From Rippkaea orientalis PCC 8801 (GTDB lineage Bacteria; Cyanobacteriota; Cyanobacteriia; Cyanobacteriales; Microcystaceae), in assembly GCF_000021805.1 (NCBI RefSeq), contig NC_011726.1, positions 2,356,001 to 2,420,000 on the forward strand: a stretch of 64,000 nucleotides of DNA. Reading direction: 5' to 3'. A model generated the notes under the pieces. That model worked only from the letters and a program-made list of their open reading frames with translations, was not told the origin of the DNA and searched no databases. Each line of letters opens with the position of its first letter. Position 1 is the first letter of the stretch. This document shows, one piece after another, positions 1 through 64,000 of the stretch. A program made the position numbers and the translations under genes.

Positions 1-59
1 CTAGCAACGAGCAGTGCACTCACTCCTCCATACAACAGATTTTTAGGACCAGGGAACCC

Positions 60-836
60 CTAAAGCTGAGGGGAACCCAAGGCTAAGCAATCATGAAGAT
101 TAACGGTATTGCCAATAATAGCGATCGCAGGAGCTTCAAACTGTTGTTGTTGAATTTGTTCGAGAATGGTTCCTAAAGTCCCCACTAATTCGGTTTGTTC
201 GGGTCGTGTCCCCCACCGAATGAGGGCAATAGGAGTCTGGGTCTTTAACCCTCCAGCTTGTAGTTGTTCGACGATATTGGCTAAATTATGAAGTCCCATG
301 TAAATAACGATGGTTTCTGACCCTTGGGCGATAGCAGTCCAATTAATATCGGGGCGATACTTCCCCACAGCTTCATGACCAGTGACAAACGTCACTGAAG
401 AACTATACCCGCGATGGGTGACGGGGATACCCGCGTAGGCCGGAGCAGCAATTCCGGCGGTGATCCCTGGAACGACTTCCACAGGAATGTTAGCCTTAAT
501 TAAATCTTCCATTTCTTCTCCTCCCCGACCAAAGACGAAGGGATCACCGCCTTTGAGTCTCACCACAATGGCATGGGTTTGGGCTTTTTCAATCAATAAT
601 TGGGTGGTTTCGTCTTGTAATTTGGAATGACGGCCTCGGCGTTTTCCGGCGTTGATTTTTTCCGCGCGATCGCTAATCATCCCTAAAATCGGAGGACTCA
701 CTAGGGCATCGTAGACGACTACATCCGCGTGTTCAAGGAGGGTTTTGCCTTTGAGGGTCATTAGACCCGGATCGCCAGGTCCTGCGCCGACAAGGTACAC
801 TTTCCCTAAACAGGGTTTATGGGTTGAATTAGTCAT
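60..836 (-). CDS. cobA: Uroporphyrinogen-III C-methyltransferase (SUMT)
   Basis: Transfers two methyl groups from S-adenosylmethionine to uroporphyrinogen III, giving precorrin-2 for siroheme and cobalamin. The 258-residue protein has the family motifs in order: the SAM-site loop GAGPGDPG at 17-24, GGDPFVFGRGGEE at 96-108, and PGITAG...GIPVTHR at about 123-142. The length fits the single-domain enzyme; there is no CysG-type oxidase/chelatase domain. The ATG overlaps the end of sirB by 8 bases, so the two are probably translationally coupled in one transcript with the NIL-ferredoxin gene. Siroheme serves nitrite and sulfite reductases, which suits a nitrate-assimilating phototroph. The family assignment is firm. 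Confidence 0.96.
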   Translation of the reverse strand: MTNSTHKPCLGKVYLVGAGPGDPGLMTLKGKTLLEHADVVVYDALVSPPILGMISDRAEKINAGKRRGRHSKLQDETTQLLIEKAQTHAIVVRLKGGDPFVFGRGGEEMEDLIKANIPVEVVPGITAGIAAPAYAGIPVTHRGYSSSVTFVTGHEAVGKYRPDINWTAIAQGSETIVIYMGLHNLANIVEQLQAGGLKTQTPIALIRWGTRPEQTELVGTLGTILEQIQQQQFEAPAIAIIGNTVNLHDCLALGSPQL

Positions 837-1533
837 TTTCTATCTCTTCTACAATTAATTGGGCTAATTCAGGAGTAGCCCCCAAAGGCTGACCGTATTG
901 AAGGTGTACCTGAGGCCAAGTTGATTGTAATTGTTGGACTTGTTGCGCGATCGCTTGGGTAATACCACCCGCAAAGAGAAAATAGGGCACGATGGTGATG
1001 GTTTCCTTTCCTTGGTCAATTAGGGTCGAAAATTGGTCGTTTAAACTGGGTTTGACAGACCAATAGGCATCTAAAGCGTTTAAGTGGGTTGCTAGGTCTT
1101 GAAGGGGTTGATTTCCCTGGGGATAGCGACTGCCGTGACCTATGAGGATTTTTCCGTTGGCGAGATCCTCTCCAAATTGTCGCGCAATGAGGTGGGGTAA
1201 TCTTGAATAGCTACCAAGATAGGGAGCTAGTTTTATCGTAACGCCTCCTCCTGTGTTTTGTTGAGCGATCGCAATTTCTTTCGGTATATCTTCCCTGACA
1301 TGAACGCCCGGCAATAAAAATAAGGGGATAATTGTCAGATTTTTGGACTTGAGGGCTAATTGCTCAATTTTCTGGGCTAAGGGAATTGGAGTTAATTCTA
1401 GGGAGGCGGTTTCGATAATAATGGGTGTTCTGACGGATAATCGTTGTTTAACTAGGATAGCGAGGTTTTCTAGGGCAATTTGAGGACGGCGATCGCGGCT
1501 ACCGTGGGTGACTAGAAGGTAAGCTGAAGTCAT
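829..1533 (-). CDS. sirB: Sirohydrochlorin chelatase, CbiX/SirB family
   Basis: Inserts a metal (iron for siroheme, or cobalt) into sirohydrochlorin, the step after precorrin-2 oxidation. The protein of about 234 residues contains two related halves. The first carries VTHGSRD near residue 8 and GVHVREDI near residue 72, the histidines expected to bind metal. The second begins at IGHGSRY but lacks the second histidine motif, as usual in long CbiX proteins. The reading frame stays open upstream to 1638, but that extra sequence overlaps the ferredoxin gene and shows no family similarity, so I start at the ATG before SAYLLVTHGS. Placement next to cobA points to siroheme synthesis. Iron versus cobalt specificity cannot be read from the sequence. 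Confidence 0.9.
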   Translation of the reverse strand: MTSAYLLVTHGSRDRRPQIALENLAILVKQRLSVRTPIIIETASLELTPIPLAQKIEQLALKSKNLTIIPLFLLPGVHVREDIPKEIAIAQQNTGGGVTIKLAPYLGSYSRLPHLIARQFGEDLANGKILIGHGSRYPQGNQPLQDLATHLNALDAYWSVKPSLNDQFSTLIDQGKETITIVPYFLFAGGITQAIAQQVQQLQSTWPQVHLQYGQPLGATPELAQLIVEEIEND

Positions 1534-1592
1534 TGTCAGAGCAGAAGTGTTAGGGAAGAAACGCTTTTTGTACCAATTATTTCGAGCATTTT

Positions 1593-1997
1593 CTAAAAAT
1601 TCGTAGCGATGGCTTGAACGGGACAAGCGGGGATACATTGCTCACAAACGACACATTGCGATCGCCTGAACATCAGACGAAAACTCTGAGGATCGAGGGT
1701 CAGTGCTTGGGTCGGACACACTCCCGTACATAACCCACAGTCTACACATTTTTGATCATCAATGGTAATTTCTCGACTGGCTAAAGAGACTCCAATTTCT
1801 TGCGATCGCATCCATTCTATGGACGCTTCAATGGCATCAATATCTCCCAATAATTCTAGAACTAATTTACCCACTTGATTAGGTGCAACTTGAGCGCGGA
1901 TAATATTAGCGGCAATGTTAAAATCTTTTGCCAATCGATAAGTAACTGGCATATGAACAGTTCGTTTTGGAAAGGTTAAAGTGACTCGTTTTTTCAT
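1593..1997 (-). CDS. NIL-domain 2[4Fe-4S] ferredoxin
   Basis: A 134-residue protein. The N-terminal ~75 residues look like a NIL domain (the ACT-like fold also found on methionine ABC ATPases). The C-terminal half carries two cluster motifs, CVDCGLCTGVCP at about 84-95 and CVVCEQCIPACP at about 115-126, each the CxxCxxCxxxCP pattern of bacterial-type ferredoxins. It should be a soluble electron carrier. It is the first gene of a minus-strand group with sirB and cobA (59 bases before sirB). I infer that it supplies electrons to, or senses a ligand for, siroheme or sulfur metabolism; the exact partner is unknown. The ATG is followed by a typical KKRVTLTFP start. Confidence 0.85.
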   Translation of the reverse strand: MKKRVTLTFPKRTVHMPVTYRLAKDFNIAANIIRAQVAPNQVGKLVLELLGDIDAIEASIEWMRSQEIGVSLASREITIDDQKCVDCGLCTGVCPTQALTLDPQSFRLMFRRSQCVVCEQCIPACPVQAIATNF

Positions 1998-2168
1998 TAC
2001 TTAATATCCTAATAAACCTCATTAGAAACTTGATTTTTCATCTCAAAAACTCATCTAATTATTCTAATTATAGTTTAATTTTATTGTTTTTTCAAAAATG
2101 GTCAACAACAGACAGTTTGTGTTATTTTAAGAAAAAGATTAAGAAAAAAACTATTGAATCAAAAAATC

Positions 2169-2735
2169 ATGTCTGAAAGCACCAGTATCAATCGTCTGAG
2201 AAATATTATAATTGCCCTAGCAGCGATCGCCCTAAGTACCGCTATCTTTTTCGGGTTTCAAACTCAGACCACTTCTGTCTCTTTAGCAGCGCAAGCGGAA
2301 CAATCTACTCCTCTAGAAGTAGCCTTAACCAATGGCAAACCAACTCTAACCGAATTTTACGCTAACTGGTGTGGTAGTTGCCAAGCCATGGCTCCGGAAC
2401 TGGCTAAAATCAAAGAAAAATACGCTGAATCGGTGAACTTTGTCATGCTCAATGTAGATAATAGTAAATGGTTGCCAGAAATCCTACGTTATCGAGTTGA
2501 TGGGATTCCTCACTTTGTCTTTTTGAACACCACAGGAGAAGCCATTGCTGAAACCATTGGGGAACAACCGTCATCTGTCATGGAAGCAAATTTAGACGCT
2601 TTACTTGCTAATTTAACGCTTCCTTATGCCTATGCGACCGGTCAGACCTCTGATTTTAAGGCTTCTGTTAGTGTTTCTCAACCCAATTCAACCGACCCCC
2701 GTAGCCACGGTGCACAGGTCAAGGTGGGCAGTTAG
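2169..2735 (+). CDS. txlA: Membrane-anchored thioredoxin-like protein (TxlA/HCF164 type)
   Basis: A thiol:disulfide exchange protein likely anchored in the thylakoid membrane with its thioredoxin domain in the lumen. In plants and cyanobacteria this family passes reducing power towards cytochrome b6f assembly. One hydrophobic segment lies at about residues 11-29, followed by a thioredoxin fold with the active site WCGSC (cysteines about 68 and 71 counted from this ATG) and the cis-proline loop GIPHF. Length of about 188 residues is normal. An in-frame TTG at 2154 would add five residues; ATG 2169 is preferred, but no strong ribosome site favours either. The C-terminal ~30 residues are Ser/Thr-rich and probably disordered. 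Confidence 0.85.
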   Translation: MSESTSINRLRNIIIALAAIALSTAIFFGFQTQTTSVSLAAQAEQSTPLEVALTNGKPTLTEFYANWCGSCQAMAPELAKIKEKYAESVNFVMLNVDNSKWLPEILRYRVDGIPHFVFLNTTGEAIAETIGEQPSSVMEANLDALLANLTLPYAYATGQTSDFKASVSVSQPNSTDPRSHGAQVKVGS

Positions 2736-2758
2736 CAGTCACCATTCACAGAAAAACC

Positions 2759-3088
2759 ATGACCATTATTGTTAAGCATAGCACCACTGGGAATTATTAT
2801 TTGTTATTAGGAACAGGAGGGGGAGTCGATCAAAATTTAATCTCCCCCCGTTTTCTCAAGAATTTGTTACCGATCATGGTGACAGTCTGCGATCGCAATG
2901 GTAATATTTTTGGACTTCCTGCCTCTGAATTGGTAGTAACCACTCTCGATGGACAACCCCCCTCAGAATTATTACCTGAACCAGAAGTCATTCCTCCACC
3001 CCCTCCTTTTGAGCCTGAAGTCACTCAAACAACTCAACAGTCAGAAGTAGAAGTATTTGAAGATGATGACGATGAGGAATGGATTTAA
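2759..3088 (+). CDS. Small cyanobacterial protein with proline-rich, acidic tail
   Basis: 109 residues, not recognised. The N-terminal ~65 residues look folded (alternating hydrophobic residues, a GTGGG loop at about 19-23, and a VTVCDRNGNIFG strand-turn-strand). A proline stretch (IPPPPPFEPE) follows at about 78-87, and the protein ends in a strongly acidic tail EDDDDEE. There is no signal peptide or membrane segment, so it is probably cytoplasmic. It starts 23 bases after txlA and could be co-transcribed. A HIP1 octamer lies inside the gene near 2889, so it looks native. The opposite-strand open frame at 2830-3024 is its shadow. Confidence 0.7.
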   Translation: MTIIVKHSTTGNYYLLLGTGGGVDQNLISPRFLKNLLPIMVTVCDRNGNIFGLPASELVVTTLDGQPPSELLPEPEVIPPPPPFEPEVTQTTQQSEVEVFEDDDDEEWI

Positions 3089-3506
3089 CAGTTAACAGTC
3101 ATCTGTAATCAGTTATCGGTTAAAAAACTGTTGGGTATATTCAACGTTTGAGTTATTTTTATTTAGTATTTCCCTAATATATCTTATTGGTATTTTCTTG
3201 ATCTATTTATGCAAATAGACAGTTTTAAAATTGTCATATTTTGATTTGAACTTTTGAGTATAACTCATTAACAATCAAGCATTTTTTCTACTTTTTTCGA
3301 TCTTTTTACCTTTATTTCTATCTAACAAGATAAGATTAATAGCTAAATTCCATGAATTAATAAATTTCTTGCCTTTTTAATGGGACTGACATCTAAAAAA
3401 GAAAGAATTATAGTTAAAGAGACAAGCCAAGGAACCGAAAAAAACAAAAAATTATCGGGTGAACTTGGATCAAGAACTTATCCCTAGTGCGGAGTGTACA
3501 ACTACT
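3089..3506. other. AT-rich intergenic region, no gene seen
   Basis: About 420 bases of very AT-rich sequence between the proline-rich gene and the first small exported gene. I see no plausible coding frame, tRNA or strong hairpin. Short direct repeats of AACAGTTAACAGT type occur near 3089-3120. The part closest to 3507 presumably holds the promoter of the exported cluster, but no clear -35/-10 pair stands out. Confidence 0.5.
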
Positions 3507-3821
3507 ATGAAAAACCTGCTTTTTGGTCTATTAACCTTAACCACCTTTGGTACCTTAATTACTCCTGCGTTTGCTGATCAAGTTATTATGCAAGAATCAA
3601 GCAACTACATTTACCAAGAAGGAACTGGAAACAGTGGTCAACAGACAACCAGACAAATCCATCGTATGCAGAAAAAAGGAAGTAGCGAAACCACTACTCC
3701 CAACTATGGAGCAGTTCAAACCAGTGTCCAAGAAGGTATGCAAGTTGGTGATGATCAAGACTTTAAGCAAACCACAATTCAGAAAAATGAAATCAGAAGA
3801 GGTGTTAGAAATCGTAACTAA
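3507..3821 (+). CDS. Small exported protein 1 (Gln/Asn/Thr-rich)
   Basis: 104 residues, unknown family. A clear Sec signal peptide (Lys after Met, a leucine-rich core, cleavage after AFA before DQV) precedes a mature part of about 80 residues rich in Gln, Thr, Asn and Gly. It holds a run of the kind YIYQEGTGNSGQQTTRQ and ends in a basic tail RRGVRNRN. The frame extends upstream to 3459, but the signal peptide fixes the start at 3507. It has its own downstream terminator. The Q...G..N...Q spacing is loosely like curli-type repeats, though not enough to call it a curlin. It is the first of five consecutive small exported proteins. Confidence 0.75.
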   Translation: MKNLLFGLLTLTTFGTLITPAFADQVIMQESSNYIYQEGTGNSGQQTTRQIHRMQKKGSSETTTPNYGAVQTSVQEGMQVGDDQDFKQTTIQKNEIRRGVRNRN

Positions 3822-3858
3822 TTCCTGATTCTTGACCTAACTGTTCTTACCTAATAGG

Positions 3859-3921
3859 GGACGGGTTGGATAATTAAACTTATAGTCTGACCTCCTATCC
3901 GACTCCCAATCCGTCCTTTTT
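3859..3921 (+). terminator. Probable rho-independent terminator
   Basis: GGACGGGTTGG at 3859-3869 pairs with CCAATCCGTCC at 3906-3916 (one G-U pair) across a ~36-base loop that contains a further GATA/TATC pairing. The second arm runs straight into TTTTTAT. It ends the transcript of the first exported gene and separates it from the second. Confidence 0.7.
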
Positions 3922-4005
3922 ATCTTCTTGGGGTTTGATGCAGTTTGGCCGCCAGAAAAGAGCAAATTTCTGCGGCTAACTTATCCAAGATTGAGGAATC
4001 AACCC

Positions 4006-4326
4006 ATGAACAAGAAAGCATTCACCTTACTGTTAGGAACAACCCTCACTTTACTGACTGTCACCAATGTTTATGGAAAGGAAACGGAAATAAAAGCAGG
4101 AGGAGTTAGTGTTTATAGAAGTCCTAACCGTGACCTCTATATTAATACTGGACGCATGGAGATCAATGTTCCTAAAAATCGATCTCGTATTGAGCGTAAT
4201 TCTGCTGTTAACCGTTCTCCTCGTCGCTGTTCAGGAAATAACGTTGTTCGTCAATACAGTAGACAAGTGAATCACTCTGGCCGCACCAGTAGCCAAAGTT
4301 CAGTGTCTCACTATTCCTGTCCCTAA
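4006..4326 (+). CDS. Small exported protein 2 (basic, two cysteines)
   Basis: 106 residues, unknown family. The signal peptide (NKK then a Leu/Thr-rich core, cleavage after VYG) is followed by a short beta-like segment (EIKAGGVSVYRSPNRDLYI) and a basic Ser/Asn/Arg-rich tail. Two cysteines, one in RRCSGNN and one at the C-terminus YSCP, could form a disulfide. The fragment CSGN is shared with the next protein. A GAGG ribosome site lies about 10 bases before the ATG; the open frame upstream to 3928 lacks one. A strong hairpin follows the gene. Confidence 0.72.
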   Translation: MNKKAFTLLLGTTLTLLTVTNVYGKETEIKAGGVSVYRSPNRDLYINTGRMEINVPKNRSRIERNSAVNRSPRRCSGNNVVRQYSRQVNHSGRTSSQSSVSHYSCP

Positions 4327-4365
4327 ATTGATGCTTAATTAGCAAAACTTTAGCGTTAATCGTTT

Positions 4366-4396
4366 GATCAAAAGCTCAATTTTTGAGCTTTTGATC
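4366..4396. terminator. Strong 13-bp hairpin between exported genes 2 and 3
   Basis: GATCAAAAGCTCA (4366-4378) and TGAGCTTTTGATC (4384-4396) form a perfect stem with a 5-base AATTT loop. No T-run follows on the plus strand, so it may be an mRNA end-stabiliser or a leaky terminator rather than a canonical terminator. It sits 37 bases before the next start codon. Confidence 0.6.
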
Positions 4397-4433
4397 TCCC
4401 CAACTCTAGCTCATATTTAGAGGAGTGTTATTC

Positions 4434-4817
4434 ATGAGAAAAACAACGTTTTTTTTGGGATTATTGACTTTATTAGTTGGCCTTGAGTCTTCTTTAAATA
4501 AGGGGGTTCAAGCTCAATGTATCCAAGGAGATGTCTCGATACAATATAACATCAGTGGTTCACAAAAACCCACAACGCGCACCAACGATGTAGTGATGGA
4601 AAAAAATCCAAAATGTTCAGGAAATTCCAGTATTACCACCGGAGTTCAGGGAAATAGAGGAGGGAAAACTCCTGTTGAACAACATCGTCGAGTTCATCAA
4701 GTTCAGACCGGAGGTCAAGGAAACCCTACAGGAATTGATGGCTCAACGGTTCAAATTCGTTCTAATGTTCAAGTAGATGTTGATAATCCGACGGATAGAT
4801 TTGAGTACAAACGTTGA
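4434..4817 (+). CDS. Small exported protein 3 (Gly/Gln/Val-rich)
   Basis: 127 residues, unknown family. The signal peptide (RK, then a Leu-rich core) is cleaved near VQA before QCIQGD. The mature part has a first cysteine close to the new N-terminus and a second in KCSGNSS, then a glycine/glutamine-rich stretch (GVQGNRGG, QTGGQGNPTG) and a final beta-like STVQIRSNVQVDVD. The CSGN fragment matches the second protein, so the two may be distant relatives. AGAGGAG at 4419-4425 is an excellent ribosome site for ATG 4434; the in-frame GTG at 4425 overlaps it and is unlikely. It leads a tight three-gene run (gaps of 17 and 5 bases). Confidence 0.75.
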   Translation: MRKTTFFLGLLTLLVGLESSLNKGVQAQCIQGDVSIQYNISGSQKPTTRTNDVVMEKNPKCSGNSSITTGVQGNRGGKTPVEQHRRVHQVQTGGQGNPTGIDGSTVQIRSNVQVDVDNPTDRFEYKR

Positions 4818-4834
4818 TAAAGTGAGGTGACATC

Positions 4835-5263
4835 ATGTCCTTTAAACATCTCGTTTTTGCTGCTTTTTCAACAGTGATTTTAGCTACTACTTTTTCCGAT
4901 AGTCCTTTAGGAAAAAATGCTTTTGCTCAAACTCAATATCAAAGTCAATCAACTACAATTGATATTAGTTCAAGTGAGTTAAAAGACAGCTATTGGCTAA
5001 ATATTTATAGTTCCGATAATGCTCGGATTCAGGGAGAAGTCAAGCTAGACGGCAAAGTTATTCAGTCTCTCAATAGTGCCAGTACTACGATTAATATTGC
5101 TCCCTATCTGAACCAAGGACAAAATGAAGTAATTATTAGTGGTAATTATTCTCCGACTAATGCTTCAGTTACCGTAGAATTAAACAGTAAAACGGATAAA
5201 GTTACCCAACAAACAGGAGGTAATGGATTGATCAATCAAATTCTAATCATTGAGGTGCAATAG
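4835..5263 (+). CDS. Small exported protein 4 (beta-sandwich-like)
   Basis: 142 residues, unknown family. A signal peptide with cleavage after AFA before QTQY. The mature ~110 residues read as alternating beta strands and turns (YWLNIYSSDNARIQG, EVKLDGKVIQSL, NEVIISGNYSPTNASVTVEL), the style of a small immunoglobulin-like or adhesin-like domain. There are no cysteines. A GAGGTGA ribosome site precedes the ATG. It lies 17 bases after protein 3 and 5 bases before protein 5, so the three are almost certainly one transcript. I infer a surface or periplasmic structural role. Confidence 0.78.
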   Translation: MSFKHLVFAAFSTVILATTFSDSPLGKNAFAQTQYQSQSTTIDISSSELKDSYWLNIYSSDNARIQGEVKLDGKVIQSLNSASTTINIAPYLNQGQNEVIISGNYSPTNASVTVELNSKTDKVTQQTGGNGLINQILIIEVQ

Positions 5264-5268
5264 GTAAT

Positions 5269-5565
5269 ATGCTCAAAAAAATCAGCCAAGTTGGATTAAT
5301 AACTATTGCTTTATTTGGAACAATTGGAGTACCTAGCTTTGCTCAAAATACAAGCAGTCAAACGGCTGGTATGGAAGCAACTGTTTCAGGTAGTAACAAT
5401 CAAGTTAACCAAACTATTAACCAGACTATTATTAATCATCCGGGGGTAGGCTCGGTTAATAGAAATACTCCAAAAGTAACCACTAACAATCGTGGTGGTG
5501 TTAACCCCCGACGGATTGAAAATCGAGATAATCGTCGCCATAATCGTTATAATGATGATGATTAA
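5269..5565 (+). CDS. Small exported protein 5 (Asn-rich, basic tail)
   Basis: 98 residues, unknown family. The signal peptide is cleaved after SFA before QNTSS. The mature part contains an Asn/Gln-rich segment (SGSNNQVNQTINQTIIN), a short linker, then an Arg/Asn-rich tail ending in DDD. The NQ repeats could support stacking or amyloid-like assembly, but this is inference. It is the last gene of the exported run and is followed by a long inverted repeat before the convergent pyrFE gene. Confidence 0.72.
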   Translation: MLKKISQVGLITIALFGTIGVPSFAQNTSSQTAGMEATVSGSNNQVNQTINQTIINHPGVGSVNRNTPKVTTNNRGGVNPRRIENRDNRRHNRYNDDD

Positions 5566-5588
5566 TCTAAGCTAAGAACCATTTAAAC

Positions 5589-5630
5589 ACAGTTATCAGT
5601 GATCGGTATTTACTGTTGCCTGATAACTGT
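5589..5630. terminator. Inverted repeat between convergent genes
   Basis: ACAGTTATCAG (5589-5599) and CTGATAACTGT (5620-5630) form an 11-bp perfect stem with a 20-base loop. It lies between the end of the exported cluster and the end of pyrFE, and could end transcription from both sides. Confidence 0.55.
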
Positions 5631-5641
5631 TTATTGTCGTC

Positions 5642-7081
5642 TTAAGATAAACGCTGATATTGCTCCTGATTAATGCGTCCTGCTGCATATAAAGTCTCTG
5701 TAATTTCAGAAATTTTTAACACAGAATAGGCTGTATAACCATAACTTTCAATCTTATCTTTAACATTTTCTTCATGGTCAATAAAAACCACAATATCTTT
5801 GACAATTAATCCAGAAGATTGTAATTTTTCCGCTCCTTCTATTACACTTTTACCCGTAATTAAAATATCATCAATCAAAACAACTTTTTCTCCGGGGTTA
5901 AACTCCCCTTCAATTAAGCGACGAGTTCCATGAGCTTTAATTTCTTTACGAGGATAAATCATCGGATGATGTAACATCAAAGATAACCCTGTTGCTGTCG
6001 GTAAAGAACCATAGGGAATACCCGCAATGCGATCAAATTCTAATTGGTCAAGAATATCAGCATAAGCTCTTAATACTTGATGGAAAATCTGAGGATTAGA
6101 AATAATTTGCCTCAGATCAATATAATAGGAAAAAGTTGCTCCCGATGCTTGCACATATTCCCCAAATAGCAAACAACCAATATCATATAATTGCAAAATC
6201 AAATCTTGATAGGGATGGGGATTAAATAAACAGACATCAGAAGTCCACAATTGACAACTATTCTGTTGACTCATAATTTGATTTCGAGTTCGATTAATCT
6301 CTTGATTTAGAGTTTTAACCTGTTCTTTTAAATGGTCTGCCTTTAAAAAATCTTGAGGAATCGGAATCAATAACCCATCCCCATTGCTATTTAAACCTGC
6401 CGTTAAAATGGTTTCAAGTTGATTTTTTTGTGACCAAATACTTCGCATTAAAATAAATCTTTCAGGTGCAATTGAGCGAATTTTTTTAATCACCTCTACA
6501 TCAGTCGTTCCGACTTCTAATAAAACTTGTTCTATTGTTCCCCACATTTTCGCTTCTTTAACCACCTGTAGATAAAAAGGCGTTTCAGGAGTCGGGTATT
6601 CCTGTAAAGCGATCGCCCCGGGATTAGAAGAATGACACAGCACAAAAACACCCTTATCAGGATAAACTAAAAAAGGAGCAACCTGATCATGGCCACTATA
6701 GGGACTAACCGTGACTGCATCCACTTTCCACTGTTCAAAAATTGCCTTAGCAAAAATCGTACTGGTATTAAGATCCCCGTGTTTTGCATCTAAAATAATC
6801 GGAATATCTGGGGGAATTTCTGCGATAATTTCAGACAGTAATTCTAACCCTAACGCTCCTAATACTTGGTAAAATCCCAAGGTGGGTTTATAGGCACAAA
6901 CTGATCCCATCGTCTCGCTAATAATCGATTTAAGCCAAGTTGACCACTGTTTTTTCAAAGAGTCTGGTGAGCAGTCGTTATAATGGTATTGGAGCATCAT
7001 TTCTGGATTAGGATCAAGTCCAACAACCAATAACGTTTCATGATAGGTTATGGCTTGGGTCAATTTCTCAAAAAAACTCAT
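5642..7081 (-). CDS. pyrFE: Bifunctional OMP decarboxylase / orotate phosphoribosyltransferase
   Basis: Catalyses the last two steps of UMP synthesis in one 479-residue chain. Residues 1 to ~275 are an orotidine-5'-phosphate decarboxylase: GLDPNP at 21-26, a conserved lysine in YKPTLGFYQ, and DAKHGD at 98-103 (the catalytic D-x-K-x-x-D signature). Residues ~290-479 are an orotate phosphoribosyltransferase with the PRPP loop IDDILITGKS at 403-412. The domain order, decarboxylase first, is the reverse of animal UMP synthase and is known from cyanobacteria. Active-site residues look intact in both halves. ATG start; divergent from ccsA. Confidence 0.95.
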   Translation of the reverse strand: MSFFEKLTQAITYHETLLVVGLDPNPEMMLQYHYNDCSPDSLKKQWSTWLKSIISETMGSVCAYKPTLGFYQVLGALGLELLSEIIAEIPPDIPIILDAKHGDLNTSTIFAKAIFEQWKVDAVTVSPYSGHDQVAPFLVYPDKGVFVLCHSSNPGAIALQEYPTPETPFYLQVVKEAKMWGTIEQVLLEVGTTDVEVIKKIRSIAPERFILMRSIWSQKNQLETILTAGLNSNGDGLLIPIPQDFLKADHLKEQVKTLNQEINRTRNQIMSQQNSCQLWTSDVCLFNPHPYQDLILQLYDIGCLLFGEYVQASGATFSYYIDLRQIISNPQIFHQVLRAYADILDQLEFDRIAGIPYGSLPTATGLSLMLHHPMIYPRKEIKAHGTRRLIEGEFNPGEKVVLIDDILITGKSVIEGAEKLQSSGLIVKDIVVFIDHEENVKDKIESYGYTAYSVLKISEITETLYAAGRINQEQYQRLS

Positions 7082-7385
7082 AGAAGTCCCTAGTAAAAAA
7101 GAAAGTTAACTGTGAAAACAAGGCAACAGGCAAGAGTCAATTTTAGTAATAAAAATTATAGAAGTTTAAAGAGTAAACTGCTTTAAAGTAAAATGATAAC
7201 TATTACCAATTCCTTTTTTTGATCAATTGCCCTAATTTTTGCCTTAACAGCCTAGAATAGATTTAGGAATAGGAAATAGACATAGGTAAAAGCTAAAACC
7301 CCGTTGCCCTAGACTTTTGCCGTTTGCCGTTTGCTTTCTAGCAAGCAGTAGTTGCCCTAAAAACCTTTAAGAGATAGCCTCAGAT
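7082..7385. other. Divergent intergenic region with short tandem repeats
   Basis: About 300 bases between pyrFE (minus) and ccsA (plus). It must hold both promoters. At 7316-7334 the heptamer TTTGCCG is repeated 2.7 times, the kind of short tandem repeat common in cyanobacterial spacers. No gene or strong hairpin seen. Confidence 0.5.
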
Positions 7386-8411
7386 ATGAATTTAATCACC
7401 CTAGAGAATTTTCTGGACAATAGTTCCTTCTTAATATTATTGCTCACTATGCTCATTTATTGGGCAGGGGCAGCCTTTCCAGGGATGTCTATTTTGCCAA
7501 CCCTAGGAACGGCAGGAGTTGCCATTGCTAACCTTTCTATCGCAACCCTTTTGGGATCCCGTTGGTTAGAGGGAGGGTACTTTCCCTTAAGTAATCTTTA
7601 CGAATCGTTATTTTTTCTGGCCTGGGGAGTCACGGCAGTTCATCTCATTGCCGAAAAAATGAGCCGTAGTACCCTAGTGGGAGTTGTAACAACCCCAGTG
7701 GCTATGGGAATTACGGCCTTTGCAGCCTTGTCCCTTCCTGCCGATATGCAAACCTCTGCTCCCCTGGTTCCTGCTTTGAAGTCTAACTGGTTGATGATGC
7801 ACGTTAGCGTCATGATGTTAAGTTACGCGACTTTAATGGTAGGAGCAGTATTAGCGATCGCTTTTTTGATCGTCACTCGCGGCCAAGATGTGGAATTACG
7901 GGGGAGTTCGGTAGGAACCGGAAGTTATCGCAATAAACTCGGACGTATCCAATTATCCCAAGCAGAAAAAACCCCTGATGGTTCTGTCGTGGCGATGGCT
8001 GACGGGAATGGCAGTGTGGGAACAGCCGTTCTCGACCGCGTTGATCCTCAAACCCTCGTTACTGATCTTCCCAACCTCTCGCCCCAACGGCTAAATTTAG
8101 CCGATACCCTCGATAATATTAGTTATCGTATCATTGGACTGGGTTTCCCTCTGTTAACCATTGGTATCATCGCCGGAGCGGTTTGGGCTAACGAAGCTTG
8201 GGGCTCTTACTGGAGTTGGGACCCCAAAGAAACCTGGGCTCTCATTACTTGGTTAGTTTTTGCCGCCTATCTCCATGCTCGTATTACTCGTGGTTGGCAA
8301 GGCCGTAAACCCGCTATTTTGGCCGCTAGTGGCTTTATTGTGGTTTGGGTCTGTTATTTAGGGGTCAATTTACTGGGTAAAGGCTTACATTCCTATGGGT
8401 GGTTCTTTTAA
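7386..8411 (+). CDS. ccsA: System II cytochrome c biogenesis protein (WWD/haem-handling)
   Basis: Works with Ccs1/CcsB-type partners to deliver haem to apocytochromes c (c6, f, c550) on the lumenal side of the thylakoid. 341 residues with several membrane segments: about 14-32, 40-58, 70-90, 97-115 and 135-160, then a long hydrophilic loop (~165-235), then three more. The tryptophan-rich WWD motif [11 protein letters not shown] lies at 272-282, and histidines in [14 protein letters not shown] and LHSYGW are candidate haem ligands. Databases often label the cyanobacterial protein CcsB although it is the plastid ccsA homologue. ATG start; a strong terminator follows. Confidence 0.92.
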
Positions 8412-8433
8412 ACGCTTCTAGTGATACAACGCC

Positions 8434-8468
8434 AAAAAAAAACGGGTTGTGTTGACAACCCGTTTTTT
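8434..8468 (+). terminator. Rho-independent terminator of ccsA
   Basis: An A-rich tract, then ACGGGTTGT, loop GTTG, ACAACCCGT and a T-run. The stem extends through the A/T flanks and works in both directions. It lies 23 bases after the ccsA stop. Confidence 0.85.
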
Positions 8469-8665
8469 TATTCTCAACAATCGTCCAATTATTGTCAAAT
8501 AGATGTAGACTCGTAGGGAATAGCTTAGATAGATGGTAGAAATCCCCTGGTAAGTTCATTAAAAACCCCAAATAAAGGATTTTTTGGATAACTTTGGTCT
8601 TGTCCCTAGGGTAAGGGTAAATCATCAATTGAATGGCTCCTAAACCGATGCTGATCATCTTTTAG

Positions 8666-8866
8666 TTAGACGTTTTCTAACCAGTCATAAATTCGCTCTA
8701 AATCTTTGAGGGTAATTAGGCCATACTGCCAGAGTACCATCGGTAACATCAGTAAAGGACTTTGGGTTTGTTCCATAGACCGTTGAGCGATCGCGATCGA
8801 ATCGTGGGAAAGAGCTAATTCTTCTTGTAAGAAGCGCAAAAAGCTAGAATAGGTGGTGCTTGACAT
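8666..8866 (-). CDS. DUF2949 small protein
   Basis: 66 residues matching the cyanobacterial DUF2949 pattern: FLQEELALS near the N-terminus, then LPMVLWQYGLITL and DWLENV at the end. No signal or membrane segment; probably a helical cytoplasmic protein. Function unknown. It stands alone on the minus strand, with the ccsA terminator convergent to it. The start is the ATG before SSTTYSSF. The longer open frame at 8365-8658 on the same strand overlaps the ccsA 3' end and terminator and is not a gene. Confidence 0.8.
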   Translation of the reverse strand: MSSTTYSSFLRFLQEELALSHDSIAIAQRSMEQTQSPLLMLPMVLWQYGLITLKDLERIYDWLENV

Positions 8867-9464
8867 GATTTGTTTACCTTAATTTTTTACACTCCATCAT
8901 CAGATTGTCTCATTGAGACTGGAAATAACCGTGCATTCTTGATCAGTGAGGGTTGACTATCTTTCAACTTCACTGTTGTCCTGTCGCATTTCCGAATATT
9001 TATGCCGAGAGAATAATTTTCTACCCTCTTAAGAAGATTACCCTTCAATAGCGACTTATTGATCATTGTTTGGGGAATTTTTTCCCCAGGCGATTATTTT
9101 CTGTTGTTAAGCTGATTCAAGCTTGTTTTACTTTAAACTTCTGAGCAAGATCAACCCCAATCTATCTATTGGTTTTTTTCTTGCACTCACACCACCCATT
9201 GCTTAAATCCTTAGCGATGCCCTTGGGACTGCTTTCGATTAAACTCAGTCAGTCTAAATTTGACTATAGTCTTAATACGCTAGCTCATCTCAAGGGATTT
9301 GCTTTTAAGGATCTATCCTTGCATATAGTATATAGAGTTTTCCTAAAGATGATGAACAAACTCGGAAAAATTTGTAAAACTTTAACTATTTTATTCCTCT
9401 CAGAGATAGGATAAGGTCTTTCTTAAGATATTGTGTCAATTTTGAGACAATTATATCCGATAGA
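8867..9464. other. Intergenic region with one hairpin
   Basis: About 600 bases. An inverted repeat TGGGGAA-TTTT-TTCCCCA lies at 9071-9088, with no T-run directly after it. A TTG-initiated 81-codon frame at 9169-9414 has no ribosome site and no recognisable family, so I do not call it. The rest looks like ordinary AT-rich spacer. A small RNA is possible but not supported. Confidence 0.4.
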
Positions 9465-10034
9465 TTACTGAATTGAACCGAAGACTTTGGGGAGTGATGA
9501 TTGCGGTTTTGACGGACTGTTGAAAAATTCAACGGTTAAGCGATCGCCGGGTTTAATTCCTAACTCTTCAGCGCGTCCCCCCCGCAACTCAATCACCTGA
9601 TCAATCTCAGTTTCTATACTTGGTCCATAGGTAGGACAGCGAGCCGTCGTACAAGGAGGGACATTACTCTCAATGGCTTTAACTTCTCCTTTGAACAGAA
9701 AAATCATATCTAGGGGAATGCTCACATTTTTCATCCAAAATCGAACAGGTTGGGGTGGATCAAAGGGAAAGACCATTCCTTGATTATCCTCTAATGATGG
9801 GCGATACATCAAACCCATTCGTTGCTGTTCTGGGGTTTTGGCGACTTCTAAGTCGATGACTTGTTCTCCTATTTTAACCTGTGCTTCGATGGGGAGTTTC
9901 TGTCCTTGGATTTGAGCGATCGCCGTTGGGTTTTTTGCTACAGAATTAGAAGAAGACTCGATTGAGTTGGAGTTAGAACATCCCAAGAGAAGAACACTTA
10001 GGGCAATAATTAATAAGAGAGGTCGTTTAATCAT
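9465..10034 (-). CDS. DUF192 lipoprotein
   Basis: 189 residues with a lipoprotein signal (KRP, hydrophobic core, lipobox LLLGC near residue 19), then a DUF192 domain at about 48-175. Family hallmarks are visible: RMGLMYRPSL, GMVFPF, RFWMKNVSIPLDMIFL, and the final ELRGGRAEELGIKPGDRL. The fold is a small beta barrel; function is unknown. It is likely anchored at the periplasmic face of a membrane. The cysteines in VPPCTTARCPTYG could form a disulfide. ATG start. It lies downstream of the DUF262 operon but 88 bases away. Confidence 0.85.
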   Translation of the reverse strand: MIKRPLLLIIALSVLLLGCSNSNSIESSSNSVAKNPTAIAQIQGQKLPIEAQVKIGEQVIDLEVAKTPEQQRMGLMYRPSLEDNQGMVFPFDPPQPVRFWMKNVSIPLDMIFLFKGEVKAIESNVPPCTTARCPTYGPSIETEIDQVIELRGGRAEELGIKPGDRLTVEFFNSPSKPQSSLPKVFGSIQ

Positions 10035-10122
10035 GGTTGATGGATGGGATCTTTAATGATTACTTTAACCAAAAATGGTTATCAAATCGATGAGATTTTA
10101 TATTATCGATTATAGACCGTCT

Positions 10123-10788
10123 CTATGTATTAACTTGCTTAGCTCTCAAAATTTCTTCTTCAGATAGTGAGATTCCTATAGAATTAATTCTTTCAAAAAT
10201 AGTAACTATCTCTTCTTTTGTCAAATTATCTTCGTCCATGGTGATTACAAGAAGTTGATATTCTACAAATGCTGATACTAATTTATTTAGAGTTTTTAAT
10301 AGATATTGGTTATTCTCTTTGGAACTCAATGAAATTTGTTTTTTGATAATTTCTTCAGACGAGAACAAAGAAGATAATACAATTACTTCTGCTAAATTAT
10401 CAGCTTTTTTTAAATGAATAAAAGTTTCTTTATTAAGGTCAAATCCAACCCAAAATCTAGAATCTTTATGAGCATGATTGCTATGCAAACAATGATAAAG
10501 AACTTGTAATCTTTGAGTACCATCGATAACGTACCAATAAGTGTTATGATCTTGATAGCTAGAAGTGCTAATAAAGTCATCATCAGAACAATTAAGGTTT
10601 TTTTCACGAGTTCGCAAAAAGATAAGTGTCCCAATAGGCAATCCTTTATAAATACTATCTAATAGTTTAATAATTTCTTTTTTCCCCCAGACAAAAGGTC
10701 TTTGAAAGCTAGGAATATGAATTTCTCCTGAGTCAATTCTTCTAAAAGTTTCTAAAAGAGTTTGGACTTGATATTGTGTTTTAATCAT
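10123..10788 (-). CDS. DUF262 (GmrSD N-terminal-like, ParB-fold) protein
   Basis: 221 residues made almost wholly of one DUF262 domain. The three family motifs are intact: IPSFQRPFVW at 25-34, VIDGTQRLQVLY at 87-98 (DGxQR, the ParB-like catalytic loop), and FERINSIGISLSEEEI at 198-213. DUF262 proteins include the GmrS half of the GmrSD type IV restriction enzyme and many defence-linked proteins; they bind and hydrolyse nucleotides or cut DNA. Most carry a further C-terminal domain (such as DUF1524), absent here, so this is a minimal form or a truncation. Its start overlaps the RelA/SpoT-like gene by 8 bases. AT-rich, with no HIP1 site seen in the operon. The family is firm; the role is inferred. 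Confidence 0.85.
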   Translation of the reverse strand: MIKTQYQVQTLLETFRRIDSGEIHIPSFQRPFVWGKKEIIKLLDSIYKGLPIGTLIFLRTREKNLNCSDDDFISTSSYQDHNTYWYVIDGTQRLQVLYHCLHSNHAHKDSRFWVGFDLNKETFIHLKKADNLAEVIVLSSLFSSEEIIKKQISLSSKENNQYLLKTLNKLVSAFVEYQLLVITMDEDNLTKEEIVTIFERINSIGISLSEEEILRAKQVNT

Positions 10789-11605
10789 CAGAAGTATTCC
10801 CCAATTGTTTAGTTATTTTTTGATGGTTAATTTTACTGTCTCTGATTTCAAGAATAATCGATTCTAATAGATGTAATGTATGGCTTATGTAGCTAACTTT
10901 AAACTGATTTGTTTGATATTCCCATTTCCACTTACTATCATTTTGATTTGTCTTAAGCCTATTGGTTTGATAAAATTGGTGGGTTAAACTTTTTAGTACC
11001 TCTTGTAATTGTGTTGTAAGTTGAATTTCAATTTCAAGCTCAGACTTAAATTCTCGAAATGATTCATCAACAAATGACATATCTATGGTAACATAAAAAT
11101 GATAAGCATAGTATCCTTCATCTCTTTCTTGACTATAAAATCGACTTTTTAAACCAAGATTTTTGGCATAGTTTGTAAGTTGTTCAGCAATAAACCTGGG
11201 ACCATCAATAAAGCGACAAACTAAATATCCTCGTATTGTATCATTGAAGTAAGAGTATAAGTTTTTATCTGTCACCCATCCTTTCTTAGGTTCATTAGGA
11301 AAACTTTTATTCCATAAAACATTAATCCTAAAAGATTTATCAATAGCTGATTCATAAGGTTTTCTAACTAAATTTAGAGAAGATTGATTCATTAATAACT
11401 GCGAATTAGTGATAATTTCGTACTCATTAGACCAGTCTTCAAGTTGCTTGTTTAAAGTTTTGATAAAATTATGGTTTATTGCCTTAAAATAGGCATTATT
11501 CAGATTAATTTCATATCGCGTTTGAGTTCTCTCATCATCAAAATCAACTTGCAAACTCTCTCTACACCAATCTTTATACTCCGTTAAGGTTTGTGGTTTT
11601 TTCAT
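10781..11605 (-). CDS. RelA/SpoT-synthetase-like protein
   Basis: 274 residues. The middle resembles the RelA/SpoT nucleotidyltransferase fold. KPYESAIDKSFR at 82-93 corresponds to the basic substrate-binding helix and NDTIRGYLVCRF at 121-132 to the D..G.R strand. EGYYAYHF at 163-170 corresponds to the GY.S.H loop, and EIEIQLTTQLQEV at 191-203 followed by LTHQFY to the E(V/I)Q(I/L)(R)T motif with the catalytic glutamate. No HD hydrolase, TGS or ACT domain is present, so it is a small synthetase type. This group includes housekeeping alarmone synthetases and toxic relatives that modify tRNA or make (pp)pApp. Operon with DUF262 (8-base overlap). The fold call is by eye and tentative. Confidence 0.6.
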   Translation of the reverse strand: MKKPQTLTEYKDWCRESLQVDFDDERTQTRYEINLNNAYFKAINHNFIKTLNKQLEDWSNEYEIITNSQLLMNQSSLNLVRKPYESAIDKSFRINVLWNKSFPNEPKKGWVTDKNLYSYFNDTIRGYLVCRFIDGPRFIAEQLTNYAKNLGLKSRFYSQERDEGYYAYHFYVTIDMSFVDESFREFKSELEIEIQLTTQLQEVLKSLTHQFYQTNRLKTNQNDSKWKWEYQTNQFKVSYISHTLHLLESIILEIRDSKINHQKITKQLGNTSDD

Positions 11606-11663
11606 CTTAAGTTTAGGTTAATCTTTGTCCCTTGGCTAAACTTGTTGAGGTAAAATAATAAAC

Positions 11664-11684
11664 GGGCTTAATATTATTAAGCCC
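11664..11684. repeat. Palindrome, GGGCTTAATA-T-TATTAAGCCC
   Basis: Perfect 10-bp arms around one base, followed directly by CCTACA. It sits between the RelA/SpoT-like gene and the end of rpaB. The CCCTAC-type end is shared with the palindromes at 32824, 32866 and 57409, although the arm sequences differ. Confidence 0.7.
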
Positions 11685-11724
11685 CTACAATGGTCGAATT
11701 TTTGCCTTTTGCCTTGGTGAAACG

Positions 11725-12456
11725 TTACGGTTCTTCACCCGGTTCTAGGATACGTTGAAAAAGGTAGCCTGTTCCCCTAGCCGTGAGGATCAATTCAGGA
11801 TTACTGGGATCGTCTTCTAATTTAGCCCGTAAGCGGGAAATATGAACATCTACCACCCTAGTATCTACATGACGTTCAGGAGTGTATCCCCAAACTTCTT
11901 GTAAAATTTCTGAACGAGAGAAGGGTTCCCCTGACCGACTGACCAACAATTCCAGTAAACTAAATTCCATCCCCGTTAGTCGGATGCGTTCATCCCCTTT
12001 GTAAACTTGTCGTTTGTTGGTGTCAATTCTAATGGAGGCAATTTGTAGTACACCTGAACTGGGAATACCGGGGACTCCGTTTTTTTCCACCCGTCGTAAA
12101 ACAGACCGAATACGCGCTTCTAATTCCTTGGGGGAGAAGGGTTTGACAACATAATCATCGGCCCCTAATTCCAATCCCGTGATGCGATCGGCAACATCTC
12201 CCAAAGCCGTTAACATAATGATGGGAATATCCGATTCCTTGCGTAATTCTTGGCAGACACCATAACCATCTAGCTTAGGCATCATCACGTCTAAAACCAC
12301 CAAGTCGGGGTCAGCTTTGTGAAAGGTATCTAATGCTTCTTCTCCATCGGCGGCTGTGACCACATCATAACCAATCATGGAAAGACGGGTTTCTAAAATA
12401 CGGCGGATGCTGGCCTCATCATCTACTACCAAGATTTTTTCTTTATGGGTTTCCAA
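11725..12456 (-). CDS. rpaB: Response regulator RpaB (Ycf27)
   Basis: OmpR-family regulator, essential in cyanobacteria, that controls high-light and photosystem genes through HLR1 sites and is paired with the kinase NblS. 243 residues: receiver domain with acidic pocket DDE at 12-14, phospho-acceptor D56 (VVLDVMMP) and K105 (VVKPF); winged-helix DNA-binding domain at about 140-235 ending in RGTGYLFQ. The N-terminus METHKEK matches known RpaB proteins (memory-based), which implies a TTG start codon here; GGGAG lies just upstream. Reading from the next ATG would cut into the receiver domain. Confidence 0.95.
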   Translation of the reverse strand: METHKEKILVVDDEASIRRILETRLSMIGYDVVTAADGEEALDTFHKADPDLVVLDVMMPKLDGYGVCQELRKESDIPIIMLTALGDVADRITGLELGADDYVVKPFSPKELEARIRSVLRRVEKNGVPGIPSSGVLQIASIRIDTNKRQVYKGDERIRLTGMEFSLLELLVSRSGEPFSRSEILQEVWGYTPERHVDTRVVDVHISRLRAKLEDDPSNPELILTARGTGYLFQRILEPGEEP

Positions 12457-12685
12457 TTGCTCCCACGCTCCTTTAATTTAAGTATAATTGCTAATCTTTA
12501 AGTTTCATGGCGATCTTTCTATGTCTAGAATATCGCTTTATCGTTATCATTAAGCCAATAATTCTGGATGTATGCCCCCCTGGTTATACTTTATTAAATA
12601 GTTCACCCCTGATCCTTTTTTAAGGATTTTTGACGCTAACTCTCATATTTTTTAAGTTTTTTTAACCTTTCTTAAAAAAATCATT

Positions 12686-14230
12686 ATGGCCAAATCTCGA
12701 ACAATCTACATTTGTAGTACCTGTGGCGCAGAGTCCCCTCAATGGTTTGGCAAATGTCCTAGTTGTGGGGTCTATGGGACCTTAGAAGAACAAGTGGTTA
12801 ATACCAGTCCACCTGGGGCAATCTCACGGGGAGGATGGCAAACAGGCAGCCGTTCTGAGGGGGTTTCGAGTGCTCCTCCTAAACCTCGGATCTCGATTCC
12901 TTTTTCGGAGATCACCCAAACTGAACAAGAACGATTTCCCTCGGGTTATGGAGAATTAGATCGGGTTCTCGGTGGGGGGGTTGTGCCGGGTTCTCTAGTG
13001 TTAATCGGCGGTGATCCGGGGATTGGGAAATCGACCTTGTTACTACAAACGGCTAATCAGCTTTCTCAGCGACTCCCCCGCATTCTTTATGTGTCTGCCG
13101 AAGAATCGGGACAACAGGTTAAATTACGGGCTTCGCGTTTAGGGGTAACAGAATTAACTCCTACTACTGATTCTAACAGTAATGGGAACCCAAAAAAAGA
13201 AACTGAATCGGAAGAATTGAAGTTAACAGAACCCTATGCTAATCTTTATATTTTACCAGAGACAGACTTAGAAGAAATTCTGCGGGAATTGGAATCTTTA
13301 AAGCCTCAAGTTGCCGTTATTGATAGTATTCAAACACTTTATTTTGCTGCTTTAACCTCAGCCCCTGGTTCAGTGGCGCAAGTGAGGGAATGTACGTCGG
13401 CTTTAATGCAGGTGGCTAAACGGGAAAATATTACTTTATTAATTGTGGGTCATGTGACTAAAGAAGGGGCGATCGCAGGTCCGAGAGTGTTGGAACATTT
13501 AGTCGATACGGTACTATATTTTGAGGGCGATCGCTATGCTTCCCATCGTCTTTTGCGATCGGTTAAAAATCGCTTTGGGGCAACCCATGAAATCGGGATT
13601 TTTGAAATGGCTGAACATGGGTTAGTTGAAGTTGCTAACCCCTCGGAATTATTCTTAGGAAACCGCGATGAATTTGCCCCTGGAACAGCGACGGTGGTTG
13701 CTTGTGAGGGAACTCGTCCTTTAGTGGTAGAATTGCAAGCCTTAGTCAGTCCGACTAGCTATTCTTCTCCTCGTCGTTCGACCACGGGAGTTGATTATAG
13801 TCGTCTGCAACAAATTCTGGCAGTTTTGGAGAAACGGGTGGGCATTCCTTTGTCAAAATTAGATGCCTATGTTGCTTCGGCCGGAGGGTTAGGGGTAGAG
13901 GAACCGGCCGCTGATTTAGGAATAGCGATTGCTGTTGTGGCCAGTTTCCGCGATCGCGTGGTTGACCCCCGAACCGTATTAATTGGTGAGGTGGGTTTGG
14001 GGGGTCAAGTTCGGTTGGTTTCTCAGATGGAATTGCGTCTCAAAGAAGCAGCAAAGTTAGGATTTAAACGGGCAATTGTTCCCAAGGGACAAAGTTTACC
14101 GGATGATTTGGGATTAGAAATTATTACGGTTAATAAGGTGATTGATGCCATTATTGCTGCCATTCCTCCTCAACATAAATTTGGTGCCGAAAGTTCAGAA
14201 ATAGGTGAAGAAGAAGGAGGTGATTTTTAA
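12686..14230 (+). CDS. radA: DNA repair protein RadA/Sms
   Basis: RecA-like ATPase that drives branch migration of recombination intermediates. 514 residues: four-cysteine zinc finger at C10, C13, C24, C27; Walker A GGDPGIGKST at 108-117; RadA-specific KNRFG at 294-298; and a Lon-protease-like C-terminal domain from about 340 (DAYVASAGGLGVEEPAADLG). A linker around 155-180 is Asn/Glu-rich, and the C-terminus has an acidic extension EIGEEEGGDF. ATG start. It is divergent from rpaB across a 229-base spacer that must hold both promoters. Confidence 0.95.
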   Translation: MAKSRTIYICSTCGAESPQWFGKCPSCGVYGTLEEQVVNTSPPGAISRGGWQTGSRSEGVSSAPPKPRISIPFSEITQTEQERFPSGYGELDRVLGGGVVPGSLVLIGGDPGIGKSTLLLQTANQLSQRLPRILYVSAEESGQQVKLRASRLGVTELTPTTDSNSNGNPKKETESEELKLTEPYANLYILPETDLEEILRELESLKPQVAVIDSIQTLYFAALTSAPGSVAQVRECTSALMQVAKRENITLLIVGHVTKEGAIAGPRVLEHLVDTVLYFEGDRYASHRLLRSVKNRFGATHEIGIFEMAEHGLVEVANPSELFLGNRDEFAPGTATVVACEGTRPLVVELQALVSPTSYSSPRRSTTGVDYSRLQQILAVLEKRVGIPLSKLDAYVASAGGLGVEEPAADLGIAIAVVASFRDRVVDPRTVLIGEVGLGGQVRLVSQMELRLKEAAKLGFKRAIVPKGQSLPDDLGLEIITVNKVIDAIIAAIPPQHKFGAESSEIGEEEGGDF

Positions 14231-14344
14231 TTAAGGCTGTCCCGATATAATCAGGAAAAATGTTCGGATGAGTGACATTTTTGGCGCACGCAATGCCTCC
14301 CTATTATATTTGGGTGAATATCACTGCATTAGGGAGAGAAGCGG

Positions 14345-15049
14345 TTAGTTAATATAAGCTCCTGTTAAGTCGGCTCCTAGAAGGTCTGTTTCTTGTAGGT
14401 TAACTCCTGTTAAATCAGCCCCTCTAAGATCAGCCCCTGTCAAGTCAGTTCCTTCGAGTCGGGTGTTTCTTAAGTCGGCTCCCCCTAACTTTGCTCCACT
14501 GAGGTTCGCTTCTCTTAAATCCGCTCCCCTCAAATCAGCGCCACTTAAATCAGCGTCTATCATTTGTGCACCAATCAGACAAGCTCTGATCATTTTAGCA
14601 TCAGCTAGATTAGATTGATTCAACTTTGCTTGTTCTAAATGGGCTTCTGTTAAAGCAGCCCCTTTTAAATTCGCTAAGATCAAGTCAGCCCCATCTAAAT
14701 GAACTCCTACGAGATTGGCATTACATAGACAGACGTGAACTAAAGTGACTCGGCTAAAATCTCGTTCTCCGTCCGCATATTTTTGTAATATTTCTTGAGC
14801 ATTCATGTTAATTTCCTCGTTTTTTATTGCTAGAATTTTAAGTGAGTTGTAGGCTGGCATCTGTTGATGACAGTGGCTACAATACCAATAGATACCTTGA
14901 CAATCAATATGACGGAGCAAGAGATACGAACAGCAAGGACAAATATGCTGAGTGTGAAAGTCTTGGTCATATCTGATGGTGTTTCTATGGTCATTACTAC
15001 TTATAAGATAAGTAAATTTTTGAGAAGAATTTTTTACACAAGTTGGCAT
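14345..15049 (-). CDS. Zinc-ribbon / pentapeptide-repeat protein
   Basis: 234 residues in two parts. Residues ~35-64 form a likely zinc ribbon with C37, C40, C57 and C60 and the conserved-looking GIYWYCSHC. Residues ~97-234 are about 27 pentapeptide repeats of the A(D/N)LxG type (DLSGADLRGADLREANL), which fold as a right-handed quadrilateral beta helix. A strong ribosome site (GAGGAAA) precedes an internal ATG at 14806 (MNAQEIL), so a 153-residue repeat-only form may also be made, or the two parts may once have been separate. No signal peptide. Function unknown; some family members mimic DNA. Confidence 0.8.
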   Translation of the reverse strand: MPTCVKNSSQKFTYLISSNDHRNTIRYDQDFHTQHICPCCSYLLLRHIDCQGIYWYCSHCHQQMPAYNSLKILAIKNEEINMNAQEILQKYADGERDFSRVTLVHVCLCNANLVGVHLDGADLILANLKGAALTEAHLEQAKLNQSNLADAKMIRACLIGAQMIDADLSGADLRGADLREANLSGAKLGGADLRNTRLEGTDLTGADLRGADLTGVNLQETDLLGADLTGAYIN

Positions 15050-15131
15050 TATTTACCTGATGACGATGAGAATATTTCCTTATGAAAGATTCTTCTCAAG
15101 TAATTACACCCTAACGTAGTATTTTAAATCC

Positions 15132-15159
15132 TTACATAAAAGAAACAAAACTTTATACT
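15132..15159 (+). promoter_or_regulatory. Candidate promoter of the Psb34-like gene
   Basis: TTACAT (15132-15137), a 16-base spacer and TATACT (15154-15159) form a plausible sigma-70-type promoter about 80 bases before the start codon. CTTACATAA also resembles one half of an HLR1 (RpaB) site, but I do not see the second half. Confidence 0.35.
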
Positions 15160-15241
15160 GCATTTGAACAAGGATTAATAATCAATAAAAACTTTTAAGA
15201 AATTTATGTTAGAATATAATTTTAGAGGAAGTTACAAAATC

Positions 15242-15541
15242 ATGCCCAATAATAGTACGGAAACGAGGGCAATCAATCGTCCTCCTAGTGATGGTAGTGA
15301 ATTAATTCCTGCTGAAGTTACAGCAAAAATTGATAATAAAGGTAATTCCTTCGTTGATCAATCCCTTGCAGATGGCTATACAGTCGATGATGAAGGAATC
15401 ATCAATAACTATGCCATTGAACCAGAAGAATATCGAGCAACTTATCCGGCACCCTATGAACAAAGGCGTTATCTTGTACAAGGGGCGATCGCCATTGTCT
15501 TCGTTGCCTTTATAGTGTGGGTTGCTTTTACTGTTAGTTAA
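15242..15541 (+). CDS. psb34: Psb34-like single-span photosystem II assembly protein
   Basis: 99 residues: a hydrophilic N-terminal arm and one C-terminal membrane helix (about 76-98). The arm holds DEGIINNYAIEPEEY at 51-64, the same NN(Y/F)AxEPxxY element found at the N-termini of high-light-inducible proteins. This is the feature described for Psb34 (Ssl1498), which binds CP47-containing photosystem II assembly intermediates and affects HLIP binding. Unlike HLIPs, its helix lacks the chlorophyll-binding ExxNxR motif. I start at ATG 15242, preceded by an AGAGGAAG ribosome site, rather than at 15206. The name rests on motif memory, so it is moderate confidence. Confidence 0.6.
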   Translation: MPNNSTETRAINRPPSDGSELIPAEVTAKIDNKGNSFVDQSLADGYTVDDEGIINNYAIEPEEYRATYPAPYEQRRYLVQGAIAIVFVAFIVWVAFTVS

Positions 15542-15571
15542 ATCAATGACTACCTAGCGAATTTAAGTTGA

Positions 15572-15682
15572 TTAAGTCGATTTAAAGACGTTAGGATAGT
15601 AGAAATTAATCCAAATATTACTGCTGAATTTAATGATTTAGGAGAATTAATTGGACTAGAGATTACTACTGCTATATCTTAA
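15572..15682 (+). pseudogene. Fragment of a DUF2283-like small protein
   Basis: An open stretch of 36 codons without a start codon ends at TAA 15680-15682. It translates to a tail of the kind EINPNITAEFNDLG then IGLEITTAIS, which resembles the C-terminal half of DUF2283 proteins. The upstream half is missing (an in-frame TGA lies just before). It is therefore a remnant, downstream of psb34 and convergent with the PMT gene. Confidence 0.4.
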
Positions 15683-15696
15683 TTTATTGTTTACTA

Positions 15697-17106
15697 TTAA
15701 ATCCAATTAGGAAGAAACATTCTGAGATTAAATCCGAATTGAGATAGGGGCATTCCTAAATAGATAGGCATCCAAAAGATAAAGGCAAGAATCGCCAAAA
15801 TAATAATAGTTATTCCTACTCTACGATACAGTCGGTTTTGACTAGCTAAAAATAGATTGACTATCCAAGCTAAGGCTAACCAAGAAAAGATATAAGACCC
15901 CATATAATAATAAATAAATGTACAACGACTTACCCCAATCCAGGGTAGTAAATTACTGGCATAATTGATTAAAATAAAACTGTAGAGATAATTATTTTGA
16001 TTGTTCCATTTATGTTGTTTAAAAAATTGTATGATAATCAGGAAAAGTAAGCTAAAAATGGCTGCTGTTGATAACCACCATAATAAGGGATTACCCATTC
16101 CATGAACATCATAAATAATTTTACCTACCTCTGTCTGTTTTGTTTTATAAAAATAGGCCATTGGTCGTATCATTAATACCCAAGTATACCAGGGAGAACA
16201 ATAGGGATGAACCTCTGAATTATTCCCTAGTCGTTGATGAAAAGACCAGCTTTTCTGATGAACTTCAAAAAAGTCATATTCAGGATTAATTAATAAATGA
16301 GGTAGCCAAAGTAAACTATAAATAAAAATAGGAACAATGGTTAAATTAAAGATAAGTAAAGCAGGTTGAATATTTGTTATCCTAGACCAAAAGTTAGGAT
16401 TATCTGGATCATTGATTAGGGAATTAGATCGATTTTTAGAAACCCAATTAAGATATTTGTCAACAAGTTTCTTCTGCCAAGCAATAAAAATCAATAAATA
16501 AATGCCTAATAAAAATCCTAACCCATTCCATTTAACTGAGGCTGATAACCCAAAGCATAAACCACTAATGGTTAAATAGATTATTTTATTTTTGTTGATT
16601 GAAATCAAAAAATATAATTGTCCTAATAAACCAAAGAATACTAAATAAATATTATTTAAAGCATAGCGAGATTCAACTAGAAATAAGCCCTCACAAGCAG
16701 CGAATAAAGCAGCGATAATAGTATAATTGCGACGATAAGTTAATTGATAAGCTATCAATCCTACAATTATGGGAATAAAAGAACCTGTTAACGCATTTAA
16801 CCAACGATAACTAATAGTTGATCGGAGTGAACCTGTTAGGTTATTAGTGATATCAGCATCAGCAGGAAAATGGGAAGCTAACCATATTCCTATCGCAATG
16901 AGATATTGACTTAAAGGAGGATGAACATTAAAAAAATGCGTTCCCGTTAAATAATTATTAGCAAATTTGGCATAATAAACTTCATCGAAAACCAATTGAT
17001 TAAATTGTCCTAAATTCCAAAATCTTAAAGCTAGGGAAATTAGGAAAATCAGTAATAAAGTTTTCAGGGGAGGGGGGGAGGGAGAGATGGGGAGAGGGAG
17101 AGACAA
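15697..17106 (-). CDS. PMT-type (GT39-like) membrane glycosyltransferase
   Basis: 469 residues with about 9-10 membrane helices. It carries the protein-O-mannosyltransferase signature in the first extracytoplasmic loop: FDEVYYAKF at 40-48 (the catalytic Asp-Glu pair) and NVHPPLSQYLI at 60-70. It would use a polyprenyl-phosphate sugar to glycosylate proteins or glycans at the outer face of the membrane. The apparent start is a TTG in a low-complexity stretch coding for SLPLPISPSPPP, and the heptamer array at 17116-17150 lies immediately upstream. The true start may differ, since there is no internal ATG before the first helix. A basic unknown gene lies upstream. Confidence 0.85.
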   Translation of the reverse strand: MSLPLPISPSPPPLKTLLLIFLISLALRFWNLGQFNQLVFDEVYYAKFANNYLTGTHFFNVHPPLSQYLIAIGIWLASHFPADADITNNLTGSLRSTISYRWLNALTGSFIPIIVGLIAYQLTYRRNYTIIAALFAACEGLFLVESRYALNNIYLVFFGLLGQLYFLISINKNKIIYLTISGLCFGLSASVKWNGLGFLLGIYLLIFIAWQKKLVDKYLNWVSKNRSNSLINDPDNPNFWSRITNIQPALLIFNLTIVPIFIYSLLWLPHLLINPEYDFFEVHQKSWSFHQRLGNNSEVHPYCSPWYTWVLMIRPMAYFYKTKQTEVGKIIYDVHGMGNPLLWWLSTAAIFSLLFLIIIQFFKQHKWNNQNNYLYSFILINYASNLLPWIGVSRCTFIYYYMGSYIFSWLALAWIVNLFLASQNRLYRRVGITIIILAILAFIFWMPIYLGMPLSQFGFNLRMFLPNWI

Positions 17107-17115
17107 GGGAGAATT

Positions 17116-17150
17116 AGTTAATAGTTAATAGTTAATATTTAATATTTAAT
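17116..17150. repeat. Heptamer array AGTTAAT / ATTTAAT, five copies
   Basis: Three copies of AGTTAAT (17116-17136), then two of ATTTAAT (17137-17150). The array sits ten bases upstream of the PMT start codon, in its 5' leader. The same unit recurs at 21471 and 32757. Short heptanucleotide tandem repeats are a known feature of cyanobacterial genomes. Confidence 0.85.
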
Positions 17151-17168
17151 AGGCAATAGGTAATCTGT

Positions 17169-18020
17169 TTAGCTATCAGGTCTATTGTTTTTGATCGGTT
17201 TAGGTAAGGGTTTTTTTATAGGGAATGGTTTTTGAATGTCAGAGAGTTTGCGAGGAGAAAAAGGGCGATCGCTTTCAGACAATGGTCTTTGAGTACGGGG
17301 TTTAAATGGCTCTTTGCTTTTTTGTTTGTTGTAGTTTAAGATTGGTTTTTTCTTAGGAATTAATCCGAGATCGGTAGCTGTTTGAATAATCAGGATATCT
17401 TTTTCTAATTTAACGTCTAACTCCCAAAAATGTCCGACTGCGTTATCGGGAAGTATTCCTTTCAGTTTGACTTTAAAAAACTTAGCTTTTTCCGATGGAG
17501 TCTTAGGAGACTGACGAATTTTTATAATAACTGTTTTTCGCTCAGAAGAGGCAAAAATTGCTTCCCCACGAATGGAAAAGTACCCATTTTCAATTAGGGG
17601 ACTCAACGGTTCTTGATGGTGTTTAGGTTCTGTTAGAGAAGGCAAATTTTGAGCCAGGGTTTCCGGTTCCCAAATTCCTGCTATTTGTAGATGTAACTGA
17701 TCATTGATCTGACGATTACGAGGATAAACGACCCAAAGATGAGGTTTTTCTAAGTCTACATGATTTTTAAGGACACTAATGACTTTTCCCAAGATAACAG
17801 CATCAATGAGTGTCCCGTCAGAAGTCACCAAAACACCACGGTTCATCTTTTCTAAAGAGCGCTGATATTTTCCCTTAATCAGTCCAATTGCTCGATATTG
17901 TCGGGGATGATTAGGAGGAGGAATAGGGACTTGTCGCGTCATAGACTCTTGAGGGGGTTGACGCGATGATGCTGACGAACTTTGCTCAGACTGATGGGAA
18001 AACGGAGGTGGCTGATTCAC
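17169..18020 (-). CDS. Conserved-looking basic protein of unknown function
   Basis: 283 residues, no family recognised. N-terminal ~40 residues are Ser/Gln/Pro-rich and look disordered. The middle (about 41-215) looks folded, with beta-rich stretches such as QYRAIGLIKGKYQRS, GVLVTSDGTLIDAVILGKV, LWVVYP and VGHFWELDVKLEKDILII, reminiscent of an OB-type or small-barrel nucleic-acid binder. The last ~60 residues are Lys/Pro/Arg-rich (KKPILNYNKQKSKEPF and similar) and would bind RNA or DNA electrostatically. GTG start, followed by NQPPPF. A role in RNA binding is inference. Confidence 0.7.
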   Translation of the reverse strand: MNQPPPFSHQSEQSSSASSRQPPQESMTRQVPIPPPNHPRQYRAIGLIKGKYQRSLEKMNRGVLVTSDGTLIDAVILGKVISVLKNHVDLEKPHLWVVYPRNRQINDQLHLQIAGIWEPETLAQNLPSLTEPKHHQEPLSPLIENGYFSIRGEAIFASSERKTVIIKIRQSPKTPSEKAKFFKVKLKGILPDNAVGHFWELDVKLEKDILIIQTATDLGLIPKKKPILNYNKQKSKEPFKPRTQRPLSESDRPFSPRKLSDIQKPFPIKKPLPKPIKNNRPDS

Positions 18021-18126
18021 AGGGAAATTGAGCAGTTAATTGAACGTTTATTTTAATAATATCTTAATTGCTGTGTTTGATGAATACTTTCAATAAGTAA
18101 GTTTTACCAGTTAATCGAGTTAATTT

Positions 18127-18465
18127 TTATGGCCACATCTCAGAGGGTTTTATCGTATTATAGCCTCGTTCAAGACAAAACTCAGCAATACCACTCGCTT
18201 CGGGAAATTCTTGTTCAAAACCTTGTCTTAAAAGTTCCATTAATTTAGGAGCTAAAACTGGATGAAATTGACCTCTTAAACAGCGATTATACCATTCTAT
18301 CAGTCGAGATTCTTTGACAATTCCTCGGACTCGTTTTCCCCATCCTATTTATTTTAGTATAGCTGAAATAACTGAGGCATCAGCATCACGACAGATAATA
18401 ACAATACAATCACTTTCTATTTGATCAAAAATTGACTCAACATAAAGATAATTATTGGTGGGCAT
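18127..18465 (-). pseudogene. Gene remnant with internal stop codon
   Basis: One minus-strand frame runs from an ATG inside the palindrome at 18463-18465 to TAA at 18127-18129, but is broken by an in-frame TAA after about 38 codons. The first part reads VESIFDQIESDCIVIICRD. The second has RGIVKESRLIEWYNRC, then GQFHPVLAPKLMELL and ASGIAEFCLERGYNTIKP. Both have protein-like composition, so I read this as the decayed end of a once longer gene. I do not recognise the family. The 5' end coincides with a repeat copy. Confidence 0.45.
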
Positions 18466-18473
18466 TGCCCACC
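18457..18473. repeat. Palindromic repeat GGTGGGCATTGCCCACC
   Basis: A perfect 8-bp inverted repeat around one base, followed by CCTAGG. It recurs at 35476, with the central base changed at 43657 and a variant at 60341. Here it forms the 5' border of the gene remnant at 18127-18465 and lies 17 bases past the end of gltX. Confidence 0.9.
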
Positions 18474-18489
18474 CCTAGGTTGTAATAAT

Positions 18490-19941
18490 CTAAACGGGAC
18501 TTAACGCATGTTGTAGCCGAGTTTTATCCCATCCTTTTTGATGTAATAAAAGCCAAGATTGAACTAAGTCGGGTCCGTGTAATTCTCCCATTAAACCAGC
18601 GCGTAAAGACTTCATAATTAAGCCTTTTTTGACCTTAAAAGCGTTAGTGACTTCTTTAATAATAGCTTGAGCATCCTCTGTAGTTAATTGGGGATAATTG
18701 GCTAAACTATCGACAATTGCTTGGAGAATTTCTTTGACCCCTTCTTGTTGAAGTTGGGCGATCGCTTCCTCACTGTAGGATACCGTTTCTCCAAAAATTA
18801 AACGGCTTTCTTTAACCACATCTGTCAATCGGGTTAAACTAGGAATAATTAAGGCGGCTAACTGTTCTAACCAAGGGCGATCGCTCTCTAAATTAATCCC
18901 ATATCCTGCGTCTTGCCAATAGGGACAAGCTAAATCAACTAATTCCGAAGGGGAAACTTGATGGAGATATTGACTATTAATCCAGTCTAATTTATCCCAA
19001 TCGAATTTTGCTCCTGCTTTATTCACCCTATCTAAACTAAAGTCTTTGGCTGCTTCCGTTAGGGTAAAAATCTCTTGAGTGGAGTCAGGGGGAGTCCAAC
19101 CCAACAAACTCATATAATTGACCAAAGCATCGGCTAAAAAGCCCATTTTACGGAAATCATCGATAGACGTTACTCCATCGCGTTTTGATAATTTTCGTCC
19201 CTCTTGATTCAAAATTAAGGGTGTATGGGCAAATTTCGGAACCGTTGCCCCGAAAGCTTCATAAAGTAGAATCTGTTTAGCCGTATTAGCGATATGATCC
19301 TCCCCACGAATAACCTCGGTGATTTTCATGTCAATATCATCAATGACCACCGCTAAATTGTAGAGAGGCTGTCCAAAATTTTCTCCCTCATTTTGGGGAA
19401 CACGGGCAATCACCATATCTCCACCGAGATCGCTACCTTTCCAGACCACTTGCCCTCTTATTAGGTCATTCCAGACGATTTCGCGCTCATCATCGATAAT
19501 AAATCGAATAACGGGTTTTCTACCTTCGGCTTCAAAGGCTTGACGCTCGGCTACGCTAAGGTGACGATGGCGGTTATCATAGCGAGGAGCTTGATTTTTC
19601 GCCTTTTGTTCTTCGCGCATCTGTTCTAACTCTTCGGGGGTACAGTAGCAGCGATAGGCAAACCCCTTGTCGAGTAAGGTTTGAATCCCATCGCGGTACA
19701 GTTCAAGACGTTGAGTTTGGAAAAAGGGACCTTCATCCCAGTTTAAGCCTAACCAAATTAGTCCTGATTTGATGTTTTCGGTGTATTCGGGACGCGATCG
19801 CTCAAGATCGGTATCTTCTACCCGTAAAATAAACTGACCCCCGTGATGACGAGCAAACAACCAGTTAAAAACAGCAGTTCTGGCGGTTCCGATGTGTAGA
19901 TTTCCGGTGGGACTTGGTGCAATACGAACTCTAACTGTCAC
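18490..19941 (-). CDS. gltX: Glutamyl-tRNA synthetase
   Basis: Charges tRNA-Glu; in cyanobacteria the product also feeds tetrapyrrole synthesis and, through amidation, Gln-tRNA. 483 residues of the class I type: HIGT at 16-19 in the first-strand motif, KLSKRDG in the KMSKS position at about 250, and an anticodon-binding helical domain after about 320. The zinc-binding region at about 98-125 keeps CYC near [10 protein letters not shown]. Start is GTG directly before the [12 protein letters not shown] that opens this family. It is followed by the palindrome at 18457. The ABC permease gene lies 74 bases upstream on the same strand. Confidence 0.97.
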
Positions 19942-20015
19942 GGCCTTCTCCTGTGCCTGTATTTGCTACTTTTAACTTAACGCGCAACTCTTCATTATAA
20001 CCAAAGGTTAACGGT

Positions 20016-20933
20016 TTAGGCTCTTTCAACAATAAACGGCATTGCTAAGCGATAAAATATCCATCCTAATAGTACTCCTAGGATAGAGACAATACTGGCG
20101 ATCCAAAATCCCAAGGGTTGAGAAATAACCCCTGTTGTTGCTAGTTCTCTTGTTGTCACAATTAAAGGTGTAACGGGGTTAATTTTGACAATGATTGCCC
20201 AGATACTTTCTTTGGGAACAGGGTAAATAATAGGAGTGACAAATAACCAAAATCGAGTGATAAAAGACATCACTTTATTGACATCTCCATAGAGACAAGA
20301 AAAGGGTCCAACAAATAAACCGATCGCTGTTGCAAACATTAATAAGTGAATAAAAGCGACGGGTGCTAGTAATAAACTCCAGGTTACTGAAACTCTAAAC
20401 CAAATAAAGAAGAAAATAATCGGGATTAATTGAATTGCAAAATTAAATAAGATCTGTCCTAATTGAGAAATGACAAAGGCTTCAGGGGGAACTCTTAACT
20501 TCATTAACATTCCTTTAGCGGTTCTAGAAGCACCACTAACACCCGTTAGGGTTTGGGTAAAGGTTTGCCACAATGTCATACTAAAAACGACAAAAACAGG
20601 ATAAGGAATATCCGTCTCTCCAATATTAAACACCCCTGTTTTTCTCAGAAAGGTTAACCCTGCTGCTGCGATTAAAGGAGGAATAAATGCCCAAATAATA
20701 CCTAGTACCGACTGACGGTATTGAGCTTGAATATCCCGTTTGATCAGTTGCCAAGCTAACTCCCTTGAACTGAGTAAGTCTTGCCACATTTCTGTAAACA
20801 AGAGTATGGGATGTCTCAGACGACTGTCGGGTTGATAGACAACCACAGGCATTTCTTTGGTGATATTGACTTTATTTGATGATGGATTCAATTTAGCTTC
20901 TCCTTGATGATGTTTTTTGTCTGTCTGACTCAT
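20016..20933 (-). CDS. ABC-2 type polysaccharide/polyol-phosphate export permease
   Basis: 305 residues. Basic cytoplasmic N-terminus, then the family entry ELAWQLIKRDIQAQYRQSVLGIIWAF at about 57-82 and six membrane helices ending with FIVERA. This is the membrane half of exporters for O-antigen, capsule or teichoic-acid-like glycans (Wzm/TagG type). The ATPase partner (Wzt/KpsT type) is not next to it in this window. Given the glycosyltransferases at 23491-27746 and the heptose genes beyond, I infer a surface glycan substrate. ATG start. Confidence 0.85.
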   Translation of the reverse strand: MSQTDKKHHQGEAKLNPSSNKVNITKEMPVVVYQPDSRLRHPILLFTEMWQDLLSSRELAWQLIKRDIQAQYRQSVLGIIWAFIPPLIAAAGLTFLRKTGVFNIGETDIPYPVFVVFSMTLWQTFTQTLTGVSGASRTAKGMLMKLRVPPEAFVISQLGQILFNFAIQLIPIIFFFIWFRVSVTWSLLLAPVAFIHLLMFATAIGLFVGPFSCLYGDVNKVMSFITRFWLFVTPIIYPVPKESIWAIIVKINPVTPLIVTTRELATTGVISQPLGFWIASIVSILGVLLGWIFYRLAMPFIVERA

Positions 20934-21090
20934 AACACCTTACACCGTTTCTTTAATATTTTACCTGCTTAATATATATTACGCCCCTAAACCCAATCAT
21001 AAGTCAAACTATGGTACTTAAAAAAAGGGCTTGCTTTTTTGGACTTGATCCGCTTAAATCAATATATAACTGTATAGGCATAAAATTTCT

Positions 21091-21429
21091 ATGAACCGGA
21101 TCAATAACCGCGCAGTGGAAATCCAGCGAGTAACGGGACTGCAACCGAGACACTTTGCTGATTTGATCAGAGCAGCACAACTCATTTTCGATCCAACAGG
21201 GGGTGTTGCTGGACTGAAATTAGACGTTGACTGGTCTTATTTCGGTATTTCAGACAGTGTAGCTGAAAATTTACAACAACTTGGACAAAAGTATCAATAT
21301 GCCTCTCCCCATATTCCTATTGATGTCATTTGGGAGCAGTTGAACCCAGAAACGAGAAGTTGGTTCATCGAAAGCAAAGAAAGTTTATGGCAACTTGAAG
21401 AAGCTTTCCCGACTCGTGATGAAGACTAG
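21091..21429 (+). CDS. Conserved-looking small protein, function unknown
   Basis: 112 residues, soluble, no signal peptide or cysteine-rich motif. Features include EIQRVTGLQPRHFADLIRAAQLIFDPTGGVAG in the first half (quoted here only as its parts EIQRVTGLQ and HFADLIRAAQLIF), then DWSYFGISDSVAENLQQLG and an acidic tail TRDED. It looks like a compact helical protein. It stands alone on the plus strand, divergent from the ABC permease. An AT-rich leader with TATAAC-like boxes precedes the ATG. Homologues seem to exist in other cyanobacteria, but I know of no assigned role. Confidence 0.75.
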   Translation: MNRINNRAVEIQRVTGLQPRHFADLIRAAQLIFDPTGGVAGLKLDVDWSYFGISDSVAENLQQLGQKYQYASPHIPIDVIWEQLNPETRSWFIESKESLWQLEEAFPTRDED

Positions 21430-21470
21430 AATCGTTGATAGTCAATAGTGTAGAGGGTATAGTTATTTCT

Positions 21471-21491
21471 CTTAACTATTAACTATTAACT
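21471..21491. repeat. Heptamer array ATTAACT (AGTTAAT on minus strand), about three copies
   Basis: One near-complete and two full copies at 21471-21491. The last serine codon and the TAA stop of the ABC-F gene come from this array, so the repeat has become part of the coding end. Same unit as at 17116 and 32757. Confidence 0.8.
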
Positions 21492-23414
21492 GTCTCGTTC
21501 AGCCAGTTCTAACCATCGTTCTGTGGCAGTATCAATGGCATGAATTAACTGAGCTAATTGCTCGGTTAATTGCTGCATTTCACTAAAATCACTAGGAGGA
21601 TTATCATAGAGAATCTGCTCGATTTCTTCCTTTTTAGCTTCTAGTTCAGGAATTTTTTGTTCTAGTTCTTTATACTCATACTTTTCTTTAAAAGAAAGCT
21701 TACGAGATGCACTAGAAGGGGAAAGCTCAGAAGTAGATTTTAGTTCTGTTTTTGCTTTTTCTGATTGCTTTTTGAGATCTTTTTGCTCTTGTTTATTTTC
21801 TTCTTCTTGAGCTCTTTTATAGTCAAGATAAACCGAATAATTACCGGGATATTGACGAACATTTCCCCCAGATTCTAGGGCAAAGATTGTATCAATTGTG
21901 CGATCTAAAAAGTAGCGATCATGAGAAACGACAATCACACAGCCATTAAAGTCTTCTAGATAGTCTTCTAACACCCCTAAGGTTTGAACATCGAGATCAT
22001 TAGTCGGTTCATCCAAAATCAAAACATTAGGCGCACTCATCAGCACTTGTAATAAAAATAATCGCCGTCTTTCTCCTCCAGAAAGTTTATTGATTGGGGA
22101 ATATTGTTGATTAGGAGGGAACAAAAATCGCTCCAACATTTGAGAAGCAGTAATCACACTTCCATCCGATGTTTTCACTAATTCAGCAACATCTTTTAGG
22201 TAATCAATCACTCGTTGATTTTCATTGATGATTAAATCTTCGGAGTGTTGATCAAAATAGCCAATATGAATCGTTGGACCAATGTCTACTGTTCCCGAAT
22301 CAGGCAAAACTCGCCCTGTGATAATATCCATTAATGTTGATTTTCCTGCTCCATTTGCCCCAATAATACCGATGCGATCTTCAGGATTAAAAATATAGCT
22401 AAAATCTTTAATTAATGTTCGTCCATTATAGGCTTTACTGATATTATTAAGTTCAATAACTTTTTTACCAATACGACGACTCGCTGTGGAAATTTCTACT
22501 TTTCCTTGAGCCTGTTTGTATTCTTTTTTTTGCATCTCTCGGATGCGATCAATTCTGGCTTTTTGTTTGGTACTTCTTGCTTTTGGTCCTCGTTTAAGCC
22601 ATTCTAATTCCCGTCTGAGAACCCCTGCGTGTTTGCGTTGACTGCTTAATTCTGATTCTTCTGATTCTGCTTTTTTTTGTAAATAATAACTATAATTTCC
22701 TGAATAGCTAAAGAGATCTCCTCGATCAATTTCGATAATACGATTAGTGACTTTATCTAAAAAATAGCGATCATGGGTAATTAGTAATAATGCTCCTTGA
22801 TAGCGATTCAAATAACTTTGTAACCACTCAACTGATAACGCATCTAAATGGTTGGTTGGTTCATCCATTAATAATACATCAGGTTGAGATAATAAGGCTG
22901 AAGCGAGGGCAATTCGTTTTCGATATCCTCCTGATAAATTGCCAATTTTTGCGTCAAAATCTTCTATTCCTAACTGACTTAAAATAATTTTAGCATTAGT
23001 CTCTAAATCCCATGCTCCTACGGTTTCAATTCGTTGTGCTACACTCGATAAACGTGCCATCAATGTGTCATGATTGTCGGCGTTATGAGCAACTTGATGG
23101 GACAATTCTTCATATTCTTTGATTAATGCCATCTGTTCGCCGCTATCACAAAAAACTTGCTCTAAAACAGTGTGATTTTCGTCTAAATCGGGTTGTTGGG
23201 GTAAATAAATAATTTTGGTTCCTGAATTAACCCAAATTTCTCCCCCATCGGCAGGTTCTAATTGGGCAATCATTTTGAGTAAGGTAGATTTACCAGAACC
23301 GTTTGTCCCAATTAATCCAACTTTTTCGCCTTCATTAAGGCTAAAGGTGGCATCTTTGAGGATTTCTTTAATTCCAAAGTCTTTCTTGAGCGATCGCAGG
23401 GTAAAAATGGTCAT
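21486..23414 (-). CDS. ABC-F family ATPase, Uup-like
   Basis: A soluble protein with two ATP-binding cassettes and no membrane part. 642 residues: first Walker A GTNGSGKST at 36-44, signature LSGGYRKRIALA and Walker B LLMDEPTNHLD; a linker rich in Lys/Arg (LKRGPKARSTKQKARIDRI); second cassette GANGAGKST, LSGGERRRLFLLQ, LILDEPTNDLD; then a C-terminal coiled coil (about 545-640) rich in Glu/Lys. That tail is typical of Uup, which acts on branched DNA and on ribosomes. ABC-F proteins in general work at the ribosome E site. The stop codon lies in a heptamer repeat. Confidence 0.93.
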   Translation of the reverse strand: MTIFTLRSLKKDFGIKEILKDATFSLNEGEKVGLIGTNGSGKSTLLKMIAQLEPADGGEIWVNSGTKIIYLPQQPDLDENHTVLEQVFCDSGEQMALIKEYEELSHQVAHNADNHDTLMARLSSVAQRIETVGAWDLETNAKIILSQLGIEDFDAKIGNLSGGYRKRIALASALLSQPDVLLMDEPTNHLDALSVEWLQSYLNRYQGALLLITHDRYFLDKVTNRIIEIDRGDLFSYSGNYSYYLQKKAESEESELSSQRKHAGVLRRELEWLKRGPKARSTKQKARIDRIREMQKKEYKQAQGKVEISTASRRIGKKVIELNNISKAYNGRTLIKDFSYIFNPEDRIGIIGANGAGKSTLMDIITGRVLPDSGTVDIGPTIHIGYFDQHSEDLIINENQRVIDYLKDVAELVKTSDGSVITASQMLERFLFPPNQQYSPINKLSGGERRRLFLLQVLMSAPNVLILDEPTNDLDVQTLGVLEDYLEDFNGCVIVVSHDRYFLDRTIDTIFALESGGNVRQYPGNYSVYLDYKRAQEEENKQEQKDLKKQSEKAKTELKSTSELSPSSASRKLSFKEKYEYKELEQKIPELEAKKEEIEQILYDNPPSDFSEMQQLTEQLAQLIHAIDTATERWLELAERDS

Positions 23415-23490
23415 AGAATAGCTAGTTTATCTATTATTCTAACATGGCACGACAAGTTTATTTAAACTTATCTGTAAAAATCATCAATTG

Positions 23491-24585
23491 TTATAAAAAT
23501 CTTTGTATAACTTCTAAGGTAGCTTGTCCGGTTTGTTGCCAACTAAATTGACTTGACTGTTGTAAACTCAGGGTTTTTAACTGCGATCGCAAGTTATCAT
23601 CTTGTATTATTTTTTCCATTGCTGCGGTCATTTCTGTTACATTATAAGGATTAATTAATAAGGCTGCCTCTCCTGCTACTTCGGGTAAGGAAGATAGGTT
23701 TGAAGTAATCACGGGAGTCCCGCATCCCATTGCTTCTAAAACGGGAAACCCAAACCCTTCCCATAGAGAAGGAAAGACTAAAGCTAATGCTTGATTTAAT
23801 AACATAGGTAATTTATTATAGGAGACGTAATCAAGAAATTTAACTCGCTTAATTATTCCTAATTCCGTTGCTTGTTGTTGTAATTTTGGAGTGTACCTTT
23901 TATCTGGGGTTCCTGCTAACCATAGTTCATAGTCTTGACAGTTATTAATCTTGGCAAACGCTTCAATTAAACGCGATAAATTTTTATGGGGATCATGACG
24001 ACCTAAATACAAAAAATAGGGTAATCTAGTTTTAGATTCAGTTTCAGTCGTTGATTTTAAGGGTTGAAAATGATCAGCATCATAAGCAAGGGGAATAGGT
24101 GTTATTTTCTTCGATGAAACTCCAAAGAAATCGATAATATCGGTTGCCGTTGCTTGGGAATTACAAACAATATGTTCAGCTTGTTTGAGAACTTGGGGAA
24201 TATAATAATTAAAATAGGGAGTTAAAGGAGAGGTTTTTTTAGGAAATCTTAGAGGAATTAAATCGTGTACCATTACAACTGCTCGACAATTGCTGTATAA
24301 TGGTGCTTCAGGAACGGGAGAAAATAGCAAAGATCCTTCTAATTCTTGAACAATTTTAGGTAACTTAAATTGTGTCCATAATAAACGACGTAAATGTCCT
24401 TTTGTTCCTTGTTCTGGGGTTAAATTACTAGGGACTTCATAACAGTTGAAATCAGGATGATTTTGTGCTGTTAATAAAGTTGGTTCAAGGGATTTTAGAT
24501 AAGGAAATACGTTTTTAGTATAGATGCTAATTCCCGTTGGTTTAGTCATCAATACTGACAGATTAATTAGTAATTTTTTCTTCAT
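23491..24585 (-). CDS. Glycosyltransferase family 4 (mannosyltransferase-like)
   Basis: 364 residues with a two-domain GT-B fold. The second domain is clear: YFLYLGRHDPHKNLSRLIEAF at about 194-214 (seen in part as LGRHDPHKNL) and the donor-site motif EGFGFPVLEAMGCGTPVI at about 281-298 with the EX7E glutamates. It would transfer a sugar from a nucleotide donor to a lipid-linked or glycan acceptor at the cytoplasmic membrane. It lies in a minus-strand cluster of glycan genes. Sugar specificity cannot be read. ATG start. Confidence 0.9.
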   Translation of the reverse strand: MKKKLLINLSVLMTKPTGISIYTKNVFPYLKSLEPTLLTAQNHPDFNCYEVPSNLTPEQGTKGHLRRLLWTQFKLPKIVQELEGSLLFSPVPEAPLYSNCRAVVMVHDLIPLRFPKKTSPLTPYFNYYIPQVLKQAEHIVCNSQATATDIIDFFGVSSKKITPIPLAYDADHFQPLKSTTETESKTRLPYFLYLGRHDPHKNLSRLIEAFAKINNCQDYELWLAGTPDKRYTPKLQQQATELGIIKRVKFLDYVSYNKLPMLLNQALALVFPSLWEGFGFPVLEAMGCGTPVITSNLSSLPEVAGEAALLINPYNVTEMTAAMEKIIQDDNLRSQLKTLSLQQSSQFSWQQTGQATLEVIQRFL

Positions 24586-24615
24586 CTTGATTTAGATTTA
24601 CTGTATATTATTATT

Positions 24616-24888
24616 TTACGTCTGTTCATCCTCTTCAATTTGGGGTGGTAACTGCAAAGGTAAATCAATTTCATTAATTAACTTTAATATTACCTCTTTT
24701 CCTGCTTGTTTTGCTTCATTGGGAGTCAGATAACCACTGATAACTGACTGATTAAGAATTTCTAATTTTCGGGTAACAAGTTTTTCATTTTTACTGAAAT
24801 TTTTTAAAGTATTAGAAGGCTTTTGTGCTATCAATTTAACTAAAGATAAACATAACCCATTTAACCCAGTACCGAGTAAACCACCCAT
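24616..24888 (-). CDS. Small protein of unknown function
   Basis: 90 residues. A short hydrophobic N-terminus (GLLGTGLNGLCLSLVKLIA) could be a membrane anchor. A helical part follows (LVTRKLEILNQSVISGYLTPNEAKQAGKEV in outline), with a Pro/Glu-rich end. A SHOCT-like short C-terminal helix pair is conceivable but not secure. It lies 30 bases before the GT4 gene and may share its transcript. ATG start. Confidence 0.55.
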   Translation of the reverse strand: MGGLLGTGLNGLCLSLVKLIAQKPSNTLKNFSKNEKLVTRKLEILNQSVISGYLTPNEAKQAGKEVILKLINEIDLPLQLPPQIEEDEQT

Positions 24889-24922
24889 TAATATAACAGA
24901 CTCAATAGATTAGTCAAACTGA

Positions 24923-25264
24923 TTACATTATAGGGGTATTTTGCTTTGATAATGGGTATTTTTCTGATTTGGACTTAGATGATGAAAATTGAGATTGGTT
25001 TCGTAAATAATCTAACAATTCTGATTCTTCGTCGTATTTATAGTTATTTTGACTATTCTTGTTGAAAATAGCCCTAATTATGATAAATAACTCTATTAAG
25101 CTATAGATAGCTAACAATAATAGGATAATTGGCTGAAAACTTAAGGTTTCCTTAAATTTGATAGAATAAACAGAAAAAGCAGCACACCAAACTCCAAGAG
25201 TTAGCACTAAGCGAACTATACTCTCTTTTATTGTGTTAATTGAGGTGTTTGTTAATTTAGACAA
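24923..25264 (-). CDS. Two-span membrane protein of unknown function
   Basis: 113 residues with two hydrophobic helices (about 16-35 and 43-63) separated by a short loop, and a Ser/Lys/Asn-rich cytoplasmic tail. The start is TTG in the first possible position; no ATG lies near the N-terminus, so the start is uncertain. It is 34 bases upstream of the 90-residue gene and could be co-transcribed with it. No family recognised. Confidence 0.5.
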   Translation of the reverse strand: MSKLTNTSINTIKESIVRLVLTLGVWCAAFSVYSIKFKETLSFQPIILLLLAIYSLIELFIIIRAIFNKNSQNNYKYDEESELLDYLRNQSQFSSSKSKSEKYPLSKQNTPIM

Positions 25265-25413
25265 GGCTATATGTCAAGTTTTGGATAAACTTTATGACAA
25301 TTATACCATAACACACTAACACACTTCCTTAGTCCTACAAAAAAGGTAAAATGAAGGAAAATAGGGAGTCAATAACCAAAATATGAATAGCTTTTTTAAA
25401 CAGACATTAACTA

Positions 25414-26577
25414 TCAATTATTTATAATTAACTGATACGCTTTAAAGGTTTCTTTTGCGGTTCTTTCCCAAGAAAATAATTGTGATTGCTTTTGTCCTTT
25501 ATTGATTAATTCATTTCTTAATTGAGAATCACTAATAACTTTTAAAATAGCCTCAGCTAATTCTAGGGTGTCATGGGGATTAATTAATAAAGCTGCATCC
25601 CCTGCTACTTCAGGAAGCGATGAGGTATTAGACGTAATAACAGGAGAACCTAACGTCATTGCTTCGAGTACAGGTAATCCAAACCCTTCATAGAAAGACG
25701 GATAAATAAAAGCATCACTTTGATTATAGAATAAAGCGAGTAATTCATCTAATAAATAGTTTAAATGATAAATACTTTGTTTGTATTTTGAGGTTTCTAT
25801 TGCTGCAAAAATTGACTCGTATTTCCATCCTTTTTGTCCAATTAAAATCAAATTATGAGGAATTTTATAGGTTTCTTTTAAATAATTAAAAGCATTGATT
25901 AAAGTAATAATATTCTTTCTTGGTTCAAGCGTGCTAACGAATAATAGATAGGGGATAGAAAAATCATAATTGATAGATTTTTTGAGTTGTTCTATCCCAT
26001 CAGCTTTGAGATAATTAGCATGATAACGACTTGCTTCAGCAGTGATTTGAATTTGTTCGGGTTTCACACCCAAATATTCGACAATATCTTGTTTAGTATT
26101 ATTAGAGAAAGTAATAATTAAATCTGTCCACTGTAAACAGCGTTTAATTCTTTCTAAATATCCTTGAACAATAGCAGTCGAATATTGAGGATACTTTAAA
26201 AAAGTGAGATCATGGATAGTCATTATTTTACGACTGTTACTATAAGGATACACATAATGATCCGTTCCATGAATAATATCAGGGTTGTTTAAATATCTTT
26301 CAAAATAGGATAAAAAAGGATTGGGATACCAGGCTAAAATATTGGCAATAGTTACGGGAATAGGTAAAACAGAAATCTGAGAATAGTGAGTTAAAAAATC
26401 ACAAGGTGAAAACTGCCTCAATAACCAATTTTTAACCGAAGGATGAAAGTAAATTTCTAACCTAAAATCCTCTGTTTCTTGTAATTTATACAATGAATCA
26501 ATTAAATTTAGAGTATAAACTCCAATTCCGCTAAGTTTTCCCCTAACAGGTGTTGCATCAAGACAAACTTTAAACAT
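25414..26577 (-). CDS. Glycosyltransferase family 4
   Basis: 387 residues, GT-B fold. N-terminal domain opens with CLDATPVRGKLSGIGVYT, the usual glycine loop. The donor domain shows LFVSTLEPRKNI at about 214-225 and FYEGFGLPVLEAMTLGSP at about 296-313 with the conserved glutamates. Overall layout is close to the GT at 23491, so the two may be paralogues acting in turn on one glycan. The start overlaps the stop of the upstream gene by one base (TAATG), indicating an operon. ATG start. Confidence 0.9.
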   Translation of the reverse strand: MFKVCLDATPVRGKLSGIGVYTLNLIDSLYKLQETEDFRLEIYFHPSVKNWLLRQFSPCDFLTHYSQISVLPIPVTIANILAWYPNPFLSYFERYLNNPDIIHGTDHYVYPYSNSRKIMTIHDLTFLKYPQYSTAIVQGYLERIKRCLQWTDLIITFSNNTKQDIVEYLGVKPEQIQITAEASRYHANYLKADGIEQLKKSINYDFSIPYLLFVSTLEPRKNIITLINAFNYLKETYKIPHNLILIGQKGWKYESIFAAIETSKYKQSIYHLNYLLDELLALFYNQSDAFIYPSFYEGFGLPVLEAMTLGSPVITSNTSSLPEVAGDAALLINPHDTLELAEAILKVISDSQLRNELINKGQKQSQLFSWERTAKETFKAYQLIINN

Positions 26578-27746
26578 TATTTTTCATTAATAAGTTTTTG
26601 CATTGTGTCAGCATAGCTATTGATACAATGAAAGTTTTGATAACTATTTTGCATCGCTTGTATTTTATTTTTAATATTATTATCTTGAGTCATATCCAAG
26701 ATAGATAAAAAAACTTGTTGAGGACTTTCCCAATTAATAATTAATTCTCCTAAATCGTATTTTAGTAATTCATAAGACATCCAAGTTTGATCCGTCACTA
26801 GAGGTATTTTACCAGCAATGATACATTCTGTAAAAATGCCCGATGTTCTTTCTCCATAAGCGTCAGAATTGTAAGGTAATAAAATGACATCACTAATACT
26901 AAACCAATAATTATACTCTTCTCTAGTTAATTGATTTTCGATCAATTTAACGTCAAGTCCTGTTTCAATGGGGATTAAATTAGCATTTTTTGCAGCGATT
27001 AAACAGATTTTTTGATTATCTTCAATAGAAGTATTAACTAACGCTTGTATTTTACTCCATCCTTTTTCTTCTCTAGGAAAACCTGCCCACCAACATAAAA
27101 TCTCAGAAGATTGCTCATTTTTGTTTAAGTTATTAACTTTAATATCTGTATGAGGAATTGGCATAACTGTCACTTTTTCTTGAAAATAATCACATAAAGC
27201 TTGACTCAATAACTCACTATCGGTTAATAACTTAAAATTACCTTTTGGTAAACGTTTTTTGATTAAATTATTGAGGAATTTATAAATAAATCGAGTTTTA
27301 TCTTTGTGGGTATCTCTTCGATACAATAACCAAACCGATAAATTTTGAGTAGGGACTAACCATAAAGCAATAGCAAGAGATAATAATTGTAAATGAATAA
27401 ACCTTTCTAGAAAAATAATCGATAGTTCTGATTGATTAATGACATTGTTTTTGAAATATTTAGCAATGGTGATGGCTAATTTGTAAACCCCTATTAATCT
27501 CAAGATCTTTTGCCAGATATTCCCTTCTGCTTCTAAATCGTCGTGACTTAAATACCCTTCCCATTCAGTGGGTAAGTCATTAATATTAGAATTAGTAGGA
27601 ATAGCGACTAAATGCTTCCAACCCAACTTATTAACCGCTTGACTAACTGCTTGATGGTAGGGAATAATATGTCCTTCTCCTCCCATTAAATTAGGAATTA
27701 ATGAAACAAATATAGGAGTTGAAGACTTTTCCTGATTTTCAAGCAT
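26577..27746 (-). CDS. Glycosyltransferase-like protein (GT-B fold)
   Basis: 389 residues. Less typical than its neighbours, but with GT-B traits: an opening SLIPNLMGGEGHIIPYH glycine loop, LCWWAGFPREEKGWSKI in the position of the donor-domain first strand, and SDVILLPYNSDAYGERTSGIFTE-type sequence (E in YGERTSGIFTE) in the donor-site region. It probably acts on the same glycan as the downstream GT4, with which it shares a one-base overlap. No signal peptide; peripheral membrane location is likely. ATG start. Confidence 0.72.
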   Translation of the reverse strand: MLENQEKSSTPIFVSLIPNLMGGEGHIIPYHQAVSQAVNKLGWKHLVAIPTNSNINDLPTEWEGYLSHDDLEAEGNIWQKILRLIGVYKLAITIAKYFKNNVINQSELSIIFLERFIHLQLLSLAIALWLVPTQNLSVWLLYRRDTHKDKTRFIYKFLNNLIKKRLPKGNFKLLTDSELLSQALCDYFQEKVTVMPIPHTDIKVNNLNKNEQSSEILCWWAGFPREEKGWSKIQALVNTSIEDNQKICLIAAKNANLIPIETGLDVKLIENQLTREEYNYWFSISDVILLPYNSDAYGERTSGIFTECIIAGKIPLVTDQTWMSYELLKYDLGELIINWESPQQVFLSILDMTQDNNIKNKIQAMQNSYQNFHCINSYADTMQKLINEK

Positions 27747-27814
27747 TATTATTGATAATTTTGGCTTTCCTAAACGGATAATGTTGGGTTTCCTTGCCGC
27801 AATCCAACCGACAG

Positions 27815-28384
27815 TTAATCGATAAGTTGAACAGTGTCAGATAATTTCGCAAAAACCTTGATTTCAGTTGAATATTGTGCTATGTTTTTGATAGTTTCCT
27901 CTCCCCGTCCCGTTAAGACTAAAACAGGTTGACAGTCTGCCTCGATCGCTGCTTGTAAATCACTAGGGGCATCCCCAACAAAGAAAGATTGAGAGAGTGA
28001 AATTTGATGCTTTTTAGACGCTTGAATCAACATTTCCGGGGAAGGTTTACGACACAGACAGTTGTCCTCGGGATGGTGAGGACAGACAAAGATATCCTCA
28101 AAAGATACCCCCAATTTCCCATATTCTTGACGAATATAGGTGTGTACTGCTTCAACATCTTCCAAGGTATAATACCCCCTACCGACTCCTGCTTGATTCG
28201 TGATTAAAATCAGCAAATATCCCGCATCTTGCCAAGTTTTTAAGGCTTCTCCTGCACCGTGAGGCAATCTAACCTGTTCCGGTTGACTCAAATAGGGAAT
28301 ATAATCAATAACAACCCCATCTCGATCAAGAAATAGGGCTTTATTAAGCTGTGTATGAGAAGTAGCCACGCTAAAATCCACCAT
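27815..28384 (-). CDS. gmhB: D-glycero-manno-heptose 1,7-bisphosphate 7-phosphatase
   Basis: HAD-family phosphatase of about 189 residues that removes the 7-phosphate in heptose synthesis. Visible motifs are the nucleophile loop FLDRDGVV, TNQAGVGRG, the zinc-binding CPHHPEDNCLCRKP, and GDAPSDLQAA as the final acidic motif. The frame extends to a TTG at 28402, but ATG 28384 gives a short 7-base gap after gmhA, so I prefer it. GmhA upstream makes the substrate. A heptose kinase and guanylyl/adenylyltransferase are not seen in the window. Confidence 0.9.
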   Translation of the reverse strand: MVDFSVATSHTQLNKALFLDRDGVVIDYIPYLSQPEQVRLPHGAGEALKTWQDAGYLLILITNQAGVGRGYYTLEDVEAVHTYIRQEYGKLGVSFEDIFVCPHHPEDNCLCRKPSPEMLIQASKKHQISLSQSFFVGDAPSDLQAAIEADCQPVLVLTGRGEETIKNIAQYSTEIKVFAKLSDTVQLID

Positions 28385-28391
28385 AGCAATT

Positions 28392-28982
28392 TTAGACTGC
28401 AATTTGAGCTTCTAAGCCAGCATTAGCAAATAATTGTGCTTCCACTTGCTCACAAATTCGATGATAGGTCATCAGGTGAATTTCTTGAATATAGGGGGTG
28501 TGGTGTTGCTTGACAAAAAGCTGATAATCTGATAGGTCTTTGAGCATTCCACCATTATTACCGGCCATTCCGATGGTAATAACCCCCAGTTCCCGTGCCA
28601 TCTCAAACGCGCGAACCACGTTAGTCGATTTTCCAGAAGTTGAGATTCCCCAGAGAATATCCCCTGGTTGTCCAAAAGCCTCCACTTGACGGGCAAAAAT
28701 CGTCTCATACTCGTAATCATTCGCCCAAGCGGTCAATGTCGCGGGATTCGTTCCTAATGCGATCGCAGGTAAACCTCGACGATGGAGTTGGAACCGTCCG
28801 ACAAATTCGGCTGCAATGTGTTGAGCATCGGCCGCGGAGCCACCGTTACCACATATTAGCAGTTTCTGCCCGTTTTGAAACTGTCTGGCGATTAAACCGA
28901 TTGTTTGTTCAACCGAACGACAGTATTTAGCGTTAAACGCTTCCTCTAGGCTTTTTAGCCTGTGTTGAATCCAATAAGTCAC
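28392..28982 (-). CDS. gmhA: Sedoheptulose 7-phosphate isomerase
   Basis: SIS-domain isomerase converting sedoheptulose 7-phosphate to D-glycero-D-manno-heptose 7-phosphate, the first heptose-specific step. 196 residues with LLICGNGGSAADAQHIAAEF in parts (GNGGSAADAQH at about 46-56) and WGISTSGKSTNVVRA at about 111-125, both sugar-phosphate binding loops. The start is GTG directly before TYWIQHRLKSLEEAF. It is followed after 7 bases by gmhB and preceded after 21 bases by the reductase gene, so the three probably form one operon. Confidence 0.93.
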   Translation of the reverse strand: MTYWIQHRLKSLEEAFNAKYCRSVEQTIGLIARQFQNGQKLLICGNGGSAADAQHIAAEFVGRFQLHRRGLPAIALGTNPATLTAWANDYEYETIFARQVEAFGQPGDILWGISTSGKSTNVVRAFEMARELGVITIGMAGNNGGMLKDLSDYQLFVKQHHTPYIQEIHLMTYHRICEQVEAQLFANAGLEAQIAV

Positions 28983-29003
28983 CGTTACTCCTCACTTACT
29001 CAC

Positions 29004-29930
29004 TTAACTTGCAGGGACAAGTTTTTCTTGTTCCTGCCAGAACCACTCAATCGTTTTCGCTAATCCTAATTTTAATGGAGTTAACTCAAAATTGGGTAAA
29101 GATTCCTTAAGTTTTTGAACCACGAGACACTTAGATTTTGCTCCCACATAGCGGGAGGTGTCAAACTCAATGCGATTAAAGTCGTAGCCAACTTCCTCAC
29201 AAATGAGTTTAGCAAAGTGTCGAATCGTGTATTCTTCCCCTGCACCAATGTTAATTAAATCATTATCAATGGTAGCAGTGAGTTGAATGGCAATCTTAGC
29301 AAAATCTTCAACAAAGACTAACTCCCGTGATTGAGTCCCATCTCCCCATAAGACCACTGGTTCGCCATAAAGTTTCCCCCGAATGATTTTACGGATAAGA
29401 TCAAAAATAAAGTGCATCTGTCGCCCATCGGTATGATATCCTGTGCCATAGAGGGTCGAAGGGACTAAACACAGATACCTTAGCCCATATTGCTTATTTA
29501 AAGCCAATAACCCTGCATAGAGCATCCGTTTAGTCATCGCGTAGGTAAACAGACTACTAATGGGCATCCCCGTGAGATAATTTTCTTCAACCAAGGGTAA
29601 ATCAGGATCATAAGCGCAACTGGTTCCCATACAGATGAATTTAGCTTGGGGTTGGTATTTTTGCCACCAAGTCAGGATATTCGTGTTCATCTGTTGGTTA
29701 ATAATCCATTGTTCCCCTGGATGGTAGAGACAAAAATCTCCCGCTTGAGTCCAGGCCGCCAGATGGTAAATTTGATCGTAACTGCGATCGCTAAAATTGA
29801 GTAACGAGTCAGGTTGAGTGAGATCGCAGTTTTTTGAGTTAAGACGGACTAATTGGTGTCCTTGTGCTTCGAGTTGGGAACAAAGATTCGTCCCCAGAAA
29901 CCCACTTGCACCAGTAATTAGGATTTTCAT
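29004..29930 (-). CDS. NAD-dependent epimerase/reductase (GDP-sugar type)
   Basis: 308 residues, extended SDR family. NAD-binding GASGFLG at 7-13, active-site serine region CMGTSCAYDP, and the catalytic YAMTK (YxxxK). Overall it resembles GDP-L-fucose synthase and related GDP-heptose reductases: LVPSTLYGTGYHTDG and WGDGTQSRELVFVEDFA are the family hallmarks. First gene of the heptose operon with gmhA and gmhB. I infer that it modifies a nucleotide-activated heptose or deoxyhexose for a surface glycan. Exact substrate unknown. ATG start. Confidence 0.85.
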   Translation of the reverse strand: MKILITGASGFLGTNLCSQLEAQGHQLVRLNSKNCDLTQPDSLLNFSDRSYDQIYHLAAWTQAGDFCLYHPGEQWIINQQMNTNILTWWQKYQPQAKFICMGTSCAYDPDLPLVEENYLTGMPISSLFTYAMTKRMLYAGLLALNKQYGLRYLCLVPSTLYGTGYHTDGRQMHFIFDLIRKIIRGKLYGEPVVLWGDGTQSRELVFVEDFAKIAIQLTATIDNDLINIGAGEEYTIRHFAKLICEEVGYDFNRIEFDTSRYVGAKSKCLVVQKLKESLPNFELTPLKLGLAKTIEWFWQEQEKLVPAS

Positions 29931-30071
29931 CGTTAACGGACTCGTTTGATCAGATCAAGTAGACATACTATACCCTTGACGTGAAGTTTTGTAAACAAGC
30001 CCTGAAGAATGGTTAGGAAGTCAGGAAAATTTTCCCCAAAAAATGGCGATAAAATAGCTAAAGTCAACACC

Positions 30072-31226
30072 CTAGTTGAAGGGTTTAATACAACGAGGGT
30101 CGAGTAAGGTAGCTTTTTCCGGTTCACGGGGAAACCAAAAAGCCGTTTTTTTACAAAATTCTACTAGCATTAACATCACGGGAACTTCAATTAAAACGCC
30201 AACCACAGTTGCTAAGGCTGCACCTGAATTTAACCCAAATAATACCACGGCAGTTGCAATGGCAACTTCAAAATGATTACTTGCGCCAATTAAGGCCGCG
30301 GGGGCTGCATCTTCGTAGTAAAGATTGAGTTTTAATCCCACAACATAGGTAATTAAAAAGATAAAGTTAGTCTGGATAAACAGGGGTACAGCAATGAAGA
30401 AAATATGCAAGGGGTTGTTAACAATTAACTCACCTTTGAAAGCAAATAATAACACTAAGGTAACTAACATTGCCCCAATAGCAATCGGGTTAAGATAGTG
30501 CATAAATTCTCGCTCAAACCATTGTTTACCTTTATTTTTGAGAATCCAATGACGGGTATAGACTCCGGCTGCTAAGGGTAAACCAACATAAATGAAAACT
30601 GATAATAAAATTGTTTGCCAAGGAATTACTAAGTTATTGGCAGCGAGTAACCATTTCCCTAATGGTGCGTATAAAAAGAGCATGGCTAAGGAATTAATAG
30701 CAACCATAATTAGGGTATGACCTTGATTGCTATAGGACAGATACCCCCACATCAAAACCATGGCAGTACAAGGAGCAATTCCTAATAAAATAGTTCCAGC
30801 AATGTAGGAGTTAGCAATGCTAACCGATTGTCCTAAAATGATTTCAGTTTCACTTAAAAATGGTAAGAATAAATAGCCTAAAAAGAATTCAGCAAAAGCG
30901 ATCATTGTAAAAGGCTTAATTAACCAATTGATCACTAAGGTTAACAGAACGGGTTTAGGTGTTTTAGCCGCTTTTACCGCTTGGCTAAAATCAATCTTAA
31001 CCATGATGGGATACATCATGAAAAAGAGACAGATTGCAATGGGAATAGAGACTTGATGAAGGCTAAAACTATCTAAAGTTTTGGCAACATCAGGAAACAC
31101 TCTACCGAGGATAATTCCAACAACAATACAGATGAATACCCAAAGAGTCAGGTATTTCTCAAAAATATTTAAACTTCCCCCGGCTTTAACAGCTTTCGGG
31201 TTAAGCGTAGGGCGAGAATTACTCAT
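30072..31226 (-). CDS. arsB: Arsenite efflux pump, ACR3 family
   Basis: A 10-helix membrane transporter that expels arsenite. 384 residues. ACR3 hallmarks are the conserved cysteine in GIAPCTAMVLMW in the fourth helix and GASNHFEVAIA in the ninth, plus RVFPDV after helix 1. In cyanobacteria this ACR3 protein is called ArsB although unrelated to the E. coli ArsB family. It follows arsR on the same strand, with an ArsR-type operator in the 190-base gap. ATG start. The small open frame at 29933-30127 overlapping its end is not a gene. Confidence 0.95.
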   Translation of the reverse strand: MSNSRPTLNPKAVKAGGSLNIFEKYLTLWVFICIVVGIILGRVFPDVAKTLDSFSLHQVSIPIAICLFFMMYPIMVKIDFSQAVKAAKTPKPVLLTLVINWLIKPFTMIAFAEFFLGYLFLPFLSETEIILGQSVSIANSYIAGTILLGIAPCTAMVLMWGYLSYSNQGHTLIMVAINSLAMLFLYAPLGKWLLAANNLVIPWQTILLSVFIYVGLPLAAGVYTRHWILKNKGKQWFEREFMHYLNPIAIGAMLVTLVLLFAFKGELIVNNPLHIFFIAVPLFIQTNFIFLITYVVGLKLNLYYEDAAPAALIGASNHFEVAIATAVVLFGLNSGAALATVVGVLIEVPVMLMLVEFCKKTAFWFPREPEKATLLDPRCIKPFN

Positions 31227-31337
31227 TTTGTGTAATTTTTAGCTATGGTAATAAAACGGTAATACAGCCTTTTTTGGCTGTCACAAGTCAGATACTTGGG
31301 TCAAATTTTTCGTCTTTCACCTTAAGCATAGCACAAC

Positions 31338-31357
31338 ATATCAAAAAAAATTGATAT
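31338..31357. promoter_or_regulatory. ArsR operator
   Basis: ATATCAA (31338-31344), six bases, TTGATAT (31351-31357). This contains ATCAA-N6-TTGAT, the operator reported for the arsenite repressor of Synechocystis. It lies 112 bases upstream of the arsB start, so ArsR should block arsB transcription until arsenite binds. I see only one copy here. Confidence 0.8.
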
Positions 31358-31416
31358 ATAGAAAATTTTTATCTTAAAACTTTAATAACTGGTTTGACTA
31401 CTGAAAGAAAACTAAT

Positions 31417-31752
31417 TTAGTCTTGACAAGCGTTAGCGGGATTTATTGGGTTTAAACAGCGATATTTTGCTAGATAATCTTGTAAGATGACCCATTGAGG
31501 TAAATTAAGGGAGTAGTAAACCCAACGTCCGTCTTGTCGGGAGTGCAACAATTGGGCATCTTTGAGGATTTTTAGGTGAAAAGACAGTTTAGGCTGTTTA
31601 ATACTGAGGAGTTCACAGAGATCACACACGCATAGTTCTTGCGATCGCAATAATTCGACAATTTGCAGCCTAATCGGATCAGACAGCGCACGAAAGCTTG
31701 ATAAAATAGGGACTAAGTTAGGGTTGAAATCGTTAGAAGTTATTGTTTGCAT
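31417..31752 (-). CDS. arsR: ArsR-family arsenic-responsive repressor
   Basis: 111 residues, winged helix-turn-helix. The metal site ELCVCDLCELL at about 39-49 is the typical ArsR arsenite-binding cysteine set. The recognition helix follows in QPKLSFHLKILKDAQLL and the wing in RQDGRWVYYSLN. ATG 31752 is chosen; an in-frame TTG at 31761 lies nine bases upstream and the AGAGGA motif is very close to the ATG, so the start is not certain. The gene precedes arsB, and its target operator is in the gap between them. Confidence 0.92.
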   Translation of the reverse strand: MQTITSNDFNPNLVPILSSFRALSDPIRLQIVELLRSQELCVCDLCELLSIKQPKLSFHLKILKDAQLLHSRQDGRWVYYSLNLPQWVILQDYLAKYRCLNPINPANACQD

Positions 31753-31801
31753 TCCTCTCAAGGATTTGATTAAGACAATGAATTAACTGAAAAATTAGGG
31801 T

Positions 31802-32755
31802 TTAATCCAGGGATAAAAGAACTTTCAGAACACCTTTTTGTTGTGCGTGTTCAAAGGCTTTTAATCCATCGGTTAGGGGATAATTGGCATCAATTAAAGA
31901 CTCAACATTGATTTTTCTTTCTGCTAACAATTCTAACGCAGGGACAAAAGGTCCACAACGCGAACCAATCACCGTAATTTCATCCACCACCAGAGAAGAC
32001 GCATCAAGGGTTAATTGTCCAGCATAGGTACTTTTTAGGACAAGTACACCTCGCGATCGCAAACTCGTCCTAGCGAGATCAAACCCGGCCGGATTTCCGG
32101 TACATTCAACTGCAACATCAAAATTTCTCGGGGTCACAGTGTCAGAAAACCCCGTTTTAATACCTCTTTCTTCTAAATTAGCTAATTTTGAACGGTGACG
32201 ACCAATAACCAGTAAATCACACCCGGTTAAGGCCAGAGTTTGCGCCACTAATTGACCTAATTTTCCATCCCCCACCACTAACACCCGTTGGTTTGCGTCA
32301 ATAGACACCTGTTGCTGAATTTCTAAGGCCGCGGCTAAAGGTTCGGTAAAAGTCGCTGCATCGGTACTCACGTTATCAGGAACCCGATGGAGGTTTTCGA
32401 TGGGTAGGGTCAAATACTCTGCAAATGCGCCATTACGGTTAACAATGCCCAAAACGGTACGATTTTCGCAATGGGTGGGAACTCCTTGATGACAGAAGCG
32501 ACAGTTACCGCAAGCTGCGTTAATTTCGCCGACCACTCGCTGGTTTAGGAGGTGTGAGGGACCCTGTTCAACCATTCCCACAAATTCGTGACCAATAACC
32601 CCTTGATAGGGATAATAACCCCGAATTAATTCTAAATCAGTATTACAAATTCCTGCTTGAAGAACCTTGACTAACGCCTCTCCCGATGACGGTTCGGGGG
32701 TGGGAATGTTTGTTCGTAACTGTAATTGTTGATTTTCTAACCAGAGTCCTTTCAT
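31802..32755 (-). CDS. Zinc-dependent medium-chain alcohol dehydrogenase family protein
   Basis: 317 residues. Catalytic-zinc region GICNTDLELIRGYYPYQGVIGHEFVG, seen in parts as ICNTDLEL and GHEFVG. The structural-zinc loop CGNCRFCHQGVPTHC at about 81-95 has four cysteines. The Rossmann motif is GDGKLG at about 155-160. It should oxidise or reduce an alcohol or polyol with NAD(P). It is shorter than the usual ~340-350 residues. The heptamer array AGTTAAT x4 occupies the leader right up to the ATG, where a ribosome site would normally be. arsR follows after 49 bases. Substrate unknown. Confidence 0.85.
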   Translation of the reverse strand: MKGLWLENQQLQLRTNIPTPEPSSGEALVKVLQAGICNTDLELIRGYYPYQGVIGHEFVGMVEQGPSHLLNQRVVGEINAACGNCRFCHQGVPTHCENRTVLGIVNRNGAFAEYLTLPIENLHRVPDNVSTDAATFTEPLAAALEIQQQVSIDANQRVLVVGDGKLGQLVAQTLALTGCDLLVIGRHRSKLANLEERGIKTGFSDTVTPRNFDVAVECTGNPAGFDLARTSLRSRGVLVLKSTYAGQLTLDASSLVVDEITVIGSRCGPFVPALELLAERKINVESLIDANYPLTDGLKAFEHAQQKGVLKVLLSLD

Positions 32756-32756
32756 G

Positions 32757-32784
32757 AGTTAATAGTTAATAGTTAATAGTTAAT
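32757..32784. repeat. Heptamer array AGTTAAT, four exact copies
   Basis: Four exact tandem copies directly upstream of the dehydrogenase start codon (one base away). They replace any normal Shine-Dalgarno sequence. Same unit as at 17116 and 21471. Confidence 0.9.
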
Positions 32785-32823
32785 ATACCAATCAGGTTTG
32801 GCGTTGTGAGAGAATTAGGAGCA

Positions 32824-32844
32824 GGGTTTAACAGTGTTAAACCC
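32824..32844. repeat. Palindrome GGGTTTAAC-AGT-GTTAAACCC
   Basis: Perfect 9-bp arms, followed by CCTACC. First of two adjacent palindromes upstream of the dehydrogenase gene, with the same (C)CCCTAC-like end as the element at 11664. Confidence 0.75.
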
Positions 32845-32865
32845 CTACCAGGACGTATTTGTAGG

Positions 32866-32884
32866 GACATAACACTATTATGTC
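32866..32884. repeat. Palindrome GACATAA-CACTA-TTATGTC
   Basis: Perfect 7-bp arms preceded by GTAGG. It lies 21 bases after the palindrome at 32824. Same architecture, different arm sequence. Confidence 0.7.
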
Positions 32885-32948
32885 ATAATAGGTTTTGTTT
32901 CTCACATATCATTACTGATTGCTATAGTTAATTAAAGATAAGTATTTT

Positions 32949-33377
32949 TTAAACAACACGATGGCGATCTAATTGTTGTTTAATCCAATCCATACATTCA
33001 TCAGCATCAACAAATAAAGTGGGGGCAGCAATATTTCTTAATTCATGGGGTAAATAATGATCATAATAACATTTTACCTCTTCTTGATGCAAAATAATTA
33101 GATGATTTTGGTAGGTATAGCGTTGCTGAAAATAATCATTTGTTAAGGATGATTCATGATGTTCATCAAGATGCTTTTTTGCAATTTCTAGAATCTCTCT
33201 CAGATTATTAGAACAAAGTCCTGCTGGATTTTTGGCTTTATGAAATTGACTTTTATAGCCTTTTTCAGACAGTACAGCGTAGGAATAAATCATCTCTCCG
33301 CCAACTCTAGCAAACAGAAAAGGAATAATTAAATTGCCTTGATAAGAAATCGATTTTTCATAAAGAAAACGACTCAT
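32949..33377 (-). CDS. Hypothetical protein
   Basis: 142 residues, soluble, no known family. It begins SRFLYEKSISYQGNLIIPFLFA and includes a His/Glu-rich middle (KKHLDEHHESS) and an aromatic end (YYDHYLPHEL, then LFVDADECMDWIKQQLD). Base composition resembles the surroundings. It stands alone on the minus strand. ATG start. No function is proposed. Confidence 0.65.
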   Translation of the reverse strand: MSRFLYEKSISYQGNLIIPFLFARVGGEMIYSYAVLSEKGYKSQFHKAKNPAGLCSNNLREILEIAKKHLDEHHESSLTNDYFQQRYTYQNHLIILHQEEVKCYYDHYLPHELRNIAAPTLFVDADECMDWIKQQLDRHRVV

Positions 33378-33667
33378 TGTTTTAACAAGCTTAGCTTGAT
33401 GATTAATAAGTACACGAAACAGGACTCAGGAGTCGATACTGATTTTGATCAGCAATTTGGCTAAGTTGGGTTGAATGATATTCAAACCCCACTGACATTT
33501 ATCCGTGACTAAGTAGCATTGAGACAGGATTTAGGGCTAAGTAAGTAATTTTTACTATCGGGAAACTATACTATCTACTTTAAAGTTATTCTTAGCATAC
33601 CAAGCTTTGTCACTTAATTAAAGCAGATAGCCAAACTCTTTGATCGCTAAGGAGAATTAATGAATAA

Positions 33668-35437
33668 CTATTCACTAATTCTAAATTCATCAAATTTAAT
33701 TACGTCTGAATTAGGATATCTCGTATCAAAGCGATAACTACTAACCGTTCCTTTTTCTGTATCTAAAATACTAAAAACGGTAATATCATTACTAGCAATA
33801 TAGGGTAAAGGGTCGTTATTTTCATCGACTAACGGATGTAAATTAGGAACAATCGGAGTGAGTCCATTCGGATCTCCTGTTGGCACATAATTAACGGTAG
33901 AATAATCGGGAGGAATCGGTCTTTGATTATCTCCAATATGGGCTCCGTAACTATTCCCTACATTAGAAGATTCTAGAAAATTTATGCCCTGATGATTAAC
34001 AAATCGGTTCCAAAGATGGGAATGGCCAAAAAAGACAAGTTGAACTTTTGCTGATTCTAAAAGAGGCATTATATCTCGAATAATATAATCATTTTCTTTT
34101 GGATATTCGTACCGTACTGACTCTATTTGTTCTGTAGAATTATAGTCAATTTTAGCCACAGGATCAGTATAAGGTGGGACAATATTGCCCCCTAATGTAT
34201 GGACTGGATGATGAAACATAACAATTTTATATTTTGCTTCTTTGAACGCTTTTGAGTGTAATTCTTTTTCTAACCATTGATATTGAGAACTATTAGGGGT
34301 AATAGGTTCAAAAATATGTTGTCCGTGTCCCCAATTTTTAGGTTGGTTTAAATCGCTTTTCGCTTCTTGATATCGTCCTTTTGTCGTTGGTTCTAAATCA
34401 GGAGAACGCCAAATATTAGTAACATATAGAACGATTAACCGAATATCTCCAAAAGTAACAGCATAGTATTTTTGATTCCCTAACTCATTTTCGGGGATGG
34501 AAAAAATCTCTTGGTAAGTATCCACATTAAAGGAATTATTTTTAATCCAATTTTCTTCAATTTCTACATTCAAATTAGGATTGATTTCTTGCATTTTTTC
34601 TGAATAGAGTGTCTTGGCAGCAGTAATAGTAACGGCATCCTTGAATTGTTCATTTAATCGCTTTTCTTCAGAAAATCTTCCCATAACTTCATGATTGCCA
34701 ATTGTGGGAAAAATAGGAGAATTTTGAATTAATTTACCTCCTTTATATATTGTTGTTATTCCGTCTTTTTCTAGGGCATAATTTGCCCGTCCTTGAAGAC
34801 AAGGAAAAAACGCCCCCCCACGCATATCATCGAACCATTCTGAACCGCGATCAGGAATATTTACTAAGTCCCCTGCCAAAAAAACTGCATCAATAGGATT
34901 AACAGTTTCTACTACTTTTTGTAAATTAGCAGCTACCATCGGCATTAACTGATGATCAGAGGTGAGCAAAATTTTTAAAGGGGTTCCATGTTGAGGTTGG
35001 GATGCTAAGGAAAAAATGTCACTTTTAATCGTTTCTTTTGTGCCTTGATCATCCCGAATACTAATCACTTGGTAGGGAATGCGATCGCCTGTTTTTAATC
35101 CCGTTACTTCTGCTTCATGTCGCCAAATATCCCTAGGGGTTGTTTGGGAATAAGGAGGAGAAACTTTTGAATCTTGATCTTCTCTTATTCGACTTAATTT
35201 AGTCGTTTTAGCAACAGAAATTTTGTCTAAATCATGCCCATAAATAACCTTATGTTCATTTCCTAAAAATTCAGTAAACCAAACAACTTTAACTGATTTT
35301 TGGGTCGGAAATTGTAGAAAAGGATCGGTCAATAAAGACGATTGAGAAGACACTGGATTAGCCATCATTACTATTGTTATCAAAGGGACAAAAAAGCAGA
35401 TAAAAATTAGCAAAAATCTTTGAATTAATCGTAACAT
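33668..35437 (-). CDS. Exported metallophosphoesterase (purple-acid-phosphatase-like)
   Basis: About 589 residues. Signal peptide (LRLIQRFLLIFICFF core, cleavage near VSSQS), an N-terminal fibronectin-type domain (FPTQKSVKVVWFTE, GLKTGDRIPYQV), then a calcineurin-like phosphatase domain: TSDHQLM, LAGDLVN, GNHEVMG, FHHPVH and FFGHSHLW carry the metal-binding Asp/Asn/His residues. It should release phosphate from an organic ester outside the cytoplasm. The frame stays open to 35491, but those codons lie in the palindromic repeat at 35476, so I start at ATG 35437. An insertion of ~130 residues sits between GNHEVMG and FHHPVH. Confidence 0.88.
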   Translation of the reverse strand: MLRLIQRFLLIFICFFVPLITIVMMANPVSSQSSLLTDPFLQFPTQKSVKVVWFTEFLGNEHKVIYGHDLDKISVAKTTKLSRIREDQDSKVSPPYSQTTPRDIWRHEAEVTGLKTGDRIPYQVISIRDDQGTKETIKSDIFSLASQPQHGTPLKILLTSDHQLMPMVAANLQKVVETVNPIDAVFLAGDLVNIPDRGSEWFDDMRGGAFFPCLQGRANYALEKDGITTIYKGGKLIQNSPIFPTIGNHEVMGRFSEEKRLNEQFKDAVTITAAKTLYSEKMQEINPNLNVEIEENWIKNNSFNVDTYQEIFSIPENELGNQKYYAVTFGDIRLIVLYVTNIWRSPDLEPTTKGRYQEAKSDLNQPKNWGHGQHIFEPITPNSSQYQWLEKELHSKAFKEAKYKIVMFHHPVHTLGGNIVPPYTDPVAKIDYNSTEQIESVRYEYPKENDYIIRDIMPLLESAKVQLVFFGHSHLWNRFVNHQGINFLESSNVGNSYGAHIGDNQRPIPPDYSTVNYVPTGDPNGLTPIVPNLHPLVDENNDPLPYIASNDITVFSILDTEKGTVSSYRFDTRYPNSDVIKFDEFRISE

Positions 35438-35475
35438 AGCTATCTTGCCTGAAGCCAAATTCCTCACTTCATCAA

Positions 35476-35492
35476 GGTGGGCATTGCCCACC
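35476..35492. repeat. Palindromic repeat GGTGGGCATTGCCCACC
   Basis: Identical to the copy at 18457 and followed by CTAC. It lies between the dapF stop and the phosphoesterase start, and adds in-frame codons (VGNAHL-like) upstream of the likely start. Confidence 0.9.
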
Positions 35493-35502
35493 CTACAGGT
35501 TG

Positions 35503-36348
35503 TTATAAATTATAAATCCCTGTAAATACTAATTCGGCAGGACCCGTCATATAAATTCGGTTATCCATTTCCGACCATTCAATCGTGAGATTCCCCCCTG
35601 GCAATTCTACGATACAATAGCGATCGCACTGATTCGTCAAAACGCCAGCCACTACCGATGCACAAGCCCCCGTTCCGCAAGCTAAGGTAATTCCCGCCCC
35701 GCGTTCCCAAACGCGCATCTTAACATAGTCCCGACGAACCACTTCAATAAATTCGGTATTAGTCCGTTCAGGGAACCCTGGATGATGTTCAAACTGAGGA
35801 CCAAGAGTCGGTAAATCAATCCCCCAAACATCCTTAACAAAGGTGATACAGTGAGGATTTCCCATACTAACGCAGGTGACTAACCAAGTCTGTCCGGCTA
35901 CTTCTAGAGAGTGATTAATCACCTTATCATTACTATTGCCTAAAGTCGTTGGAATTTCCTTGGCTAAAAGATAGGGAGTTCCCATGTCTACTTTAACCTG
36001 TCCTTGCGCTTCTAAACGAGGAGAAATAACCCCGGCTAAGGTATCAATTTGATAGGTTTTTCCAAGAGTTTCTCCCCCTTCGAGATGGGCAATAAAACGG
36101 GCTAAACAACGAATCCCATTCCCACACATTTGTGGTTCTGAACCATCCGAATTAAAAATCCGCATGGTGTAGTCAGTATTCGCCGTTCCTGGTAACACAA
36201 AAATCACCCCATCCGCCCCAATTCCAAAGTGGCGATCGCACATTTTTATCGCTTGTTCTGGAGACACTAAAGGAGTGTGACTAGAACGATTATCAATCAA
36301 AATAAAATCGTTACCGAGTCCCTGATACTTACTAAATTCAATACTCAT
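35503..36348 (-). CDS. dapF: Diaminopimelate epimerase
   Basis: Converts LL- to meso-diaminopimelate for lysine and peptidoglycan. 281 residues, with the two active-site cysteines in [10 protein letters not shown] (about 75-84) and [11 protein letters not shown] (about 225-235), and the opening [17 protein letters not shown] in parts (GLGNDFI). Length and motifs are normal. ATG start. It lies 12 bases after the SLH lipoprotein gene, which suggests co-transcription. Confidence 0.96.
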
Positions 36349-36360
36349 CTTTTACCCCAA

Positions 36361-37581
36361 TTAATTATTCATGGTTGATGGTTCTTTATTCATAGCTAAA
36401 ACATCCTTAGCTGACAGTCCATCCCCTTGATAACCAAAATACCATAAAGCTGCCGCCGCTTGGGCACGAGTCACCGGTTTTTTCGGTTGAAAAAGGGTTG
36501 TATAACCAAAAACTCGTCGGACATTTCCCTGTTCTCCACTTTGAAAATCAGCGTATAAAGCGCGTAAGGCTTGGGGATCAATTTGGGTTGTATCTTGAAA
36601 TCCCCAAGTCTCTTTAATAGCGTCAATAGATGCTTGGGGTAAGCCTTTTCCTGTGTCTAAAGGCACTTTCCACGCAATTAAATCAGACCGCGTTAAAGGG
36701 GCATTAGGACGAAAAAGAGAAGCACTACTATTGCCCGTTAAACGAGAGGGAATTAATCCCGCTTCAGCTAACCCTTGAATAACCCCAAAATCGGGATCAC
36801 TAGAAGAGACATCAGAGAAAGCAGGTTGAGAATTGTTGACACCTAATCGAATCTGTTTTTCTGGAGACTTTTCATAAAATTTATTCTTGGCATTGACTAA
36901 CCAACGGGCATATTCTCTACGGGTAATCGTTTGGTTGGGTTTGAATTGATTATTGTCTGAATTATTAGCTGTTAAAATGCCTAATCTCGCCAAATCTTCA
37001 ATGTAAGGACGCAATACCTCTGACACTTGATCGAGATCAGAAAAATCACTGCTTTCTGTTGGAGTAATTAACGGTTCAGGAGACGAATTAAAGTCAGAAT
37101 TATCATCTGATTGTGCTATATTTGTTTGTCTATATTGCAGGGTCAATTCTGTCGTTGAATCCGAAGGAATAAGAGATATTCTCACTCTTAGATCATCTTT
37201 TTGAGCAATTAAGGATTTATCAGTTGCGTCAGGAGAAAAAGGTTCAATAATTTGCCATTGTTCATTCTGAAATTGCTCTTGATAAAAGGTTTGTATCTGA
37301 TCAATTGGATCAGCAGAAGTCCAACGAGTTGCCCCTTTTTCTGGAGTAATTTCTTGGGTGATTTCCTGTAAAGTGGCTTGAGGATATTGGGGAATCTCTG
37401 GGGGAAAATTATCAGGAAGTTGCAGTTGAGTCCCCTGGGAAGTTTCGGAATTTTTTTGTAAGTCAGGATTAGGGGAAAATCGACCTTCTAGACCTTGTAT
37501 TCCGCTACAAGCTGTTAATAAGGCTAATAGGGAAATCAAAGTACTATAACGAATGATCACAAAAAAGTTAGATGAGGACAT
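36361..37581 (-). CDS. SLH-domain lipoprotein
   Basis: 406 residues. Lipoprotein signal with lipobox LLTAC near residue 24, a Gln/Pro/Ser-rich linker, a small folded region (about 65-150, PQATLQEITQEITPEKG), then three S-layer-homology-like repeats: VLRPYIEDLARLGIL...ITRREYARWL at about 188-230, FSDVSSSDPDFGVIQGLAEAGLI...LTRSDLIAW, and VFGYTTLFQPKKPVTRAQAAAALW. SLH domains bind cell-wall glycans, so it should tether the outer membrane or periplasmic face to peptidoglycan. First gene of a probable operon with dapF. ATG start. Confidence 0.85.
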   Translation of the reverse strand: MSSSNFFVIIRYSTLISLLALLTACSGIQGLEGRFSPNPDLQKNSETSQGTQLQLPDNFPPEIPQYPQATLQEITQEITPEKGATRWTSADPIDQIQTFYQEQFQNEQWQIIEPFSPDATDKSLIAQKDDLRVRISLIPSDSTTELTLQYRQTNIAQSDDNSDFNSSPEPLITPTESSDFSDLDQVSEVLRPYIEDLARLGILTANNSDNNQFKPNQTITRREYARWLVNAKNKFYEKSPEKQIRLGVNNSQPAFSDVSSSDPDFGVIQGLAEAGLIPSRLTGNSSASLFRPNAPLTRSDLIAWKVPLDTGKGLPQASIDAIKETWGFQDTTQIDPQALRALYADFQSGEQGNVRRVFGYTTLFQPKKPVTRAQAAAALWYFGYQGDGLSAKDVLAMNKEPSTMNN

Positions 37582-37910
37582 TAACTCAATTGAAAAGTCA
37601 AGGGTTTATGTTTCTAGGCTAACGTTTGAGAGAGGCAATAAGCAACAGGAGGATTAAGTCAGTATCAAGGTGTGTCATCGATTTTAATTGTTTAATTGCA
37701 TATTTTTGTCACTAAATGAGTTGGTTTTAAGCTTATGTATGTCACGATGAATATGTGAAGCTGTGTCGTTAACTCTGTAGACAAAATTAATTTTTTTGAA
37801 GTCTATCCAATAGATAGGTTCAATGCGATATGATGATCAATCGATGCAAAAAAACAAATTTAAAACCATTAAAAAAGTGTAACAATTTCAGGTGTAAAGG
37901 AGTGTGCCAA
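37582..37910. other. Divergent promoter region of SLH lipoprotein and porin
   Basis: About 330 bases between two cell-envelope genes pointing away from each other. It should hold both promoters. AAAGGAG at 37896-37902 is the porin ribosome site. I looked for CRP-type (TGTGA-N6-TCACA) and Fur-like sites and found none that is convincing. Confidence 0.5.
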
Positions 37911-39671
37911 ATGTTTCAAAGTTTGTCTCGAATTGTCGCAATAACCCCAGGAGTCTTAGGACTGTTGTTATTAGTGAGTCCAGGCGCAATTGCCTCTCCT
38001 GAACTCCCCGTAGAAACGACTGACTCTGATAGGATTAATCCCACAGAAGCGTTAGGAGTTCTGCGTAATCGTCCCCAACTGGCTAACCCTCTCAACCGAA
38101 GCGGACAACAACAGTTTAACCCCTCTGCTGCCCAAGTCACCAGTGTGTCTGAACTACGCGACGTTGCTCCGACCGACTGGGCCTATGAAGCCTTACGGAG
38201 TCTGGTAGAACGCTACGGCTGTATTGTAGGCTATCCCGATCGCACCTTCCGAGGCAACCGAGCGACCTCTCGTTGGGAATTTGCCGCCGGGTTGAATGCC
38301 TGTTTAAATACCATCGAAAGACTGCTACAGGAAAACGTCGCCGTTTTACGCGAAGATATCGAAAAATTAAAGCGATTAGCTCAAGAATTTGAAGCAGAAT
38401 TAGCTGCTTTAGGCGCAAGAGTCAGTAACCTCGAAAGTCGCGTCGCTTACCTCGAAGACCATCAATTTTCCACCACCACCAAGCTACGGGGAGAAAGTAT
38501 TATTACCGTTTCTGCTGCGTGGGGAGAACGAGCCCTCGACTTCCGAGAACAGGACTTATTCAACCAAGGATTACTCGAACAACGACGCATTGACGATAAT
38601 GCCGTCATCGGTCATCGGACTCGCTATAACTTCGATACCAGTTTCACCGGAAATGACCTCCTCAAAACCCGCTTTGAAACCGGAACGATCGTTGATTGGT
38701 CTGATCCCACCGGGACAAATATGGCTCGTCTGGGACACGATTCTGATCGCAATTCTAAGACCTTTATTGATGACGTTTACTATCGTTTCCCTTCAGGGGG
38801 TTTAACCACTTGGATCGGGGCTAATTCCTTGGATATTGACGATATTTTCGATGTAGGCAACCCCCTCCTCTTCGCCGAAGAATCAGGGGCTCTCTCGCGC
38901 TTTCTGCGCTACAATCCGTTGACCTTTCGCGGGTCAGAAGGTAAGGGGGTTGGCTTTAACTACAAATTCAACGATATCTTCACCGTCCGAGGACTCTATC
39001 TGACCGATACGGGGAATAATCCAGCGCAAGGGAGCGGGTTATTTAACGGAAATTACAGCACAGGAGGTCAATTAGGGGTTTATCCTTCCGATAGCCTCGC
39101 CTTTACCTTTACCTACCTCCATACCTACTTCAGATCTGGAAGTTCCGATATTACTGGCAGTACTGGCAGTTACGTCGAAGCGAATAACCAAAGTGATCAA
39201 ACCGGGACTGGGGTAGCTAGAGATCCCTTCTTAGGGGCTCCCACCATTCGGGATAGCTACGGCATTACCGCCAATTGGCGCATTAACCAGACCTTTAACC
39301 TCTCCGCTTGGGGTGGATATGCCTTAGCACGAGCTCAGGGGTCTGACGCTTCGGGGAATAGCCGTAAGGGGTTTGGGGCTGATATTTGGGCTTGGAGTGC
39401 CTCCTTATCTGTCGTGGATCTCGGTAAAGAGGGAGCCGTTTTGAGTGTGGCCGGAGGTTCTGCTAGTAATGCGCGGCGTATTGATGCCTTAACGGGAGAT
39501 TTGGCCGTTCCTGACCAAGATACCCCCTATATGGTGGAAACTCAGTACCGTTATCCCCTCAGCGATAATATTCTGTTGACTCCGGGTGTCTATGTCATCA
39601 TTAATCCCGATGGTAACAACGGCAATAATAGTATTTGGGTTGGAGCACTGCGGACAACGTTTACGTTTTAG
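37911..39671 (+). CDS. SLH-domain outer-membrane porin (iron-uptake porin type)
   Basis: About 586 residues. Signal peptide with cleavage near AIA|SPELP; an SLH domain at about 75-130 (DVAPTDWAYEALRSLVER, then RTFRGNRATSRWEFAAGLN); a short coiled coil at about 140-185 (REDIEKLKRLAQEFE...VSNLESRVAYLED); and a C-terminal beta barrel of the OprB/carbohydrate-porin class ending in a terminal phenylalanine (TTFTF). This is the major cyanobacterial porin design (Som/Slr1841-like). The ATG at 37911 has a good AAAGGAG site; the open frame to 37830 is not used. Confidence 0.92.
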   Translation: MFQSLSRIVAITPGVLGLLLLVSPGAIASPELPVETTDSDRINPTEALGVLRNRPQLANPLNRSGQQQFNPSAAQVTSVSELRDVAPTDWAYEALRSLVERYGCIVGYPDRTFRGNRATSRWEFAAGLNACLNTIERLLQENVAVLREDIEKLKRLAQEFEAELAALGARVSNLESRVAYLEDHQFSTTTKLRGESIITVSAAWGERALDFREQDLFNQGLLEQRRIDDNAVIGHRTRYNFDTSFTGNDLLKTRFETGTIVDWSDPTGTNMARLGHDSDRNSKTFIDDVYYRFPSGGLTTWIGANSLDIDDIFDVGNPLLFAEESGALSRFLRYNPLTFRGSEGKGVGFNYKFNDIFTVRGLYLTDTGNNPAQGSGLFNGNYSTGGQLGVYPSDSLAFTFTYLHTYFRSGSSDITGSTGSYVEANNQSDQTGTGVARDPFLGAPTIRDSYGITANWRINQTFNLSAWGGYALARAQGSDASGNSRKGFGADIWAWSASLSVVDLGKEGAVLSVAGGSASNARRIDALTGDLAVPDQDTPYMVETQYRYPLSDNILLTPGVYVIINPDGNNGNNSIWVGALRTTFTF

Positions 39672-39732
39672 ACAGTTTTTAGCGGTACTAAAATCCGTCT
39701 AAGAGACTGTTGATCAACAAAATCTTAAGACA

Positions 39733-39796
39733 GTAGGTGGGCAACTCAGAGATTGATCTGGACTACTCGTAAAGTAGAAAACTTTGCCCATCCTAC
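39733..39796. repeat. Split inverted repeat GTAGGTGGGCAA ... TTGCCCATCCTAC
   Basis: Arms at 39733-39744 and 39784-39796, separated by about 39 bases, pair with one bulged base. The arms match the outer half of the GGTGGGCA palindrome family, so this may be a copy with an insertion in its centre. It lies after the porin stop and could also act as a terminator. Confidence 0.6.
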
Positions 39797-39866
39797 AAAA
39801 CTTTTACTAATAGCTTGCACTGATCAACTAGCAAGTTTCTCTACGTTTCTTTACCTCGAACTCAGG

Positions 39867-40841
39867 TTAAGCTAAAAGAGATTGATTCATAGCTACCTTT
39901 TGGACAAAGTTAGGATGTTGTTGAACCAGTTGACAAAAATGATTAATAGGAGGAATAGTTAAGCGATCGCTGGTTGTTACTAAAACCACCTCACGGGTTA
40001 AATTAGTAATCATTTTATGAGGGGATTCATGGGTTAAAAAATCCTCAGTGATTTTGGCTAAAGGACGTACCGCTAAACTCCTATCTTGACGCGCTTCTAT
40101 TAAGGCAGTTTCGGGTAATAAGGCAATAATTTCTCCCTGACGGACTATCCCCCGAAAAGCATCTAAGGTATTCAATTCCATGACAATTTTAAGAGAAATA
40201 TTCTGAGTCGTTAACCATTCTTGAACCAGTCGCTGCATTCCATACCCTTCTTTAAAGACGACTTGGGGATAGTGGGCTAATTCTGACCAAGGAATTTCGT
40301 TAAACTGAGTCAGAGGATGATCAGCAGCCATTAAAACTTCAATGTTTTCGCTATAAAGTATTTCTACCACCATTTCGGGACTGGTGGTCAAAAAGCGGTT
40401 ATTCATGACGATCGCTACATCTACCAACCCATCCCGTAAGACTTTTAACGCGCGATCGCTTCCTAAGGCCGTGACTCGCAATTGAACATGGGGATAATCG
40501 TGGCAAAATTGTTGTAGAATAGGGGGTAAATAGTGTGAACAGACCGAATGAATGGCAGCGACACACAATTCTGGTTGTTTTCCTCCCTGTAAGTCTGCAA
40601 TTTCTTGGTTGATGGTTTCCCATTCTTGACAAATTTTCTTAGCCCTCGGCAGCATTTTTTCGCCAGCGATGGTTAATTTTGCCTGGGCTGTACGATGGAA
40701 CAATAAAGCCCCTAGCGTTCCTTCTAGGGCTTGAATTTGTCGGCTAATGGTAGACTGGGTTACGCCACATTGTCGGGCTGCTTGTCCAAAGTTTCCTGTC
40801 TCTGCGATGGTTAAAAACGCTTGTAGCTGCTCAATTCGCAT
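39867..40841 (-). CDS. ntcB: LysR-type nitrogen regulator NtcB
   Basis: Activator of nitrate-assimilation genes in cyanobacteria. 324 residues: N-terminal winged helix (FLTIAETGNFGQAARQCGV, STISRQIQALE), then a two-lobed effector domain from about 90. The stretch FHRTAQAKLTIAGEKMLP and the order of conserved segments (CVAAIHSVCSHYLPP, LGSDRALKVLRDGLVD) agree with NtcB rather than RbcR or CmpR, judged from memory. Strong support comes from the promoter: an NtcA box with ideal spacing lies upstream, and ntcB is known to be NtcA-activated. ATG start. Confidence 0.82.
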   Translation of the reverse strand: MRIEQLQAFLTIAETGNFGQAARQCGVTQSTISRQIQALEGTLGALLFHRTAQAKLTIAGEKMLPRAKKICQEWETINQEIADLQGGKQPELCVAAIHSVCSHYLPPILQQFCHDYPHVQLRVTALGSDRALKVLRDGLVDVAIVMNNRFLTTSPEMVVEILYSENIEVLMAADHPLTQFNEIPWSELAHYPQVVFKEGYGMQRLVQEWLTTQNISLKIVMELNTLDAFRGIVRQGEIIALLPETALIEARQDRSLAVRPLAKITEDFLTHESPHKMITNLTREVVLVTTSDRLTIPPINHFCQLVQQHPNFVQKVAMNQSLLA

Positions 40842-40878
40842 TCGTTAGACTATTTCCCATTATCTTCTCTATTATTGC

Positions 40879-40920
40879 ACAATAGGGGATTCACACTTTA
40901 ATTTTAGTAGAATTTGATAC
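40879..40920 (-). promoter_or_regulatory. NtcA-activated promoter of ntcB
   Basis: On the minus strand: GTA-N8-TAC (40920-40907), exactly 22 bases, then TATTGT (40884-40879) fitting TAN3T. This is the textbook class II NtcA promoter GTAN8TAC-N22-TAN3T. It starts transcription about 30-35 bases before the ntcB ATG. NtcA acts with 2-oxoglutarate when combined nitrogen is scarce. Confidence 0.85.
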
Positions 40921-40959
40921 AAACAAAACAATTAACAAGGTTTATTGACTGCTCACTGT

Positions 40960-41433
40960 TTATTGTTCAGGGTGTTGAATGACTAAAACCGAACAATTAG
41001 CATGATGAACAACATAATTACTAACACTCCCTAAAAACATTTCACTAATGCCTTTAAGTCCCCGTCTCCCTAAGACAATTAAATCCGCATTCCAACTGTT
41101 AGCTAAGTCTCTAATCCAACGTCCAGGCTCTCCAATTTTACAGTCCCATTCTGCTGTTATTTGTTGAGCTTCTGCTATTTTAGCATAGTTGTCTAACCAG
41201 TGACGCACCTTTTCAATTTCTTTGTCTAATTGTTCTCGCATTGCATAGGAAAATTCAGCTAATTGTTCGTTATAAAGACTAATATATGGAGTCAAGGTTT
41301 GATTGTCTATCAAGATAGTGTGGAATAACATTAAATTGGCTCCATTTTGTTTAGCCAAGGCTAAAGCTTGTTCAAATACCTGTTGGCCGAGAGGGGAATC
41401 ATCTAGAGCAACTAAAATCTTTTTGTATGGCAT
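40960..41433 (-). CDS. Universal stress protein (UspA family)
   Basis: 157 residues, single Usp domain. KKILVALDDSPLGQQVFEQAL at the start (as ILVALDDSPLG) and the nucleotide loop GRRGLKGISEMFLGSVSNYV at about 122-141, which fits G-x2-G-x9-G(S/T), indicating the ATP-binding subclass. Soluble, probably a dimer. It lies 20 bases after aspC and is probably co-transcribed with it. ATG start. Specific role unknown. Confidence 0.9.
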   Translation of the reverse strand: MPYKKILVALDDSPLGQQVFEQALALAKQNGANLMLFHTILIDNQTLTPYISLYNEQLAEFSYAMREQLDKEIEKVRHWLDNYAKIAEAQQITAEWDCKIGEPGRWIRDLANSWNADLIVLGRRGLKGISEMFLGSVSNYVVHHANCSVLVIQHPEQ

Positions 41434-41453
41434 AGTGTGAGAACCTTATTAGC

Positions 41454-42620
41454 TTAAAGACTATTCACAAAATTGGCTAATCTGGTCATTCCTTTATCAA
41501 TAGAGGTTAGATCGGTTGCATAGGATAAACGAATACAAGAGTCTGCCCCAAAGGCTATCCCAGGAATGGCTGCAACTTGCTGATATTCTAGGAGTTTATC
41601 ACAAAATTCCATAGAAGTCATGCCCGTTTGACTAATATCAATAAAGACATAAAAAGCCCCCATGGGAGTAGGACAGCTAAGCTTAGGAATAGCACGAACT
41701 CTGTCTAAAATAAAGCGACGACGTTCAGCAAAAGCGTCTAACATTTGTTGCACACAATCTTGAGATTGTTCTAGGGCTGCGATCGCGCCATATTGAGCAA
41801 AGGTACAGACATTCGAGGTACTATGACCTTGGATAATACTACAGGCTTTAATCAGTTCTACTGGACCGGCTAAATAGCCAATTCGCCATCCTGTCATCGA
41901 GTAACTTTTCGCAAATCCATTACTAATAATGGTTCGGTTAAACATTTCTGGACTGACGGCTCCAATACTCAGATGTTGTGCCCCATCGTAGAGAATTTTC
42001 TCATAAATTTCATCAGAAACTACCCATACATCAGAGTCAAGAATAACCTCAGCTAATGCCTTAATTTCTGGGGGAGTATAAACCGTTCCCGTAGGGTTAG
42101 AGGGAGAATTAAGAACAAATAATTTAGTCTTAGGGGTAATCTTTTCCCGAAGTTGTTCAGGGGTAATTTTATACTCTGTTGCTTCAGTTGTGTTGACAAT
42201 GACCGGAGTTCCTGAAGCTAATTTCACCATTTCAGGATAACTTAACCAATAGGGAGCCGGAATAATGACTTCATCCCCTGGTTCAATCATAGCTAACATT
42301 AAATTGAATAGAGAATGTTTGCCTCCATTGGTGACGATAACATTTTCTGGGGCATAGGTTAATTGGTTATCAATTTGTAACTTTTTAGCGATCGCCTGTC
42401 GTAGTTTGGGCTCTCCTGCTGCTGCACCGTATTTAGTTTTTCCTTGATCTAACGCCAATTTAGCTGCATCTTTGATATGTTGCGGGGTATCAAAGTCCGG
42501 TTCTCCTGCACTCAGGCTACAGACATCAATTCCTTGAGCTTTCATTGCCTTAGCTTTTGCTGCAATACTCAAGGTAATGGATGGAGGAACGCTCTGTACT
42601 CGTGTTGCCAATTTGATCAT
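41454..42620 (-). CDS. aspC: Aspartate aminotransferase, class I PLP
   Basis: 388 residues. Swaps amino groups between aspartate and 2-oxoglutarate or, in the prephenate-type subgroup, makes arogenate. The PLP lysine is K238 in [15 protein letters not shown]. Other conserved parts are [12 protein letters not shown] at about 35-46, [22 protein letters not shown] and the terminal arginine in SCIRLSYA. The layout is that of the type I-beta bacterial enzymes. ATG start. A universal stress gene follows. Prephenate activity cannot be judged by eye. Confidence 0.92.
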
Positions 42621-42860
42621 TTATCGATGTTCCCAAGCCTAATAATACTCCTATTGCTATTTTGGCACTACTCCTTTAATGATTAGGTTTTGACTAAGAC
42701 TTTCTTAACAGTCGGTGTAGGGTGTGGGGTGTACTGAAAATCTAATCGAATACCCAAACTTCCCTCGACGTTAAATAACCTTAGTAAAAATCAATGAGCT
42801 TTAGGGGTCTGATACAATGAATGTCACAATGAACTCATCAGAATTTATTCGTAACTGTCT

Positions 42861-43607
42861 ATGACTATGTATTCTCAATTAGCCACGGCCTTAGCACAAC
42901 ACAAAGCCCTTAAAGTAATCAGTGGCTTAACCAATTTTGACACCGCCAAAGTCAGTGCCATTGTCAAAGCTGCCCAAGCCGGGGGCGCAACCTTCGTCGA
43001 TATCGCCGCAGATCCCGCTTTAGTTCGTCGTGTTCGTCAATTAATCAACCTACCCATCTGTGTCTCAGCCGTCGAACCGGAGTTATTGGTGGAAGCCGTT
43101 GCAGCCGGGGCTGATTTAATTGAGATTGGCAATTTTGATGCCTTTTATGCCCAAGGACGGCGGTTTGAAGCAAAAGAAGTCCTAGCCTTAACCCAAAAAA
43201 CCCGTTCTCTCCTGCCTGAGATCACCCTATCGGTGACTGTTCCCCACATCTTACCCCTTGATGAGCAGGTACACTTAGCCGAAGCTTTAGTCGAAGCCGG
43301 GGCTAATATTATCCAAACTGAAGGCGGAACCAGCAGTCAACCCATCCATGCCGGAACATTAGGCTTAATTGAAAAAGCTGCCCCCACCTTAGCAGCAGCC
43401 CATAGCATTTCTCGCGCGGTATCTGTCCCCGTCCTGTGTGCTTCTGGGTTATCTTCGGTAACTGTTCCCATGGCGATCGCAGCAGGAGCGTCTGGTGTAG
43501 GGGTCGGTTCGGCAATTAACCAACTCAACGATGAAGTGGCGATGGTAGCTGCCGTCCGTTCCTTAGTAGAAGCCTTAGCAACCTCTCCCGTTACCCTTCG
43601 TAGTTAG
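42861..43607 (+). CDS. ycf23: Ycf23 (DUF561) TIM-barrel protein
   Basis: 248 residues of the DUF561/Ycf23 family, also encoded in red-algal plastids. The sequence reads as an eight-strand barrel with phosphate-loop-like turns: KVISGLTNFD near the start, GGATFVDIAAD, ICVSAVEPELL, GADLIEIGNFDAFY, NIIQTEGGTSS, PVLCASGLS and GASGVGVGSAIN. Function is not established. The ATG at 42861 is followed two codons later by another ATG (42867), so either could be used. Several HIP1 sites lie inside. Confidence 0.9.
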   Translation: MTMYSQLATALAQHKALKVISGLTNFDTAKVSAIVKAAQAGGATFVDIAADPALVRRVRQLINLPICVSAVEPELLVEAVAAGADLIEIGNFDAFYAQGRRFEAKEVLALTQKTRSLLPEITLSVTVPHILPLDEQVHLAEALVEAGANIIQTEGGTSSQPIHAGTLGLIEKAAPTLAAAHSISRAVSVPVLCASGLSSVTVPMAIAAGASGVGVGSAINQLNDEVAMVAAVRSLVEALATSPVTLRS

Positions 43608-43656
43608 GATGCGTTCCCAACCCATCGAGTAGGGGCTTTTTGTCCAAAATAGGTAA

Positions 43657-43673
43657 GGTGGGCAATGCCCACC
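43657..43673. repeat. Palindromic repeat GGTGGGCAATGCCCACC
   Basis: The same element as at 18457 and 35476, with A instead of T at the centre (equivalent to the other orientation), followed by CTAT. It lies between the convergent ends of ycf23 and the multicopper oxidase. Confidence 0.9.
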
Positions 43674-43693
43674 CTATATTCTAGATAATCAGA

Positions 43694-45604
43694 CTAGGCT
43701 GATACGGTATTAATTACACCCGGGGGAATGCCATTGCCGGTGACTTCGACATCGTACATCATGCCCTGATCTTCATGGAACAGAATATGACAGTGCAGAA
43801 CAAAAGTACCATTATAATCATCAAAGCGATGTTGAATCTTTAAGGGGATATTGGGATCAACTGCTACAGTATCTTGCCAGATTCGGTCTTCAGAAGGAAT
43901 GTCATTCCAAGTAATCACACCCTGCTGATTTTTACTGCCGATCGCTACTACTTGGAAAGGATTAACATGGATATGGAAGGGATGGGTGACATTACTGAGA
44001 CTATCGAGTAGCCATTCTTCTTGAGAATTAAGGGCAACGGTAAATTTAGCCCCTGGTTCACCATATTTACGGTTATCAATGGTAAACTGACCTGGATTCC
44101 TGGGTACAGCTTCAAAATTGACGGGTTGGGAATTTTGAGGAACCTCACCGATAAAAGGATTCAAGTAGCTACTCATCCCTGTGGTGGGGATACCATTGGC
44201 GAGTAATTGCTCAAACTGCCCTTTAACAGTAGCTGCTTTAGCATAGGGAGTCTCTGTGACGGTAATATAGGCTAAAACCTGACGGGTTCTGACAGTAGCA
44301 CGACTCTCGACGGCTTCATTATCATCTTTAGCATTGCCATAAACATCTTTAGACCCCGTATAAGCATCTTTGATGAGGGTATAGTTACCAGGGGCTAAAT
44401 TCACTAAAAAGTCCGCGCGGTTGCCTGGTGAAAAAGCGTGGTTCGTCTGGACATTGGGTTTTTTGCCATAGAGGTTAATACCATCGCGTGCAATGAGATA
44501 CATTGATTCAGGCTCGGCCGGTAGATTACGCGGAACACCTGTGGTATCTTGTCCAGGGGCAAATTTTGCATTAAGAGCATCAAGATCACTTTGGGGAACT
44601 GTTCCTTTGCACAATCTTAAGTTCATCAAAGTACGGGGACTTGCTCCTGCGTTGAGTATCCGCCAGCGTTGAATTTCTCCTTTCTGTACGGTTAGCGTTG
44701 GCTGATATTGTCCGTTAACTAGACATTCTCCTGGGTTGCCACCAAAGGGTGCATAGAGTTCAGCGTCCGCAATGATACCCGTTCCTCCATCGGAAACTAC
44801 GTCTTGCAACACCCAGATAACATCGGGTGCATCGGGACAAATCGCTTGATTGGCGGGTTCTTTAATGACAATTAATCCGGCCATGCCATTAGCGACTTGT
44901 ACTGCCGTTGAACCGTGACGATGGGGATGATACCAATGGGTTCCGGGGGCATGATTTGCGGGTAATTGAACTTTATAATTATTCTTTTCCCCTGGAGTCA
45001 TTTCTACTAAGACATCATCGGAAGAAAAGGCAATATCGGCAGGGTGTCCTCCTGAGCGTGGTTTGCCGTCTTTACCAATACTTAACGGCGAAACATGAAG
45101 ACCATGAAAATGTAAATTGGTGCTGTTAAAACAGTTGGGTTGGTTGGGTTGATGGGTAGCACAAGCGTCATCATTAGGAGGAGCCGAATTTTTCAGGCTA
45201 ATTTCTATTAAATCCCCCGGATTAACACACAGAGTCGGTGAGGGAATTAAATGGGTATCGGGCGCACTTTCATCGGCATAAAATCGGATGGTTCCTGTAT
45301 ATAATCCTAGGGTAACTTCTCCTTGATTCATCACCCAATTACCACTGACTTTTCCGTCTTGCGAGGATTTAAGGTAGGGTTGAAAAAAGGATTGATCCGA
45401 GGGAGGATTTAAGGCTGGGCTGGTTGTCTTGTAGCTACTAATTAAGTTCGAGGAATCGGACTTTGCTTGGGCGGTTTTGGGTAAAACCAATGTGGCGGCT
45501 GTTCCTAAACCAACGGCAATAAACGAACGTCGGCTAATATTGGTTAGGGGAACATTAGGGGAAACTAATTCTAAGGATTCCTCATGATGATCGAGTTCAG
45601 TCAT
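43694..45604 (-). CDS. Tat-exported multicopper oxidase
   Basis: 636 residues. Twin-arginine signal SRRSFIAVG at about 24-32, cleavage near AQA. Three cupredoxin domains. All copper-binding motifs are present: LHFHGLHV, HWYHPHRHGS, HPFHIHVNPF and HCHILFHEDQGMM, with the type 1 Cys in HCHILFH. It should oxidise phenols, metals such as Cu(I), Fe(II) or Mn(II), or bilirubin-like substrates in the periplasm using O2. There is an insertion of ~90 residues in the middle domain around 330-420. ATG start. Substrate unknown. Confidence 0.92.
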   Translation of the reverse strand: MTELDHHEESLELVSPNVPLTNISRRSFIAVGLGTAATLVLPKTAQAKSDSSNLISSYKTTSPALNPPSDQSFFQPYLKSSQDGKVSGNWVMNQGEVTLGLYTGTIRFYADESAPDTHLIPSPTLCVNPGDLIEISLKNSAPPNDDACATHQPNQPNCFNSTNLHFHGLHVSPLSIGKDGKPRSGGHPADIAFSSDDVLVEMTPGEKNNYKVQLPANHAPGTHWYHPHRHGSTAVQVANGMAGLIVIKEPANQAICPDAPDVIWVLQDVVSDGGTGIIADAELYAPFGGNPGECLVNGQYQPTLTVQKGEIQRWRILNAGASPRTLMNLRLCKGTVPQSDLDALNAKFAPGQDTTGVPRNLPAEPESMYLIARDGINLYGKKPNVQTNHAFSPGNRADFLVNLAPGNYTLIKDAYTGSKDVYGNAKDDNEAVESRATVRTRQVLAYITVTETPYAKAATVKGQFEQLLANGIPTTGMSSYLNPFIGEVPQNSQPVNFEAVPRNPGQFTIDNRKYGEPGAKFTVALNSQEEWLLDSLSNVTHPFHIHVNPFQVVAIGSKNQQGVITWNDIPSEDRIWQDTVAVDPNIPLKIQHRFDDYNGTFVLHCHILFHEDQGMMYDVEVTGNGIPPGVINTVSA

Positions 45605-46261
45605 CTGCTTATCTCCTGAAAATTCAAGGGTTAACTATTAATCAAATCAGCAATAAAATCTGGGCTGTTCAATGACAATGAAACAGCATTTAAAAGTCAA
45701 AAATTTCTCTCCATAACACCGATTTAACTTAGATTTTCTCTGAATTTAACCTGAGAAAATCTTTTGGACTTGTTGAGAATTAAGTCAGATAATCAGGAAC
45801 AACTTTTAGACACTCTTAGACACAAGTTTGACATCTTGTCTTATTAAACTGGATTTGTTGACTTAAAGGAGTAAATTTAATCTTTTTTTTATCATTGTTG
45901 TTGCTGGCAGGACAACAGTACACAACCATAAAACTTTGTCAAGATATTTCGGGGTTAATTAGAACTCATTTACGCTGAGGGCGATCGCTAATTTGTCAGA
46001 TGTGTTAAGGACGGATAGCTAATTCTAAAGGATTAACATAAGTTATTGAAACTTTATCAGATAATTTAGTTTGTCGACAGCCGTTAAATCTCTTCTACAT
46101 TTGAAGTGAAAAACCCCCCCTTGAATTAACAAGGTAGAATAAAATAAAGCCATATTAGCAGTTGTATTAACTCATTTAAAAAACGATAAAAAAGAAAAAA
46201 AGATGAAGACTCGAACCTAAAAACCGAGTTAGCGATAAAGTAAATAGCAGAAGTTTAGCCA
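45605..46261. other. Divergent intergenic region with a 10-bp hairpin
   Basis: About 660 bases between the multicopper oxidase (minus) and glgP (plus). AGATTTTCTC (45731-45740) and GAGAAAATCT (45753-45762) form a perfect stem with a 12-base loop, 127 bases before the oxidase start. A HIP1-like GGCGATCGC lies near 45980. No gene seen; a sequence resembling a tRNA T-loop near 46206 was checked and rejected. Confidence 0.5.
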
Positions 46262-48805
46262 ATGGGGATCGACCATCTTAGTCTTATGGCTTCAATCTTA
46301 AACCCTAATGTAACAATTGAAGATGATCGCACCGGATTAGATATCGAAACAATTCGACGGGCTGTTTTAGATAATCTTTTTTATATTCAAGGAAAATTTC
46401 CAGCGATTGCCACAAAACATGACTTTTATATGGCCTTAGCTTATACGGTCCGCGATCGCCTCCTGCAACGCTGGTTAAACAGTGTACAAACTAACCTTAA
46501 AAAAGATGTCAAAAGCGTTGCCTATCTTTCGGCTGAATTTTTAGTCGGTCCCCATTTAGGCAATAATTTAATTAACTTAGATATTTACCAACAAGTTGAA
46601 CAAGCGATCAAAGAATCAGGATTAAATCTACAAGAATTAATTGATACAGAAGAAGAACCCGGATTAGGCAATGGGGGTTTAGGACGTTTAGCTGCTTGTT
46701 ATTTAGACTCGTTATCGAGTTTAGAAATTCCCGCGATTGGTTATGGCATTCGCTACGAATTTGGTATTTTTGATCAACACATTCAGGATGGTTGGCAAGT
46801 TGAAATTACGGATAAATGGTTGCAGTATGGAAACCCTTGGGAAATTGCTCGACCTGAATCTTCCGTGATGGTTAATTTTGGGGGTCGGACTGAAGCTTAT
46901 ACCGACGATCATGGCGCATTTCGAGTGCGTTGGATTCCCGAATATGTTGTTAAAGGAATCCCCTACGATACTCCCATTTTAGGATACAAAGTTAATACGG
47001 CCAATACCTTACGATTATGGCGTTCAGAAGCCTGTGAATCGTTTAATTTTGAACGGTTTAATCAGGGAGATTATTATGGTGCTGTTGATAGTAAAGTTCA
47101 CTCAGAAAACCTTTGTAAAGTGCTTTATCCCAACGATGAACCGATTCAAGGAAAAGAACTCCGTTTACAGCAACAATACTTTTTTGTCTGCTGTTCCCTT
47201 CAGGATATGATCCGCACTCATTTGATCGAAAATTCGAGTTTAGATAACTTTGATCAACTATGGGCAATTCAACTCAATGATACCCATCCGGCGGTTGCAG
47301 TAGCGGAATTAATGCGTCTCTTAGTAGATGTTCATCATTATGAATGGGAACCGGCTTGGCAAATTACAGAGAACACTTTTGGCTATACTAACCATACTTT
47401 ATTACCCGAAGCGTTAGAAAAATGGCCGTTAAGTATTTTTGGTCGGTTACTGCCCCGTTTATTAGAGATTATTTACGAAATTAATAATCGTTTTTTGGAA
47501 CGGGTTCGCATCAAATTTCCGGACAATGGAAGCAAAATGTCTAGTCTTTCAATTATTGATGAAAGTGATGACAAATATGTTCGTATGGCTAATTTAGCTT
47601 GCATTGGTTCCCATAGGATTAATGGGGTTGCTCAGTTGCATTCTGAATTACTCAAAGAAACGATATTACACGACTTTTATGCCCTGTTTCCTGAAAAATT
47701 TACTAACGTTACCAATGGCGTTACACCGCGTCGTTGGATGGTTTTAAGTAATCCTCGACTGACAGAATTAATTACACAAAAAATTGGCAACCGTTGGATT
47801 AATCATCTCGATGAACTGAAGCAATTAGAACAATTTGTAGACGATGCTAGTTTTCGATCGCAATGGCGACAAGTTAAACAAGAAGTTAAACAAGATTTAG
47901 CCAAATACATCGAGAAAAAAGTCGGAATTGTGGTTAACCCCGCGTCTTTATTTGATGTTCAAGTTAAGCGCATCCATGAATACAAACGCCAACATCTCAA
48001 TGTGTTACATATCATTACTCTCTATAATCGTCTTAAACACAATCCTAATTTAGATATTCCCCCGCGTACCTTTATTTTTGGGGGTAAAGCTGCCCCAGGT
48101 TACTTTATGGCTAAACGGATTATTAAATTGATTACTTCTGTGGGGGATGTAATCAATAATGATCCTGATCTTAAAGATCGCTTGAAAGTGGTTTTTTTGC
48201 CCGATTATAATGTTACTTTAGGTCAACGAGTTTATCCCGCGGCCGATTTATCAGAACAAATTTCTACCGCAGGAAAAGAAGCATCAGGAACGGGTAATAT
48301 GAAATTTTCCCTCAATGGTGCATTAACCATTGGAACCCTAGATGGTGCTAATGTAGAAATTCGCGAAGAAGTTGGGGCAGAAAATTTCTTTTTGTTTGGG
48401 TTAACAACCCCCCAAGTTGCTGAAGTCAAATCCCATGGTTATTATCCCCGAGGTCATTATGATTCTAATGAAGAATTGCGAGGCGTTTTAGACTTAATCA
48501 GTTGCGGTTTCTTTTCCCGTGGAAATCGTGAATTATTACAGCCGATTGTTGATAATTTATTGTATGATGATCCCTATCTTTTATTAGCGGACTATCAATC
48601 GTATATTAACTCCCAAGAAGAAGTTAGTGAAGCTTATAAAGATCAAGAACGGTGGAGTCGGATGTCTATTTTAAATGTGGCCAGGATGGGTAAATTTTCT
48701 AGCGATCGCTCTATTCAAGAATATTGTGATAATATCTGGAAAGTTCAACCAGTTAGTATTAAATTACAAGCCTACAATCAAGAAAATGCCGGATTAAAGG
48801 TTTGA
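46262..48805 (+). CDS. glgP: Glycogen phosphorylase
   Basis: Releases glucose-1-phosphate from glycogen, the dark carbon store. 847 residues, family GT35. PLP-binding lysine K681 lies in EASGTGNMKFSLNGAL. Also present are GLGNGGLGRLAACYLDS near 137-153, the substrate-loop LNDTHPAVAVAELMR at about 338-352, and RRWMVLSNP. Length matches the family. The ATG at 46262 is used; a second in-frame ATG at 46286 would drop eight residues. No clear ribosome site favours one. Not linked to other glycogen genes here. Confidence 0.97.
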   Translation: MGIDHLSLMASILNPNVTIEDDRTGLDIETIRRAVLDNLFYIQGKFPAIATKHDFYMALAYTVRDRLLQRWLNSVQTNLKKDVKSVAYLSAEFLVGPHLGNNLINLDIYQQVEQAIKESGLNLQELIDTEEEPGLGNGGLGRLAACYLDSLSSLEIPAIGYGIRYEFGIFDQHIQDGWQVEITDKWLQYGNPWEIARPESSVMVNFGGRTEAYTDDHGAFRVRWIPEYVVKGIPYDTPILGYKVNTANTLRLWRSEACESFNFERFNQGDYYGAVDSKVHSENLCKVLYPNDEPIQGKELRLQQQYFFVCCSLQDMIRTHLIENSSLDNFDQLWAIQLNDTHPAVAVAELMRLLVDVHHYEWEPAWQITENTFGYTNHTLLPEALEKWPLSIFGRLLPRLLEIIYEINNRFLERVRIKFPDNGSKMSSLSIIDESDDKYVRMANLACIGSHRINGVAQLHSELLKETILHDFYALFPEKFTNVTNGVTPRRWMVLSNPRLTELITQKIGNRWINHLDELKQLEQFVDDASFRSQWRQVKQEVKQDLAKYIEKKVGIVVNPASLFDVQVKRIHEYKRQHLNVLHIITLYNRLKHNPNLDIPPRTFIFGGKAAPGYFMAKRIIKLITSVGDVINNDPDLKDRLKVVFLPDYNVTLGQRVYPAADLSEQISTAGKEASGTGNMKFSLNGALTIGTLDGANVEIREEVGAENFFLFGLTTPQVAEVKSHGYYPRGHYDSNEELRGVLDLISCGFFSRGNRELLQPIVDNLLYDDPYLLLADYQSYINSQEEVSEAYKDQERWSRMSILNVARMGKFSSDRSIQEYCDNIWKVQPVSIKLQAYNQENAGLKV

Positions 48806-48890
48806 TCCTTCTGCTTCTCCCTCCGGCAGTCTTAACTGCCCATTTCTTGCAGAGGGCACAGTTTACTGATTAAGTTATCATAAAATTAGA

Positions 48891-49142
48891 ATGACTAAGA
48901 GATTTAATTCAATGACAACCACAAAATCGAAGAACTCTTCAATAGATCACATTATTGAGATTATTGGGACACTTAGTATAGAAGACAAAGTGAAATTATG
49001 CCAATGGCTAGAACAAGAAATTACCGCATCCAAACAACCTTGGTTGAAAACAGTAGGTATTTTTAAACAAGATTGTCAGTTCGACGATGTACAGCAGTTT
49101 ATTCATGAATATCGTCAAGAAATAGATGAAATTGAGGAGTGA
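48891..49142 (+). CDS. VapB-type antitoxin (orphaned)
   Basis: 83 residues. The C-terminal part WLKTVGIFKQDCQFDDVQQFIHEYRQEID, in parts GIFKQD and FIHEYRQEID, is the toxin-binding end typical of cyanobacterial antitoxins that pair with PIN-domain VapC. The N-terminal ~45 residues (IIGTLSIEDKVKLCQWLEQEI) form a helical DNA-binding or dimer part. The following vapC (49148-49576) carries two in-frame stop codons and is dead, so this antitoxin has no local partner. An in-frame ATG at 48912 is an alternative start. Confidence 0.75.
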   Translation: MTKRFNSMTTTKSKNSSIDHIIEIIGTLSIEDKVKLCQWLEQEITASKQPWLKTVGIFKQDCQFDDVQQFIHEYRQEIDEIEE

Positions 49143-49147
49143 GTTAT

Positions 49148-49576
49148 TTGAGTCTCTGGATAATGGATACTGATTATTTATCTCAACTTCAACGAGGAGA
49201 TCAACAAATTTTAGACCATCTTGCTTAAATAAAACCTCAATCAATCGGCATCACAATTGTTACAGTTGAAGAACAAATTCGAGGACGATTAGCTAAACTA
49301 AGACAAGTAGAAACAAAGAGAAATCAAGAAGAGATGATTCTTGCTTATCATAACCTCCGAATTAATGTAGAAGACCTAAGAAATTATTCAATTTTTGACT
49401 TTACATCAGATGCCAATAATTGTTACAATGTGCTGCTTAAACAAAAACTTAAAATGGGATGACAAGATCAAAAAATTGCAGTCATTACTATTTCTGTTAA
49501 TGGAATATTGCTAACCCGTAACTATAGAGATTTTTGTAAAATTCCCAATTTAAACCTAGAGAAATTCAGAGAATAA
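49148..49576 (+). pseudogene. vapC PIN-domain toxin pseudogene
   Basis: One frame from TTG 49148 or ATG 49163 (MDTDYLSQLQRG, the DTDxxS PIN start) to TAA 49574-49576. It includes VTVEEQIRGRLAKLRQ, QDQKIAVITIS and GILLTRNYRDFCKIPNL, all normal VapC segments. Two nonsense codons break it: a TAA after about 21 codons (where a lysine would fit before IKPQ) and a TGA before QDQKIA (where Thr is usual). No frameshift is needed, so it decayed by point substitutions. It lies six bases after the antitoxin stop, as in a normal vapBC operon. Confidence 0.85.
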
Positions 49577-49725
49577 ACCAGATTATTTCTCACAAAAATT
49601 TCTCCAAACAGACACTCAAAAATGGTACTACCCTTAAAAAAGTCGGGTTTCTTCGACAAAAAAAATGTAAAATACAGTAGGATGTGTCCCAAAACCCTTA
49701 AATTATCCCTATTAATTCAGTCAAG

Positions 49726-51861
49726 ATGTTCTTTTTATTAGAAGTTGGTACAGAAGAATTACCCGCAGATTTTCTCAATGGGGCGATCGCCCAATGGCAA
49801 GAACGCATCCCCGCAAGTCTCCAAGAACACTTTCTAACCCCCAACTCCATTACGGTTTATGGGACTCCTCGACGGTTAGCGGTGTTAATAGAAGGACTAG
49901 CGGATCACCAAAGCGATCGCACCGAAGTGATCAAAGGACCCCCCGCAGCAGCAGCTTTTAAGGACGGACAACCCACCAAAGCGGCCGAAGGATTTGCCCG
50001 TAAACAAGCGGTAGATGTTGCTACCTTAGAAATTCGACCGACTGATAAAGGAGATTTCGTCTTTATCGAGAAAAAAATTGCAGGACGACCCACTAAAGCC
50101 ATTTTACAAGAACTCATTCCTAGCTGGATTAATGGACTCGAAGGACGACGGTTTATGCGGTGGGGAGATGGAGATCTCAGATTTCCCCGTCCCATTCGTT
50201 GGTTAGTTACCCTGTGTGATGGAGAGGTTCTCCCCTTAGAATTGATTAACGGCAGTACCACGATTATCAGCGATCGCGTTTCCTATGGCCATCGCATCCT
50301 TCACCCCGAACCCGTGAGTATTCCCCATGGGTCTGAGTATCGAGAAACCCTACAATCAGTGTATGTCGAAGTAGACCCCCACGAACGTCGTCAAACCATC
50401 GAAGCAGGGGTTAAAGCGGTTGCCCAAACATTGGGAGGAACCGCAGAAATTTACCCGGAATTGCTGCAAGAAGTCACTAATTTAGTGGAATATCCAACGG
50501 CAGTTCCAGGGAAGTTTGACGAGGAATTTTTAGAACTACCCACCGAAGTCATTACAACAGTGATGGTGACGCATCAGCGTTATTTTGCGGTCAAAGATCA
50601 ACAAGGGTCATTGTTGCCCAATTTTATTACGATTTCTAACGGCGATCGCACTAAATCAGAGATTATTGCCGCCGGGAATCAACGGGTAATTCGGGCTCGT
50701 TTAGCGGATGCCCAATTTTTCTACCACGCAGACTGTAGTGAACCCCTCGATACTTACCTTCCTCAACTCGAAACCGTCACCTTTCAAAACGAATTGGGAA
50801 CCATGCGAGATAAGGTAGATCGTATCATGGAAATTGCCCAACAAATTGCCCAACAATTAAATTTAACGCCACAACAATGGGATGAAATTGAAAGTACTGC
50901 CATGTTATGTAAGGTAGATCTGGTGACTCAGATGGTCTATGAATTTCCTGAGTTACAAGGGATAATGGGGCAAAAATATGCCTTAGTTAGTGGGGAGTCG
51001 GAGTCCGTTGCCCAAGGAATTTTTGAGCATTATTTACCCCGTGGGGCTGATGATATCATGCCTCAATCTTTAACGGGTCAAGTGGTAGGATTAGCAGACC
51101 GTTTAGATACCTTAATTAGCATTTTTGGCTTAGGCATGATTCCCACGGGATCATCCGATCCTTTTGCATTAAGAAGGGCAGCTAATGCAGTGATTAATAT
51201 TACTTGGAATAGCCAATTATCGATTAATTTAGCCCAATTATTAGCCCAAGGATGCGCCGATTTTATAACAGGACATCAGGATAAAACTTCTCCTTTAGAA
51301 CCCTTGAAAGGATTTTTTATTCAACGGATTCAAACCTTATTACAAGAGGAACTGAAGCTAGATTATGACTTAGTTAATGCGGTGTTAGGAGACAATGATC
51401 CTGAATATCAAGAACGGGCGTTAGAGGATTTATTGGATGTTCGCGATCGCGCTCAATTTTTGCAGGAAATCCGCAATAATGGACAATTGGAACGCATCTA
51501 CGAAACCGTCAATCGTTCCACTCGTTTAGCTGCCCAAGGAAACTTAGGATTTCAAGAACTTGATCCCAGAAAAACCGTTAATCCTCAGTTATTTCAACAG
51601 CGTTCGGAAAATGCTTTTTATCAAGAATTAATTGTTTTATTACCTGAAACTTTGGCAGCGAAATCCCAACGCAACTATCAATTATTGGTGAATGGATTAA
51701 CAGAAATTGCCCCAACGGTGAGTAACTTTTTTGATGGAGAAGATAGTGTTTTGGTCATGGATGAAGATCCTAAGATTCGACAAAATCGCTTGAATCTTTT
51801 AGGAATCCTTCGCAATCATAGCCGAACCCTAGCAGATTTTGGCGCAATTGTCAAGAGTTAA
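49726..51861 (+). CDS. glyS: Glycyl-tRNA synthetase, beta subunit
   Basis: 711 residues; the beta chain of the alpha2-beta2 enzyme that charges tRNA-Gly. It opens with [16 protein letters not shown], contains [19 protein letters not shown] and the HD-like [12 protein letters not shown]...[18 protein letters not shown] region, and ends with an anticodon-binding helical domain (about 590-700). The alpha subunit glyQ is not in the window; in cyanobacteria the two are commonly apart. ATG start. Numerous HIP1 sites lie inside the gene. Confidence 0.96.
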
Positions 51862-51907
51862 ACAATTATCATGATTAGTTCCCTCGAAAGCCCTTATGCT
51901 GACCTCC

Positions 51908-53383
51908 TTAACTAATAATTTTTAATTGCTTCAAACTTGGATCACTACATCCCGTAATACTTCCTCCTAAATCTAACACTTTTTGTAAATACTCTATCGC
52001 TTGAGCCGTAATTTTTTCTCCTGGCATTAATAACGGTATTCCAGGCGGATAGGGACAGATTAGTTCCCCACTAATTCCACCAATACTATCTTCAATATTG
52101 ACCATTTTTGTTGCGGAGAAAAAAGCTTCACGAGGGGAGATATAGCAGGAGGAGAGGAGAGGAGGGGGTGACGGGGTGACGGGGTGACGGGGTGAAGGAG
52201 AAAGATTAGCCGTTAGGGTTTTGAAAGCTTTGATGAGTTGATTAATATCCTCGGTTTTATTCCCAATAGAAATAATAAAAGCTAAATGACGTAACATCGG
52301 TAATTCAGCAGTTACTCCCAATTGTTGATGCAGGATTTCATCAACTTCAAATCCCGTTAATCCTAATCCACTAACATTAACTGTCAGTCTCGTAATATCT
52401 AATTGTTTAAATCCGGGGCAAGGTTGTTCTAAATTTAAAATTTGTAATCCCTTAATTTGACTAATTTCTTCTCTTACTTTTTGGGATAATTCAATCGTTT
52501 GACTTAATAAGTCTTGCCCCTGTAAAGCCATTTGTTGTCTTGCACCATCCAAAGAAGCTAATAATAAATAACTGGGACTGGTAGACTGGGTTAACTGTAA
52601 AGCTTGACTAATTCTTTGGGGATCGATTCTGTTACCTTGCTGGTGTAACATAGATGCTTGGGTCATCGCTCCTAAGACTTTATGGGTCGATTGTACGACT
52701 AAATCAGCCCCCAAAGATAGAGCCGAAAACGGTAAATTGGGATGAAAGGTAAAATGAGCCCCGTGTGCCTCATCCACCAATAAGGGAATATTATAACCAT
52801 GGGTGATTTTAGCGATCGCTTGGAGATCCCCACAAATGCCGTGGTAAGTGGGATAAACTACCATCACCGCTTTAACTTCAGAATTTTCGATTAAAGCCCT
52901 TTCTAGAGCCTCTGGGGTGATACTATAGGCGAGATCCCAGATAGGATCATATTCAGGATTGATAAAAATTGGAACTGCCCCGGACAAAATTAATCCCGCG
53001 ATCGCAGATTGATGGATATTACGGGGTACAATAATCTTATCCCCCGGTCTACAAGTTGCTAAAATGGCCGAGATAATTCCGCAAGTTGACCCATTCACCA
53101 AAAACCAAGTTTGATCGGCTCCATAAACCTCTGCTGCTAATTCCTGTGCTTTTTGGATTACACCAGAAGGAGCAAATAAGTTATCTAAGTCTGGTAATTC
53201 TGGTAAATCAGCCTGAAAGACGGTTTTTCCCAATAAAGTCGCTAAAGAGGGGGCAATTCCTTCTCCCCTTTTATGACCAGGAGCATAAAAAGCGGAATTT
53301 TGCTGTTTAATTGAGTTGGTTAATGCCTCAATTAGAGGAACCCTATACTGGGATAATAAACCAGAATCTTCTGTTAATTTCAT
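51908..53383 (-). CDS. Orn/Lys/Arg decarboxylase-family protein
   Basis: 491 residues, fold type I PLP enzyme. The PLP lysine is K235 in VVQSTHKVLGAMTQASML. Also present are YAPGHKRGEGI near 36-46, VNGSTCGIISAILA, and DEAHGAHFTFHP. It would decarboxylate arginine, lysine or ornithine in polyamine synthesis, but the substrate is not readable. It is shorter than the E. coli inducible enzymes (~710-750) and fits the short Gram-positive/cyanobacterial type. An 8-bp tandem repeat (52165-52196) codes for a Pro/Ser-rich insert SPSPRHPVTPSPPPLL near residues 390-407. ATG start. Confidence 0.9.
   Translation of the reverse strand: MKLTEDSGLLSQYRVPLIEALTNSIKQQNSAFYAPGHKRGEGIAPSLATLLGKTVFQADLPELPDLDNLFAPSGVIQKAQELAAEVYGADQTWFLVNGSTCGIISAILATCRPGDKIIVPRNIHQSAIAGLILSGAVPIFINPEYDPIWDLAYSITPEALERALIENSEVKAVMVVYPTYHGICGDLQAIAKITHGYNIPLLVDEAHGAHFTFHPNLPFSALSLGADLVVQSTHKVLGAMTQASMLHQQGNRIDPQRISQALQLTQSTSPSYLLLASLDGARQQMALQGQDLLSQTIELSQKVREEISQIKGLQILNLEQPCPGFKQLDITRLTVNVSGLGLTGFEVDEILHQQLGVTAELPMLRHLAFIISIGNKTEDINQLIKAFKTLTANLSPSPRHPVTPSPPPLLSSCYISPREAFFSATKMVNIEDSIGGISGELICPYPPGIPLLMPGEKITAQAIEYLQKVLDLGGSITGCSDPSLKQLKIIS
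52165..52196. repeat. Intragenic 8-bp tandem repeat GGGGTGAC, about four copies
   Basis: Three exact copies of GGGGTGAC and a fourth reading GGGGTGAA, inside the decarboxylase gene. Eight is not a multiple of three, so gain or loss of one unit would shift the frame. Confidence 0.9.
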
Positions 53384-53448
53384 CGATTATTAATAACTTT
53401 TAACTTAGCTTATACTACCTAGCCAGTTTAAAGTATCTCACAACAATT

Positions 53449-54168
53449 ATGGTTATCAATGCTTCTAATCCAAAAATTTTAATAGTCGATGACGATCCAG
53501 CTATTTGTCAGCTTGTTTCACGGTTTTTGAGTTATAATAACTACCAAATTAAAACGGCCGAAAATGCTTATCAAGGTCGCCAACTGTTTGAACAACTAAG
53601 TCCAGATTTAGTTATTTTAGATGTTAACTTACCGGATGAAAGTGGTTTCACGCTTTGCCAAGAAATTCGACACACCGGAACCTTAGTATTGATGTTAACT
53701 TGCATGACCGATACTAATTATATCTTAGAAGGGTTTGCCAAAGGGGCAGATGATTATTTAACGAAACCCTTTAATCTAGCTATTCTTAAGGCCAAAATTA
53801 CGGCTTTACTCAACCGTCGTCAGTTAGGAAATAATACTTTAGAAACAGGGAAAAATACCCTTGTTTTTGATGGGTTGAGTATCAATGTTGAAACGGCTGA
53901 AGTTACCCTAAATAATCAAGTGATTCCCCTAACTACCTTAGAATTTGAATTATTACATTTTTTAGCAACTCATCCCAATAAAATTTGGGAAAGAGGAGCT
54001 CTCATTGAACAAGTATGGAGAGAAAATCAAGAAATAGGCGCAGATCGGAAAGTTGATGTTCATATTGGTCAAATTCGCAAGAAAATTGATGATCTTGAAG
54101 GTAGATTAATCAAAACAGTTCGCGGTCGAGGATATATGTTTAAATTTCCTAATCACAATCACCAATAA
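53449..54168 (+). CDS. OmpR-family response regulator (orphan)
   Basis: 239 residues. Receiver domain: acidic pocket DDD at 14-16, phospho-acceptor D58 in LVILDVNLPDES, and lysine in YLTKPF. Winged-helix domain ends with TVRGRGYMFKFP. It has the classic PhoB/OmpR layout. No histidine kinase gene lies beside it; the next gene codes for a small exported protein 24 bases downstream, which may be co-transcribed. Target genes unknown. ATG start. Confidence 0.92.
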   Translation: MVINASNPKILIVDDDPAICQLVSRFLSYNNYQIKTAENAYQGRQLFEQLSPDLVILDVNLPDESGFTLCQEIRHTGTLVLMLTCMTDTNYILEGFAKGADDYLTKPFNLAILKAKITALLNRRQLGNNTLETGKNTLVFDGLSINVETAEVTLNNQVIPLTTLEFELLHFLATHPNKIWERGALIEQVWRENQEIGADRKVDVHIGQIRKKIDDLEGRLIKTVRGRGYMFKFPNHNHQ

Positions 54169-54192
54169 ATTTTCAATAGAGGTCAAATAACC

Positions 54193-54651
54193 ATGGAAAA
54201 ACCGAGACTAAATTTAAAAATTTTCATCCCTGTTTTGCTGAGTATTTTCACAGCCTTACCGAGTCTTATTTTAGCTCAAGAAACTCTACCTAATCAACCA
54301 GGCTTGGAGGATAATTCAACCAATATTGATGATCTTTCCAATGATCCCCAACAGCTAAAAATCTGGCGTTGTAGCCAAGAAGAACAAGTGATCGCTGTTG
54401 AAGCTAAAGATAATAGTATTTGGCAGGAAATGATTGAAAAAGGGGGATGGCAATGTCTAGAAGCATTATCCGCTATTCCGGGGGGCGATCGCAAATTTTC
54501 CTGTGAACCACAAAACACCTTGGGTCTGGTGACGGTATTTTGGTTAGAAGGAAAGGGTGCAAAGCAACAGATGAGCAGTTGGATGACTGAATTGGAGAAT
54601 CAAAAGGGAATGACTTGCACTAAAGACGAAACTAACCCCTTTTGGCAATAA
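54193..54651 (+). CDS. Small exported protein of unknown function
   Basis: 152 residues. Signal peptide (KPRLNLKIFIPVLLS core, cleavage after ILA before QETL), then an acidic linker and a domain with four cysteines (in WRCSQEE, WQCLEAL, KFSCEPQ and MTCTKDE) that could form two disulfides. No known family. It follows the response regulator closely and may be its target or sensor partner; this is inference. ATG start. Confidence 0.7.
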   Translation: MEKPRLNLKIFIPVLLSIFTALPSLILAQETLPNQPGLEDNSTNIDDLSNDPQQLKIWRCSQEEQVIAVEAKDNSIWQEMIEKGGWQCLEALSAIPGGDRKFSCEPQNTLGLVTVFWLEGKGAKQQMSSWMTELENQKGMTCTKDETNPFWQ

Positions 54652-54774
54652 ACACGAGTCAGAATGGATCACCCTTGACCCAAAACGCTAAACTTAAAGG
54701 AAGGGGTTGTGATTGTCACTCCCAAATGATTGAACAAGTCAAGTTCAAGTCCCTTTTCACTCAACCATAAAACT

Positions 54775-55911
54775 ATGCAGACAGTTGATAAACAGCTAGA
54801 AACTCCCGACCCAATGGATACCCCTAAACACGGATTACCCGTCACCATTATTACAGGGTTTCTTGGTAGTGGAAAAACCACCCTTCTTAATCACATTCTC
54901 AGCAACCAAGAAGGACTCAAAACAGCCGTTCTTGTCAATGAATTTGGAGAAATTGGCATTGATAACGAACTGATTGTCACCACTAGCGATAACATGGTAG
55001 AACTCAGTAATGGTTGTGTTTGTTGTACCATTAATGAAGATTTAATTCAAGCTGTTTATAAAGTTTTAGAACGTCCTGAAAAAGTTGATTATTTAGTGGT
55101 TGAAACCACAGGAATTGCTGATCCCTTACCCGTTGCTTTAACCTTTTTAGGCACAGAATTACGGGATATGACCCGTCTAGATTCTATCATTACGATGGTA
55201 GATTGTGCGAATTTCAGCCTAGATTTATTCAATTCCCAAGCGGCACAAAGTCAGATTGCTTACGGGGATATTATTGTTCTCAATAAAACTGATTTAGTAG
55301 ATGAAGGTGATGTTGATTCATTAGAAATTCGCCTCCGAGATATGAAGCAAGGAGCAAGAATTTTACGCACACAAAAATCCCAAGTTCCCTTACCTTTAAT
55401 TCTTAGCGTAGGGTTATTTGAATCGAGCAAGTATTTTGATACTGAAGACGCAAAAGATCACCACGAACATCATCACCACGATCACCATGAGCATGAGTGT
55501 GAACATGAACATCACGACCATGATCATGACTGTGAACATCATGACCATGACCATGAACATCACCACCATCATCACCATTCCAATCACTTAGAAAATGATG
55601 GATTTGTCTCTATTTCCTTTGCGAGTGATAAACCTTTTTCTATTCGTAAATTCCAATATTTTCTCGATAACCAACTCCCAGAAAATGTCTTTCGTGCTAA
55701 AGGAATACTCTGGTTTAATGAAAGTCCAAAACGTCATATCTTTCATCTAAGTGGAAAGCGTTTTACTCTCGACGATGATGAATGGAAAGGAGAACCTAAA
55801 AATCAATTAGTATTAATTGGTCAAAACCTGGATACCCAAACATTGTATGAACAGATAGAAAACTGTCTTGCTTTGCCTTCTAGTAGTCGGGGTAAAGGGT
55901 TCGGTCAATAA
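54775..55911 (+). CDS. CobW/COG0523 GTPase with histidine-rich loop
   Basis: G3E-family GTPase, a metallochaperone or metal-insertase. 378 residues: Walker A GFLGSGKTT at 28-36, the family metal site GCVCC at 82-86, Walker B region VVETTGIADP, NKTDLVD for guanine, and a C-terminal CobW domain (PENVFRAKGILWF). Residues ~227-268 form a loop with long runs of His, Asp, Glu and two Cys (for example DHDHDCEHHDHDHEHHHHH), likely to store or bind zinc, nickel or cobalt. ATG 54775 is chosen; the frame extends to a TTG at 54730 without a ribosome site. I saw no Zur-type box upstream. Confidence 0.9.
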   Translation: MQTVDKQLETPDPMDTPKHGLPVTIITGFLGSGKTTLLNHILSNQEGLKTAVLVNEFGEIGIDNELIVTTSDNMVELSNGCVCCTINEDLIQAVYKVLERPEKVDYLVVETTGIADPLPVALTFLGTELRDMTRLDSIITMVDCANFSLDLFNSQAAQSQIAYGDIIVLNKTDLVDEGDVDSLEIRLRDMKQGARILRTQKSQVPLPLILSVGLFESSKYFDTEDAKDHHEHHHHDHHEHECEHEHHDHDHDCEHHDHDHEHHHHHHHSNHLENDGFVSISFASDKPFSIRKFQYFLDNQLPENVFRAKGILWFNESPKRHIFHLSGKRFTLDDDEWKGEPKNQLVLIGQNLDTQTLYEQIENCLALPSSSRGKGFGQ

Positions 55912-55918
55912 TTCCTAA

Positions 55919-55948
55919 GCTAAAACACATTTAATAATGTGTTTTAGC
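55919..55948. terminator. Hairpin after the CobW gene
   Basis: GCTAAAACACATT and AATGTGTTTTAGC form a perfect 13-bp stem with a TAAT loop, eight bases after the stop codon. No T-run follows, though the stem itself ends in TTTTAG. A likely transcript end or 3' stabiliser. Confidence 0.65.
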
Positions 55949-56055
55949 AAGGCAACAGACAACAGGGGACTAGAATACACTTGATTAGATTTCCCTTAAC
56001 TTATTTCAGTTTAATATACAGTAGAGTAAAGTAACAGTTGATACCCAAACTAAGT

Positions 56056-57402
56056 ATGACACAAGGGCGTTTTGACGAAGAAAATCAGCAACAACAAGCT
56101 AAAGCGAGTCTTCAACAAGCGTTATCTTGGTATGCCAGTTTTCGTCGTCATTGGAACTATCCCCCCAACCCTGAACTACAAGCGGCAGTTCGCAAAGATT
56201 TACAAGCCTTAAAAGGGGCTTTAGATAAACTCGAAGACAATGTAATTGTTATTGCCACTTTTGGTTTAGTGAGTCGCGGAAAATCTGCGGTTATTAATGC
56301 TTTGACGGGACAAAAACTCCTTGAAACCGGTCCTTTACATGGGGTAACTCAATGGCCAAAATCAGTGCGTTGGACTCCTGCAAGTGGTAAAATTCAAGTG
56401 GAATTGATTGATACGCCAGGGTTAGATGAAATTGACGGCGAAGCTAGGGCGAATATGGCGCGAGAAATTGCCTATCAAGCGGACTTAATTCTCTTTGTCG
56501 TTGCCGGAGATATTACTCGGACTGAATATGAAGCGTTAAGTGAGTTACGCAAGAGTCAAAAACCCTTAATTTTGGTGTTTAATAAAATTGATCTTTATCC
56601 CGATCAAGATAGCCAAGAAATTTATCAACAATTGCAAAAAATCTCTTTAAATCAGCAAAATCCTATCTTTTCGACCGATGATATTATTAGGGTAGCAGCC
56701 GAACCCCAACCCATTCCCGTTAGAGTAGAATATCCCGATGGAACTGTAACCGAAGAATGGGAGACTCCTCCACCACAAATCGATGAACTGCGACAAAAAA
56801 TCTTGACACTTTTGAATCAAGAAGGACGATTATTATTATCAATTAATGCTCTCAGACAAGCTAAACTCGCTGAGGAAAATATTGCTAAAAAAACCCTTCA
56901 AATACGACAAAAAGAAGCCGAAGAAATTATTTGGAATTATGCTAAATATAAAGCCTTAGCAGTGGTTTTAAATCCTTTGGTTTTTTTGGATATGATTGGG
57001 GGAGCGATCGCAGATCTTGCCTTAATTCGATCTTTAGCACAATTGTACGGACTCCCCATTACCAGTCACGAAGCGGGTAAACTGTGGCGAAAAATTCTCT
57101 TGAGTTCAGGGAGTTTACTCTTAGGAGAAATAACCAGTCTCATCATTCTAGGATTCGGAAAAACGGCAGCAGCAGCCGTCAGTATTTTTGATAATCCGAC
57201 TGCTTTAACCACCTATACAACCACCGCTTTTATTCAGGGAGGAATTGCCGGATATTTTGCTTATGTCATTGGAAAAGCTGCTCAAGACTATTTAGAAAAA
57301 GGCTGTAGTTGGGGGCCAAGCGGACCGAGTACCGTCATTGAAACGATTATTAATCAAGTTAATCCCAATACCTTTATTTATCGTTTACGGCAAGAATTAT
57401 AG
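56056..57402 (+). CDS. DUF697-type membrane-associated GTPase
   Basis: About 448 residues. GTPase domain: P-loop GLVSRGKS at 70-77, LIDTPGLDEIDGEA for switch II, and VFNKIDLYP for guanine. After about 260 comes a helical part and a membrane-associated DUF697 domain with two or three hydrophobic helices (LNPLVFLDMIGGAIADLALI in parts, LLLGEITSLIILGFG, AFIQGGIAGYFAYVIG). These Era/EngA-like proteins are common in cyanobacteria and chloroplasts and may act in membrane remodelling; the role is unknown. ATG 56056 is preferred over TTG 56038. Confidence 0.85.
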   Translation: MTQGRFDEENQQQQAKASLQQALSWYASFRRHWNYPPNPELQAAVRKDLQALKGALDKLEDNVIVIATFGLVSRGKSAVINALTGQKLLETGPLHGVTQWPKSVRWTPASGKIQVELIDTPGLDEIDGEARANMAREIAYQADLILFVVAGDITRTEYEALSELRKSQKPLILVFNKIDLYPDQDSQEIYQQLQKISLNQQNPIFSTDDIIRVAAEPQPIPVRVEYPDGTVTEEWETPPPQIDELRQKILTLLNQEGRLLLSINALRQAKLAEENIAKKTLQIRQKEAEEIIWNYAKYKALAVVLNPLVFLDMIGGAIADLALIRSLAQLYGLPITSHEAGKLWRKILLSSGSLLLGEITSLIILGFGKTAAAAVSIFDNPTALTTYTTTAFIQGGIAGYFAYVIGKAAQDYLEKGCSWGPSGPSTVIETIINQVNPNTFIYRLRQEL

Positions 57403-57408
57403 ACGTAG

Positions 57409-57428
57409 GGGCGAACGGCCGTTCGCCC
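57409..57428. repeat. 20-bp perfect palindrome GGGCGAACGGCCGTTCGCCC
   Basis: Six bases after the GTPase stop and six before the end of the convergent reductase gene; preceded by GTAG. It fits the group of palindromes with GTAGGG-type ends (11664, 32824, 32866) and is the most GC-rich. It may terminate both transcripts. Confidence 0.85.
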
Positions 57429-57434
57429 TGACAG

Positions 57435-58820
57435 CTACACCGTAGCGGGGACATATTTATCAATCACTTGACGGTATTGACTTTTTTGTTTGACTCCTAA
57501 CAATTGCTCAACAATTTCCTTGTCCTTGAAAAACTGCACGGTTGGAGTTCCCGTCACCATGGCATTTTTAGCAATTTCGGGGTCAGCTTCGATGTCAATT
57601 TCCACATAATGGATTCTGCCATCATATTCCTCTACCACCTTATTTAAAATGGGTTTGAGGGTATGGCACGGACCGCAGACAGGCGAGACATATTTGACTA
57701 AAATCAAGCGATCGCTCTCATGGAATAATTTCCGTAGGGCATAACCTCCCACATGACGGGTTTTGCTGATATCAAAGGTTTCTTCTGTATCCGCTACCAG
57801 ACCCGTTCCTGACTCATCTTTATACTCGTATTCTTCTTTTTCTGGGGTTTGCTGATCTTCTTGAATCAGATTATTGTGAGATAACCAGCGTTCTGCCACT
57901 AAGGCAGCCATACACCCTGTCCCGGCGGCTGTCACTGCTTGGCGATAGTTAGAATCTTGAACATCTCCGGCCGCAAACACGCCTTCGACGTTGGTTTCAA
58001 CGGTTCCGGGTTTAACGAGAATATACCCCTCCTCATCAAGTTCAATTTGCCCTTTAAATAACTCTGTATTGGGGGTATGACCGATCGCATAAAATAGCCC
58101 TTTAACCGCTAATTCTCCCGTTTCTCCGGTTTGAGTATTGCGAGTTGTGAGTCCAACGAGTTTCCCGCCTTTGGCGATTCCATCGAGTATCTCTGTATTC
58201 CAGTGAACTGTAATGTTAGGATGGTCTAGAACGCGGTTTTGCATAATTTTACCCGCGCGCATTTCCTCTCGACGGACGAGGACATGGATATGGGAGCCAT
58301 ATTTGGTTAAATACAAAGCCTCTTCACAAGCGGTATCTCCTCCTCCGACAATAGCTAATTCTTCATCCTTAAACAGAGGCGTTGCCCCGTCACAGATGGC
58401 ACAAGCGGAAATTCCCCGACTCCAGAACTCTTGTTCACTGGCAATCCCTAAACGTCTAGCGGTTGCTCCTGTAGCGATAATGAGACTATGGGCGTAAACT
58501 TCCTGTTCTGTGGAACGAATTTTAAAGGGACGCTGACGTAAATCTACTTCTACCACATCTTCGGTGTAACATTGCGCTCCCCACCGTTCTGCTTGGGCTC
58601 TCATGCGATCCATTAAGTCAGGTCCAGTAATCCCTTCAGGAAACCCTGGAAAATTTTCGACCTCGGTGGTAGTCATTAATTGACCGCCCCGAATGCCTCC
58701 TGCTTTGAGTCCTTCAAAGAGAAAAGGCTTTAATTTAGCCCTTCCTGCATAAATAGCGGCCGTATATCCTGCCGGACCTGACCCAATAATGACTAAGTTT
58801 TCTACGGTTGAACTGACCAT
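57435..58820 (-). CDS. trxB: NADPH-thioredoxin reductase fused to thioredoxin (NTRC)
   Basis: One 461-residue chain. Residues 1-~325 are thioredoxin reductase: FAD loop GSGPAGY at 13-19, redox site CAIC at 140-143, NADPH loop [11 protein letters not shown]. Residues ~355-461 are a thioredoxin with CGPC at 382-385 and the cis-proline TGTPTV. They are joined by an acidic linker ([11 protein letters not shown]). NTRC reduces 2-Cys peroxiredoxin using NADPH, which matters in the dark; it is known from plants and many but not all cyanobacteria. Both active sites are intact. ATG start. Confidence 0.95.
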
Positions 58821-59217
58821 CTGTTAGTTAAGAAAAATCGTAATGATTATGTTGTAATTGTACCAAGGAATACAAGTTGACTCATAATTCTTCCTATGGC
58901 TTTATAGTATTAGACTCAAGACTAGAGAGCCTGAAACTTTACAGGATTTATACATTCCTCCATCTAATCGGTTGGAAAAATTATCAGAAGATAGGAAAAA
59001 TCAATATAGTATCCCAATCAACAATCAGTGGCGAATCTCTTTTATTTGGAAAAATAGCAATGCTTATAATCTAGAAATATATGACTGAAAGATTCTGGAT
59101 AACTGAACCAGCCCAACGTTGTACTGCTGGTTGAACGAGATAATTTTATGAGAGCAAGAAACGGGTGGCGTTTAACCCCCTGCCCTCGATACATTGAGGA
59201 GTGCATGATGGATAGCT
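58821..59217. other. Intergenic region upstream of the Ada-like gene
   Basis: About 400 bases. A TTG-initiated 65-codon frame at 58877-59074 shows no family and I do not call it. AACCAGC (59106-59112) and GCTGGTT (59126-59132) form a small hairpin. GAGGAG at 59197-59202 precedes ATG 59206, which opens a 19-codon frame overlapping the real start at 59218 in another frame. Confidence 0.4.
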
Positions 59218-60126
59218 ATGAAACCAGTTCAGATGAATTTCTTGATCGAAACCAGCACATCTGATGCCGAAACCTATGAGCGGATTGCTCAAGCGATCGC
59301 GTTTATGCGTCAGAATCATTTGAATCAGCCGGATTTAGCAACAATCGCTCAGCAGGTGCATCTTAGCGAATATCACTTTCAACGGCTTTTCACCCGATGG
59401 GCAGGCATCAGCCCGAAGCACTTTGTGCAATATCTCACGGTGGAATATGCAAAATCAAAAATCGCTGAGACTGCTAATCTGCTTGATTTGACTGCGGAAG
59501 TTGGGCTATCGAGTCCAGGACGGTTACATGACCTGTTTGTGAAGTTGGAAGCCATGTCGCCTGGTGAGTTTAAGGCAGGGGGTATCGGGTTACAGATTGG
59601 GTATGGCATTCATCCAACCCCATTCGGAGACTGCTTAATTGCGACGACTCCCCGTGGTATCTGTAATCTTCATTTTCTAGATATCACTAGCAAAGATGCT
59701 GTTGAACAGGCTTTCCGCTTAGAGTGGGCAAATGCCGATATCAGACAAGATCAACAAGCTACTCAAGAAATCTGCGATCGCATTTTCGAGCCAAGTACAA
59801 CTAAAAACAAACCTTTGGTTCTTCATGTAAAAGGGACGAATTTTCAGATTCAAGTTTGGCGGGCACTCTTGAGCGTTCCTTTTGGCGGAATCACAACTTA
59901 TCAAGGATTAGCAGCAGGGATGGGTCGCCCAACGGCAGCAAGAGCCGTCGGTAACGCATTGGGAAGTAATCCAGTGGCGTACTTGATTCCCTGCCATCGA
60001 GTAATCCGAGAATCCGGTGAGTTCGGGGGTTTTCGTTGGGGACTCGAACGTAAGACTGTTCTGCTAGGTTGGGAAGCAAGTCGAAATCAGAATCAGAATC
60101 AGAACAGGGAGCAGGATTTGACATGA
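59218..60126 (+). CDS. Ada-like protein: AraC helix-turn-helix + O6-alkylguanine-DNA methyltransferase
   Basis: 302 residues. Residues ~20-120 are an AraC-type double helix-turn-helix (DLATIAQQVHLSEYHFQRLF, in parts IAQQVHLSEYHFQRLF). Residues ~130-290 are a suicide methyltransferase with the active-site PCHRVI and the preceding RPTAARAVGNALGSNPV. The N-terminal zinc/phosphotriester domain of E. coli Ada is missing, so this is the AdaA-less type. It repairs O6-methylguanine and may regulate its own or neighbouring genes. The C-terminus has a short NQNQNQN tail. Its last four bases (ATGA) overlap the EamA remnant. ATG start; ATG 59233 is possible. Confidence 0.9.
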   Translation: MKPVQMNFLIETSTSDAETYERIAQAIAFMRQNHLNQPDLATIAQQVHLSEYHFQRLFTRWAGISPKHFVQYLTVEYAKSKIAETANLLDLTAEVGLSSPGRLHDLFVKLEAMSPGEFKAGGIGLQIGYGIHPTPFGDCLIATTPRGICNLHFLDITSKDAVEQAFRLEWANADIRQDQQATQEICDRIFEPSTTKNKPLVLHVKGTNFQIQVWRALLSVPFGGITTYQGLAAGMGRPTAARAVGNALGSNPVAYLIPCHRVIRESGEFGGFRWGLERKTVLLGWEASRNQNQNQNREQDLT

Positions 60127-60342
60127 GAGGTTTGAAGATTGCGGAACTTTTTCTACTTGCTGCCTTGTGGGGTGGTTCATTTCTATTTATGCGAATCGCA
60201 GCACCTGGGTTAATCGCCGCCTTGACTTATGCGATCGCTGCTCAAGGAAGCCCTAACGACATCAATGGTTTTGGGATGTAGTTTGATTTTGCTAGGAACG
60301 GCGATCGCAAATGGTTTCTTCAAGATAAGAAATAATCCTTAG
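60123..60342 (+). pseudogene. EamA/DMT-family transporter remnant
   Basis: It starts with ATG overlapping the methyltransferase stop (ATGA) and reads RGLKIAELFLLAALWGGSF, the first helix of a drug/metabolite transporter. After about 28 codons the sequence jumps to LIAALTYAIA, and then, in a second frame, to EALTTSMVLGCSLILLGTAI with NGFFKIRNNP and a TAG at 60340-60342, which is the normal last helix. A gene of about 290 codons has lost most of its middle and shifted frame. The stop codon overlaps the palindrome at 60341. Confidence 0.75.
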
Positions 60343-60361
60343 AGTGGGCATTGCCCACTCT
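60341..60361. repeat. Palindromic repeat variant AGAGTGGGCA-T-TGCCCACTCT
   Basis: Same core (GTGGGCATTGCCCAC) as the elements at 18457, 35476 and 43657, with the arms extended by different outer bases. It abuts the end of the EamA remnant. Confidence 0.85.
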
Positions 60362-60384
60362 ACCATCAATTCTTGAGGAATCAA

Positions 60385-61236
60385 TTAGCGTCTTCTGCTT
60401 CTACTACCGCTAAAGCTACGGGAAGGCGATCGCCGACTGCTACCAAACCCGGTACTCCCTTGGTTATAGGATTTGGATTTACCCGACGTTTTTAAGTTAC
60501 TCGATCCAACTCCAGAACCACTGGATTTACTGGATTTAGAGGAACTTTTGCCCGTTGAAGAGGAAGTTTTCAGATTCCCTGAGGTTCTTAGGGTCTGACG
60601 GTTTTTCACCGCCGCCGGAGGTTGATTATACTTACTTTGGTACTGTTGGGCTGCTTGGGTATAGGTGCTACCATAACCCCCATAACCGCGCATAATGCCA
60701 CCGGGTTGATACATCGGCGGGACGTAGTATTGGGGGGTAAATAATAAACTGCCGATGGCCTGACCCGCTAACGCCCCCGCAAAGGGAGCCCAAAAATTGG
60801 ATTCTCGTCGTACCACAACGGTTTGGGGTTGTCCGGTTTGGGGGTTGGTTTGATTTTCTGTCACGGTATGGACATATTCAATTTTGAAGTCTTCTGTTAG
60901 GTACATCACCGCGTCATTGCCCTTGACTTCCAGTGTCGTCTTTTCCCCTTTGGCAATTTGTTCCTCTGTCAGTCTCGCCATTTGTAGGTTAGCGGTACGA
61001 TAGGTGGGGGGTTTTCCTGGGGGAGTATTCAGCAGCATCAGGGTGTAAGTCCCATCTCCATCGTCATAGGTGGCTTGTTGTACGGGAAAACGCCCTTCAC
61101 TGACTTGATTAGGCGCATTAACAATACGATTATTACTAGGGGGTGAGGACTGGTTATAGGAGTTGGATGACCCACAGGCGACCATTGTCCAACTGAGGGA
61201 CAAAATCATTAACAAAGCAATTAATTTTCGTCTCAT
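60385..61236 (-). CDS. Lipoprotein with Ser/Arg-rich tail
   Basis: 283 residues. Lipobox TMVAC near residue 21; a folded part at about 45-175 (QQATYDDGDGTYTLMLLN, LTEEQIAKGEKTTLEVKG); a small Gly/Ala/Pro hydrophobic stretch (FAGALAGQAIGSLLFTP); then a long low-complexity tail of Ser, Gly, Lys and Arg ending in SRSRRR. No family recognised. The downstream-of-partner order (the DUF1517-like gene ends 21 bases before this start) suggests one operon. It is probably periplasmic or outer-membrane facing. ATG start. Confidence 0.72.
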   Translation of the reverse strand: MRRKLIALLMILSLSWTMVACGSSNSYNQSSPPSNNRIVNAPNQVSEGRFPVQQATYDDGDGTYTLMLLNTPPGKPPTYRTANLQMARLTEEQIAKGEKTTLEVKGNDAVMYLTEDFKIEYVHTVTENQTNPQTGQPQTVVVRRESNFWAPFAGALAGQAIGSLLFTPQYYVPPMYQPGGIMRGYGGYGSTYTQAAQQYQSKYNQPPAAVKNRQTLRTSGNLKTSSSTGKSSSKSSKSSGSGVGSSNLKTSGKSKSYNQGSTGFGSSRRSPSRSFSGSRSRRR

Positions 61237-61257
61237 CGTTATTATTTTAGCGTTGAT

Positions 61258-61863
61258 TTATAGGGGGATTAATTCAGGGAAATTGAGCAATAATTGTTCA
61301 TCGGTCAGTTCATCCCCAAATTGCGCTGGCGAAAAGTGAAAGTCAATGGCTTCTAGTAATCCTTGATAATGGAGGTTTATAAGGGCTTTTAAGCCATACT
61401 CTAAGGCTTCTCTGTCAGCAAGATTAGTTTCTAGGTCAGGAATTTCGCCTTTAAAGGCTACTGTGATCATAACAACGACGTTACGAGTCGCTGGCAAGGA
61501 TAAAGGGGTATTTTCCGCACTTGTGGAATTGCCAAATTCTGGTTCACTGAGGTAACGTTGGGCTGAATCGGTAAATAATTCGGTGATATAATCTCCAGCA
61601 TCTTCTTCTTTCCAGAAAACATCCCCTTCATTGGCGGCTGATTGCCAATAGGAAGTCATATCTAGCAGTTTTTGACAGATATCTACCAAACCTTCCCCTA
61701 ATACCTGTAAATCGCCCTCGGATTCTATGGCATTCTGGGCTGTCTGGTTCAAAAGTCCTAAAATGGGGGCGACTTCATCCCCGGACAGATGGAGGAAAAT
61801 CCGAGAGACGACAAACCGAGTTTTTCCGGTGAATTGATTAATGCGATCGCGCCAAGAACTCAT
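61258..61863 (-). CDS. DUF1517-like protein
   Basis: 201 residues. The C-terminal half (VVVMITVAFKGEIPDLETNL, in parts VVVMITVAFKGEIPD, then LINLHYQGLLEAIDFHFSPAQFGDELTDEQLLLNFPEL) resembles DUF1517, found in cyanobacteria and plastids. The N-terminal half is helical. No signal peptide; probably cytoplasmic or peripheral. Co-transcribed with the lipoprotein gene 21 bases downstream. ATG start. Function unknown. Confidence 0.55.
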   Translation of the reverse strand: MSSWRDRINQFTGKTRFVVSRIFLHLSGDEVAPILGLLNQTAQNAIESEGDLQVLGEGLVDICQKLLDMTSYWQSAANEGDVFWKEEDAGDYITELFTDSAQRYLSEPEFGNSTSAENTPLSLPATRNVVVMITVAFKGEIPDLETNLADREALEYGLKALINLHYQGLLEAIDFHFSPAQFGDELTDEQLLLNFPELIPL

Positions 61864-61892
61864 AACTGATTATTTTTAACTAAAATTTAAGA

Positions 61893-61993
61893 TATAATTT
61901 TTAGGTAGGGTCTTCATCGAAGTATTTGTGACAAACCCTTGATCAGCCTTCATTGTCATCGATTTTCAGCAGATGATACTGAAGGTTTTTTTT
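61893..61993 (+). ncRNA. Candidate small RNA or trmJ leader attenuator
   Basis: TATAAT at 61893-61898 is a perfect -10 box, with a weak -35. About 50 bases later a stem CCTTCATTGTCATC (61947-61960) / GATGATACTGAAGG (61972-61985), with an internal mismatch, is followed by eight T (61986-61993), a full rho-independent terminator. It ends 18 bases before the trmJ ATG. A transcript of about 80-90 bases would stop before the gene. Confidence 0.4.
61947..61993 (+). terminator. Rho-independent terminator just upstream of trmJ
   Basis: Stem with 6-bp base and 6-bp upper helix around an 11-base loop, then T8. No plus-strand gene lies before it in the adjacent region, so it either ends a small RNA or controls read-through into trmJ. 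Confidence 0.75.
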
Positions 61994-62011
61994 AATGATT
62001 AATTCTCCATT

Positions 62012-62743
62012 ATGTCTTTAACCCAAGTCAGAATTATTTTGGTTGAACCAGCCGGTCCTTTAAATGTAGGATCGGTGGCTAGAGTGATGAAAAATATGGC
62101 TTTAGAAAGGTTAATTCTGGTTAATCCTCAATGTGACCCTCTGAGTGAAGAAGCCAAGCGAATGGCCGTTCATGGAATCGATGTCTTAGAACAAGCGCAA
62201 CGAGTCTCTAGTTTACCAGAAGCTCTACAAGGATGCCAACGAGCGATCGCCACCACTGGCCGTCCCCGTACTTCAACTTCCCTAGAAACGCCTAAAAATG
62301 CCCTCCCCTGGTTATTAACCCCCCATCTTACCAGTGCCCTCATTTTTGGACCTGAGGATAGGGGATTAAGTAACGAAGAACTCAATTATGCCCAGCGTTT
62401 TGTCTGTATTCCCTCTAATTCTGAGTATCCCTCCCTCAACCTCGCTCAATCTGTGGCTGTTTGCACCTACGAACTCTATCAAGCAGCCCAAAACCCTCAG
62501 AATGTACCCCCGTACCCTGCTACTGAACCGGCCTCCCTTGATATTCTAGAAGGGTATTATCAACATTTAGAGACGTTTTTGCTCAAAATTGGCTATTTGC
62601 ACCCTCACACTGCCACAGCCAAGATGGAAAAGTTCCGCAAGCTCTATAATCGGGCTAACCTCAGTGCAGAAGAAGTTGCCCTACTACGGGGTATTGTCGG
62701 ACATATCGATGCACTCTGGTATCTTGTTAACCGAAATCAATGA
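62012..62743 (+). CDS. trmJ: tRNA (cytidine/uridine-2'-O-)-methyltransferase TrmJ
   Basis: SPOUT-family methyltransferase that methylates the 2'-O of position 32 in tRNA. 243 residues with motif 1 EPAGPLNVGSVARVMKNM at about 12-29, motif 2 LIFGPEDRGLSNEEL at about 110-124, and motif 3 SLNLAQSVAVCTYEL at about 142-156, forming the trefoil-knot SAM site. The C-terminal helical part (about 190-243) is typical of TrmJ/LasT. ATG start; a terminator precedes it. Confidence 0.9.
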   Translation: MSLTQVRIILVEPAGPLNVGSVARVMKNMALERLILVNPQCDPLSEEAKRMAVHGIDVLEQAQRVSSLPEALQGCQRAIATTGRPRTSTSLETPKNALPWLLTPHLTSALIFGPEDRGLSNEELNYAQRFVCIPSNSEYPSLNLAQSVAVCTYELYQAAQNPQNVPPYPATEPASLDILEGYYQHLETFLLKIGYLHPHTATAKMEKFRKLYNRANLSAEEVALLRGIVGHIDALWYLVNRNQ

Positions 62744-62809
62744 ACTTTTTAGGTTTTTTTCTATAGTATTCGTAATGATTCCGCCGACAAATTCCTGGGT
62801 GTGCAAATT

Positions 62810-63370
62810 TTATTTAATTCCTTGATTTGCACTATATGTCCGTAGCCATTCTAACAAAATTCCTCGACATTGTAGACAAGTCAACTCTTTAAGTAACTGG
62901 GTTATTCCTTCTTCTGTTATAGGATAGTTTGCGCCTAACTTTTCTGGATTAATTGAGGCTTCAGGTGATATAATAGCGACAAAACCGTAGAGTTTTTGAT
63001 TAGAAAAAGAACTATTAATTGCCCATCCTTTACTATTCATAGGAGTTAGAGAGTCAATTTCCTTTTCCTCAATTCCTAATTCTCGTTTTAAGATAGCTCC
63101 AATAGCTTCTAGGGGGGTTTTATCATCAGGAACTCGTCCCCCTGGAAAATCTAACGTTATTTCTCCTAACCCTGGACGATAACTGGGTGGAGGAAAGATA
63201 AAATGATTGTTTTGAGTCGTCATAATAATAACTGAATCAGCTTTTTCAACGCGCCAATACTCTAAAATTTGTTGATGATTATCTTCTAGTTTTTCACCAA
63301 TTAAAGTCAACCAAGGTGAACGAATTTCAACCAAACGAGTCAAGATTTTCCAAGGAGTATTAGAAAGCAT
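62810..63370 (-). CDS. NUDIX-like hydrolase
   Basis: About 186 residues. The region FPGGRVPDDKTPLEAIGAILKREL(GIEE), in parts FPGGRVPDDKT and ILKRELGIEE, fits a NUDIX box loosely: GG...EA...RELGIEE. Spacing and one acidic residue differ from the strict G-x5-E-x7-REUxEExGU, so substrate binding may be altered or activity reduced. The N-terminal stretch (VEIRSPWLTLIGEKL...VEKADSVIIMT) is usual for ADP-ribose-type NUDIX proteins. ATG start; a TTG two codons upstream is also in frame. Confidence 0.65.
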   Translation of the reverse strand: MLSNTPWKILTRLVEIRSPWLTLIGEKLEDNHQQILEYWRVEKADSVIIMTTQNNHFIFPPPSYRPGLGEITLDFPGGRVPDDKTPLEAIGAILKRELGIEEKEIDSLTPMNSKGWAINSSFSNQKLYGFVAIISPEASINPEKLGANYPITEEGITQLLKELTCLQCRGILLEWLRTYSANQGIK

Positions 63371-63548
63371 TATCAATAACCTAAAATGTAAACTGGGTTC
63401 CCTGCCCTATCTAATTAAAAGACTCAAGTCCGTAGTCGGAACTTATCTCTATGGAGTAGGATGGATTTCTTAATTCATCCCATGGTATCAAATTTATAAA
63501 ACTCATTAGGACAGTTGCATGATAAAATAAGTGTTGGTAAAGTGTTAG

Positions 63549-63950
<402 letters not shown>

Positions 63951-64000
63951 TTCAATATTTAACAGAATGTTAGCAGTTGAGTTGGAAGATCCAACTAACG

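Follow-up and report, generated by a model that had tools for sequence, protein, structure and literature searches.

In curlins, alternate residues on either side of the turn face inward. The minimal curlin repeat was defined by Dueholm et al. as X6QXGX2NX10, and many Alphaproteobacteria have curlin genes alone, with the rest of csg missing (PMC3521004). Little is known of the protein fibres in cyanobacterial sheaths and colonies, and EbfG is the one cyanobacterial amyloid operon that our literature search returned: EbfG1-4 of Synechococcus elongatus are small secreted proteins with a role in the matrix, encoded in a four-gene operon; three of the four form amyloid in C-DAG, and the amyloid hot-spot motif is A-[FI]-N-I-[GS] (PMC9981879). 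Here we describe a group of five genes in Rippkaea orientalis PCC 8801 for which we found no literature on such a system in cyanobacteria.

The window analysed, a stretch of 64,000 nucleotides, sits in the 4.68-Mb contig of a HIP1-rich cyanobacterial genome of 4.79 Mb. ORF calling placed five ATG-start reading frames (P1 to P5; 104, 106, 127, 142 and 98 aa) at 3507-5565, and these genes, with the features described within and between them, all lie on the + strand. By inspection of the translations, all five proteins begin with a signal peptide, in which a basic n-region is followed by a hydrophobic stretch, and AxA-type cleavage sites are present in P1 (AFA|D), P3 (VQA|Q), P4 (AFA|Q) and P5 (SFA|Q). 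The five consecutive small exported proteins of 98-142 residues reported in the initial annotation are real, and with dN/dS from 0.06 to 0.55 over all pairs measured, all five genes are under purifying selection. Their Q/N richness is likewise borne out, P1, P4 and P3 having the three highest Q+N fractions among the 58 window ORFs (0.16-0.18; median 0.11), and we measured the same close packing of the last three genes, with 17 bases between P3 and P4 and 5 between P4 and P5; the gaps behind P1 and P2 are longer and contain RNA hairpins. As had been anticipated, the proteins belong to no recognised family, with no match above cut-off in Pfam, NCBIfam, PHROGs or PDB sequences. The region lacks HIP1 sites from 2889 to 6609, which includes the interval 3100-5640 where none had been noticed, but at the genomic rate (2995 sites in 4.79 Mb) about 20% of 2.5-kb stretches have none, and the absence is not significant. 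Convergent with the cassette, at 5642-7081 of the window, is a PyrF-PyrE fusion gene that is not one of its members.

The five genes recur elsewhere as a unit. We sampled 50 genomes of the family and 386 across the phylum, and annotated 42 loci with profiles. Relatives of P4 occur in 18 of the 50 family genomes, and in their flanks P1, P2, P3 and P5 are arranged as in the window. Across the phylum, the profile of P3, the best-conserved marker of the cassette, matched 20 of 386 genomes, while P4 was matched in 15 and P1 in 14; these P1 and P4 matches adjoin P3 save in three genomes, one with P1 and P4 together and P3 not recognised (G153), and two with P4 without other cassette genes (G228 and G370). 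A curlin-like gene is found immediately upstream of P2 or P3 in 41 of the 42 loci, the exception being a plasmid cassette cut at its contig ends, P2 and P3 are direct neighbours in 35, and 15 keep the full order P1-P2-P3-P4-P5. The genes flanking the cassette vary from locus to locus, which argues that its members are held together by function and not by a conserved region. These results support the earlier suggestion that the five genes form one unit, and contradict the possibility, raised alongside it, of homologues scattered singly through genomes or belonging to unrelated known families. The cassette is present in about 5% of the sampled phylum genomes and its distribution is patchy even inside the genus, with carriers that include Aphanothece, Crocosphaera MAGs, Cyanothece BG0011, Chroococcus, Snowella, Hydrococcus, Hyella, Pleurocapsa and Waterburya. 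A phage origin was rejected, as no relative was found in viral contigs; a search of a plasmid collection gave no match either, and the flanks are rearranged in sister genomes, so that these offered no clean comparison with an empty site.

P1 (3507..3821; signal peptide 3507-3575), delimited by its ORF and family alignments, is an exported curlin-like repeat protein. With P5 it has in common a 22-residue unit, Qx3Qx3QxGx2Nx3Qx3Q, which P1 holds in two copies whose starts are 42 residues apart: unit 1 (Q29-Q50, 3591..3656) contains QEGTGN and is where the curlin profile discussed below matches, and unit 2 (Q71-Q92, 3717..3782) was delimited by alignment. The window copy of P1 carries substitutions; in the family alignment (A7), Q71, Q75, Q79, G81, Q88 and Q92 are invariant. 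In 23 P1 proteins we counted 34 exact units, against none in 200 shuffles, and the turn QxGx2N by itself, which is the published minimal curlin repeat, occurs 37 times in the same proteins where 2.2 would be expected by chance, so the Q/N-rich repeat already noticed is real. The residues Q-8, Q-4, Q0, N5, Q9 and Q13 of P1 have the same parity as the inward-facing positions of curlins, and it is from this pattern that P1 may be read as folding into curlin-type beta-arches; its AlphaFold model has a pLDDT of 50.8 and gives no confident fold. P5 (5269..5565; alignment A4) has one copy of the unit (Q31-Q52, core GSNNQVNQTINQ, 5359..5424 by alignment), with the third Q replaced by V or I, followed by a charged tail, and G41, N44, Q48 and Q52 are invariant in 15 sequences. 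Judged by their sequences, P1 and P5 are homologous (hhalign probability 97%, in an alignment that is partly signal peptide). A bacteriocin-like assignment of P5 by NCBIfam was rejected, given that it was obtained for only 1 of 15 members, scored 18.7 bits (E 0.0016) against a cut-off of 40 and spans residues 2-54, about half of which is signal peptide.

Compared with curli, the cassette is alike in having small Sec-exported subunits, possibly one major and one minor, that are homologous to each other, in units with QxGx2N and with Q/N in inward positions, and in an operon that includes a small beta-sandwich protein. It differs in that its units are longer Q ladders (Qx3Qx3Q...Qx3Q) and in that, whereas curli units of about 22 residues abut, those of P1 are two in number and 42 residues apart and that of P5 is single. 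It also has two extra Cys-containing proteins, P2 and P3, and neither a pore gene nor a match to the curlin family PF07012. With E. coli positive as control, PF07012 was matched in none of the 50 genomes of the family and in none of the 386 across the phylum. CsgG (PF03783) has no match in the R. orientalis genome, control genomes being positive, and it was found in 5 of the 18 cassette-bearing family genomes (one of them a fragment) against 18 of the 32 others, hence cassette and CsgG are not associated. In the test against PF07012, P1 and P5 matched no family at E up to 5. A profile of the K-12 CsgA/CsgB repeats ranked the window P1 fifth (E 0.011), over all shuffles; however, an unrelated VWA protein, a chance match, ranked third, and the reverse profile built from the P1 and P5 units found neither CsgA nor CsgB. 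Curlin homology by profile was thus not established, and the resemblance between P1 and curlin, as seen in sequence, is one of working principle. With EbfG, compared by motif and description, the likeness is that of a cyanobacterial operon of small exported proteins; the EbfG hot-spot motif is absent from the inspected translations of P1 to P5, and no QxGx2N unit has been described for EbfG.

P2 (4006..4326, delimited by ORF and alignment A5) and P3 (4434..4817, alignment A1) are exported proteins with two cysteines each, conserved in the P2 family (C75 and C105) and invariant in that of P3 (C29 and C61), and family searches found no known relatives for them. The CSGN previously reported as common to both is present, as RRCSGNNVV in P2 and KCSGNSSI in P3, but homology between the two on this basis was rejected (hhalign 1%). 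We regard them as probable disulfide-containing partners or co-components. P4 (4835..5263) is an exported protein whose domain at 4928-5260 is modelled by AlphaFold2 as a beta-sandwich with pLDDT 90.5 and pTM 0.83, and the earlier guess of such a fold is supported by this confident model.

The first gene of the cassette can be multiplied. Several loci have P1-like genes in 2-5 tandem copies, and in the distant loci L091, L095, L096, L097 and L098 up to five of them stand in a row ahead of P2 and P3. R. orientalis itself has a second, diverged cassette on its own plasmid (contig C1), with three P1 genes in a 369-bp tandem at one contig end and, following on from this tandem at the other, P2, P3, P4 and a P5 of 358 residues; a plasmid-type cassette is also carried by genome G048 (locus L046). 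In this long P5, the unit Gx2Nx3Qx3Q is present in four exact copies, and the C-terminus resembles a PEP-CTERM tail, with VPEPS followed by a hydrophobic stretch and a basic end. Multiplication of the first gene would be expected if it encodes the main structural subunit. Between P1 and P2 of the window, a stem-loop followed by UUUUU (3858..3917) folds with -22.5 kcal/mol (z -2.45), and a perfect 14-bp stem-loop lies between P2 and P3 (4366..4396; -20.4 kcal/mol, z -6.4). Structured RNA (z -2 or lower) is present in the gap from the last P1-like gene to P2 in 22 of 33 loci and in the P3-P4 gap in 4 of 21, which is suggestive of a structured RNA behind P1 across loci, with the reservation that z was calculated from mononucleotide shuffles that do not keep dinucleotides and that the loci are not independent. 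A simple terminator scan missed the 3858-3917 hairpin on account of its long and branched loop. With its U5 tract, this hairpin might terminate a fraction of the transcripts or shield the P1 mRNA at its 3′ end; in both cases P1 would become the most abundant product. A search for known RNA families at the locus found none.

Taken as a whole, these sequence and model data incline us, with moderate confidence, to the view that the five genes form a self-contained cassette, and that it encodes a curlin-like structure, a fibre or matrix, exported to the cell surface. Components of an extracellular fibre, matrix or surface structure had been proposed in the initial annotation, and this is still the best reading of the synteny, the exported Q/N-rich proteins, the curlin-like units and the amplification of P1; the single unit is observed, whereas the formation of fibres, their location and the secretion route are what we infer. 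P1 to P5 would reach the periplasm by the Sec signal peptides read from their sequences. We propose P1 as the major fibre subunit, an abundant building block whose two units would form beta-arches that turn at QxGx2N and have the Q/N ladder on the inside, the arches stacking into a cross-beta fibre as curlins do; the hairpin behind P1 and the tandem P1-like copies in relatives would fit, as correlative evidence, an excess production of P1. Given its homology to P1 and its charged tail, P5 is proposed as a minor, nucleating or anchoring subunit, and the long P5 relatives, which have four units and end in a PEP-CTERM-like tail, would fit an anchored form. P2 and P3 may be disulfide-stabilised partners, and P4, as an assembly factor or glycan anchor, may guard the subunits in the periplasm or link the structure to polysaccharide. 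Passage through the outer membrane would take place without CsgG in this organism. More tentatively, the cassette might encode a cyanobacterial functional amyloid, or a surface fibre, of a new class, one made of curlin-analogous Q-ladder repeats, with five genes, CsgG-free export and disulfide and beta-sandwich proteins of its own.

The main alternative, to which we give a clearly smaller but real share of belief, is a surface or sheath coat of non-amyloid nature, made of small proteins of the matrix or outer envelope that bind one another as well as polysaccharide, with P4 acting as a CBM-like sandwich and the Q/N repeats making protein-protein or glycan contacts without cross-beta fibres. 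The fold matches of P4 are all middling (Z up to 7.8) and include MmpS5, GH2 N-terminal domains, CBM60 and the basal pilin EbpB, many of them being GH2 N-terminal domains and CBM60 at Z 5-6.4; by sequence, 4 of 19 P4 members weakly match the GH2 sugar-binding domain PF02837 (best E 0.0021, below the Pfam cut-off), the window P4 not among them, and CBM-like Pfam domains are also weakly matched. The model and these matches suggest a sugar-binding-like sandwich, alike to GH2 N-terminal and CBM60 domains in the fold search and weakly in sequence. However, P4 is a free-standing exported protein that scores under the family thresholds, and Z below 8 and sub-threshold E-values are no evidence of membership. 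The carriers would also suit a coat, given that Aphanothece, Chroococcus, Hydrococcus, Hyella and Crocosphaera largely form sheaths or mucilage. Against it, the Q/N ladder of the repeat unit points inward and its turn carries a G, as in curlin, and the tandem multiplication of P1 is what one would look for in a structural subunit.

We consider it unlikely that the cassette is a true, highly diverged curli system, with P1 as CsgA-like, P5 as CsgB-like, P4 as CsgC/CsgH-like and an unrecognised pore. The minimal repeat QxGx2N is in common, two homologous subunits and a beta-sandwich protein in one operon recall csgBAC, and curlin genes without other csg have the alphaproteobacterial precedent cited above (PMC3521004), but this reading has to contend with the lack of a PF07012 match, of CsgG in the genome and of any significant profile match, and with P2 and P3, which have no csg counterpart. 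Neither CsgC nor CsgH is among the P4 fold matches listed, an absence that excludes nothing. Less likely still, and in our view improbable, are periplasmic or envelope stress proteins confined to the cell envelope and never at the surface: only Sec signals are visible, and neither the cassette nor its neighbouring genes encode a secretion pore, yet the Q/N-rich repeats, the amplification in copy number and the PEP-CTERM-like tails of long P5 proteins suggest surface structures. On the preferred reading of a fibrous or matrix structure, this cassette without a named family, found in Crocosphaera MAGs and in colonial and endolithic genera, would provide candidate genes for the structure of sheaths and aggregates. 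With P1 it could also be tested whether the curlin turn QxGx2N has more than one origin, and P1 bears on how such subunits exit a cell without CsgG.

Some further genes were observed around the plasmid and distant cassettes. Upstream of the plasmid P1 copies (L044:6400-6760) are short tandem repeats, each with a small-ORF start (ATGAAACTAAAATTG). Directly 3′ of the plasmid cassette (L045:2889-7720, contig C1) are genes for a caspase-domain protein, an ECF-like sigma factor and a DUF1822 protein, the last being the sole DUF1822 gene of this genome; caspase-sigma-DUF1822 neighbourhoods have been described as putative cell-death or immunity systems (PMC8195603). In L090:8401-14652 and the matching places of L092 and L094, a P1-like gene and P3 begin a longer row, followed by genes for an exported protein, a 470-residue protein, a DUF1822 protein and a CHAT-nSTAND1 protein, and in G048 (L090) the DUF1822 gene is again the only one of its genome. 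In most of 20 sampled DUF1822 loci (L178-L197), DUF1822 lies directly 3′ of a gene resembling the plasmid sigma factor, but none of the 20 has the cassette, and a general functional link between the cassette and DUF1822 modules was rejected. In distant cassettes, the gene of an exported protein of about 160-190 residues is found 3′ of P3 or P4, apparently in the place of P5 (L081:7226-7798, L085:4496-5005, L086:3028-3594, L087:6044-6529, L089:2366-2863, L093:6579-7079 and L098:9330-9854), and several of these proteins have a GxxN motif and a C-terminal coiled coil. Finally, four distant cassettes have a gene for an XRE-type HTH regulator upstream in opposite orientation (L091:11692-12027, L095:4903-5238, L096:4428-4787 and L098:4360-4719), which may regulate them or mark a shared ancestry.

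Follow-up and report, generated by a model that had tools for sequence, protein, structure and literature searches.

Organization of the two-gene locus

We analysed a window of 64,000 nt from Rippkaea orientalis PCC 8801 (NC_011726.1, positions 2,356,001–2,420,000), in which two overlapping genes lie on the minus strand; coordinates refer to this window unless another locus is named. The first gene (10781–11605) encodes a RelA/SpoT-synthetase-like protein of 274 aa, recognized from its open reading frame, from profile matches to YwaC, RelP and RelQ, and by Foldseek. The second (10123–10788) encodes a 221-aa protein with a DUF262 domain only (GmrSD_N, PF03235; 2.1e-30). They share an 8-base overlap, ATGATTAA, at 10781–10788. 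Four motifs mark the first protein, namely KPYESAIDKSFR (11327–11362), NDTIRG (11228–11245), EGYYAYH (11099–11119) and EIEIQLTTQ (11009–11035), and three, identified by comparison of DUF262 proteins, mark the second: FQRPFVW (10687–10707), DGTQR (10510–10524) and FERINSIG (10174–10197), all of them on the minus strand. Both reading frames, the motifs and the overlap had been described from the letters alone, and we found every one of them in place.

A co-directional response-regulator gene (11725–12456) lies upstream of the pair. Between the two, a terminator-like hairpin formed by the palindrome GGGCTTAATATTATTAAGCCC (11664–11684, minus strand) suggests that the pair is probably its own transcription unit. 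A sequence resembling this palindrome is also present downstream of the housekeeping rel gene (L065, ~3003–3030), so the palindrome may be one copy of a dispersed element, either a terminator or a repeat.

The AT-richness noted for the pair is real: its GC content is 29.2% and that of the window 39.5%; of 626 windows as large as the pair, only 2 have a GC content this low. The absence of HIP1 sites, which had been read as a further sign of transfer, is not significant. The pair has none where ~1.3 would be expected at the 0.875 sites per kb of the window, and among the 55 HIP1 gaps in the window, 15 equal or exceed the pair in length. Elsewhere in the window (5642–7081), a 479-aa open reading frame appears by eye to encode a fusion of orotidine-phosphate decarboxylase with orotate phosphoribosyltransferase.

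The 274-aa protein belongs to the RelA/SpoT superfamily

Searches with the 274-aa protein alone found no matching family in Pfam, NCBIfam or PADLOC, and the proposed check against PF04607 gave no match in the three pair members scanned. The only PF04607 protein that we found in the same genome is an ordinary long housekeeping Rel encoded elsewhere. Against the PDB, the single sequence gave five hits (best 0.024), every one of them a GTP pyrophosphokinase. The RelA/SpoT identity put forward in the original prediction thus failed in every single-sequence family search, but it stood in family profiles and in the fold. A profile built from the five pair members described below (A5) matched YwaC (2.1e-5) and RelP (1.4e-4) in the PDB, with significant matches to RelA/SpoT small alarmone synthetases only. 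With a relative from Providencia added (A7), YwaC was matched at 1.4e-8, all ten matches listed were RelA/SpoT-type proteins, and CapRel gave a marginal match (0.41).

Comparison of the predicted structure with known folds, which had been set as a test, pointed the same way. Small alarmone synthetases alone occupied the first 20 and the first 23 ranks of two Foldseek searches (probability 0.99–1.00 for ranks 1–23). The underlying AlphaFold models are poor (mean pLDDT 49–51), and at a mean pLDDT of 51 the result supports, but does not prove, a synthetase fold. Together, the profile matches, the Foldseek result and the Providencia protein as a bridge establish, at the level of sequence and predicted fold, membership of the RelA/SpoT superfamily.

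Profile A7 also matched a CapRel-like synthetase with canonical motifs and donor arginines in a fragmented cyanobacterial genome (L067:339–1319), close to a PIN-type toxin gene pair (L067:1853–2523).

Relatives on Providencia and Proteus plasmids

The bridge protein, a hypothetical protein encoded on Providencia rettgeri plasmids, was reached by a tblastn search with one of the relatives from the other pairs (E = 2). Most of its length can be aligned with the window protein, and it scores 4.8e-5 (24 bits) against PF04607, just under the cut-off of 27. Its gene starts 3 bases after an unrelated gene for a 118-aa protein that has no Pfam match. This two-gene unit (L062:3365–4519; plasmid NZ_CP139432.1) is unannotated, and a like arrangement is found on the Proteus mirabilis plasmid NZ_CP137087.1 (L064:2635–3798); both units adjoin replication and ParM-type maintenance genes. 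The 118-aa gene and its RelA/SpoT-like neighbour are probably another unrecognized toxin–antitoxin-like pair. Since the partner here differs from that in the window, the enzyme would be the constant and the partner the variable element, which favours a toxin with exchangeable partners. The same pattern, a constant enzyme with varying partners, is known from toxSAS operons (PMC8832971, PMC10440598).

Conserved catalytic residues and an altered donor site

We compared the protein with FaRel2 at ten positions (R64, K66, S70, K74, R77, D90, R95, Y128, E145 and Q147), whose roles, including triphosphate binding by K66/S70/K74/R77, have been described (PMC11782079). Eight are kept. In the A5 and A7 alignments, K82/S86/K90/R93 within KPYESAIDKSFR correspond to the triphosphate-binding set at identical spacing; in the alignment to FaRel2, D122 of NDTIRG corresponds to the catalytic Asp (D90), Y165 of EGYYAYH, a motif that ends in H169, to the Tyr of the G-loop that contacts the acceptor base (Y128), and E193/Q195 of EIEIQLTTQ to E145/Q147. 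All eight are invariant in the five pair members and the Providencia relative.

The two missing positions are the arginines of the donor-adenine site (FaRel2 R64/R95; CapRel R79/R116), absent from all five members and from the Providencia relative. Position 80 is V, T, K or I and position 127 is Y, T or N among the five members, the window protein having V80 at the R64 position and Y127 where the canonical Arg (Asp+5) would stand. An Arg three residues after the catalytic Asp (R125 in the window) is instead invariant. With the catalytic residues kept, both donor arginines gone and an Arg at Asp+3, the enzyme looks active with a re-built donor site, and ATP as the donor is not assured.

The missing R64 and R95 equivalents could also mean that the protein is catalytically dead, or of changed chemistry, and controls the DUF262 protein as a regulator that binds nucleotides or RNA. 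The invariance of the Mg-binding Asp, the Glu/Gln pair, the acceptor Tyr and the K/S/K/R set in all members, together with that of the Arg at Asp+3, speaks against this reading, which we regard as unlikely.

The pair is a conserved module

We found five full-length members, all cyanobacterial: one in the window and one in each of four other genomes. The gene order is identical at all five loci, as are the 8-base overlap of the form ATGNNTAR and a DUF262 partner of 220–224 aa. Synonymous divergence is saturated or nearly so in most comparisons among them, and both genes have a dN far lower than their dS, indicating purifying selection. Distances of the two proteins rise together; the DUF262 partner evolves faster, as would be expected of an antitoxin or sensor.

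The surroundings are different at every locus and consist, by eye, of housekeeping or unrelated genes. The sole flanking similarity is a pair of diverged ndhD-type genes within a few kilobases of two of the pairs (L007:3652–5154 and L030:5532–7157), which is probably coincidence. Two of the five loci adjoin genes resembling PIN-domain toxins by eye (L007:7473–8236 and L029:2429–2929); at L007, an antitoxin-like gene accompanies the PIN-domain gene. The survey of homologues that had been proposed was therefore positive for adjacency, the two genes being neighbours at five of five loci, but not for the genomic context, as no recognizable defence island was seen at any of the five.

The RelA-like gene of the pair is absent from the six congeners searched. 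Their flanking genes are arranged differently and offer no clean empty site: in the one congener read at this place (G614), a different gene comes after rpaB, and in four the flanking DUF192 gene is located near another response regulator. The whole-genome survey covered cyanobacteria only (1,866 genome searches, repeats included), and collections of phages, plasmids and viral contigs yielded no close relative of the RelA-like protein. A pattern scan of genome contigs recovered one locus only, the patterns being overly clade-specific. Four plasmid DUF262 loci that we inspected encode longer DUF262 proteins (~520–570 aa), and a profile search detected no RelA-like neighbour at any of the plasmid or viral DUF262 loci that our searches had yielded. 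A weak match with stop codons in genome G594 was dropped for want of further similarity, and tiny matches in genomes of family f31 (E ~0.005) were taken as chance.

Overlapping neighbour genes are common in bacteria, so that two unrelated genes might overlap by chance in one genome. Identical overlaps at all five loci, in different surroundings and with saturated synonymous sites, refute this, and we give chance adjacency practically no weight. Given the shared overlap, the changing surroundings, dN below dS and congeners that lack the gene, the two-gene unit is a real module, rare and scattered, kept together and under selection. It is small and mobile-looking.

A minimal DUF262 partner

The DUF262 identity of the second protein was borne out by the PF03235 search (106.8 bits, cut-off 33.2), the match spanning positions 4–197 of the 199 in the profile. 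Above the cut-off the protein matches this family only, and no known toxSAS antitoxin family. A family search recognized no DUF1524/HNH nuclease domain in the DUF262 proteins of the pair, nor was such a neighbour gene recognized by eye among the listed reading frames around the loci. A truncated GmrSD remnant can be ruled out, with all five partners at 220–224 aa and the three scanned covering nearly the whole PF03235 model. Nuclease-free minimal DUF262 proteins are known from other defence operons, namely ptuXYZ, Menshen, Dazbog and PD-T4-2 (PMC11980606, PMC10952713).

In SspE and its relatives, the pocket that takes up the nucleotide is formed by the DGxQR motif (PMC9646914, PMC10952713). 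This motif reads DG[TS]QR in all five pairs versus DGQQR or DGHQR in eight other DUF262 proteins compared. Two of the five members have lost the Arg of the FERINSIG motif.

These features bear on two readings of how the proteins might work together. In one, they would form a signalling pair: the RelA-like enzyme would respond to stress or infection by making an alarmone or another nucleotide, which the DUF262 protein, as receptor and effector, would bind in its pocket. NTP binding and hydrolysis by the domain are known from SspE and BrxU (PMC9646914, PMC10952713), the pocket motif is changed specifically in these pairs, and the enzyme gene comes first. The DUF262 protein, however, has no nuclease or other output domain, and the Providencia relative is paired with a protein unrelated to it; we consider this arrangement rather unlikely.

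The other, which we hold to be quite unlikely, makes the DUF262 protein an enzymatic antitoxin that would hydrolyse the modified nucleotide which the RelA-like protein produces, with no stable complex. To our knowledge, no DUF262 protein acts on alarmones, and the overlap and close co-divergence of the genes suit a complex equally well. In favour of hydrolysis, some toxSAS antitoxins are hydrolases (PMC9712102), and DUF262 domains are NTPases (PMC10952713).

Proposed function

The reading that we favour, to which we give roughly even confidence, is a toxin–antitoxin-like or abortive-infection-like module: a DUF262 nucleotide sensor would restrain a RelA-like pyrophosphokinase. The first gene would encode a diverged RelA/SpoT-type pyrophosphokinase, and the minimal DUF262 protein would bind it and keep it inactive. 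On sensing the NTP state or invading nucleic acid through its nucleotide pocket, the DUF262 protein would release the enzyme, which may then transfer pyrophosphate to a nucleotide or to the 3' end of tRNA and so arrest growth. Toxicity, neutralization, substrate and trigger are inferred. The model of the original prediction, in which a toxic or signalling synthetase would be controlled by the DUF262 protein, is compatible with these findings. The RelA/SpoT homology, the Providencia bridge, pairing at all five loci, dN below dS, an exchangeable partner, PIN-domain neighbours at two of the five loci and minimal DUF262 proteins in other defence operons all support this module. Against it stand the absent donor arginines, the lack of a recognizable defence island at the loci and of close relatives in the phage, plasmid and viral collections, the small number of loci found (five, all cyanobacterial), and the lack of precedent, as we know of no DUF262 protein that serves as an antitoxin.

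More tentatively, the pair might be a new nucleotide-handling defence or toxin module, in which a transferase of the RelA fold has a re-built donor site, perhaps with a new acceptor or a donor that is not ATP, and is gated by, or signals to, a DUF262 nucleotide sensor. If this is true, it would be the first DUF262 protein to act as an antitoxin or alarmone receptor.

Comparison with known systems

Like the toxSAS FaRel2, PhRel2 and CapRel, the pair is a compact operon of two genes that contains a synthetase core of the RelA/SpoT type, with the partner adjacent at all five loci and with the catalytic Asp, Glu/Gln, acceptor Tyr and triphosphate-binding K/S/K/R at the same spacing. Unlike them, it lacks a detectable PF04607 match and the donor-adenine arginines, and its partner is a DUF262 protein rather than PanA (DUF4065), a pseudo-zinc-finger/ATfaRel2-type antitoxin or a hydrolase. 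RelP and RelQ (YwaC, YjbM) are the best sequence-profile and fold matches of the enzyme, which nevertheless shares only ~16% identity with them in the fold alignment and differs in its altered donor site, its DUF262 partner and a mainly helical N-terminal region of ~80 residues before the first motif.

With GmrSD, BrxU and SspE, the DUF262 protein shares a complete PF03235 domain and the FQR..VW and DGxQR motifs; it differs in lacking the DUF1524/HNH nuclease domain, in having DG[TS]QR instead of DGQQR, and in its length of 220–224 aa. The ptuXYZ, Menshen, Dazbog and PD-T4-2 systems resemble the pair in that a DUF262 protein without a DUF1524 nuclease domain is part of a multi-gene system, but the partners are a PtuA-like ATPase and a BECR-fold protein in ptuXYZ and a predicted OLD nuclease in Menshen, and descriptions of the four systems mention no RelA/SpoT-like partner (PMC11980606, PMC10952713). 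When neighbours were read by eye at the five loci, no ptuXYZ-type PtuA-like ATPase or PIN-BECR protein was part of the two-gene unit. The statement of the original prediction that no described system joins both families agrees with our literature search, in which none of the papers covered contained both DUF262 and 'alarmone synthetase'. The unit is probably a toxin-and-partner pair of a previously undescribed kind.

In conclusion, the pair represents an additional RelA/SpoT branch, with a changed donor site, that escapes standard family models, and it links a RelA-type enzyme to DUF262, a domain that is poorly understood in the forms without a nuclease found in defence operons. As the pair consists of only two genes and has no nuclease, it would allow a direct test of whether DUF262 can switch a partner enzyme by sensing nucleotides; such a role has already been suggested for SspE, BrxU and Menshen.
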